35,905 nt of DNA from an uncultured Lachnospiraceae bacterium. Its GTDB lineage: Bacteria > Bacillota > Clostridia > Lachnospirales > Lachnospiraceae. The translations under genes were made by a program, and so were the position numbers. This document shows positions 1 to 35,905 of this stretch, piece by piece. Each line of letters opens with the position of its first letter. The stretch's first letter is position 1. The notes beneath the pieces are model-generated. The model was not told the origin of the DNA. It did not search any database and saw nothing but the letters and a program-made list of their open reading frames with translations. Location: positions 1 through 35,905 of the forward strand of contig CACZTL010000087.1 in NCBI GenBank assembly GCA_902784165.1, given 5' to 3'.

Positions 1-2
1 GG

Positions 3-70
3 GTGTGTCAAACGGGGACAGTCCCTTTGTGTCAGAACTGACACAACGGGACTGTCCCCGTTTGACACAC
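3..70. repeat. REP-like long palindrome, copy 1
   Basis: Two 33-base arms (3-35 and 38-70) are inverted copies around a 2-base loop, with one mismatch. Each arm starts GTGTGTCAAACGGGGACAGT. The hairpin sits 3 bases beyond the thrC stop codon, so it would fold at the 3' end of the thrC transcript and could stop or protect it. There is no U-tract, so it is not a classical intrinsic terminator. It belongs to the same family as the elements at 5991 and 30979. Confidence 0.9.
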
Positions 71-73
71 TTA

Positions 74-1555
74 TTATATGCCGAGAATCACTTCTACCTG
101 TCTCTTCATCTCATCCGCACCGCATACAGTGTTGTGGCGTACAGCAGCACCTCTGAGCTCTTCGACCGCTTTAGGTACAGTCATTCCGGAGACTTTGTTA
201 AGTCCGTCGATTAGTTCAAAGTCATCCACCCCTTCTGTTTTCTCACCGATAGCTTCCATCACGCTTCGTGCAAATTTATAAGGGCTTGCAGTGGAATCTA
301 TAACCGTTACGGTTTCATCACCAGTGCTTTCCCTGTATTTTTCATATACACGGTAAGCTACGCCTGTGTGTGTATCGAGTACATATCCTGTCTCGTCAAA
401 TACTCTTTTTATAGTATCCTTATCTTCTTCCTGAGTCGCAAAGCCCCCGCAGAAAGCAGAGAGCTTTTCTTTTTCCTCCGGCGTTATCTCGTAAACCCCG
501 CCTTCCTTAAGCTTCGTCATAAGGTCAAGCGTCTTTTCAGCGCTCTTGCCCGTAACCTCATATATGAGCCTCTCCAGATTACTCGATATAAGGATATCCA
601 TAGAAGGAGAGCTGGTGAGGATAAACTCTCTGTTTCTGTCATATCTTCCTGTCTCAAAGAAATCAAAAAGCACTTTATTCTCATTTGAAGCGCAAATAAG
701 TCTGTTCACGGGAAGACCCATCTGTTTAGCATAATACGCCGCGAGTATATTTCCGAAGTTCCCCGTCGGCACATCAAAGTTTATCTTTTCGCCATCGGTT
801 ATAATTCCGTCTTTAAGCAGCCTTGTATATGCATAAAAATAGTAAACTATCTGAGGCACGAGGCGTCCGATGTTTATTGAATTGGCTGAGGAAAATCTAA
901 ATCCCTTTTCAAGCATACGCTGCTTCAATTCTTTATCATTGAAAATGTTCTTGACACCGGTCTGTGCGTCATCAAAGTTTCCGCGGATACCTATTACATG
1001 TGTATTGTCGCCCTCCTGGGTAAGCATCTGTCTCTCCTGTATGGAGCTTACGCCATCCTTGGGATAGAACACAATGATGCTTGTTCCCGGCACATCAGCA
1101 AAACCTGCAAGCGCAGCCTTGCCCGTATCTCCGGATGTAGCCGTAAGTATCACGATCTCGTCCTTTACATTATTATTCTTTGCGCTTGTTGTAAGCAAAT
1201 GCGGCAAGATAGACAGCGCCATATCCTTAAACGCTATGGTCTTGCCGTGCCAAAGCTCTAAGATATACGCGTCATCTACCTTGGTAAGAGGCGCTATTTC
1301 GGGAGTATCGAACTTCTCATCATATGCGGCATTTATACAGCCCTTAAGCTCCTCCTCCGTAAAATCATCAAGGAATCCTTTCATGACCTCGTATGCGACC
1401 TCACGATAGTCCATCTGTGTCATCTGCGCAAGCGTGACATCAAGAACCGGTATCGTCTCCGGCACAAAAAGTCCGCCTTCGTTTGCGAGGCCTTGTAAAA
1501 TCGCCTCGGATGCGCTTATATGCACACTGTTATCTCTTGTGCTTGTATATTTCAT
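74..1555 (-). CDS. thrC: Threonine synthase
   Basis: This PLP enzyme converts O-phosphohomoserine to threonine and phosphate, the last step of threonine synthesis, in the cytoplasm. The 493-residue product has the usual length of the long ThrC form. The N-terminus (MKYTSTRD) is typical, and HGKTIAFKD carries the predicted PLP-binding lysine at residue 110. TSGDTGKAA forms the phosphate-binding loop. The start ATG is preceded by GAGG nine bases upstream. It is the third gene after leuC and leuD on the same strand. A 90-base gap from leuD holds a short palindrome, so expression may be partly separated from the leu genes. No hom or thrB gene is in the window. The identification is secure. Confidence 0.97.
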   Translation of the reverse strand: MKYTSTRDNSVHISASEAILQGLANEGGLFVPETIPVLDVTLAQMTQMDYREVAYEVMKGFLDDFTEEELKGCINAAYDEKFDTPEIAPLTKVDDAYILELWHGKTIAFKDMALSILPHLLTTSAKNNNVKDEIVILTATSGDTGKAALAGFADVPGTSIIVFYPKDGVSSIQERQMLTQEGDNTHVIGIRGNFDDAQTGVKNIFNDKELKQRMLEKGFRFSSANSINIGRLVPQIVYYFYAYTRLLKDGIITDGEKINFDVPTGNFGNILAAYYAKQMGLPVNRLICASNENKVLFDFFETGRYDRNREFILTSSPSMDILISSNLERLIYEVTGKSAEKTLDLMTKLKEGGVYEITPEEKEKLSAFCGGFATQEEDKDTIKRVFDETGYVLDTHTGVAYRVYEKYRESTGDETVTVIDSTASPYKFARSVMEAIGEKTEGVDDFELIDGLNKVSGMTVPKAVEELRGAAVRHNTVCGADEMKRQVEVILGI

Positions 1556-1580
1556 AATTTATATCCTCTTTTCTTTTATC

Positions 1581-1614
1581 AGTGTGTCAATGGAGACAGT
1601 TCTGCTGACACACT
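1581..1614 (+). repeat. REP-like short palindrome between leuD and thrC
   Basis: AGTGTGTCA (1581-1589) pairs with TGACACACT (1606-1614) around the core ATGGAGACAGTTCTGC. This is the short, single-unit form of the family. It lies in the leuD-thrC spacer, about 25 bases upstream of the thrC start, and would form a 9-bp stem in the leader region of thrC mRNA. Confidence 0.88.
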
Positions 1615-1645
1615 TTCCTTCGACTAAAACAAAGGGAAAGTCTTG

Positions 1646-2131
1646 TCATTTTCTGTTTATGTAATTTATAAGTCCTTCCGCATCAATTATTTTCTGCATA
1701 AACTCAGGAAACGCCTGACCTTTGAAGCTCTCACCCGTGGTTATGTTTGTGATAATACCCGAATCAAAATCAACCTCTACCTCATCCCCCTCACTTATGG
1801 CCCCCGCAGCCTCAGGACACTCCATGATGGGAAGTCCGATATTTATCGAGTTCCTGTAAAAGATGCGGGCAAATGTTTCAGCTATCACGCACGAGATTCC
1901 CGAAGCCTTGATCGCTATAGGCGCATGCTCTCTTGATGATCCGCAGCCGAAGTTCTTTCCTCCGATCATGATATCTCCGGGCTGAACTTTATTCACAAAT
2001 TCCTTATCTATATCCTCCATGCAGTGCCCCGCAAGCTCCTTCGGGTCTGATGAGTTTAAGTAACGCGCCGGGATTATAACATCCGTATCCACGTTATCTC
2101 CGTATTTTATCGCTTTACCGTTTGCTTTCAT
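1646..2131 (-). CDS. leuD: 3-isopropylmalate dehydratase, small subunit
   Basis: LeuD pairs with LeuC to isomerise 2-isopropylmalate to 3-isopropylmalate in leucine synthesis. The 161-residue product is the short LeuD type found with the HACN/type-2 LeuC in anaerobes and archaea. The swivel-domain motif [15 protein letters not shown], around residues 58-72, marks the aconitase C-terminal-like domain. [16 protein letters not shown] near the N-terminus is also characteristic. It follows leuC after 64 bases and must be cotranscribed with it. A GGAG sequence precedes the ATG by about 12 bases, a rather long spacing. Confidence 0.96.
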
Positions 2132-2195
2132 ATTTTTTTATTACTCCGTTTAAATTTTTGTTTTTTGAGTCATGACACACTTCCTAATTGAAATA

Positions 2196-3458
2196 TCACA
2201 ATATATCCGCTGGCTGTGCCAGCTTCCCTGCTACGGCGCTTGCCGCTGCAACCGCCGGACTTGCAAGATAAATCTCCGAATCAATATGCCCCATACGACC
2301 GACAAAGTTTCTGTTCGTTGTGGAAACACATCTCTCACCCTTTGCAAGAACCCCCATGTATCCGCCGAGACAGGGACCACAGGTAGGCGTGCTCACTACG
2401 GCTCCGGACTCAATAAACGTTGCTATCAGTCCCTCGCTCATGGCATCAAGATATATCTGCTGTGTAGCGGGTATTACGATAACCCTTACTCCGTCAGCAA
2501 TCTTTTTCCCTTTAAGAATCTCTGCCGACTCTCTTAAATCCTGCAGTCGTCCGTTCGTGCATGATCCGATGACAACCTGGTCGATCTTTATATCTCCTAT
2601 GTCGTCAAATGTATGCGTGTTTTCGGGCAAATGCGGGAATGATACTGTAGGTGTAAGCTTATCAAGCTCTATCGTATATTCCTCGCTGTACACAGCGTCA
2701 TCGTCTGCCTCAAACTCTGTAAATGTACGCGTCGAGTGCTCCTTCATAAACTCCCTTGTCTTATCATCAACCGGGAATATGCCGTTCTTTCCTCCAGCCT
2801 CTATCGCCATATTTGCAATAGTGAAGCGGTCATCCATAGAAAGAGAGGCTACTCCGTCGCCGGTAAACTCCATAGACTTATAGAGCGCTCCGTCCACACC
2901 GATCATTCCGATAATATGAAGGATCACATCCTTACCGCTGACCCATTTATTTAATTTACCTGTAAGATTAAATCGTATAGCCTCCGGAACCTTAAACCAT
3001 GCCTTTCCCGTAGCCATGCCGGCTGCCATATCGGTAGAGCCGACACCCGTGGAAAATGCCCCGAGCGCGCCGTATGTGCAGGTGTGGGAATCAGCGCCTA
3101 TAACTACATCACCTGCGACAACAAGCCCCTTCTCCGGAAGTAACGCATGCTCAATACCCATGCGCCCTACCTCAAAATAGTTGGTTATATCGTTTTTCTT
3201 TGCAAACTCCCTTACTATACGACAGTGCTCCGCCGATTTTATATCTTTATTAGGTGTAAAATGGTCGGGAACGAGGGCGATCTTATCCTTGTCAAAGACC
3301 TGCTTTTTATCAAATTTCTCCATCTCGTTTATCGCCACAGGCGATGTAATATCATTCCCAAGCACCAGATCCAGATCCGCCTCTATAAGATCTCCGGGCT
3401 TTACACTTTCAAGTCCCGCGTGCTTTGCGAGGATTTTTTGCGTCATCGTCATTCCCAT
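2196..3458 (-). CDS. leuC: 3-isopropylmalate dehydratase, large subunit
   Basis: This is the 4Fe-4S aconitase-superfamily subunit that acts with LeuD on isopropylmalate. The 420-residue length fits the type-2 (HACN) LeuC rather than the roughly 465-residue proteobacterial form. Cluster ligands are visible as [14 protein letters not shown] and [30 protein letters not shown] is a typical substrate-domain motif. The start is the first ATG, with AAGGAG ten bases upstream. It is the first gene of a leuC-leuD-thrC unit behind its own promoter (3496-3524). No leuA or leuB is in the window, and no T-box or leader peptide was seen upstream. Confidence 0.97.
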
Positions 3459-3495
3459 CGTTTATCTACTCCTTACATTTAATATCAGTTTTTCT

Positions 3496-3524
3496 ATTTT
3501 ACAATAAATCGTGGCTTTGCGCAA
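3496..3524 (-). promoter_or_regulatory. Predicted promoter of leuC-leuD-thrC
   Basis: On the minus strand, TTGCGC (3519-3524) lies 17 bases from TAAAAT (3496-3501), giving a sigma-A-like promoter. It starts just after the nrdD terminator and leaves a leader of about 30 bases. That is too short for a T-box. Confidence 0.6.
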
Positions 3525-3529
3525 ATCAC

Positions 3530-3560
3530 AAAAAAATGACCCTCAATGGGCCATTTTTTA
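3530..3560 (-). terminator. Intrinsic terminator after nrdD
   Basis: An A/T-flanked hairpin: AAAAAATG, a mismatch, CCC, a 5-base loop, GGG, a mismatch, CATTTTTT. In the minus direction it ends in a U-run. It closes the nrdD transcript, about 60 bases past the stop, before the leuC promoter. The symmetry would also let it work on the plus strand. Confidence 0.85.
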
Positions 3561-3576
3561 TCAATATGGATAGTTC

Positions 3577-3610
3577 GGTGTGTCAAGCGGGACGGTTCTA
3601 CTGACACACC
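3577..3610 (+). repeat. REP-like short palindrome downstream of nrdD
   Basis: GGTGTGTCA (3577-3585) pairs with TGACACACC (3602-3610) around AGCGGGACGGTTCTAC. It is a single-unit form, placed between the nrdD stop codon and its intrinsic terminator. Confidence 0.88.
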
Positions 3611-3619
3611 ACATACGTA

Positions 3620-5791
3620 TTATAGATGTAACACCCTGTCCTGTATCTCCTGCGTCCTGCCCTGGTTCCAGAACTGGGTACCTATGTAGCCGCAGGTTCT
3701 TCTTGCCACATTTAATTTATTCTGATCACGGTTTCCGCAGTTGGGGCACTCCCAAACGAGCTTTCCGTGTCCGTCGTCAACCACCTGTATCTCACCGTCG
3801 AAGCCGCATACCTGGCAATAATCACTCTTGGTATTTAACTCTGCGTACATGATATTGTCGTAAATGTACTGCATAACACCGAGCACAGCCTCGATATTTT
3901 GTGTCATGTTGGGAACCTCTACATAACTTATTGCGCCTCCGGGACTTAAGGCCTGGAACTCTGACTCAAATTTCAGCTTTGTAAATGCGTCGATTTCTTC
4001 CTGAACATGTACATGATAGCTGTTTGTAATGTAGTTCTTATCGGTAACCCCGGGAATTATACCGAATCTCTTCTGAAGGCACTGCGCAAACTTATAAGTC
4101 GTAGACTCAAGCGGTGTTCCGTAAAGACTGAAGGAAATGTTTGACTCGGCTCTCCACTTTAAGCACTTATCGTTCATATATTTCATAACGGAAAGCGCAA
4201 AATCCTTACCTGCCGCGTCGGTGTGGGAAACTCCCTTCATATACTGCGTGCACTCATTTAAGCCTGCATAGCCGAGTGAGATGGTTGAATAGTTTCCGTA
4301 AAGAAGCTTATCAATAGTCTCACCCTTCTTGAGGCGCGCAAGCGCGCCGTTCTGCCAAAGGATCGGAGCAACGTCGGAGGGCGTTCCTTTAAGTCTGTCA
4401 TGGCGGCACATAAGAGCCTTGTGGCAAAGCTGCATACGCTCCTCAAGTATCTCCCAGAACTTCTCCTCATCTCCGCCGGATGAGCATGCCACATCAACAA
4501 GATTCAGGGTAACGACTCCCTGGTTAAATCTTCCGTAGTACTTGTGCGCACCATCCTCACCGAGACCGTCTACATCCGGTGTGAGGAAGGAGCGGCAGCC
4601 CATGCAGGCATAAACATCGCCGTTCTTAAGCTCACGCATCTTCTTAGCTGAAATATAATCCGGAACCATGCGCTTAGCAGTACATTTCGCTGCAAGCACG
4701 GTAAGATCCCAGTACTGTGAGCCTTCGCGTACATTATCCTCGTCAAGAACATAGATAAGCTTGGGGAAAGCAGGTGTGATAAACACGCCCTTTTCGTTCT
4801 TAACTCCTGTAATCCTCTGTTCAAGCACTTCCTTTATGACAAGCGCAAGGTCATCACGCGTCTGGCCCTCGTCAACCTCATCAAGATACATAAATACAGT
4901 AACGAATGGCGCCTGACCGTTTGTGGTCATAAGTGTAATCACCTGGTACTGAATCATCTGCACGCCGCGCTTTATCTCATCAAGCACGCGAAGCTCCGCA
5001 ACCTTATTGATCCTCTCCTCATCAAGCTCAAGACCTGCTGCCTCAAACTCTTCCTTAACCTGCTCCCTGAACTTTTCACGACTCACCTGCACAAAGGGCG
5101 CAAGATGCGAAAGCGAGATGCTCTGTCCGCCGTACTGCGAACTTGCAATCTGCGCTATAGCCTGAGTTGCGATGTTGCATGCCGTTGAAAAGCTGTGGGG
5201 CTTTTCGATCATAGTCTCGCTGATGACTGTACCGTTCTGAAGCATATCCTCAAGATTTACAAGGCAACAGTTGTGCATATGCTGCGCAAAGTAATCCGAA
5301 TCATGAAAATGTATGATACCCTGCTCGTGTGCGTCAACTACATCGGAAGGAAGCAAAAGTCTCTTCGTTATGTCCTTGCTCACTTCTCCTGCCATGTAAT
5401 CGCGCTGCACGCTGTTTACTGTGGGGTTTTTGTTGGAGTTTTCCTGCTTAACCTCTTCATTATTACACTCAAGGAGGCTAAGTATCTGCTCATCCGTTGA
5501 GTTTGACTTACGAACGAGAGCTCTCTTATATCTGTAGGTGATATACTTTCTTGCCACGGAAAACGCCCTGTACTGCATGATCTGGTTTTCCACAAGATCC
5601 TGAATCTCCTCTACATTAAGAGAACGACCTATATGCGCGCATGTATCCTCTACATTTCTGGCTATAGTCTGTATCTGCTCCTCGGATAGACGCTCCGCCG
5701 GCACCACCTCGTTATTTGCTTTATCTACGGCTGCTACTATCTTGGCACCGTCAAATATCATTTCAGATCCGCTTCTTTTTATGATCTTCAA
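3620..5791 (-). CDS. nrdD: Anaerobic (class III) ribonucleoside-triphosphate reductase
   Basis: This glycyl-radical enzyme reduces ribonucleoside triphosphates to dNTPs without oxygen. The 723-residue product has an N-terminal ATP-cone (residues 1-95, starting MKIIKRSGSEMIFDGAKI). A radical-enzyme barrel follows, then a zinc site made of YCQVCG and CPNCG near residues 660-690. The C-terminal RTCGYIG motif carries the predicted radical glycine, Gly701. The start is a TTG (5789-5791) behind AGGGAGG with an 8-base spacer; no better ATG is in frame. The promoter carries two NrdR boxes. The activase gene nrdG, often adjacent, is not next to it on either side. Confidence 0.97.
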   Translation of the reverse strand: MKIIKRSGSEMIFDGAKIVAAVDKANNEVVPAERLSEEQIQTIARNVEDTCAHIGRSLNVEEIQDLVENQIMQYRAFSVARKYITYRYKRALVRKSNSTDEQILSLLECNNEEVKQENSNKNPTVNSVQRDYMAGEVSKDITKRLLLPSDVVDAHEQGIIHFHDSDYFAQHMHNCCLVNLEDMLQNGTVISETMIEKPHSFSTACNIATQAIAQIASSQYGGQSISLSHLAPFVQVSREKFREQVKEEFEAAGLELDEERINKVAELRVLDEIKRGVQMIQYQVITLMTTNGQAPFVTVFMYLDEVDEGQTRDDLALVIKEVLEQRITGVKNEKGVFITPAFPKLIYVLDEDNVREGSQYWDLTVLAAKCTAKRMVPDYISAKKMRELKNGDVYACMGCRSFLTPDVDGLGEDGAHKYYGRFNQGVVTLNLVDVACSSGGDEEKFWEILEERMQLCHKALMCRHDRLKGTPSDVAPILWQNGALARLKKGETIDKLLYGNYSTISLGYAGLNECTQYMKGVSHTDAAGKDFALSVMKYMNDKCLKWRAESNISFSLYGTPLESTTYKFAQCLQKRFGIIPGVTDKNYITNSYHVHVQEEIDAFTKLKFESEFQALSPGGAISYVEVPNMTQNIEAVLGVMQYIYDNIMYAELNTKSDYCQVCGFDGEIQVVDDGHGKLVWECPNCGNRDQNKLNVARRTCGYIGTQFWNQGRTQEIQDRVLHL

Positions 5792-5836
5792 CGTTTTTAC
5801 CTCCCTTTAAAGTTTTGCTTTTTCATCTTTTTCATA

Positions 5837-5858
5837 AAACCCCGCAAACAAGGGGTTT
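5837..5858 (-). promoter_or_regulatory. Hairpin in the nrdD leader
   Basis: AAACCCC and GGGGTTT pair around an 8-base loop in the roughly 80-base leader between the nrdD promoter and its TTG start. On the RNA it is followed by only UUUUAUG. It looks more like a leader structure than a full terminator, and its role is unknown. Confidence 0.5.
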
Positions 5859-5875
5859 CTTTGAAGTTCAAAGGG

Positions 5876-5926
5876 ATAATACTATATATTGTGGTTGTTG
5901 TCAAGATAGTTTACTACATATTGGTG
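5876..5926 (-). promoter_or_regulatory. nrdD promoter with two NrdR boxes
   Basis: On the minus strand, TTGACA (5899-5904) is 17 bases from TATTAT (5876-5881), a near-ideal sigma-A promoter. Two 16-base sites resemble the NrdR box (ACACTATATATAGTGT-like). Box 1 at 5879-5894 lies across the -10 and spacer. Box 2 at 5911-5926 lies just upstream of the -35. Their start-to-start distance is 32 bases, about three helical turns, which is the known NrdR arrangement. Repression by NrdR bound to ATP/dATP is therefore expected. nrdR itself is not in the window. Confidence 0.82.
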
Positions 5927-5990
5927 ATTATATTTTTTTGTAAATGTTATACATAATCGGGTTTTTGTATAAATATGCCTATTGTGTGTA

Positions 5991-6064
5991 AAAGTGTGTC
6001 AAACGGGGACAGTCCCTTTGTGTCAGGACTGACACAAAGGGACTGTCCCCGTTTGACACACTTT
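5991..6064. repeat. REP-like long palindrome, copy 2 (perfect)
   Basis: A 36-base arm (5991-6026) and its exact reverse complement (6029-6064) are separated by the two bases GA. The inner part carries GGGGACAGTCCCTTTGTGTCAG. It lies 8 bases past the TetR stop codon and upstream of the nrdD promoter. It may therefore end TetR transcription and insulate nrdD. The absence of any mismatch suggests recent formation or correction. Confidence 0.93.
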
Positions 6065-6072
6065 GATACACA

Positions 6073-6615
6073 CTAAACTATATACTTTACATAATACCCT
6101 GCAAACTCACTGGGACTCGTCTCCATCCCCTCACCTGCCCACCACTCAAGAGCGGATATAAAGCTGTCGGTCAGCTGCTTCATTACAAAATCCTCCGGGG
6201 CATCGGAGCATACCTCCTTCACCCTGTCTTTAAAAAGATCCTCCAAAAATCCGCGAAGATATTGCTTATATATCTCACTGCTGTCAAAACGCATGATCCT
6301 GACTATCTCTTTTTTGTTATCATAAAGATGCTCAAAAATATGATATATCCTGAAAGCCAGCGGGTCTGTTCCCTCCGGAATATCATGCGCTGCTGCTCCC
6401 TTAAAACCGCCTGAGAAGACATGCTCAAAAAGCTCTGCGCACATAGTGCGCAAAAGCTCATCCTTTGTTTCAAAGTGGGCATAAAAGGTGCTTCTGCCTA
6501 TATCGGCCTCATTTATTATATCCTGTATGGTTATATCGTTATACTTCTTCTTGTCAAGAAGCGTATAAAACGCCTGCATTATCGCCTTTCTTGTTTTTAC
6601 TACTCTTCTGTCCAT
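6073..6615 (-). CDS. TetR/AcrR-family transcriptional regulator
   Basis: This 180-residue DNA-binding repressor has an N-terminal helix-turn-helix: TIQDIINEADIGRSTFYAHF, around residues 29-48, followed by KDELLRTM. The C-terminal ligand domain is short and not assignable to a known inducer. An in-frame ATG further upstream (6696) would add 27 residues, but that stretch is the translated REP-like palindrome. MDRRVVKTRKAI is the natural start, with AAAGGAG about 13 bases upstream. Its target is unknown. The divergent neighbour is the 64-residue gene at 6856, and no transporter is adjacent. The perfect palindrome at 5991 lies just after its stop. Confidence 0.88.
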   Translation of the reverse strand: MDRRVVKTRKAIMQAFYTLLDKKKYNDITIQDIINEADIGRSTFYAHFETKDELLRTMCAELFEHVFSGGFKGAAAHDIPEGTDPLAFRIYHIFEHLYDNKKEIVRIMRFDSSEIYKQYLRGFLEDLFKDRVKEVCSDAPEDFVMKQLTDSFISALEWWAGEGMETSPSEFAGYYVKYIV

Positions 6616-6637
6616 TTGTATTGTACGGCTCCTTTCG

Positions 6638-6679
6638 CTTCGGTGTGTCAGCAGAACCGTCCCTATTGACACACCGAAG
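6638..6679 (-). repeat. REP-like short palindrome in the TetR leader
   Basis: CTTCGGTGTGTCA (6638-6650) pairs over 13 bases with TGACACACCGAAG (6667-6679). The core, read on the minus strand, is ATAGGGACGGTTCTGC. This unit has the longest stem of the short forms. It lies about 20 bases upstream of the TetR start, close to the ribosome binding site. A further loose half (CATTGACACA) lies at 6686-6695. Confidence 0.88.
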
Positions 6680-6734
6680 TATACCCATTGACACATTACA
6701 CTCCCATAATTATGTACAATTACATAAAAATGTC

Positions 6735-6822
6735 CGATAACTTACTTTCCCGACAATATGCTCATTGAAAACCTTCTCTTCGGATTATAACATAAAAACA
6801 GATAAAGCGTTCGATAACTTAC
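6735..6822 (+). repeat. Pair of 11-base direct repeats in the TetR/small-gene divergent region
   Basis: CGATAACTTAC occurs at 6735-6745 and again at 6812-6822, 77 bases apart, on either side of the predicted promoter of the small gene. They could be binding sites for a regulator such as the divergent TetR protein. Neither copy is clearly palindromic, so this is only a possibility. Confidence 0.4.
6765..6793 (+). promoter_or_regulatory. Possible promoter of the 64-residue gene
   Basis: TTGAAA (6765-6770) is 17 bases from TAACAT (6788-6793), an acceptable sigma-A-like pair ahead of the gene at 6856. A TATAAC overlaps the -10 with a shorter spacing. Confidence 0.4.
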
Positions 6823-6855
6823 ATGAGTTCGTTTAGAAACGGAAAGGAGTCTGTC

Positions 6856-7050
6856 ATGAAAGCGTTTAAAAATTTTTTTAACAGGATGTTTTCCGACCAC
6901 GGGATGATAAGCAGACCCCCGGAGGACGCAGCAAGCCTTATGTACTCCTATATTACATTTACCGGAGAGCGTAAGAGCCGCAAAGACGAGCCGCTAAATA
7001 AAGGCGGAAAGCTGATCAACTTTACGGAGTATAAGCTGCGTCGGGCATAA
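6856..7050 (+). CDS. Small basic protein of unknown function
   Basis: A 64-residue protein starting MKAFKNFFNRMFSDHG, rich in Lys and Arg, with no signal peptide or membrane segment. I do not recognise the family. The start is chosen because GGAAAGGAG lies six to seven bases before this ATG, whereas the upstream in-frame ATG (6823) has no such site. A strong terminator directly follows the stop codon. A promoter-like pair lies upstream, so this is a complete small transcription unit rather than a random open frame. It is divergent from the TetR gene, which might control it. It could be DNA- or RNA-binding, given its charge, but that is a guess. Confidence 0.7.
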   Translation: MKAFKNFFNRMFSDHGMISRPPEDAASLMYSYITFTGERKSRKDEPLNKGGKLINFTEYKLRRA

Positions 7051-7081
7051 AAAAAAACGGTCCAAGCTGACCGTTTTTTTT
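7051..7081. terminator. Bidirectional terminator shared by the small gene and tRNA-Trp
   Basis: ACGGTC (7057-7062) and GACCGT (7069-7074) pair around a 6-base loop, with an A-run before and a T-run after. It starts at the stop codon of the plus-strand gene and just past the 3' end of the minus-strand tRNA, so it serves both. Confidence 0.9.
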
Positions 7082-7086
7082 GTGAG

Positions 7087-7157
7087 CAGGGGTGGAGAGA
7101 ATCGAACTCCCGCCAAAAGTTTTGGAGACTCCTATGATACCATTTCACCACACCCCT
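7087..7157 (-). tRNA. tRNA-Trp (CCA anticodon)
   Basis: The minus strand folds into a full cloverleaf. The acceptor AGGGGTG pairs with CACCCCT, the D stem is GTGA/TCAT, the anticodon stem is GGAGT/ACTTT with loop CTCCAAA, and the T arm is GGGAG-TTCGATT-CTCTC. The anticodon CCA reads UGG (tryptophan), and the discriminator base is G, as usual for bacterial tRNA-Trp. The 3' CCA tail is not encoded. Confidence 0.95.
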
Positions 7158-7184
7158 AAATGTGTCGCTTCAAGCAACTTAAAT

Positions 7185-7213
7185 ATGATAACACTAAATC
7201 TTTTACCTGTCAA
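7185..7213 (-). promoter_or_regulatory. tRNA-Trp promoter
   Basis: On the minus strand, TTGACA (7208-7213) is 17 bases from TATCAT (7185-7190), a strong sigma-A promoter about 28 bases upstream of the mature tRNA. Confidence 0.8.
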
Positions 7214-7240
7214 ATATTATTTAAAAATCATCTTTTGTAC

Positions 7241-7269
7241 ACGACATACTCATTTTTTTTATGTATAAT
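7241..7269 (+). promoter_or_regulatory. Predicted promoter of the moxR operon
   Basis: A perfect TATAAT (7264-7269) follows ACGACA (7241-7246) after 17 bases. The longer string ACACGAC (7239-7245) recurs at the same distance from TATAAT in front of the wall-protein gene at 20044. The -10 overlaps the first ATG of the open frame, which argues for the later start at 7306. Confidence 0.65.
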
Positions 7270-7305
7270 GGTCAGAACATATTGTTAGAAATCGAGGTTT
7301 TGACC

Positions 7306-8253
7306 ATGACAGACAGAAATAATCTTATACAAGCCGCAAGGCAGGTCATCGAACAGGTCAGCACTGCGGTGCTGGGAAAAAACGAGGAAATACGCGAGGT
7401 CATGCTCACGCTTTTGGCAGGCGGCAGCACTCTTATTGAGGACATACCGGGAGTAGGAAAAACGACACTTGCCACGGGTTTTGCAAGATCTATGTCACTT
7501 GACTACAAACGAGTGCAGTTTACACCGGATCTTATGCCGTCTGATCTTACCGGGTTTTCGGTGTATGATCCTTCCGTTTCTGACTTTATTTTTAAGCCGG
7601 GCGCTTCTTTTTGTAATCTCCTTCTTGCCGATGAAATAAACAGAAGCTCACCCAAAACACAGTCAGCGCTTCTTGAGGTTATGGAGGAAAAAAAGGTCAG
7701 TGTTGACGGCAACACCCGCGATGTGCCGGATCCCTTTTTTGTTATCGCTACACAAAATCCGCTTGGCAGTATAGGAACGCAAAGGCTTCCGGAGGCGCAG
7801 ACTGACCGATTTATGACGTCTCTTAAGCTTGGTTATCCCGACAGGGAAAGTGAGATACTTATCGCTAAGGGGACATCTGCCGAGAGCAGAACTGCCCACC
7901 TCTCGCCCGTAATATCTGCCGATGAGCTGCGCATTATGCAAAAGGATATATATGACATTTACATAAAAGATGAGCTATACGGCTTTATCTGTGATCTGAT
8001 ATCGGCAACAAGATCACATCCCTTAATACAGCGCGGAGCAAGTCCCCGTGCAAGCATAGCTCTCACAAAGCTTTCAAAAGCCTCCGCCTGGATAGATGGT
8101 AGGGATTTTTGCATACCCGAGGACATTTACGGGCAGTTTATGTATGCGGTGCCTCACAGACTTATCATGAATAATGAAGCAAAGCTTTCTGACGTTTCCG
8201 CGGAAGCGGTATGCAGGGATATCTGTGAGTCGGTACCGGCACCGGAGCTTTAA
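7306..8253 (+). CDS. MoxR-family AAA+ ATPase
   Basis: This 315-residue MoxR ATPase is of the kind encoded with DUF58 and transglutaminase proteins and thought to act as a chaperone for membrane or metal-centre assembly. Walker A is IPGVGKTT (residues 47-54). Walker B is LLADEINR, followed by SSPKTQSALLEVMEE. The sensor region has FVIATQNPLGSIGTQRLPEAQTDRF. The in-frame ATG at 7261 lies on the promoter -10, so MTDRNNLIQAA (7306), with GAGG eight bases upstream, is preferred. Three bases separate its stop from the DUF58 gene, so they form an operon. The molecular target is not known. Confidence 0.93.
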   Translation: MTDRNNLIQAARQVIEQVSTAVLGKNEEIREVMLTLLAGGSTLIEDIPGVGKTTLATGFARSMSLDYKRVQFTPDLMPSDLTGFSVYDPSVSDFIFKPGASFCNLLLADEINRSSPKTQSALLEVMEEKKVSVDGNTRDVPDPFFVIATQNPLGSIGTQRLPEAQTDRFMTSLKLGYPDRESEILIAKGTSAESRTAHLSPVISADELRIMQKDIYDIYIKDELYGFICDLISATRSHPLIQRGASPRASIALTKLSKASAWIDGRDFCIPEDIYGQFMYAVPHRLIMNNEAKLSDVSAEAVCRDICESVPAPEL

Positions 8254-8256
8254 GAT

Positions 8257-9339
8257 ATGGCACGTCGTATAATTTTTCCAATAATCATATTTCTGACCTT
8301 ACTGGCCGCCGCCAATGTAAGATCAGTTCCTCTTTTTGTGCTTGCTATCGCTGAAATAATTTTTGCCGGATTTATGATAGCGCTTGCGCTATTTCAGCGA
8401 AGCCGGCTTACCGCAGAGCCCGTAAGGAGTTTTGTACATTTGCGCAAGGGTGATACCTACGACTGCAGGATAAAGGTAGATAATTTATCACCGTTTCCGG
8501 TCAGCCGCTTCAGGGTCGATCTGACCCACGGGTACCTGCCTGACGCCAAGCAGCAGGTTTCCCTCTACGGCGGCACTGATAAAAATGAGGGATTTCTGCG
8601 GATCGATCTTGACAATAAATACTGCGGTCTCAACCGCGTGGAACTGAAGAACATCAAATGCTATGACTTTCTTTTGCTTTCTGCCTTCTCAAAAAAAGCA
8701 GACAGCTCAGTTCAGATAGCAGTTCTCCCGGATAAAGCCTTAAAGATGCGTATCCTCTATGATCCGCAGCCGGCAATCACAAATGTTTCGGATCAGGCCA
8801 CGGAGCAAACGGCCGTTGCAAACGGCGGAACCGAGCCGAAGGATATAAGACCCTACCGTCAAGGTGATCCCGTTAAGCATATCTATTGGAAGCAAAGCGC
8901 TAAAATGAATGAGCTTTGGGTCAGGGAGTTTAACGAAGACGCCGATCCTTATCCCGTCGTAAAGACTTACTGCCCGTCTCCTTCCGCAACAGGGCTGGAG
9001 AAATACGACACATTTGCCAGGATTCTTTATGCGCTCCTTTCGGGTGTGTCTGATATTTCAGACCGCTTTATTTTCAGACGCTCATTTGCAGACGGAGCTT
9101 ACGATGATTATCTCATAAGCGATACAGCGCAAATCATCTCTGTTCTTGTTTGTCTGTACCGAGAAGATTTCAGAGCGCTTAACGAGCTTTATGTAAATGA
9201 AGATATAACGCCGGCTTTTGAGCTTGCTGCGGATCCGCACACGCTTGCCTTAAGCCGTGACGGGCAAGTGATAAAGACATTTGAAGGCGATGTTTCGGAT
9301 GCGGAGATAAATGACACTGTGATATATATATATAACTAA
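8257..9339 (+). CDS. DUF58 membrane protein
   Basis: A 360-residue protein with two closely spaced N-terminal hydrophobic helices (residues 5-21 and 25-46) and a large soluble part. The DUF58 signature lies near residues 200-230: RPYRQGDPVKHIYWKQSAK, followed by ELWVREF. DUF58 proteins have a VWA-like fold and commonly sit between a MoxR ATPase and a transglutaminase gene, exactly as here. Translation starts three bases after the moxR stop, with a GGAG site inside the moxR end. Its function is inferred from context: a MoxR substrate or partner at the membrane, perhaps in envelope or stress processes. Confidence 0.9.
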   Translation: MARRIIFPIIIFLTLLAAANVRSVPLFVLAIAEIIFAGFMIALALFQRSRLTAEPVRSFVHLRKGDTYDCRIKVDNLSPFPVSRFRVDLTHGYLPDAKQQVSLYGGTDKNEGFLRIDLDNKYCGLNRVELKNIKCYDFLLLSAFSKKADSSVQIAVLPDKALKMRILYDPQPAITNVSDQATEQTAVANGGTEPKDIRPYRQGDPVKHIYWKQSAKMNELWVREFNEDADPYPVVKTYCPSPSATGLEKYDTFARILYALLSGVSDISDRFIFRRSFADGAYDDYLISDTAQIISVLVCLYREDFRALNELYVNEDITPAFELAADPHTLALSRDGQVIKTFEGDVSDAEINDTVIYIYN

Positions 9340-9355
9340 AGTGTGTCGATGGGGA
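9340..9355 (+). repeat. Half REP-like arm forming the DUF58-transglutaminase spacer
   Basis: The 23-base spacer begins AGTGTGTCGATGGGGA, which matches one arm of the REP-like family (compare AGTGTGTCAGATGGGGA at 30980). There is no opposing arm. Its GGGGA lies seven bases before the downstream ATG and is the only purine-rich ribosome binding site there. Confidence 0.65.
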
Positions 9356-9362
9356 AATTACA

Positions 9363-11642
9363 ATGCAACAAAGCACTTTAAAAAACCAATTTTTTTCCGG
9401 CTCAACGCTTTACCATCTGCTGAGTGTTTTTTTCATATGCCTTGGTCTTGCCGGGATCATACTTATGGCTGAATCCGTGCCGGAGATAAGCTTTTTACCT
9501 GCACCTCTTATACTTATCGCAATCGGTGTTACTGCAGGTTTATATTTTTCAAACCTCTTCTCAAAGCCGTTGTTTTACGGTGTTCTTACGGCCATAGTTG
9601 TTTTTTGCATATCCTATATACTGTCAGACCGCGAAGGCTTTGCGTCCCAGTGGCAGTTTCTTTTCAGCGGCATGGTGCCGGATCCGGGTGAAACCTCAGG
9701 CGACATCGGTCGTGTCGCGCTGATACTTACCGTATTTTTTTCGCTGCTTATCTTCTTTTTTAACATACTGCTTAAGCTTCATGCGGTAAGCTTTTTTATA
9801 ACGACTGCTTTCATACTCATTCCGTCGCTTTTCGGATATTCGTTTTCTGCGCACGCTATCATTTTCACGGTCATTTACCAGCTTGCGTTCTTTATTTTGC
9901 CGCTCAGCTTCAAAAGAAACTCCACACGCTCCGAAAAGCTTCAGCAGCGGATACGCGTAAAAAGCACTCTTTTGGCAATTGCCGCCGCTCTTGTCGCGCT
10001 TGCGATCGCCACCCCTATTGCGATCGGTACAGGCAATAATACCTTTGAAAATGTAGCGCGCATGGAAAACTCTGCCCTTAATAATCTGGGACTGAGTCCC
10101 TTTGCTCTGCTTTATAACGACGAGGGAAATGTAAATAAAGGTGATAATAACCTAAACGGTGTTATTACGCTTAAGCTTTCCGCAGACCGCGACCCGGGTG
10201 AAGACATTTACATGAGAGGATACTTTGGAGGAAATTATTACGGTGATTACTGGGATGCGCCCACGGATAATGTGATATTTGACGCGCTTGCGCCTTCTTC
10301 GGATATATCAAAGGATGCTTCGGAGCTTGCAGAGGTTTATAACGCTCTGCGGTATCATACGAGCACGAAAAATTACGGAAACGATGATGCGGCCGTGCAG
10401 ATGAATGTGCGAAATCTGAATATAAACCGTTCCGTAATCTTTCGCCCTTACAATGCAAGCGAGGAGGATACGTCCGGGGGATCAGGTTATTCATTTAAGT
10501 TCTACGGGTACAATAACCTGAATATGGCATTTTCAGACAATGATCCGCAAGAACTGCTTTCATACCGCAAGCTTTTCAGGGATTATTATGCCGATGCTTA
10601 CGATAATTATACTTACATAACAGCCGAGTCGGTACCTCGTCTTAAAGAGCTTGTCAGGGCTAACCCTCTTGATGACGTGAGCGAGATAACCGACTTTATC
10701 ATTAATACTCTTGACGAGCATGCCGAATATACTCTAAATCCCGGCGCTGCGCCCGATGGTGCTGATATGGTAGATTATTTTCTTTTTGAGAATCACAAGG
10801 GCTACTGCCAGCAGTTTGCTTCCGCTGCCGTCCTTATGTACAGGCTTTACGGAATTCCTGCAAGATACGCAACGGGCTTCAGAGTTAAAAATAATGATTT
10901 TACCCTAAACGAAGGAAAAGGATCATACGAGGCTACGGTAACCGACGAACGCGCGCATGCCTGGCCTGAGATACTTATCCCTGAGTACGGCTGGGTTCCC
11001 GTTGAGGTTACGCCTGCCGCAAACAGAGGTATATCAGGCGGAAATCTATCTCCCGAAAACGATCCTTTATCGTCAGGAGCCGAGCCTACGGCGCCTGCGA
11101 CCACTCCTGCCCTACCCGATAATCCCGAGACTGACGGCACAGGTTCGTCAGAAGAAGGCGCCTCTTCTCCCGGAGATGTCGGTTCCGACAGCGCTGACCC
11201 ACAGGAAGCTTCCTCATCATCAGGCAACGCCGGTGATTCTGTAAATGTGCTGCCATGGCTGATACCTGTTTTAGCAGGAGCTGCTGCGGTTGCCGCATAT
11301 TTTGCGTTCAGAAGAAAAAAGCTTTCGAATGAGCAGCTTTCCTTTGACACAATATATAAAAGGCTCAGGGTGCTTCTTAAAAATGCACCTGAGCCTGTAA
11401 CCTGCGAGTTTTATGATAAAGAATTTCCCATACAGCTCTTAAGGGCTGTTCCCGAGCTTTCGGAAGCGGAAGCTAAAGCTGCATATGACAATATCTTAAG
11501 CGCCCTTTACGGACGAGACGGCGCCGATGCGGCTCATAAAGCTTTTCTTAAGTCGCTTTATACAAAATGTGCCGGCTATATCCTACCCCGTACGCCCGCA
11601 GGAAAGCGTGCCGTTCTGAAATATATCAGTATGCTGGGATAG
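9363..11642 (+). CDS. Membrane-anchored transglutaminase-like protein
   Basis: A 759-residue protein. It has several N-terminal transmembrane helices (up to about residue 220), then a large extracytoplasmic domain. A transglutaminase core holds GYCQQFASA (Cys482) and ERAHAWPEI (His532). The third triad position falls in WVPVEVTP, with Glu548 where many relatives have Asp. A Ser/Pro/Gly-rich linker (roughly 565-625) leads to a last helix (VLPWLIPVLAGAAAVAAYF) and a cytoplasmic tail. This is the TgpA-like third gene of MoxR-DUF58-transglutaminase operons. The substrate is unknown; a peptide or cell-wall cleavage or crosslinking role is plausible. The ribosome binding site appears to come from a repeat fragment. 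Confidence 0.9.
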   Translation: MQQSTLKNQFFSGSTLYHLLSVFFICLGLAGIILMAESVPEISFLPAPLILIAIGVTAGLYFSNLFSKPLFYGVLTAIVVFCISYILSDREGFASQWQFLFSGMVPDPGETSGDIGRVALILTVFFSLLIFFFNILLKLHAVSFFITTAFILIPSLFGYSFSAHAIIFTVIYQLAFFILPLSFKRNSTRSEKLQQRIRVKSTLLAIAAALVALAIATPIAIGTGNNTFENVARMENSALNNLGLSPFALLYNDEGNVNKGDNNLNGVITLKLSADRDPGEDIYMRGYFGGNYYGDYWDAPTDNVIFDALAPSSDISKDASELAEVYNALRYHTSTKNYGNDDAAVQMNVRNLNINRSVIFRPYNASEEDTSGGSGYSFKFYGYNNLNMAFSDNDPQELLSYRKLFRDYYADAYDNYTYITAESVPRLKELVRANPLDDVSEITDFIINTLDEHAEYTLNPGAAPDGADMVDYFLFENHKGYCQQFASAAVLMYRLYGIPARYATGFRVKNNDFTLNEGKGSYEATVTDERAHAWPEILIPEYGWVPVEVTPAANRGISGGNLSPENDPLSSGAEPTAPATTPALPDNPETDGTGSSEEGASSPGDVGSDSADPQEASSSSGNAGDSVNVLPWLIPVLAGAAAVAAYFAFRRKKLSNEQLSFDTIYKRLRVLLKNAPEPVTCEFYDKEFPIQLLRAVPELSEAEAKAAYDNILSALYGRDGADAAHKAFLKSLYTKCAGYILPRTPAGKRAVLKYISMLG
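11361..11396. repeat. Inverted repeat inside the transglutaminase gene
   Basis: AGGCTCAGGGTGC (11361-11373) and GCACCTGAGCCT (11385-11396) form a 12-bp stem with one bulged base and an 11-base loop. It lies in codons for the cytoplasmic tail. No U-tract follows, and its role, if any, is unknown. Confidence 0.5.
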
Positions 11643-11648
11643 CTTTAC

Positions 11649-11852
11649 TTAAAATACAGCCTCGTACCCCTCCTCCTCAAGCGCGACTCTGATCTGATCA
11701 TCGGTAACCGATTCATCAGCCGTGAACTCGGCACACTTGTCCTCAAGGCTTACCCTTACATCGCTAATGCCCTCAATCGCTTCAAGAGCTTTTGTTGCAG
11801 CCTTTACGCAATGCTCGCAGGCCATACCTTCGATACCTATTTTTTTGGTCAT
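11649..11852 (-). CDS. Heavy-metal-associated (HMA) domain protein, CopZ-like
   Basis: A 67-residue single HMA domain. The metal site GMACEHC has Cys12 and Cys15, and the beta-alpha-beta-beta-alpha-beta pattern fills the protein. Such proteins bind Cu(I) and pass it to P-type ATPases. No copA, csoR or copY is adjacent, so copper specificity is inferred from the motif only; mercury or another soft metal is possible. The start ATG follows CGGAGG by seven bases. It converges on the transglutaminase gene with six bases between the stops and no clear terminator, so read-through antisense is possible. Confidence 0.9.
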   Translation of the reverse strand: MTKKIGIEGMACEHCVKAATKALEAIEGISDVRVSLEDKCAEFTADESVTDDQIRVALEEEGYEAVF

Positions 11853-12019
11853 AATGTTACCTCCGTTTTTGTGATTTTTGTTACTTTATATATTATACAT
11901 CTTTTAATAATTTTTTTCTTTGTATAATCTGCATTTTTTTGTTATTATGTATGCGATGTGTTTGTATCAGACGGGAACAAACACAAATCACAAAATACGA
12001 CAACTACCGGGAGGAAATT

Positions 12020-12895
12020 ATGTCCGACTTTATAATAGCAACCGCATCCACATCGGATCTTGATATAAATTGGCTTACAGAGCACGATATACCTTTTATA
12101 CCTTACACATATCTTTTAAACGATAAATACAACTACGACGATTGCCGCGTTGAAACAAAAAAGGGAATTTTTAATGCCATGCGATCCGGACAGATGCCTT
12201 CTACCTCCCAGATACCGGAGGAAGAGTACATAAGCTTTTTTACAAAGCTTTTGGAGACGGGGAGGGACATTATATATCTCGACATGTCGCGCGCTATCTC
12301 TAATTCATATAATAATGCGGTCTCGGCTGAAAAGAAGCTTAAGGAGAAATATCCCGACCGGCGGTTTACCATGATAGATACACGCTGTATAACCGGCGGG
12401 CTGGCTCTTTTGGTATCCTTAGTCGTGCGTCTTAAGGAAAGCGGGGCTTCTTATGATGAATGCGTTACATTTGCAGAAGAAAACAAGCTTCACGTGATGC
12501 ACCATTTTGTTGTGGATGATTTAAAGTGGCTGAGAAAGGGCGGACGGCTTTCTAATGCATCCGCATTTATCGGCACTCTTCTTAAGATAAAGCCTATACT
12601 TTACGTTACCGATGAAGGTACGCTTATCGCTTCCTCAAAGGTTCGCGGACGAAAGACCTGCCTGGCAAATGTTGTAAAGGGCATAGCTTCTGATATAGGT
12701 GATCCAGCAGGAAAGGAGGTATTTATTTTCCACGGAGATTGTGAAGACGAAGCCGCGGCCGTTGCCGATGATATCAAACGTACATATCCGGCGATAGGAG
12801 ATATTTCCCTTCATATGCTCGGGCCTACTATAGGCGCGCATGTAGGACCCGGTTTTATAGGGGTCTTTTATCTCGGTACGGAACGCAGTTTTTAA
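12020..12895 (+). CDS. DegV-family fatty-acid-binding protein
   Basis: A 291-residue DegV protein. The N-terminal domain starts IIATASTSDLDINWL. The middle has TSQIPEEEYISFF, and the C-terminal part has LKIKPILYVTDEGTLI. The final GPTIGAHVGPGFIGVFYLG is the family hallmark. In Firmicutes such proteins (FakB type) bind a fatty acid for phosphorylation by FakA, which is not seen here. The open frame extends upstream to 11939, but GGGAGG six bases before ATG 12020 and the family start favour 12020. It stands alone between copZ-like and polymerase genes. Confidence 0.92.
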   Translation: MSDFIIATASTSDLDINWLTEHDIPFIPYTYLLNDKYNYDDCRVETKKGIFNAMRSGQMPSTSQIPEEEYISFFTKLLETGRDIIYLDMSRAISNSYNNAVSAEKKLKEKYPDRRFTMIDTRCITGGLALLVSLVVRLKESGASYDECVTFAEENKLHVMHHFVVDDLKWLRKGGRLSNASAFIGTLLKIKPILYVTDEGTLIASSKVRGRKTCLANVVKGIASDIGDPAGKEVFIFHGDCEDEAAAVADDIKRTYPAIGDISLHMLGPTIGAHVGPGFIGVFYLGTERSF

Positions 12896-12911
12896 TTATG
12901 CTATTAATATT

Positions 12912-12951
12912 CGAACTTCTGTTTGCAAACATTCGTTTTTTATGTTATGAT
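12912..12951 (+). promoter_or_regulatory. SOS promoter with tandem LexA-like boxes
   Basis: CGAACTTCTGTTTG (12912-12925) matches the Gram-positive LexA site CGAAC-N4-GTTCG with one mismatch. A weaker copy, CAAACATTCGTTTT (12926-12939), abuts it. They cover a promoter with TTGCAA (12923-12928), 17 bases, and TATGAT (12946-12951), 21 bases before the polymerase start. LexA repression and DNA-damage induction are therefore likely. Confidence 0.78.
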
Positions 12952-12971
12952 TGCATTCGGAGGTTTTTTTT

Positions 12972-14240
12972 ATGTCTGTTTTTAGTTATGCCTGCATAGA
13001 CCTGAAATCCTTTTACGCCTCTGTGGAGTGTGTGGAGCGGGGACTTGATCCGTTTAAGGCAAAGCTTGTGGTGGCAGATCCTGACCGCGGTAACGGCACC
13101 ATATGCCTTGCGGTTTCGCCTGCTCTTAAGGCGCTCGGCGTAGGAGGACGCTGCCGCGTTTTCGAAATACCAGATGGGATAGATTACATTAAAGCAAAGC
13201 CCCGCATGCAGAAATACATCGACTATTCCGCACGCATATATGAGATCTACCTGCGTTATATCAGTAAGGATGACATACACGTCTATTCTGTTGATGAAGC
13301 TTTTTTTTACATAAAACCTTATATCAGCCTTTATGATACTGACGAAAAAAGAATTGCAAAGATGCTTGCGGATGCTGTATTTAAAGAAACGGGCGTGCCG
13401 GCAGTATGCGGCATGGGTACGAACCTGTACCTCGCGAAGGTCGCTCTTGACATACTCGCAAAGCACTCCCCAAAGCTTATGTATGAGCTTGACGAGGAGC
13501 TTTATAAACAAAAGCTCTGGGATCACCGTCCCTTAACGGATTTCTGGCGCATAGGACGCGGCATATCGCGCCGGCTCGAAAGATACGGTATTCTTACCAT
13601 GCGTCATATAGCGGCAGCCGATAAGGATCTTTTGTTCCGGCTTTTCGGGATAGACGCCGAGCTTCTTATCGACCATGCTCTCGGCGCGGAAAAAACTACT
13701 ATCGCAGATATAAAAAAATACCGCCCAAAGCAAAGAAGTATGTCAAGCGGTCAGGTTCTTTTCCGCGATTACAGCGCCTCCGAGGCTAAGCTTATCCTTA
13801 AGGAGATGGTCGAAGGACTGTGCCTTGAGATGACCGCCGGACATATGCTCACCGATTCCGTTACATTTTACATAATGTATACACACGGATCGGACATTCC
13901 TTTTTCTTCAGCCACAGTAAGCCTTCCGGTAAAGACCGCATCCGGACGGGTGATCATGCCTGATGTGATACGAGCCTACGACAGCGTGATAAATAAAAAA
14001 GCCGCCGTAAGGCGACTGTCTGTTTCATTTAACGATATAGAAGCCGACACCTGTAACCGGCAGCTTACCATTTTCGACATAGCTCGGGACAACTCCTTAA
14101 GCCGCGACATGCGTATGCAGGAGGCTGTGCTTCGCATAAAAGCAATGTACGGGAAAAACGCAGTATTTAAAGGACGCGATCTTGAGGAGTGCGCCACTGC
14201 GCTTGAACGTAATATGCAGATAGGAGGACATAAAAAATAA
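12972..14240 (+). CDS. Y-family DNA polymerase (UvrX/UmuC-like)
   Basis: A 422-residue error-prone lesion-bypass polymerase. Catalytic residues are visible as Asp10 (CIDLKSFYASVEC) and Asp108-Glu109 (YSVDEAF). The helix-hairpin-helix region has DFWRIGRGISRRLERYGI, and a little-finger domain follows. The protein more closely resembles the UvrX/UmuC group of Firmicutes than DinB, mainly by its length and the downstream YolD-like gene. MSVFSYACIDL is chosen as the start because CGGAGG lies eight to nine bases upstream; an ATG seven codons earlier overlaps the -10. The SOS-type promoter suggests induction by DNA damage. Confidence 0.92.
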   Translation: MSVFSYACIDLKSFYASVECVERGLDPFKAKLVVADPDRGNGTICLAVSPALKALGVGGRCRVFEIPDGIDYIKAKPRMQKYIDYSARIYEIYLRYISKDDIHVYSVDEAFFYIKPYISLYDTDEKRIAKMLADAVFKETGVPAVCGMGTNLYLAKVALDILAKHSPKLMYELDEELYKQKLWDHRPLTDFWRIGRGISRRLERYGILTMRHIAAADKDLLFRLFGIDAELLIDHALGAEKTTIADIKKYRPKQRSMSSGQVLFRDYSASEAKLILKEMVEGLCLEMTAGHMLTDSVTFYIMYTHGSDIPFSSATVSLPVKTASGRVIMPDVIRAYDSVINKKAAVRRLSVSFNDIEADTCNRQLTIFDIARDNSLSRDMRMQEAVLRIKAMYGKNAVFKGRDLEECATALERNMQIGGHKK

Positions 14241-14241
14241 C

Positions 14242-14466
14242 ATGAAAAAGCAAGAACATATGACCGCTGAACAAAGAGCCAAGCAATTCATCCCCTTCAA
14301 AGCGCTTGACGGGCTTGACGAAGCGCTCAGAGCTGCTGAAGAGAGTATCTCTCGCAAATTCTTTTACGGAGAGAGGAATACCTGTAGGATTCATACTGAT
14401 TTTCCTCCATCGAAACAAAGCACTCCGGAAGGCCCACAAGACACACACATTTCCGGGCTCTCGTGA
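14242..14466 (+). CDS. YolD-like small protein, tail overlaps recD2
   Basis: A 74-residue frame starting one base after the polymerase stop codon. Residues 7-34 (MTAEQRAKQFIPFKALDG followed by LDEALRAAEE) resemble YolD-like proteins (RAAQFAPFAAL-type motif) that accompany UvrX-type polymerases in SOS units. After about residue 36 the sequence no longer looks like the family. It is antisense to the conserved C-terminus of recD2 for 140 bases. The gene is probably truncated or has a replaced tail. AGGAGG lies 14 bases before the first ATG, so translation may be weak or coupled. I am fairly sure of the N-terminal relationship but not that the tail is functional. Confidence 0.62.
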   Translation: MKKQEHMTAEQRAKQFIPFKALDGLDEALRAAEESISRKFFYGERNTCRIHTDFPPSKQSTPEGPQDTHISGLS

Positions 14467-16633
14467 CCGCCGTATAAAGAAGCTTTCTGTTCATAAGCAT
14501 TTTCGGTGCGGGATACATAGGGATCACTACGGCCGGATACTCACTTCCCTGAGCCTTATGTATCGTTATGGCGTAAGCAAGCTCCAGCTCATCCAGCTCG
14601 GCAAATGCATAATCAACCCTTCTGCCGTCATCAAACACAACAGTAACGGTCTCGTCAAATGTACTCACTCGCTCCAGTATACCGGTATCCCCGTTATAAA
14701 CTCCCGTACCGCTTTCTGTAATACCCGCGCTGTCTGTCCTAAGCCATTCAAGACCGTAATCATTTTTTATCTGCATAACCTTATCGCCTTCACGAAAAAT
14801 TATGCCGCGAAACTCCTTCTCGCGTTTTCCGGGGGCGGGCGGGTTGATAAGCTTTTGCATAACGGTATTTAGCCTCTCAACGCCGAGCTTTGACATACGT
14901 GACGGCGTAAGTATCTGTATCTCCGACTTGTCCGCCTCCACATATTTCGGAAGCTTATCGGTAACAAGAGTATATATGGCGGAAATGATCTTTTCATCGG
15001 TGTCCCGTCTTATAAATAAGAAATCCTTGCTTGGCTTTCCGAGATCCACCGGTTCGCCTTTATTTATACGATGGGCGTTCGAAACGATGTCACTTTGAGC
15101 CGCCTGACGAAATATCTTTTCCAGTCTTGACACGGGAAAAACTCCTGACGTTATGATATCACCCAGCACATTCCCGGCGCCTACGCTGGGGAGCTGGTCG
15201 CAGTCTCCTACCATGATAAGACGCGTTCCGTCCGGCAAGGCATTGAGAAGAGCGTTCATAAGCCACAGATCGACCATAGACATCTCATCAATAATGACCA
15301 CATCTGCCTCAAGAGGATTTTCGGCATTGTATTCAAATGCCATACGACTGTCTGCATCCTCATCGGAAAGCTCTTCACCGTCAGCAAATAGAGGCGCATA
15401 GCCAAGCAGCCGGTGGATAGTCTGCGCATCCAGCCCCGTCGTTTCGGAAAGACGCTTGGCCGCGCGCCCCGTGGGAGCTGCAAGCTCCACACTTAAGCCC
15501 ATCGACAGATATATCTTTATTATCGCATTGATTATAGTTGTTTTTCCGGTACCCGGACCTCCTGTTATAACCGTGATGCCTTTGGTGACGCCGCTTACCA
15601 CCGCATCTCTTTGCGCCTTATCAAAGGTAACACCCATCTCCTCTTCTATTGCAAGCATGTCTGTCCCGGTCTGATCATCGCATTTAAGCTGCTCCTGACC
15701 CTCCATCTCCTGCGCAGCACACATAAGAGCGTGAAGTCTGTCAGCAACATTTACCTCCATATGCCAGTAGGAAGGAAGGTATACAAAATAATCTTCCTCT
15801 TCACCCGACTTAACTACAAGCTTTTTCTCTATAGCGAGGTCACTTACGACAGCTTCTATATCATCACCTGCATCGCCTATGAGTTCAAATACCTTTGTTT
15901 TAAGAACACTAAGCGGAAGATACGTATGCCCTGCGCCTACTGCCGCCTCCAGTATATAAACAACAGCCCCTCTTATCCTGAAGCGCCTGTCTACACTGAT
16001 CCCGGAGCGCATAACGATTTCATCCGCTGTCTTAAAGCCTATGCTTTTTACATCCTCCGCAAGTCTGTAGGGGTTCTCCTTTATAACGGTATATATCCGC
16101 TCGCCGTAGTATTTATATATCTTCTCTGAAAGAGCCGCTCCGATACCGAGCTTCTGCAGAAACATACGGGCATCATTTTCCTGCTTACGCTCGACAAGAA
16201 GGCGCTGAAACTCATAGGCCTGCGCTTTTGATATGCCTTTTATCTCTTTTGCGAGTTTTTCAGGCTCTTCAAGCATGATACGGTATGCGTCGTCTCCGAA
16301 ACGATCCGTTATCTTTGCCGCGCGCCTTTTTCGTATACCCGGCAGACCGCCGCTTGACATAAAACGCAAGAAAGCCTCACTTGTGTGAGGCTCCTTAAAG
16401 CTGTATGAAAGCACCGAAAACTGTCGTCCGTAGACTGAATGATCAACAAACTTACCCCTAAGCTGCATATACTGCCCTGTTGAAACAGCCGCTATTACGC
16501 CCGTGCAGGTCATCTCTTCCGATGCATTTGAAATTACAAAAACTGTATATCCGTTTTCCTCATTCCTGAAAAGTATGCCTTCCACATACCCCTCAAGTGT
16601 ATCTTCTGCGGAATTACCTGCTTCCCGTAACAT
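14327..16633 (-). CDS. recD2: RecD-like DNA helicase (RecD2 type)
   Basis: A 768-residue SF1B 5'-3' helicase. The N-terminal region (EGYVEGILFRNEENGYTVF) is the OB-like domain typical of RecD2, followed by helix-hairpin-helix segments (GISKAQAYEFQ, NPYRLAEDVKSIGFKTAD). Walker A GGPGTGKTT has Lys364, and Walker B is VVIIDEMSMVD. QLPSVGAGNVLGD and AITIHKAQGSEY are later helicase motifs. No recB or recC is present, consistent with stand-alone RecD2 in DNA repair and replication stress. The start overlaps the end of the mreB gene by 20 bases, with GGGGAAG before it, so the two are translationally linked. The 3' end overlaps the YolD-like gene. Confidence 0.95.
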   Translation of the reverse strand: MLREAGNSAEDTLEGYVEGILFRNEENGYTVFVISNASEEMTCTGVIAAVSTGQYMQLRGKFVDHSVYGRQFSVLSYSFKEPHTSEAFLRFMSSGGLPGIRKRRAAKITDRFGDDAYRIMLEEPEKLAKEIKGISKAQAYEFQRLLVERKQENDARMFLQKLGIGAALSEKIYKYYGERIYTVIKENPYRLAEDVKSIGFKTADEIVMRSGISVDRRFRIRGAVVYILEAAVGAGHTYLPLSVLKTKVFELIGDAGDDIEAVVSDLAIEKKLVVKSGEEEDYFVYLPSYWHMEVNVADRLHALMCAAQEMEGQEQLKCDDQTGTDMLAIEEEMGVTFDKAQRDAVVSGVTKGITVITGGPGTGKTTIINAIIKIYLSMGLSVELAAPTGRAAKRLSETTGLDAQTIHRLLGYAPLFADGEELSDEDADSRMAFEYNAENPLEADVVIIDEMSMVDLWLMNALLNALPDGTRLIMVGDCDQLPSVGAGNVLGDIITSGVFPVSRLEKIFRQAAQSDIVSNAHRINKGEPVDLGKPSKDFLFIRRDTDEKIISAIYTLVTDKLPKYVEADKSEIQILTPSRMSKLGVERLNTVMQKLINPPAPGKREKEFRGIIFREGDKVMQIKNDYGLEWLRTDSAGITESGTGVYNGDTGILERVSTFDETVTVVFDDGRRVDYAFAELDELELAYAITIHKAQGSEYPAVVIPMYPAPKMLMNRKLLYTAVTRARKCVCLVGLPECFVSMEENQYESYRYSSLRKRICERYSLQQL

Positions 16634-17618
16634 CTATCTTCCCCGACATAAAATCGATATATTTCCCGGTTCCTATGGCTACGGCTGTCATGGGATCCTT
16701 TGCTGTTACCGTATGTATACCTGTCTTGGCTTCTATAAGCTCTTCAAGCCCCGTAAGAAGGGCACCTCCACCGGTAAGGATTATGCCGCGCTCTGCTATG
16801 TCTGCCGAAAGCTCCGGCGGTGTTCTTTCAAGAACACTGCGTATAGCTTCGACTATCTGTCCCGTATCCTCCCTGAGAGCCTCTTCTATGCTGTCAGATG
16901 TTATCTCAACAGACTTAGGAAGACCCGTGACGAGATTTCGTCCCTTTACGGTCATGGTCTTTATCTCGGGAAGCGGATATGCGCAGCCGACCCTTATCTT
17001 TATCTCCTCAGCCGTTCTCTCGCCTATGAGGAGATTATGCTTTTTTCTCATATAGCGTACGATAGACTCATCAAAATCATCGCCTGCTATCTTTATGGAT
17101 GTGCTTACAACCGTTGAAGCAAGCGATACTACTGCTATATCGGTGGTTCCGCCGCCTATGTCAACTATCATATTTCCGCACGGACGTGAAATATCTATCC
17201 CCGCGCCGATAGCAGCCGCAATCGGCTCCTCTATGATGGCTACCTCTCTTGCGCCTGCCTGTATGGTCGCATCCTCGACCGCTCTTTTTTCAACCTGTGT
17301 TACACCGGAGGGAACGCATACACATATCCTGGGTCTGCGGAACATATGACGCCCCACAGCCTTGTCTATGAAATACTTAAGCATCCTTTCAGTTACTTTA
17401 TAATCCGAAATAACACCTTGTCTTAAAGGTCTTACAGCTATTATATTTTCCGGGGTTCGCCCCAGCATAAGTCTGGCATCCTCGCCTATAGCCTTTATCT
17501 TGTTAGTATCAGCATCAAATGCAACTACAGAGGGCTCCTTTAAAACGACGCCCTTTCCCTTTATATATACCAGGATACTTGCCGTACCCAGATCAATACC
17601 TATATCAGCAGATAACAT
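16614..17618 (-). CDS. MreB/Mbl-type rod-shape actin homologue
   Basis: A 334-residue bacterial actin that organises lateral cell-wall synthesis under the membrane. The ATP site is seen as DLGTASILVYIKG (phosphate 1), DIGGGTTDIAVV (phosphate 2) and ILTGGGALLTGLEELI (adenine). IEEPIAAAIGAG is another family motif. Nine extra codons upstream (from 17645) are discounted, because AAAGGGG lies six to seven bases before MLSADIGIDLG. mreC and mreD are absent, and the downstream gene is recD2. It is thus an isolated paralogue of the Mbl or MreBH kind; sequence alone does not separate mreB, mbl and mreBH. A REP-like hairpin lies in its leader. Confidence 0.93.
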   Translation of the reverse strand: MLSADIGIDLGTASILVYIKGKGVVLKEPSVVAFDADTNKIKAIGEDARLMLGRTPENIIAVRPLRQGVISDYKVTERMLKYFIDKAVGRHMFRRPRICVCVPSGVTQVEKRAVEDATIQAGAREVAIIEEPIAAAIGAGIDISRPCGNMIVDIGGGTTDIAVVSLASTVVSTSIKIAGDDFDESIVRYMRKKHNLLIGERTAEEIKIRVGCAYPLPEIKTMTVKGRNLVTGLPKSVEITSDSIEEALREDTGQIVEAIRSVLERTPPELSADIAERGIILTGGGALLTGLEELIEAKTGIHTVTAKDPMTAVAIGTGKYIDFMSGKIDVTGSR

Positions 17619-17653
17619 ATGTATCCCCTTTCTTTTCATCCGCATTGTGCGAA

Positions 17654-17686
17654 TGTGTCAAATGGGGACAGTCCCTATCTGACACA
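17654..17686 (+). repeat. REP-like short palindrome in the mreB leader
   Basis: TGTGTCA (17654-17660) pairs with TGACACA (17680-17686) around a core containing GGGACAGTCCC. It lies between the predicted mreB -10 and the ribosome binding site, so it would be a hairpin in the untranslated leader. Confidence 0.85.
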
Positions 17687-17703
17687 CTTGCACATACCGC
17701 TTC

Positions 17704-17709
17704 ATTATA
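17704..17709 (-). promoter_or_regulatory. Predicted -10 of the mreB-recD2 unit
   Basis: The minus strand carries a perfect TATAAT. No good -35 lies at 16-18 bases. Initiation here would give a leader of about 80 bases that contains the short palindrome. The rest of the 17710-17840 spacer is AT-rich and holds no gene that I can see. Confidence 0.5.
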
Positions 17710-17841
17710 TACAAACCCCGGATTTTTTAAAAGTGGTATAAACCCCTAAAAGCTTAAATTTATATCTTTTAATTAAAAATTAATTTTTTGTTCATAATTT
17801 GAATTGCTTTTTAGCGGGGCAGCAGTTTGTCACTCCCGGAC

Positions 17842-17870
17842 TTGCTTACTTCAGACTATTAAGCTATAAT
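17842..17870 (+). promoter_or_regulatory. pyrG promoter
   Basis: TTGCTT (17842-17847) lies 17 bases from a perfect TATAAT (17865-17870), leaving a leader of about 85 bases. The predicted start region lacks the GGGC run and the leader terminator used for CTP-sensitive attenuation in Bacillus pyrG, so that mechanism is not supported here. Confidence 0.75.
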
Positions 17871-17963
17871 AAAAACTTAATTATTTTAAGAATTGATGTA
17901 TTATTTAGTACTATTGCAATTGAAGAGATATACAGAGGTATTAATTTTTTTCGGAGGTCTCAT

Positions 17964-19559
17964 ATGTCGGTAAAATATATATTCGTTACAGGTGGTGTCG
18001 TTTCGGGTCTTGGAAAGGGCATAACTGCCGCTTCTTTAGGACGTCTCCTTAAAGCCAGAGGCTATAAGGTGACCATGCAAAAGTTTGATCCGTATATTAA
18101 TATCGACCCCGGAACCATGAATCCCATACAGCACGGCGAGGTCTTCGTGACAGATGACGGTGCGGAAACCGACCTCGATCTCGGGCATTATGAAAGATTC
18201 ATAGACGAGAGTCTTGATAAAAGGGGTAATGTAACATCAGGAAAGATATACTGGTCCGTGATAAGCAAGGAGCGTCACGGCGATTACGGCGGCGGAACCG
18301 TTCAGGTAATACCGCATATCACCAACGAAATTAAAGAACGTTTTTATAAAGAAGATGAACCGTCTGATACAGATACCATCGCTATCATCGAGGTCGGCGG
18401 TACCGTGGGCGATATGGAAAGCCAACCGTTTATCGAGGCGATCAGACAGTTCCAGCATGAGATCGGCCATGCCAATGTAATAAATATACACGTAACCCTT
18501 ATTCCCTACCTCAAGGCATCAGGCGAGATGAAGACAAAGCCTACGCAGATGAGTGTAAAGGAGCTGCTGAGCATGGGTATACAGCCTGACATTATCGTGT
18601 GCCGTACCGATCTTCCTCTTGAGCCCGGAATCAAAGAAAAGATAGCGCTTTTCTGTAACGTAGACAAATCACACGTCCTTGAAAATATGGATGTTGATAT
18701 CCTTTACGAGGTTCCTCTCGCTCTCGAAGATGAGCGCATCGCGCAGGTAGCCTGCGAGTGTCTGGGGCTTCCCTGTCCCGAACCGGATCTTTCAGAGTGG
18801 AGTCAGATGTGCAAAAACTGGAAGAATCCGTCAAAGAGCACCACTATCGCACTTGTCGGTAAGTACACGCAGCTTCACGATGCTTATATAAGCGTTGTCG
18901 AAGCGCTTAAAGCAGGAGGCGCCGCACACGGCGCTGAGGTAAATATCAAATGGATTGATTCGGAGGAGCTTACCAAAGACAACGCTGATGAAATCCTTTC
19001 GGGCGTAAACGGGATCATCGTTCCCGGAGGCTTTGGTGAGCGCGGCATCGGCGGCATGATTACCGCCGCCGGTTATGCCCGTGAAAATAACATACCCTAC
19101 TTAGGTATCTGTCTCGGTATGCAGATAGCGCTTATCGAGTTTGCCAGAAACGTTCTCGGTCTTAAGGATGCGCACAGCTGCGAGCTTGATCCCGATACGA
19201 CAAATCCGGTGATCCACCTTATGCCCGACCAGGAAAATGTATCGGATCTCGGCGGAACGCTGCGCCTCGGTTCATACCCTTGCGTACTGTCTTCAGGCAG
19301 TAAGGCTGAGGTCGCATACGGCACCGATAAGATCAATGAGCGTCACCGTCATCGTTATGAAGTAAATAATGACTACCGTGATGAGCTTATCTCTCACGGC
19401 TGCCTGCTTTCGGGAGTATCTCCGGATAACAGGATCGTTGAGATGATAGAGCTTGCTGATCACCCCTGGTTTGTTGCCACTCAGGCTCATCCTGAGTTTA
19501 AGTCAAGACCTAACAGACCTCATCCATTGTTTAAAGCTTTTATAGAAGCAGGGTTATAA
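17964..19559 (+). CDS. pyrG: CTP synthase
   Basis: This enzyme makes CTP from UTP, ATP and glutamine. The 531-residue product has the standard two-domain layout. The N-terminal synthetase domain has [11 protein letters not shown] (residues 9-19), [15 protein letters not shown] and GGTVGD. The C-terminal glutaminase domain has LGICLGMQ with the nucleophile Cys383, and HPEFKSRP with the catalytic His and Glu. The open frame extends 55 codons upstream, but that part overlaps the promoter. The start ATG (17964) has CGGAGG seven bases before it. It is a single-gene unit with its own promoter and terminator. Confidence 0.97.
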
Positions 19560-19561
19560 TC

Positions 19562-19591
19562 AAAAAAAACTGCCTCACGGCAGTTTTTTTA
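19562..19591. terminator. Bidirectional terminator after pyrG
   Basis: ACTGCC (19569-19574) and GGCAGT (19579-19584) with a 4-base loop, flanked by A-run and T-run. It ends pyrG and, on the other strand, the small membrane protein gene at 19616. Confidence 0.92.
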
Positions 19592-19615
19592 TTTACTCTG
19601 AACAATCCTTGATGA

Positions 19616-19804
19616 TCAGGACTCTACAGTGAAGTCTTCAGCGTCAACCTCGAAGTCCTCTTCGTCAAAGTCGTCGTCATCATAATCGTCATCATCATAC
19701 TCATCAAGATAGTCGGGCTTCATAAACTTATAAACAGCAAATATGATGCCGCCTACGATAGTGATTGCGCCGACAACGGCTAAAAACTTTACAAACTTGT
19801 TCAT
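19616..19804 (-). CDS. Small membrane protein with an acidic tail
   Basis: A 62-residue protein. One transmembrane helix (FLAVVGAITIVGGIIFAVY, residues 7-25) follows a short basic N-terminus. The remainder is almost entirely Asp, Glu and Tyr. I do not recognise a family with a known role. AAGGAGG seven to eight bases before the ATG, an extended -10 promoter at 19861 and a terminator after the stop make it a genuine gene. The tail would probably be cytoplasmic or exposed depending on topology; the positive N-terminus and following helix are ambiguous. It is divergent from the large wall-protein gene, without evidence of a shared function. Confidence 0.78.
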   Translation of the reverse strand: MNKFVKFLAVVGAITIVGGIIFAVYKFMKPDYLDEYDDDDYDDDDFDEEDFEVDAEDFTVES

Positions 19805-19860
19805 GCTAAACTCCTCCTTATATCTGCAACCGAAAGTGCTTTCTCTTAAACGGTATTCGC

Positions 19861-19869
19861 ATTATATCA
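19861..19869 (-). promoter_or_regulatory. Extended -10 promoter of the small membrane protein
   Basis: The minus strand reads TGATATAAT, an extended -10 (TGnTATAAT), about 60 bases upstream of the start codon. No convincing -35 was found. Confidence 0.55.
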
Positions 19870-19922
19870 TAAAATAAAACAAAAAACTACCGTTATTTTT
19901 AAATATATTTGCTCAAATTTAC

Positions 19923-19951
19923 ACGACTTTTTTTATCGCATATGTTATAAT
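19923..19951 (+). promoter_or_regulatory. Predicted promoter of the wall-anchored protein
   Basis: TATAAT (19946-19951) follows ACGACT (19923-19928) after 17 bases, in the same ACACGAC context as the moxR promoter. The 90-base leader contains an inverted repeat, GACAAAA/TTTTGTC (19982-20001). Confidence 0.6.
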
Positions 19952-20043
19952 AAAACAAATATAGACAGTTAATAAATTTTTGACAAAATTTTATTTTTGT
20001 CGCACTTTTTCACTTTTTTGATCTCGAAGGCAGGTGGATCTGT

Positions 20044-23000
20044 ATGAAGAAGAAAACTAAATTTAAGCATACCGCTGTAAGCGTAATTTTAGGGCTTGCG
20101 GCCGCAGGTATAGGGCTTGCTCCGTCGGCGCATCTTGTATATGCAGACGACGCTGCAGGCAGCTTTTCCTCTGAGGAAAGCATAAACGAAGATAATATGA
20201 ACACAGAAAACTCAGCCGAAGCATCCGAAACTGCGGTGTTTGAGATTTCGGATATTATATTTACACCGGAGGAGGTTTCTCCCGGCGACGAGATTACGGT
20301 TCGCGCGCTGACTAATTTCTCAAAGCACCAGGTGTCATCCGTGAGCATAGAAATCCCGGTAAATGATGATAAAACCGAGACGGTTCATCTTTTCCACGGG
20401 GAGAACGATATACTCGAGGGCAAGGTACACGTCGGAGATAACTGGTCAAACGGCACGCATACTGCCGTAAGGGCTCAGATAACCGATGTCGACCAAAACG
20501 TCAGCGACTTTGATCTTTCTGAAACTGTGGTCGGCTCCTTTACTGTAGCGGATTCAGGCGAGGTTTTTAACGGTCCGGTTGTAAACTCAGTTTCACTTGA
20601 TAAAACACAGGCGCGTGTAGGCGAGTCTGTTACGATAAGTGTTGACGTTACACATGAAAGTGATATAGAAGAGCTTATTGTTACATTTGCAGATGAGGGC
20701 AATGTAACGCATGCAGTAAGCTTCGAAAACGGCAACAAGGTGCATACAAAGGATCTGTCCGGGTGGAATGAGGGCAAATACCGTATCACAAATATCTTTA
20801 TACGTGATAAAGCCGGTAATGTTAAATACTATGAGGAAAATGATAATCTTGATGAAGTAGAGCTTCCGGTGCTCAGCATAAGCAACGCCTATGCTGATAC
20901 GCAGGGTCCTATAGTTTCCTCGGCAACCTTTGACAATACCAAGGCCGTTCCCGGAGATACTGTCAGGATAAATGCCGAAGCGCATGACTCCACAGGGATA
21001 TCTTATATAGCTGTAGAGGTAACGGACAGGAGCGGCGCCGTTCAAACACATTACCTTTCTGATGACGGAGAAGGAAATCTGTTTGCGGATATCTATATAA
21101 CGGAACATTTTTTAAACGGTCCTTACCGCATCACACGTATTTTCGGTGAAGATACTTTAAGAAATTCATCTGAGTTTGTGCCCGGAGATGATACGAAAGA
21201 TATCACGGTAAATACATTCTCGGTTTCCGAATCATCCGAGGACGGAGAGGCGCCGCAGATTGACGGCATAGAGCTAAGCGGAACACGCCTCCGCCCCGGA
21301 GATACCTGCTCCGTCACATACTGGCTTAAGGATAAGAACGATATCTGGGATACCGGGATCGGGCTTTACCAGGAGGGTACCAATATCGCATTTGATACCG
21401 TTCAGGGCATACTTCAGGAGGACGGCTCCTACAAATGTGAGTTTGAAGTAGATAACCAGTGGTATAACGGTAACTACGATATAAGGATAAATTCGACCGA
21501 CAGCCTCCAGCACAGCGCCAATCACAAAACGGGCATGCAGGTCACCGTGTATGACTCTCCGGAGGATTACGCGGCTCCCATTGTCAACAGTGTTACGGCA
21601 GATAAGACCGAAGCAAAGCCCGGGGATGTCGTAACGGTAACTGCCGACGTATCGGACGACAGTAAGATAAATCACGTATTCGGTATGTTTTACAGAACCG
21701 AAGATTTAGATTACGAACCTGATCACTATTACATTTTTTCAAAAAACAACGACGGTACATACTCGACATTTGTTGAGGTAACGGATTACTGGTTAAACGG
21801 GGACTATTATCTGACCTTGGATGTCGAGGACGAATGGTCTAATTTTGACGATTTAGTGGAGACCCCTGTTACTTTAGCTATAAGCGGATCTGCAGAGGAT
21901 CGCAGCGCTCCTACCGTTAAATCAGTTGTCTTTGATAAGACCGAATTAAAGCCCGGTGATGAATTTAAAGTAACCGTTGAAGCCGAGGATGCGTCAGGTA
22001 TCGAGTATATCGATGTCTACATACAGCAAAGTGATATTTCTGAAATATACGGTAAGCTAAAGCCTCACGTACGTTTCACACTTTACCCTGACGAAGAGGG
22101 AAAACTGACTACAAGTGATATTGTGGATAATGCCTACAGCAATGACACCTATGAGGTTATATTCATTCAAGCGGAAGATAAACTCGGAAACGCTGTAGAG
22201 TATGATATAGAAGACAATATAATATGGGTTTATGATTATGAAATAGATGACCATGTACAAGCCGGCACCCTTGATCCGGTTAACACTATAACCATTACCG
22301 GCGCTACGGGTGAGGTGTCTCCTATACAAGTTAGCGAAATATCATTTGACAAGGAAGAGGTTAAGGTAGGCGAAACTATTAATATTACTGCTGAGACAAC
22401 CGACCCGGGCAAAGTAAAGGAGATTGCTTTAGAGCTGATAGATGAGAACCATGACGAAACTTATCCTCGTAAAGTCTATCTTTATCCCGATGACAAAGGC
22501 AGCATAAAGGGCGAGCTTCACATCCATCCGTATGATACCTACTGGAAGAATAACACGTCCTACGGGATACTTTCGGTAAATGTTATCGACACGGCTAACG
22601 ACTCAAAAGAATATGTCGCAAACGGTAATACGGAAGTTAATGAGGATTTACGAAATATCACCTTTAATACATTTACCGTCGATACACAATCAGAGCCCGT
22701 TTTTCATCCGGCAGATTATTCTTCCGTAGATGCAGCCATTGCTTCCGTACCGGAGGATTTAAGTGTTTACCTTGAGGATGGCGTCAAAAATGTAAATGCC
22801 GCCATCGACGCCGTAGTTCGCGACAAGAGCGAGCGTGAGCAGATAGTCGTAAACGGCTATGCAAGTGCCATAAGATCTGCCGTAGCAGCCCTTAAGCTTA
22901 AGCCCGCGGATTATACAGAGGTTGATAAGCTTTTAGAGGCTGTTCCCGGAGATTTAAACATATACACTGAGGACAGCGCTAAAGCTCTTGAGGCTGCTGT

Positions 23001-23742
23001 CGCTGCTGTAGAGCGTAACCTTCCCATAACGGATCAGGAAAAGGTTGACGCTTCCGCAGCTGATATAAAAGCAGCGCTTGACGGGCTGAAGCTGATACTT
23101 GCGGATTACACAAAGGTAGATGTGGCGATAGCAAAGGTTCCGGGCGACACAACTATATTTACTGCCGAAAGCGTAGCTGCGCTTGATGAAGCACTGGATG
23201 CGGTTGTAAGAGATAAACCGGTTTCCGAACAGGATACGGTTGACGGTTTCGCCGAGAAAATACTTGCTGCTATAGACGGGCTTGTTGAAAAGCCTGCGGA
23301 TTTAAAACCTGCTGATTACAGTGAGGTAGATAAAGCCATTAAAAGCGTGCCGGAGGATCTGAGTCAGTATACTGACGATTCGGTTGCTGCCCTCGATAAG
23401 GCGCTTAAAGCTGTCGTAAGAGATCTGACTGTTGATGAGCAGACACGGGTTGACGGATTTGCAGACGATATAAATAAGGCAGTGGTTGCTCTTAAGAAGA
23501 AGCCGGTCGAAGAAAAAGCTGAGCAAAAGACTTCTGCCGTTCAAAAGAAGACTACTGCGGCTGCGGGAGTACAGACAGTGCAAAGCACTGCTGTGACTAA
23601 CACTCCTGCCACTACTGTTACAAAGCAGGCTGCTCCCGCTACCGGAGATAAGGATAATACTTTCGTTTGGTTAACGGCAGCCGGCATATCGGTTGCAGGT
23701 ATCGCCGGGGCTGTGGTTATGTACAGGAAACGCAAAAATTAA
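20044..23742 (+). CDS. Large cell-wall-anchored surface protein
   Basis: A 1232-residue exported protein. A signal peptide (residues 1-34, cleavage likely after VYA) is followed by seven Ig-like repeats of about 105-120 residues. Each opens with a variant of V-x-S-V-x-x-D-K-T-x-x-x-P-G-D, at about residues 68, 180, 287, 403, 515, 628 and 760. Four helical repeats of about 66 residues (FIVAR-like; each with ADYxxVD, VP-[EG]-D and an Ala-rich helix) span about 888-1155. A Thr/Ala/Gln linker leads to APATGD, a hydrophobic helix and MYRKRKN, a sortase sorting signal with Ala instead of Leu in LPxTG. It is probably an adhesin or carbohydrate- or matrix-binding protein. No sortase is adjacent. Confidence 0.87.
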   Translation: MKKKTKFKHTAVSVILGLAAAGIGLAPSAHLVYADDAAGSFSSEESINEDNMNTENSAEASETAVFEISDIIFTPEEVSPGDEITVRALTNFSKHQVSSVSIEIPVNDDKTETVHLFHGENDILEGKVHVGDNWSNGTHTAVRAQITDVDQNVSDFDLSETVVGSFTVADSGEVFNGPVVNSVSLDKTQARVGESVTISVDVTHESDIEELIVTFADEGNVTHAVSFENGNKVHTKDLSGWNEGKYRITNIFIRDKAGNVKYYEENDNLDEVELPVLSISNAYADTQGPIVSSATFDNTKAVPGDTVRINAEAHDSTGISYIAVEVTDRSGAVQTHYLSDDGEGNLFADIYITEHFLNGPYRITRIFGEDTLRNSSEFVPGDDTKDITVNTFSVSESSEDGEAPQIDGIELSGTRLRPGDTCSVTYWLKDKNDIWDTGIGLYQEGTNIAFDTVQGILQEDGSYKCEFEVDNQWYNGNYDIRINSTDSLQHSANHKTGMQVTVYDSPEDYAAPIVNSVTADKTEAKPGDVVTVTADVSDDSKINHVFGMFYRTEDLDYEPDHYYIFSKNNDGTYSTFVEVTDYWLNGDYYLTLDVEDEWSNFDDLVETPVTLAISGSAEDRSAPTVKSVVFDKTELKPGDEFKVTVEAEDASGIEYIDVYIQQSDISEIYGKLKPHVRFTLYPDEEGKLTTSDIVDNAYSNDTYEVIFIQAEDKLGNAVEYDIEDNIIWVYDYEIDDHVQAGTLDPVNTITITGATGEVSPIQVSEISFDKEEVKVGETINITAETTDPGKVKEIALELIDENHDETYPRKVYLYPDDKGSIKGELHIHPYDTYWKNNTSYGILSVNVIDTANDSKEYVANGNTEVNEDLRNITFNTFTVDTQSEPVFHPADYSSVDAAIASVPEDLSVYLEDGVKNVNAAIDAVVRDKSEREQIVVNGYASAIRSAVAALKLKPADYTEVDKLLEAVPGDLNIYTEDSAKALEAAVAAVERNLPITDQEKVDASAADIKAALDGLKLILADYTKVDVAIAKVPGDTTIFTAESVAALDEALDAVVRDKPVSEQDTVDGFAEKILAAIDGLVEKPADLKPADYSEVDKAIKSVPEDLSQYTDDSVAALDKALKAVVRDLTVDEQTRVDGFADDINKAVVALKKKPVEEKAEQKTSAVQKKTTAAAGVQTVQSTAVTNTPATTVTKQAAPATGDKDNTFVWLTAAGISVAGIAGAVVMYRKRKN
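22700..23520 (+). repeat. Four tandem FIVAR-like repeats in the wall-protein gene
   Basis: Coding repeats of about 200 bases begin near 22704, 22903, 23101 and 23308. Each encodes ADY-x-x-VD, a VPxD(L/T) turn and an Ala-rich helix. The copies differ clearly at the DNA level, so they are old duplications rather than recent slippage. Confidence 0.8.
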
Positions 23743-23800
23743 AGGTTACTTTAACACCCAGCCAATAGTAACAATTAAAGTGTTTTATGCACTGTCGCAT

Positions 23801-23829
23801 TTGACAAAAACGCAGTTATAGCGCAAAAT
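23801..23829 (+). promoter_or_regulatory. Possible argG promoter
   Basis: TTGACA (23801-23806) is 17 bases from CAAAAT (23824-23829). The -35 is ideal and the -10 weak, as for a regulated gene. No clear ArgR box was identified. Confidence 0.5.
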
Positions 23830-23841
23830 ATATCTTAAATT

Positions 23842-23873
23842 GGGGATGTTTGTTTAAGCATCCCCTTATTATT
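23842..23873 (+). terminator. Hairpin between the wall-protein gene and argG
   Basis: GGGGATG (23842-23848) pairs with CATCCCC (23859-23865), followed by TTATTATTAT. It may be the terminator of the wall-protein gene. Since it lies downstream of the predicted argG promoter, it could equally be an argG leader structure. Confidence 0.55.
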
Positions 23874-23895
23874 ATAAAAAAACAGGAGTAAAAAG

Positions 23896-25113
23896 ATGAA
23901 AGAAAAAGTAATCCTCGCCTACTCGGGCGGTCTTGATACGACAACAATTATCCCCTGGCTTCAGGAGAATTACGACTACGATGTGGTGTGCGTTTGCGCA
24001 GACGTCGGACAGGAGGAGGAGCTTGACGGTCTTGAAGAGCGCGCAAAGCTTTCCGGCGCCGAAAAGCTTTATATAGAGGATCTTACAGACGAATTTTGTG
24101 ATGATTATATCCTTCCCTGCATAAAGGCTCATGCCGTGTACGAGAATAAATATCTTCTCGGCACAAGCATGGCGCGTCCCGTTATCGCCAAGCGTCTCGT
24201 AGAAATCGCACGTAAAGAAGGTGCCACAGCTATCTGCCACGGAGCTACGGGAAAGGGAAATGATCAGGTGCGCTTTGAGCTTACCATCAAGGCTCTTGCC
24301 CCCGATCTTAAGATAATCGCTCCCTGGCGTGACGAAAAGTGGACACTTGAGTCACGTGAGGATGAGATAGCTTACTGTAAGGAGCATGGTATAGACCTTC
24401 CGTTTTCTTCATCAAGCGACTCCTACAGCCGCGACCGCAACATTTGGCATATAAGCCATGAAGGACTTGAGCTCGAGGAGCCGGGCAACGCTCCCGATTA
24501 CGATCATCTACTCGTCATGTCCGTATCTCCTGAGAAGGCTCCTGACGAGGCGGAAGAGGTAAGCATTACATTTGAAGCAGGCGCTCCCGTTGCGCTGAAC
24601 GGAAAGAAGATGAAGCTTTCCGGTATCGTTCGCGAGTTAAATAAGCTCGGCGGAAAGCACGGTATCGGTATTATCGACATCGTTGAGAACCGCGTGGTCG
24701 GCATGAAGTCACGCGGCGTTTATGAGACACCCGGCGGCACCATCCTTTATGAAGCGCATCAGCAGCTTGAGGAACTTATTCTTGACCGTGATACATATGC
24801 CGAAAAGATTGATATCGGCAACAAATATGCGCAGGTTGTCTACGAGGGCAAGTGGTTTGCGCCTTTACGCGAGGCTCTTCAGAGCTTTATCGAAACCACC
24901 CAGAAAAATGTTACCGGCGAGGTTAAGTTCAAGCTTTATAAGGGAAATATCATAAAGCAGGGAACTACGTCACCCTACTCACTTTATAACGAGTCTATTG
25001 CTTCATTTACGACCGGAGATCTTTATGACCATAAGGATGCGAACGGGTTTATAAATCTGTTCGGACTGTCTATGAAGGTACGGGCTATGAAAGAGGCTGA
25101 GAATAATAAATAA
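23896..25113 (+). CDS. argG: Argininosuccinate synthase
   Basis: This enzyme ligates citrulline and aspartate with ATP to argininosuccinate, the penultimate step of arginine synthesis. The 405-residue product is full length. The PP-loop is [10 protein letters not shown] (residues 7-16). [29 protein letters not shown] and APWRDEKW are family motifs. The start has AGGAG seven bases upstream. argH, usually downstream, is not present; a terminator follows the stop codon and then comes the AT-rich glycan island on the other strand. The island may have been inserted beside argG, but its insertion point is not marked by repeats. Confidence 0.97.
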
Positions 25114-25122
25114 TATATAAAA

Positions 25123-25173
25123 ACACCCGTCTGAGTGATCTTTGACTGGATCCGCGGACGGGTGTTTGTTTTT
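25123..25173. terminator. Terminator between argG and the glycan island
   Basis: ACACCCGTC (25123-25131) and GACGGGTGT (25157-25165) form a 9-bp stem with a 25-base loop, followed by TTGTTTTT on the plus strand. A-rich sequence on the other side suggests it may also end the minus-strand glycan operon. Confidence 0.85.
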
Positions 25174-25180
25174 AGTATAA

Positions 25181-26200
25181 TTATTTTTTTATGCGACTTA
25201 CAATTAAATTAATGATTTTAAATGTAGAAAAATTTGTTTTTCTCAAAAATTTTATCATGTAACCCCATTTCTCAGAAGCAACGACAGGAACATGATTATA
25301 TATCTCTTTACTAGCTTTTTTCAGCCTCTCGTCAAATAATCTGACCTTATCATACGAATTCATATTAGAAGGCATTGACGTCAGGATAACATATTTATTT
25401 TTAGCGCTGTCAGCAATCGTATTTTTTATATATTCTTTTGTCTTAGGGTAAATAATGTCTTTTTTTATCTTTTCATAATAGACTGCCATATTTTCAGAAA
25501 CTTTTGTAGCCTGATCGATATTTTTAAACCAACTTGAGCGTTGTACGCTCTGCCCTTCTCTTTCTGTACGATAAATGTAAACTCCCAAATTATACGCCGT
25601 TACTGAACGAATATAGGGAAGGGGCTTTATGTTATATTCAAAATCTGTATAAAAACAATTCTCCGTTATATGTAATCCTATATTTTTTAACACTTCAGTT
25701 CTATAGGTTATCTGATGCATAGCTAATTTTTTGCTGAACTCATAGTTTCTGATATCTTTGGTATAGGCATTTTTAAATGCTTTTTTATCCGATACAACTT
25801 CAATACTGCCATCTAAATCGTTAAATCTGAAATACTTCGTTAAGACCAAATCTGCTGTCTCTTTTTTTAATCTGTTAATAAAAGATTTCAAACTTTTTGT
25901 GTCAACCCAATCATCACCGTCAACAAGCTTAAAATATTTTCCCCTTGAAACGTATAGACTTTTGTTTATTGTAGATCCATAACCTCCGTTATCTTTATTG
26001 ATAACAATAAAAGTGTCAGGATATTTTTCTGCATATTCTTTGGCAATATTTGCAGTCTTGTCTATTGAACCATCATTTATTATAATGACCTCAAAAAGAT
26101 TCATTATCTCTTTATCACAAATAAAACTGTCGAGTGTTTGAGAAATATACTTCTCAACATTATAAGCTGCAACAGAAAATGTAATTACTTTATCTTTCAT
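25181..26200 (-). CDS. Family 2 glycosyltransferase
   Basis: A 339-residue GT-A fold enzyme, the last gene of the glycan operon. The donor site is seen as FSVAAYNVEKYISQTLDS at the N-terminus, VIIINDGSIDKT, NGGYGSTINKSL and VDGDDW, the DxD-like metal site around residue 100. The C-terminal half is not recognisable in detail. Three starts are possible (TTG 26206, ATG 26203, ATG 26200). The last has GAGG seven bases upstream and is preferred. Base composition is far more AT-rich than argG or glyA. The sugar transferred cannot be deduced. No membrane helices were noticed, so it probably acts at the inner membrane face. Confidence 0.88.
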   Translation of the reverse strand: MKDKVITFSVAAYNVEKYISQTLDSFICDKEIMNLFEVIIINDGSIDKTANIAKEYAEKYPDTFIVINKDNGGYGSTINKSLYVSRGKYFKLVDGDDWVDTKSLKSFINRLKKETADLVLTKYFRFNDLDGSIEVVSDKKAFKNAYTKDIRNYEFSKKLAMHQITYRTEVLKNIGLHITENCFYTDFEYNIKPLPYIRSVTAYNLGVYIYRTEREGQSVQRSSWFKNIDQATKVSENMAVYYEKIKKDIIYPKTKEYIKNTIADSAKNKYVILTSMPSNMNSYDKVRLFDERLKKASKEIYNHVPVVASEKWGYMIKFLRKTNFSTFKIINLIVSRIKK

Positions 26201-26254
26201 CATCAATCCTCACGTTTATCATGATGCTAACCTAGCATATTCAAAAATAAAAAA

Positions 26255-27256
26255 CTATATTTCGAAACTTGATCTTTTAGGAAATAATCTTTCAAAGAAT
26301 CTTATTGTCTTCTTTTTTTCAGTATTAAAATCATATCCTTCCCCATCATCATTGAGGCATACAAGTTTAGGCCTTCCACACTTTATAGCATCATATATCT
26401 CACCTGAATCACGACCATATTCATAATATCGTCCGAAATTTATATCCCTGGGATAAAAATAACCTGCTGCCATATCCCAATAACTAAACAACCAATGATT
26501 AATATTTGTGTAATTATTACGAAACCTTGATCTTGATGTTGCATCCATTGCTTCCTTTTCCAATTGCCACATCTTTCTTATGACACTCTTTCGAACTGAA
26601 TTTGGTAAGTGTTCATCAGTAAAACCGGAAAAATGCTTCCAAGGCAGCATAAATATATTATTGATCATCTGTTTACCATATTTTACATTTATCCATTTGG
26701 AAATATTTTTGATCATGCTCTGTCGTTTATCAAAATATTTATTGATTATAGAAATATTATTTTGAATCAGATGAGAAAAATTGTCCTTTAGCGAATAACC
26801 ATATGGTTGAAAAGGTCTCATTACAGCACTTGTACATATTCTTTTATTAATAAAAAAATCTGTAGGCTTTATTTTATTGAGTATAAACATGTCGTCATCA
26901 AAAAGAACGAATTGTTCTGATAACGCTTTAATCCTGTGAAGGTTTACTTGTATGGCATTTGAATTAAAAGTAGGTAAATATTTTTCCGGGATAAAATCAG
27001 AATGGGACAGGCACACCAGTTTTTTATGTTTAATATTCAACCATGCCGGTTGTTGACCACAGGTTATAAAAAAAACCTTACGCACCCATGGAGCATTTTT
27101 TTCTATACCCCTAAACAGATATTTTAAACACTCCCAATCTCTGAATCGAATATCTCTTTTGTCGTCAGCTTCGGAAATAGTTTCATATTTACTTTTTTCA
27201 TCCTGCCAGCTTTTGTCGGCCGGGTCCACCCATGTAATAACAAAATCTATAGGCAT
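26255..27256 (-). CDS. Stealth-family sugar-phosphate transferase
   Basis: A 333-residue protein of the Stealth family, which transfers hexose-1-phosphate units during capsule or phosphoglycan synthesis. Conserved region 1 is IDFVITWVDPADKSW (residues 3-17). Region 2 spans RDWECLKYLFRGIEKNAPWV through LPTFNSNAIQVNLHRI and FVLFDDDMFI (about 40-125). A later region has PWKHFSGFTDEHLP, and CLNDDGEG lies near the C-terminus. The set matches the bacterial capsule phosphotransferases. It lies third in the operon, so the glycan made is expected to contain phosphodiester links. The start has GAGGAG about 11 bases upstream. AT-rich codons match its neighbours. Confidence 0.88.
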   Translation of the reverse strand: MPIDFVITWVDPADKSWQDEKSKYETISEADDKRDIRFRDWECLKYLFRGIEKNAPWVRKVFFITCGQQPAWLNIKHKKLVCLSHSDFIPEKYLPTFNSNAIQVNLHRIKALSEQFVLFDDDMFILNKIKPTDFFINKRICTSAVMRPFQPYGYSLKDNFSHLIQNNISIINKYFDKRQSMIKNISKWINVKYGKQMINNIFMLPWKHFSGFTDEHLPNSVRKSVIRKMWQLEKEAMDATSRSRFRNNYTNINHWLFSYWDMAAGYFYPRDINFGRYYEYGRDSGEIYDAIKCGRPKLVCLNDDGEGYDFNTEKKKTIRFFERLFPKRSSFEI

Positions 27257-27292
27257 AAGCCTTTTTCTCCTCTTTATTTTTAGATATCTAAA

Positions 27293-28321
27293 TCATAGAT
27301 TACTAAGTTTCCTTTTTATGTATTTTTCAAATATCCAAAGATGAACCATGTGATATTTAATAATGATAAATTTTAATGCATCTTTAAAATTATCTAGGTT
27401 TTTTAATTCTATAGAATTCCAGATAGGCATAATATTTTTTGAATTCAAAAAATTATATAATGAATTAATCCTTTTTGATGACTCGGTCATATCGTTTCCT
27501 CTGAATACAAACAACCCCAGAGAATCATTCACTTTGTCAAAAAAGAACTTTTTTTCTGTTTTAGGTTTTATATTATAATCTTTTTTAAATTCATTATATC
27601 TTTTAAACAATCCTTTTAATTCTTTGTAAATCTGAGGGCGACACGACATAACAGCCGATCCTTCTCGTACTATGCGATGATACAAAACTTTCTTTTTAAA
27701 AAACATGGAATCTATGTATTGTGCATATTTGAGATTAAATAAAACATCCTCTCCTATCGGCATATTTTCATCAAAAAAAATATCATTCTTTTTTATTATA
27801 TCTGCCCTGTAGAGCTTACATACCGGTGCCATTGCCGGTCTCTTTTTTCCATAATTGGCCAGGCTCTTTTCCGTCAACTCCTTTTTAGCAGCTATGCCTT
27901 TAAGAAAAACGTCTTTCGTCCATTCCGATTCGTATATATCAATTGTTCTTCCTGACTCATCAATATTTTTAAATGCACACATCGTGACATCTGCACAATA
28001 TTTTTTTTGCAAATCCGTCAATATTTTTATATAACCTTGCAGAAGTATATCATCAGAATCAACAAAGGTTATCAATTCACCTTTACTTTCATTAATCCCC
28101 CTATTCCTTGCTGCGGATACACCTTTATTACTTTGCTCAAAATATCTGATCCTACTATCAGCGAAACTTTTACATATATCGCCACTATCATCTGTGGAGC
28201 CATCATTGATAAGTAATAATTCAAACTCCTCATAATTTTGAGAAAGAATACTATCTATGCAACTTCTCAAATATTTTTCACTATTATATATAGGAACTAT
28301 AACACTGACTTTCTGCTTCAT
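27293..28321 (-). CDS. Family 2 glycosyltransferase
   Basis: A 342-residue GT2 enzyme with a typical N-terminus: KVSVIVPIYNSEKYLRSCID, LLINDGSTDDSG, NKGVSAARNRGI and FVDSDD, the metal-binding site near residue 90. The C-terminal region is AT-rich in codon use (many Lys, Asn, Ile, Phe). Such enzymes add one sugar to a lipid-linked acceptor in capsule or exopolysaccharide synthesis. The second ATG (28321) is preferred over 28327, since AAGGA lies about eight bases upstream. It follows the GT4 gene after 14 bases and precedes the Stealth gene by 36, so it is the second gene of the operon. Confidence 0.9.
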   Translation of the reverse strand: MKQKVSVIVPIYNSEKYLRSCIDSILSQNYEEFELLLINDGSTDDSGDICKSFADSRIRYFEQSNKGVSAARNRGINESKGELITFVDSDDILLQGYIKILTDLQKKYCADVTMCAFKNIDESGRTIDIYESEWTKDVFLKGIAAKKELTEKSLANYGKKRPAMAPVCKLYRADIIKKNDIFFDENMPIGEDVLFNLKYAQYIDSMFFKKKVLYHRIVREGSAVMSCRPQIYKELKGLFKRYNEFKKDYNIKPKTEKKFFFDKVNDSLGLFVFRGNDMTESSKRINSLYNFLNSKNIMPIWNSIELKNLDNFKDALKFIIIKYHMVHLWIFEKYIKRKLSNL

Positions 28322-28335
28322 AAACATTTTCCTTG

Positions 28336-29481
28336 CTATTTATTTTTATAAAAATCAATAAGCTGACCTACTGTTGCCTCTATACTGTAACCTTTTTTCT
28401 CTATCAAACTCGACATATTCTTTCTTATATATTTTTTACTATACATAAGTTTTTCAGACCAACGATAAATACTGCCATCATCTATAGGAAGAAAAACGGC
28501 ATTCTCAGATAACGCTGCTTCCTTTGTTATAGTATCAGAAAGCAATACCGGCAATCCCGCCGCCTGCGCTTCGATTCCGACGATTGGTAAACCTTCAAAA
28601 AAAGAAGGCAATATAAACACATCCATCCCTTGTAAAAGCTCATTTACCCTGTCGCTGAGACCATAAAAAATCACATTGTCGTCAAGACCTTTATCTTTTA
28701 CAATTTTTTTTATATTAGCAATAAGTTCCCCTGCCCCAACAAGTAATAATTTTGTGTCTCCTTCACAACCATGTTTTTTCCATGATTCGCAAAAATCAGA
28801 AAAAATCTTAATAACATATTCGTGATTTTTCTGATACATAAATCTTCCGACATGTCCTATAAGATAATCAGAATTATCAATGTCTAATTCCGCCCTGACT
28901 TTTTTTCTTATATTTTCGTTAAAAGCAAACTTTTCTATATCTATACCGTTTTTTATCAATGTAACACCGGTCTTTGGTATTCCGGGAAACATCCACTTTG
29001 ATGCAGAATATGAGCATGCAACGTACTTACCATTTATTATCTTTAGTAACTTACGACATATCAAATGAAGTTTTTCTTTGATCTCTCTATTATTTCCGTC
29101 CGTTCCCGTAGCATGAGAGTGCAATAATATTTTAGGTACACCACACCTTTTAGCTGCTAATCCGGATACAAGTAGTTTATTAGCTACATCTGAATGAATA
29201 TGCACCACATCATACCTTTCCTGTTTCAAAAGGCTGCACATATGCTTATATATATAAAACTGCTTTTTAATCTTACTCCCCTTGTATCCAACAAAAAATA
29301 TCCTTGTCCCAAGACTTCTTAAGTACTTTATATTTTCTTTTTTCTCAAATGGCTCCAGTGCAGCTATATCTATCTGCATATCATCAGGCTTTTTCTCTAT
29401 AACACTCTTTATCAGTGAAAAAACTCCCCCATTACCCTGATCATCAACATTTACCTCAAGTACTCTTATCTTTCTTGCCAT
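28336..29481 (-). CDS. Family 4 glycosyltransferase
   Basis: A 381-residue GT-B enzyme, the first gene of the glycan operon. The N-terminal acceptor domain has LEVNVDDQGNGGVFSLIKSV and YDVVHIHSDVANKLL. The donor domain has IGHVGRFMYQKNHEYVIKIF, LLLVGAGEL and FYGLSDRVNELLQGMDVF. LPSFFEGLPIVGIEAQAAGL carries the E-x7-E motif of retaining GT4 enzymes. It resembles EpsF/capsule transferases that extend an undecaprenyl-linked oligosaccharide. No initiating phosphosugar transferase, flippase or polymerase is in the island, so those must be encoded elsewhere. Confidence 0.92.
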   Translation of the reverse strand: MARKIRVLEVNVDDQGNGGVFSLIKSVIEKKPDDMQIDIAALEPFEKKENIKYLRSLGTRIFFVGYKGSKIKKQFYIYKHMCSLLKQERYDVVHIHSDVANKLLVSGLAAKRCGVPKILLHSHATGTDGNNREIKEKLHLICRKLLKIINGKYVACSYSASKWMFPGIPKTGVTLIKNGIDIEKFAFNENIRKKVRAELDIDNSDYLIGHVGRFMYQKNHEYVIKIFSDFCESWKKHGCEGDTKLLLVGAGELIANIKKIVKDKGLDDNVIFYGLSDRVNELLQGMDVFILPSFFEGLPIVGIEAQAAGLPVLLSDTITKEAALSENAVFLPIDDGSIYRWSEKLMYSKKYIRKNMSSLIEKKGYSIEATVGQLIDFYKNK

Positions 29482-29538
29482 GTCTTCTCTCCGCAGTACA
29501 ACAATTTATGCATGTATTTATGACACTAACTTCCGTTT

Positions 29539-29567
29539 ATCATACTCCAAATACCGAATTCTTACAA
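29539..29567 (-). promoter_or_regulatory. Promoter of the glycan operon
   Basis: On the minus strand, TTGTAA (29562-29567) is 17 bases from TATGAT (29539-29544), just past the glyA terminator. The island therefore has its own start and is not an extension of glyA. Confidence 0.7.
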
Positions 29568-29574
29568 GTACAGT

Positions 29575-29600
29575 AAAAAAACGGCCTTTCGGCCGCCTTT
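29575..29600 (-). terminator. glyA terminator
   Basis: On the minus strand, CGGCC-GAAA-GGCCG is followed by seven U residues, about 25 bases past the glyA stop codon. This is a classic stable tetraloop terminator. Confidence 0.93.
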
Positions 29601-29620
29601 ATCAAAAGCCTCTATTCCAA

Positions 29621-30859
29621 TCAATCCTCATAAAGCGGATGTCTGTCCGTAAGCTCCTTAACTATAGCCATAGCCTCATCCGGCTTTTCATCAATGATGG
29701 CAAGCTTAATAGCCTCTGCTATCTTATCGCAATCATCCGTATCAAAGCCTCTTGCGGTAACTGCTGCCGTTCCGAGACGGATACCGCTTGTTACGAAGGG
29801 TGACTGGGGATCGTTAGGAATCGTGTTCTTGTTGCAGGTTATATTTACCGCGTCAAGAATAGCCTCAACCTCTTTACCTGTCTTACCGAGTTTAACAAGG
29901 TCAACGAGCATAAGATGATTATCTGTTCCTCCGGAAACGATATCAAATCCTCTACTCTGAAGGCCTTCGCAAAGTGCCGCTGCATTTTTTACGATGTTCT
30001 CCGCATATGTCTTAAATGAAGGCTCAAGAGCTTCCTTAAAGCACACTGCCTTTGATGCAATAACATGCATAAGGGGACCGCCCTGGTTACCGGGGAACAC
30101 TGCCTTGTTTAACTTATGCTCTGTTGCAAACTCCTCAGAAGAAAGAATAAGTCCGCCTCTTGGACCGCGAAGTGTCTTATGTGTAGTCGTGGTCACTACA
30201 TGCGCATGAGGAATGGGGCTTGGATGGGCGCCTCCGGCAACAAGTCCGGCTATATGAGCCATATCCACCATAAGGAATGCCCCCACCTCATCAGCAATCT
30301 CTCTGAAACGCGCAAAATCTATAGTTCTTGCGTAAGCACTTGCTCCCGCAATGATCATCTTAGGCTTGCTCTCAAGCGCGATCCTTCTTACCTCATCATA
30401 ATCAATAAAGCCCTCGTCATTAACTCCGTAGGGAACTATATTAAAGTAATCACCTGATACATTGGCCGGTGAGCCGTGTGAAAGGTGTCCGCCGCAATCA
30501 AGGCTCATACCCATGATCGTATCTCCGGGACGGCAAAGCGCATAAAATACGGCAAAGTTAGCCTGCGCGCCTGAATGAGGCTGTACATTGGCATAGGTGC
30601 ATCCGAAAAGCTCCTTGGCTCGCTCTATAGCCTGGGTTTCCACAACGTCCACATACTCACAACCGCCGTAGTAACGCTTTCCGGGATATCCTTCAGCATA
30701 TTTATTTGTAAGCGGACTACCCATAGCCGCCATGACAGCCTCGCTTACGAGGTTTTCTGAAGCAATAAGCTCGATATGAGTCCTCTGCCTGTTTATCTCA
30801 TCCTCCATCGCCTTAGCAACAACAGGATCATATTCCTTAATAAGATCAAATGAATACAT
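29621..30859 (-). CDS. glyA: Serine hydroxymethyltransferase
   Basis: This PLP enzyme interconverts serine and glycine with tetrahydrofolate and supplies one-carbon units. The 412-residue product has [10 protein letters not shown] (residues 33-42), [15 protein letters not shown], and the PLP-binding Lys228 in [28 protein letters not shown] and the C-terminal [14 protein letters not shown] are further family motifs. The start ATG has GGAGG about ten bases upstream. It is a single-gene transcription unit, with a promoter at 30927 and a terminator at 29575. The upstream repeat at 30979 separates it from the aspS-femAB operon. Confidence 0.97.
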
Positions 30860-30926
30860 CTTACGTTCATCCTCCGAAAAATTTATATATATTGTAAATG
30901 TGTGATTCTTATATATTCAGCTATAT

Positions 30927-30956
30927 ATTATATACTATATCAGCTAATTTTTTCAA
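30927..30956 (-). promoter_or_regulatory. glyA promoter
   Basis: On the minus strand, TTGAAA (30951-30956) is 18 bases from a perfect TATAAT (30927-30932). The leader of about 60 bases shows no riboswitch fold. Confidence 0.7.
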
Positions 30957-30978
30957 GTATCTGTAACGAGTGTGTTAG

Positions 30979-31063
30979 AAGTGTGTCAGATGGGGACAGT
31001 CCCTTTGTGTCAGAAGGGGCAAGCCCTTCTGACACAAAGGGACTGTCCCCATCTGACACACTT
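30979..31063. repeat. REP-like long palindrome, copy 3 (perfect 40-bp arms)
   Basis: The arm 30979-31018 is exactly the reverse complement of 31024-31063, with a 5-base loop. The arms contain GTGTGTCAGATGGGGACAGT and continue 6-7 bases further inward (GAAGGG) than the other long copies. The element runs into the stop codon of the femAB gene, whose TAA is at 31062-31064. It also lies upstream of the glyA promoter. Confidence 0.94.
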
Positions 31064-32063
31064 ATTTTGATATAAACTCTTTATACGCCCCTTCATCCAG
31101 CACCACATCAAGCTCTCCGACCCACACAAACGGATCATCTGCCTTGCAAAAACCGTGCTTGAAAAAGAAAAGCCCGTCCTCCATATCAAGCGAATAAGTT
31201 CCGCCCATATTGAAATAATCAAGACCGAGCTCTGCGCCCCACCGGATCAGATCCCAAATAAGCAAATATCCGGGAGATACTTTAGCGCCCCTCATAGTCT
31301 TAGTTCCGCCATAAACATACCACATACGGTCTCCGTAAGGCAGTCCCATCATAGCTCCGATAATCTCACCCTCATACTCAGATGTATATATCCTAAGCTC
31401 GGGAAATGCAGCAACCAGCCTCTCAAAATACTCTTTTGGTCTGTAGGTTATCCCCTGTCTGTCCGCCATTTCCTTATGAAGCTCAAAAAATATATCTATA
31501 TCCTCCTGAGACCTGCCGTATCTGTTTACAACCCCGTTCTTTTCCGAAGCCTTGATATGACGCTTGGTCATGGAATTAAATCCCGCCTTTATATCATCGG
31601 GCGTTTTATCCTTGATAGTAAGCATAATCTCATACCTGGGATTTGAAAATGAATGTATCTCAGTGCCGTCAGCTCTGAACTTAAACCCTTCCGCCCTATA
31701 TCTGTCAGCCAGCTCCTCATCACGCTTTACACAGGGATCCATTCTGAGTAAAAACGCATTATACTTCTCAAATAAAGGCTTAGCCTCTTCTATGAGTCTC
31801 TTTGTTGTATCTATGTCATAAAAATCCGAAACGGGCCCCCTGGGCGCATACAAAAAGGTTTTTTCACCCACGGCTTTGATTCCGAGCACAGACATCGCTG
31901 CCGTTATATTACCGTCTTCTTCTGTGTAAATGTAATCACTCGTCCAGTTATTTTTTACATCCGCCCAGTTCATATCCTGCATGGCGTGTGTGAACGGACT
32001 GTTGCGGACAAATTCATTATATCTTGCAACAGCGTCCTTATCATTTTTATCAAGTACAGGCAT
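31062..32063 (-). CDS. FemAB-family aminoacyltransferase (peptidoglycan branch type)
   Basis: A 333-residue protein of the FemA/FemX/MurM kind, with two GNAT-like halves, which add amino acids from aminoacyl-tRNA to lipid II. Visible motifs are YAPRGPVSDFYD near residue 72, LLRMDPCV, SMTKRHIKASEKNG and MWYVYGGTKTMRG. The C-terminal block is YLLIWDLIRWGAELGLDYFNMG. The amino acid added cannot be read from sequence. It starts one base after the aspS stop, with AAGGAGGG inside aspS, so the two are translationally coupled. The stop codon overlaps the perfect palindrome at 30979. A role outside the cell wall is possible but less likely. Confidence 0.87.
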   Translation of the reverse strand: MPVLDKNDKDAVARYNEFVRNSPFTHAMQDMNWADVKNNWTSDYIYTEEDGNITAAMSVLGIKAVGEKTFLYAPRGPVSDFYDIDTTKRLIEEAKPLFEKYNAFLLRMDPCVKRDEELADRYRAEGFKFRADGTEIHSFSNPRYEIMLTIKDKTPDDIKAGFNSMTKRHIKASEKNGVVNRYGRSQEDIDIFFELHKEMADRQGITYRPKEYFERLVAAFPELRIYTSEYEGEIIGAMMGLPYGDRMWYVYGGTKTMRGAKVSPGYLLIWDLIRWGAELGLDYFNMGGTYSLDMEDGLFFFKHGFCKADDPFVWVGELDVVLDEGAYKEFISK

Positions 32064-32064
32064 G

Positions 32065-33861
32065 TCAGCCCTCCTTTGTATTATTTATTTCAACCCCCAG
32101 CTCCTCAAGCTGCTTCTTATCTACCGTATCCGGAGCTCCCGTAAGCATACACGAAGCATCTTTTACCTTAGGAAACGCGATAACATCCCTGATACTATCC
32201 GCACCGGTCATAAGCATGATCAGCCTGTCAAGACCTATAGCAAGTCCGGCATGAGGAGGCACACCATACTTAAATGCCTCAAGTAAAAATCCGAACTTTT
32301 CATTGGCTGTCTCTTCATCAATACCGAGAGCCTTAAACATCCTCTCCTGTATATCCGAGCGATAGATACGCTCGCTTCCGCCGCCGAGCTCTATTCCGTT
32401 TAGAACTATATCATAAGCCTTAGCTCTTACATTTCCAAGGTCAGATTCCAGCTTATCCAAATCCTGCTCAAGAGGCATCGTAAACGGGTGGTGCATAGCG
32501 ACAAATCGCTCCTCTTCATCAGACCACTCAAACTGGGGAAATTCCGTAACCCAAAGGAAGGCGTACTCATCAGACTTCCTTAATCCTTTTCTTTCAGCAA
32601 GCTCAAGTCTGAGAGCGCCGAGCACATTAAATACTATCTTATCTCTGTCAGCCGCAAAAAGCAGAAGATCACCCGGCTCACCGTCCAGCGCCGAAACCAG
32701 GGTGCCCATTTCCTCTTCACTCATGAATTTTGCAAATGAAGATTTCTGCGTTCCGTCCGGCTGTATCTGTATATACGCAAGCCCCTTTGCTTCATAACCT
32801 TTTGCAAACTCGACAAGTGCGTCGATCTGCTTACGTGACATATCGCCGAAGCCCTTTGCATTTATCGCTCTGACGGAGCCGCCATTTTCTATGGCTCCCG
32901 TAAATACGCCAAAACCGCTGTTCTTAACAATATCCGAAACATTTTTTAATTCCATTCCGAAACGCACATCCGGCTTATCCGAGCCAAAACGCTCCATAGC
33001 CTCATACCAGGTCATACGTTTCAGAGGGAGCGTAACACTTACATCGAGAATCTCTTTAAATAGATAAGCAACAAGCCTTTCCGTTACATCCATTACGTCC
33101 TCTGCCGTTACAAACGACATCTCAAGATCAAGCTGTGTAAACTCAGGCTGCCTGTCAGCCCTTAAATCCTCATCTCTAAAGCACCTTGCGATCTGCATAT
33201 ATCTGTCAAAGCCGGATGCCATAAGCATCTGTTTAAACAACTGGGGAGACTGAGGCAGCGCGTAGAAATGCCCGGGATGCACACGGCTGGGCACAAGATA
33301 ATCCCTTGCGCCCTCAGGAGTGCTTTTGGTAAGCATAGGTGTCTCTATTTCGATAAAGCCTTCATCCTCACAAAGGAAACGGCGCATAAGTCCGGTCACG
33401 CGGCTGCGAATCATAATATTTTCCTGAATATCGGCACGTCTCAGATCAAGTGTCCTGTATTTTAAACGAACCTCTTCCTTTGTATCTATCCCCGGCTCAA
33501 TGGGAAACGGCGGGGTATCAGCTTCGGAAAGTATGCGAAGATCCTCTGCAAGAATCTCTATCTCTCCCGTTTTTAAGCTCTCATTTATATCACCGCTTCT
33601 TTTAGCTACCTCGCCGGTAACTGCTATAACGAACTCATTTCTTAAAGAATATGCCTTTTCAAATATATCTTTATCCAGCTTTGTCTCATCAAAAAGCACC
33701 TGGACAAGACCGCTTCTGTCACGCATATCAACAAATATGATGGTCCCTAAGTTCCTTCTTTTCTGAACCCAGCCCATAAGCGTAACCTTTTTACCTATAT
33801 CCTCTACAGAAACTTCAGCACACCTACAGCTGCGGCTGAGTCCTTCCATGCTCTCGGACAT
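32065..33861 (-). CDS. aspS: Aspartyl-tRNA synthetase
   Basis: This class II synthetase charges tRNA-Asp. The 598-residue size is the bacterial type, with an N-terminal OB anticodon domain (VTLMGWVQKRRNLGTIIFVD), a catalytic core and a GAD insertion. Motif 2 is IARCFRDEDLRADRQPEFTQ. Motif 3 is GLAIGLDRLIMLM, followed by IRDVIAFPK. The start ATG has AGGAGGAG about six bases upstream. Neighbours are femAB downstream (coupled) and, upstream, the 600-base region with a promoter and DnaA boxes. hisS, a common partner in Firmicutes, is absent. Whether it also charges tRNA-Asn is not decidable from the window. Confidence 0.97.
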   Translation of the reverse strand: MSESMEGLSRSCRCAEVSVEDIGKKVTLMGWVQKRRNLGTIIFVDMRDRSGLVQVLFDETKLDKDIFEKAYSLRNEFVIAVTGEVAKRSGDINESLKTGEIEILAEDLRILSEADTPPFPIEPGIDTKEEVRLKYRTLDLRRADIQENIMIRSRVTGLMRRFLCEDEGFIEIETPMLTKSTPEGARDYLVPSRVHPGHFYALPQSPQLFKQMLMASGFDRYMQIARCFRDEDLRADRQPEFTQLDLEMSFVTAEDVMDVTERLVAYLFKEILDVSVTLPLKRMTWYEAMERFGSDKPDVRFGMELKNVSDIVKNSGFGVFTGAIENGGSVRAINAKGFGDMSRKQIDALVEFAKGYEAKGLAYIQIQPDGTQKSSFAKFMSEEEMGTLVSALDGEPGDLLLFAADRDKIVFNVLGALRLELAERKGLRKSDEYAFLWVTEFPQFEWSDEEERFVAMHHPFTMPLEQDLDKLESDLGNVRAKAYDIVLNGIELGGGSERIYRSDIQERMFKALGIDEETANEKFGFLLEAFKYGVPPHAGLAIGLDRLIMLMTGADSIRDVIAFPKVKDASCMLTGAPDTVDKKQLEELGVEINNTKEG

Positions 33862-33899
33862 GTCTGCTCCTCCTGAAATCTGCCATACACTTAATTTCA

Positions 33900-33925
33900 G
33901 TTGTGTACCGTGGACGGTTCACAAC
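33900..33925. repeat. Possible degenerate REP-like palindrome in the aspS leader
   Basis: GTTGTG and CACAAC pair around TACCGTGGACGGTT. GGACGGTTC matches the core of the short units, but the outer arms differ from GTGTGTCA. It may be a decayed copy in the aspS leader. Confidence 0.45.
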
Positions 33926-33942
33926 GCATTACATAGTTTCAT

Positions 33943-33971
33943 ATTGTATAATAAATAAGAAAAACTTTCAA
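33943..33971 (-). promoter_or_regulatory. aspS-femAB promoter
   Basis: On the minus strand, TTGAAA (33966-33971) is 17 bases from TACAAT (33943-33948), about 80 bases upstream of the aspS start. No T-box motif (GGGTGG...GCG) is present in the leader. Confidence 0.7.
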
Positions 33972-34120
33972 TGTATTTATCCGTAATATCATTTTCACAT
34001 ATCACGGTATACCCATATTATGTCAATAGAAATAACTGTTTTTTTTATGCATTTTTCACTTTTTGGTCAGCTTTACAAAAATACTGTTCGTAAGTTATTG
34101 TGCATTTCCCCATTTTAAAT

Positions 34121-34211
34121 TGTGGATAATGTGGATAAGTTAGGGGATAACGCAAAATTGAAGCAAGTTATCCCCATTTTTAGTGGATAACTTCAAAATT
34201 TTGGTGGATAA
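34121..34211. promoter_or_regulatory. DnaA-box cluster
   Basis: Within 91 bases there are five to six sites like the DnaA box TTATCCACA. Two perfect copies (TGTGGATAA on plus) abut at 34121-34129 and 34130-34138. One-mismatch copies lie at 34168-34176 (TTATCCCCA), 34182-34190 and 34203-34211. A weaker one lies at 34142-34150. The surrounding 33940-34440 is very AT-rich. The cluster lies about 150 bases upstream of the aspS promoter and about 260 bases past the S1-gene terminator. dnaA, dnaN and rpmH are not in the window. It could be a DnaA-titration or regulatory site, or part of an origin. Confidence 0.75.
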
Positions 34212-34467
34212 AATGGTTTTTTAAAATACACCAAAATATCGTTTTGTGCATATTGCATAAAAGCTTGATTTTTTCGTAAAATATAAAAAAATCATAAAAA
34301 AATGTTTCTCCCCCCTTTAATACAGATATATTCAAGTGTTTTACCGCCATAATCACTTTCTCGTTTTTTCATTTCTGTATCCGAAAAAAAAATGAAAAGC
34401 TTTCACTTAACTTTCTAAATATTTACGAGTTAAAGTTGTTATTATTTATAGCCGACATTCTTTTCGC
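34212..34467. other. AT-rich gene-free region beside the DnaA boxes
   Basis: No gene, tRNA or clear promoter was seen. It contains homopolymeric A and T runs and an inverted repeat GATTTTTT/AAAAAATC (34267-34293). Such sequence could serve as an unwinding element if the DnaA cluster is an origin. That is an inference. Confidence 0.5.
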
Positions 34468-34498
34468 AAAAAAATGAGGCCGCCGAAGCGAACCTCAT
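34468..34498 (-). terminator. Terminator after the S1-domain gene
   Basis: On the minus strand, ATGAGG pairs with CCTCAT, and an inner CGC-TTCG-GCG tetraloop sits between, followed by seven U residues. It ends the ispH-S1 transcript about 30 bases past the stop. Confidence 0.93.
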
Positions 34499-34525
34499 CT
34501 TTAACCTTATAAATACAAACAATCA

Positions 34526-35848
34526 TCAATCTGGAATGCCGCTGTTTTCCGCATTCTGAAGAGGATTCTTATGATCGTCGGATTCCTCAGCTGCCGGAGC
34601 TGCCTCTTCTGCTGCAGGTGCTTCTTCAGCTGCCGGAGTTGCCTCTTCTGCTGCAGGTGCTGCCTCCTCTGTCGCAGGTGCTTCTTCAGCTGCAGGCGCT
34701 GCCTCTTCTGCTGCAGGCGCTTCCTCAGCAGCAGGTGCGTCATCTGTACTGTATACAGTATCAGACTCTGTCTCCTCTGCCTTCTTAGGCTCTAAGTTAG
34801 CCTGCTTTATGCTCAGGCTTATCTTCTTCTCATCGGGGTTAAAGTCAACAACCTTAGCCTCAATCTCCTGACCGATAGAAAGTACGTCTGAAGGCTTACC
34901 TACATGCTCTCTTGATATCTGGGATACATGAAGAAGCGCATCGATTCCGTCCTCAAGCTGTATAAATGCACCGAAATCGGTCATCCTTGCAACCGTACCC
35001 TTTACTATGCTGCCTGTTGTATACTTTGAAGAAGCTGCATTCCAGGGATTCGTCTCAGGGAACTTAACACTGAGAGCTATCTTCTCACCGTTTATCTCCT
35101 TGATGAGGCACTCAACCTCTTCACCAACCTTGAAAAGCTTCTTAGGGCTCTCTGTTCTTCCCCAAGACATCTCTGAAATATGAAGAAGTCCGTCAACTCC
35201 GCCAAGGTCGATAAATGCACCGAAATCAGTAACATTCTTAACAGTTCCCTTAATCCTGTCGCCCGTGCTGATCTTAGCAAGTAACTCTTCCTTAAGCGCC
35301 TTCTTCTTCTCGGCAACAATTTCTTTACAGTTACCTATGATCCTTCTTTCTCTGGGATTATACTCCTGGATGATAAACTCAACATCCTGATCCGCATAAA
35401 CGGAAAGATCTCTGACAAATGAATCGGAAACAAGACTTGCCGGTATAAATACCCTTGTCTCGTCTACTGTTACATTCAGACCGCCCTTAACTACCTGAGT
35501 AACCTTTGCAGTAAGCACCTCTTTATTCTCAAACGCCTGCTCAAGCTTAGCATTACCGGCCTCCTGACGCATCCTGCGATAAGAAAGCTGTACCTGACCG
35601 TCGCCGTCATTAACCTTGATGACTCTGGCTCTGATCTCATCTCCCGGTGAAACAAGAGACTTAAGATCAGCATCAGCCTCGGATGTATACTCACTCTTGG
35701 CTATGATACCGTCTGACTTATAATTGATGTTAAGAACGATCTCGTTATCCTTAACATCAATAACCGTTCCCTTTACTGTTTCTCCTACATGAACAGACTT
35801 AATGCTGTCCTCATTCTGTAATAACTCCTCAAAACTCTCTTCTGACAC
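34526..35848 (-). CDS. rpsA: Ribosomal protein S1-like (four S1 domains)
   Basis: A 440-residue RNA-binding protein. Four S1 (OB) domains occupy about residues 17-87, 100-168, 190-258 and 275-345. Domains 3 and 4 have the canonical VTDFGAFIDLGGVDGLLHIS and MTDFGAFIQLEDGIDALLHV blocks. A low-complexity tail (about 355-430) is built of PAAEEA-type units. It probably helps ribosomes bind mRNA, although Firmicute S1 homologues are shorter and their role is less certain than in E. coli. The start is a GTG at 35846-35848, with AGGAGG nine bases upstream. The ispH frame runs 20 bases into the gene, so translation may be coupled. Confidence 0.93.
   Translation of the reverse strand: MSEESFEELLQNEDSIKSVHVGETVKGTVIDVKDNEIVLNINYKSDGIIAKSEYTSEADADLKSLVSPGDEIRARVIKVNDGDGQVQLSYRRMRQEAGNAKLEQAFENKEVLTAKVTQVVKGGLNVTVDETRVFIPASLVSDSFVRDLSVYADQDVEFIIQEYNPRERRIIGNCKEIVAEKKKALKEELLAKISTGDRIKGTVKNVTDFGAFIDLGGVDGLLHISEMSWGRTESPKKLFKVGEEVECLIKEINGEKIALSVKFPETNPWNAASSKYTTGSIVKGTVARMTDFGAFIQLEDGIDALLHVSQISREHVGKPSDVLSIGQEIEAKVVDFNPDEKKISLSIKQANLEPKKAEETESDTVYSTDDAPAAEEAPAAEEAAPAAEEAPATEEAAPAAEEATPAAEEAPAAEEAAPAAEESDDHKNPLQNAENSGIPD
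34590..34745 (-). repeat. Minisatellite coding the S1 Ala-Glu tail
   Basis: Imperfect in-frame units of about 15-36 bases (minus strand, coding APAAEEA or APATEEA) are repeated roughly eight times. They differ mainly by third-base changes. Such an array is prone to length change, so the tail may vary between strains. Confidence 0.8.
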
Positions 35849-35905
35849 TGGTGTAAACCTCCTGGATTATGTTATTCGGGGTTGAAGCCCCTGCCGTAAT
35901 ACCTA
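35829..35905 (-). CDS. ispH: 4-hydroxy-3-methylbut-2-enyl diphosphate reductase, C-terminal end (partial)
   Basis: The last 24 codons of a frame entering from the window edge read GITAGASTPNNIIQEV and then a short basic tail before TGA at 35829-35831. GITAGASTP is the signature of the IspH C-terminus, with a Ser/Thr pair near the Fe-S active site. IspH makes IPP and DMAPP in the MEP isoprenoid pathway. The frame overlaps the start of the S1 gene by 20 bases in another frame, and the S1 ribosome binding site lies inside ispH. In many Clostridia the two are one fused protein, which supports this reading. Only the tail is visible, so the length cannot be judged. Confidence 0.85.
   Translation of the reverse strand, partial: GITAGASTPNNIIQEVYTSVRREF

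Follow-up and report, generated by a model that had tools for sequence, protein, structure and literature searches.

Clusters of DnaA boxes outside the replication origin, oriC, are a known kind of locus. In Bacillus subtilis they are described at ywcI-vpr, gcp-ydiF, trmE-jag, ywlB-ywlC, yqeG-sda and yydA (PMC4447404). A B. subtilis strain deprived of six DnaA-box clusters initiates replication early, and this is partly relieved when one cluster is put back; the review that relates this result doubts that the clusters play a significant role (PMC5295017). According to another text, ten-fold overproduction of DnaA causes no over-initiation in B. subtilis, which is said there to lack datA/DARS loci (PMC13220808). 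In E. coli, datA, DARS1 and DARS2 are non-coding loci outside oriC which combine DnaA boxes with sites for other proteins (IHF/Fis) and act on DnaA. Finally, box arrays are also found upstream of genes in DnaA-regulated promoters, B. subtilis sda being an example.

The cluster that we describe here belongs to this known kind, and its architecture and location are new. It lies in the draft genome of an uncultured Lachnospiraceae bacterium (hereafter G000; 1.60 Mb, 101 contigs, 89% complete), within a stretch of 35,905 nucleotides that we call the window. Its neighbours, both on the minus strand, are rpsA, encoding ribosomal protein S1, on the upstream side (34526-35848; NF005208) and aspS on the downstream side (32065-33861; NF001750, TIGR00459); a FemX-like protein was also identified in the window, with a score below the cut-off of that model. 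A preliminary description of this DNA had pointed to two perfect DnaA boxes abutting head to tail and to three one-mismatch boxes, all within 91 bases of a gene-free stretch of about 600 bases. Our scan bears this out, the gap between the two genes measuring 664 bp (33862-34525). The perfect boxes, both TTATCCACA on the minus strand, are box F (34121-34129) and box E (34130-34138), which abut; the boxes with one mismatch are box C (TTATCCCCA, 34168-34176), which is in the opposite orientation on the plus strand, box B (TTATCCACT, 34182-34190, minus strand) and box A (TTATCCACC, 34203-34211, minus strand). A sixth box, D (TTATCCCCT, 34142-34150, minus strand), has two mismatches and completes the site (34121-34211); it lies 12 bp before box E, in register with the other five, and its position is the same across the genus.

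Markov shuffling never produced five boxes in 91 bp: the maximum was 2 in 300 shuffles of the window and 3, reached three times, in 20,000 shuffles of the intergenic stretch. As a total, the 13 boxes of the window are ordinary (9.4 expected, with 13 reached in 14 of 100 shuffles); it is only the clustering, and not the box number, that exceeds chance there. The contigs of the genome contain 20 perfect boxes (7 for the reversed-pattern control), and among the 20 loci around them more than one box in 150 bp was found only at oriC (three boxes) and at the present site (five); clusters of this density are rare among the perfect-box loci of the genome. The same gene order in a second MAG, G003, with which L059 (RUG12930) is apparently identical as a record, makes an assembly artefact at the rpsA-aspS junction unlikely. 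An RNA gene or T-box at the site was also considered and rejected, with no Rfam match at gathering score nearby; at that score the window contains one tRNA (7087-7157), and a scan of the loci of 20 relatives gave one tRNA only. As for the rest of the window, the S1 gene encodes, in its 3' part (34540-34790), a repetitive tail rich in Ala and Glu, and the region 25181-29481, where the GC content falls to 0.31-0.32 versus about 0.45, is a block of glycosyltransferase-like genes that also holds one unassigned gene.

Judging from the alignment of its copies, the cluster is part of a larger module. This module, which has changed place, is 240 bases long (34021-34260, minus strand) and runs from an inverted repeat at its 5' end, through the six boxes and a GAAC site, to TTGAC at its 3' end. 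The inverted repeat (TTATGCAATATGCACAA, 34244-34260, minus strand) differs by one mismatch from the consensus TTGTGCAnnnTGCACAA and is the presumed site of a second factor; it is the sole match in the window at two mismatches, for 0.12 expected, i.e. about one per ten windows. The GAAC site (CGAACAGTATTTTTG, 34076-34090, minus strand) is a copy of the pattern GAACnnnn[GT]TTT, which taken alone is not significant in the window (2 matches for 1.36 expected). The final TTGACA (34021-34026, minus strand) is either a possible -35 hexamer or the edge of the module.

It is from their position that the inverted repeat and the GAAC site draw their weight. We compared 56 copies out of 100 sequences (49 at hpf, where G034 and L180 denote a single locus, 2 at aspS and 5 preselected for the tandem pair; a few copies come from other families of the order), numbering positions from the tandem pair E-F, taken as 0. 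In 44 of the copies the TTGTGCAnnnTGCACAA repeat, or one half of it, lies 5' of the pair (3.9% in shuffles), and its start falls mostly between -143 and -114. The GAAC site is present in 17 copies (1.7% in shuffles), at about +41 to +44 in 14 of these and at +31 in both aspS copies; it often reads GAACRNNYGTTTTG, a form which we take to resemble the LexA box of Firmicutes. TTGAC occurs in 43 copies (18.5% in shuffles), 42 times at +83 to +109, and beyond it nothing is clearly conserved. The helical phasing of the spacings (43 and 42 distances from the same set) is only suggestive: over all copies it is strong, none of 2000 jittered sets being as strong, and when each distinct distance is counted once, 360 and 335 of 2000 jittered sets are as strong.

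The tandem pair does not by itself identify the module. It was detected in 250 of 299 genomes of the family (reversed control: 6 genomes), and most of the pair loci listed lie elsewhere: among 30 of them, one per genome, 17 are at murC-dnaD, 5 at hpf, 2 at oriC and 6 at other places. Those at murC-dnaD, which include L153, L172, L173, L179, L184 and L193, make up a second recurrent DnaA-box cluster, flanked by murC and by a gene whose product has a DnaB_2 (DnaD/DnaB-like) domain; DnaA may control helicase-loading genes there, or be titrated at them. Near oriC (11 loci) and murC-dnaD (17 loci), the inverted repeat gave matches at chance level only. The names rpmH, rnpA, dnaN, asnS and that of DnaI, the partner of DnaD, were read from position or sequence.

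Of 11 congeners searched at the DNA level, G001, G002, G003, G008 and G010 contained a convincing match (E below 1e-4). In all of these except G003 the match sits upstream of hpf, the gene for the ribosome hibernation-promoting factor (PF02482, PF16321, TIGR00741), which is followed by secA in G008. The same layout, with altered boxes, precedes hpf in G007, and a weak form of the element was recognised in G004, G006 and G009; hpf was not found in G005 in this comparison. The association extends through the family: of the 67 Lachnospiraceae whose sequence could be used, 36 carry three or more boxes within 150 bp upstream of hpf and 8 carry one or two. In the other 23 no box was counted, which sets a limit to the rule. 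In other Lachnospirales families at least three boxes were counted in 5 of 19 genomes, and none of 1720 shuffles reached three. (This survey started from 115 genomes with hpf, of which 90 were fetched and 25 were not; the count leaves out G071, G014 and G032, whose start was not parsed, and G041, which is short, and uses 338 bp only for G076.)

G000 and G003 have no box within 650 bp upstream of hpf, and their element sits between rpsA and aspS. The best explanation, which we regard as fairly probable together with the rest of the reading given below, is that the element moved into the rpsA-aspS gap in the lineage of G000. The junction itself is best interpreted as a derived state that goes back to the ancestor of G000 and G003, because rpsA is followed by rnfC in G008, and the proteins encoded after rpsA in G001, G005 and G007 begin like that of G008, with no cluster there.

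The comparison of the two sister genomes bears on the fate of the module in its new place. Between G000 and G003, 195 of the 241 columns of the module interval are identical (81%), versus 118 of 269 (44%) and 81 of 262 (31%) in the flanks, the lower figure being that of the aspS-proximal DNA, the least conserved part of the gap. The best conserved bins (34050-34249) range from 0.69 to 0.98, and the outer edges are at about 0.5 to 0.6. The element has thus been kept without hpf between diverged flanks, and selection seems to act on the relocated copy.

Is DnaA the protein that recognises these boxes? All the variants that we have seen fall within or near the general DnaA-box consensus TTWTNCACA, as given in PMC7561715. 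In 7 of 10 congeners the element repeats the main box type of oriC: TTATCCACA is used at both places in G000, G003 and G008, and TTTTCCAC in G004, G006 and G009, which are close relatives with DnaA proteins 98-99% identical. The agreement appears most telling in G007, where TTATTCACA is found 11 times around dnaA and four times in the hpf element, these being the only four in 17 kb. The types disagree in the three other congeners: perfect boxes are few or absent at oriC in G002 and G001, whose elements have 3 and 2 of them, respectively, and G010 is mixed. We infer that DnaA binds the module. Upstream of dnaA in G002 (L219), we noticed no perfect box, only TTATACACA and TTATCAACA, the hpf element of this genome having three perfect ones. 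We also noticed that among the 11 congeners (L212-L222) DnaA varies far more than AspS, G000 sharing 90% of AspS and 53% of DnaA with G002, and 89% and 75% with G003.

The module resembles the B. subtilis clusters in being a dense intergenic array, away from dnaA, of boxes closer together than chance would have them, and in its proposed effect on free DnaA. It differs from them in its compound make-up, which adds an inverted repeat and a GAAC site to the boxes, and in occupying changing places; the table of the top 20 regions bound by DnaA in vitro in B. subtilis contains no region named after hpf, aspS or murC-dnaD, and no cluster in that table shares its place (PMC4447404). The likeness to datA, DARS1 and DARS2 lies in a non-coding locus outside oriC with DnaA boxes and a candidate site for another protein, which would likewise act on DnaA. 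The layout of the boxes is fixed in the module and its inverted repeat is conserved; the bacteria are unrelated, and the partner sites are those of IHF/Fis in E. coli and, putatively, an inverted repeat here. As in sda-type promoters, the array can lie upstream of a gene and be followed by a possible -35 hexamer, but the neighbour gene of the module is not constant and the module persists without hpf. Our literature search found no compound, relocatable module of fixed parts spread through one family and usually placed before hpf, nor any paper that deals with such clusters in the Lachnospiraceae, one of the major families of the gut.

We think that the module is probably a stand-alone DnaA-binding locus that tunes initiation, with a candidate second factor, usually located before hpf and here relocated; this is the reading that we hold with some, though not great, confidence. 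Its anatomy, its conservation, the change of neighbour, the lack of a skew switch at its homologue (see below) and the matched altered box type of G007 are established. Sequestration and the second factor are, like DnaA binding itself, matters of inference, and so are the steps that would follow binding. DnaA would bind cooperatively at the six ordered boxes, and at least one further factor would bind the inverted repeat. The module would then be a cis-acting sink or regulator, sequestering or tuning DnaA with the partner at the inverted repeat; it would hold DnaA away from oriC and release it according to the state of DnaA, and so limit or time initiation, a role also proposed for the clusters of B. 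subtilis. The regulatory cluster outside oriC that the preliminary description had proposed is well supported by the conservation of the boxes, both in G003 and as clusters upstream of hpf in many Lachnospiraceae, by the rarity of equal clusters and by the location of dnaA elsewhere; the two other roles that it had entertained, control of aspS and an origin, are disfavoured.

The most serious alternative is that the module is a DnaA-dependent promoter control region, with TTGAC at its 3' edge as the -35 hexamer, which would tie the expression of hpf to replication status and would here drive or repress aspS. DnaA is indeed a known transcription factor, the orientation of the element towards hpf is constant in the aligned copies, and the position of TTGAC is shared by 42 of the 56 copies, some of which have a plausible -10. 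We nevertheless consider this alternative unlikely, if worth keeping in mind. A locus acting on its own fits better, because the module was kept after its separation from hpf in G000 and G003, and because hpf is absent from the vicinity of copies L174, L175 and L178, which belong to other genera and have convergent genes after them. (Among such non-hpf copies, L178 and L189 have all the parts, L174 is without the repeat, L175 without the GAAC site and TTGAC, and L177 consists of the pair only.) The lack of clear conservation beyond TTGAC and the 31% identity of the aspS-proximal DNA between the sisters also speak against a promoter.

The promoter of aspS had been placed about 150 bases from the boxes, and a promoter-like sequence facing aspS, TTGAAA-17-TACAAT (33943-33971, minus strand; a consensus match only), does end 150 bp from the nearest one; promoter-like matches number 7 for 3.0 expected. 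Yet at least three boxes in 150 bp were found at only 3 of 110 aspS loci (some places being counted twice and some cut short upstream), all three from G000 and G003 and the only ones in which S1 adjoins aspS. The other loci of the 110 are without the cluster. Given this distribution, the divergence of the aspS-proximal DNA and the usual place before hpf, DnaA control of aspS-femAB is disfavoured, and the element is probably not a switch for its present neighbour.

It is rather improbable, in our opinion, that the boxes are bound by another protein, or that they are the neutral remnant of a rearrangement with a breakpoint beside the old hpf promoter. The 23 of 67 genomes without boxes at hpf and the three congeners whose element mismatches their own oriC box type could be read in this way. 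Against it stand the exact match to the DnaA-box consensus, the parallel use of TTATTCACA at oriC and in the element of G007, and the 81% identity of the relocated copy between species, versus 44% and 31% alongside.

There remains the origin next to aspS. The site is AT-rich, it has more boxes than the oriC of G000 (5 versus 3), and it is partly similar to it (53 bp, 79%). But dnaA (PF00308, PF08299) was located on a separate contig, C10, with three boxes just upstream and a switch of GC skew from -0.10 to +0.16. The homologous element of G008 lies 46.5 kb inside a contig of 127.7 kb (G008:C3) whose skew is positive in all 25 bins, and the skew of the window is negative to the left and to the right of the element, the part seen on one side being just 1.7 kb long. 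With dnaA on another contig and no skew switch at the G008 copy, we regard a replication origin, even a second one, as very improbable.

Tentatively, and with much less assurance than for the stand-alone locus itself, we suggest that the Lachnospiraceae may possess a DnaA-control locus specific to their family and able to relocate, which would be a Gram-positive counterpart of datA/DARS. A second protein bound at the TTGTGCAnnnTGCACAA repeat, joined in some species by a LexA-like repressor at the GAAC site, would act with a DnaA filament on the six ordered boxes to set initiation; the place before hpf would couple the start of replication to ribosome hibernation, and the locus would work wherever it lands. 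The finding touches on the question of how Gram-positive anaerobes limit initiation without the datA/DARS set of E. coli, and a compact module with definable parts, naturally relocated from its usual gene, makes this question directly testable.
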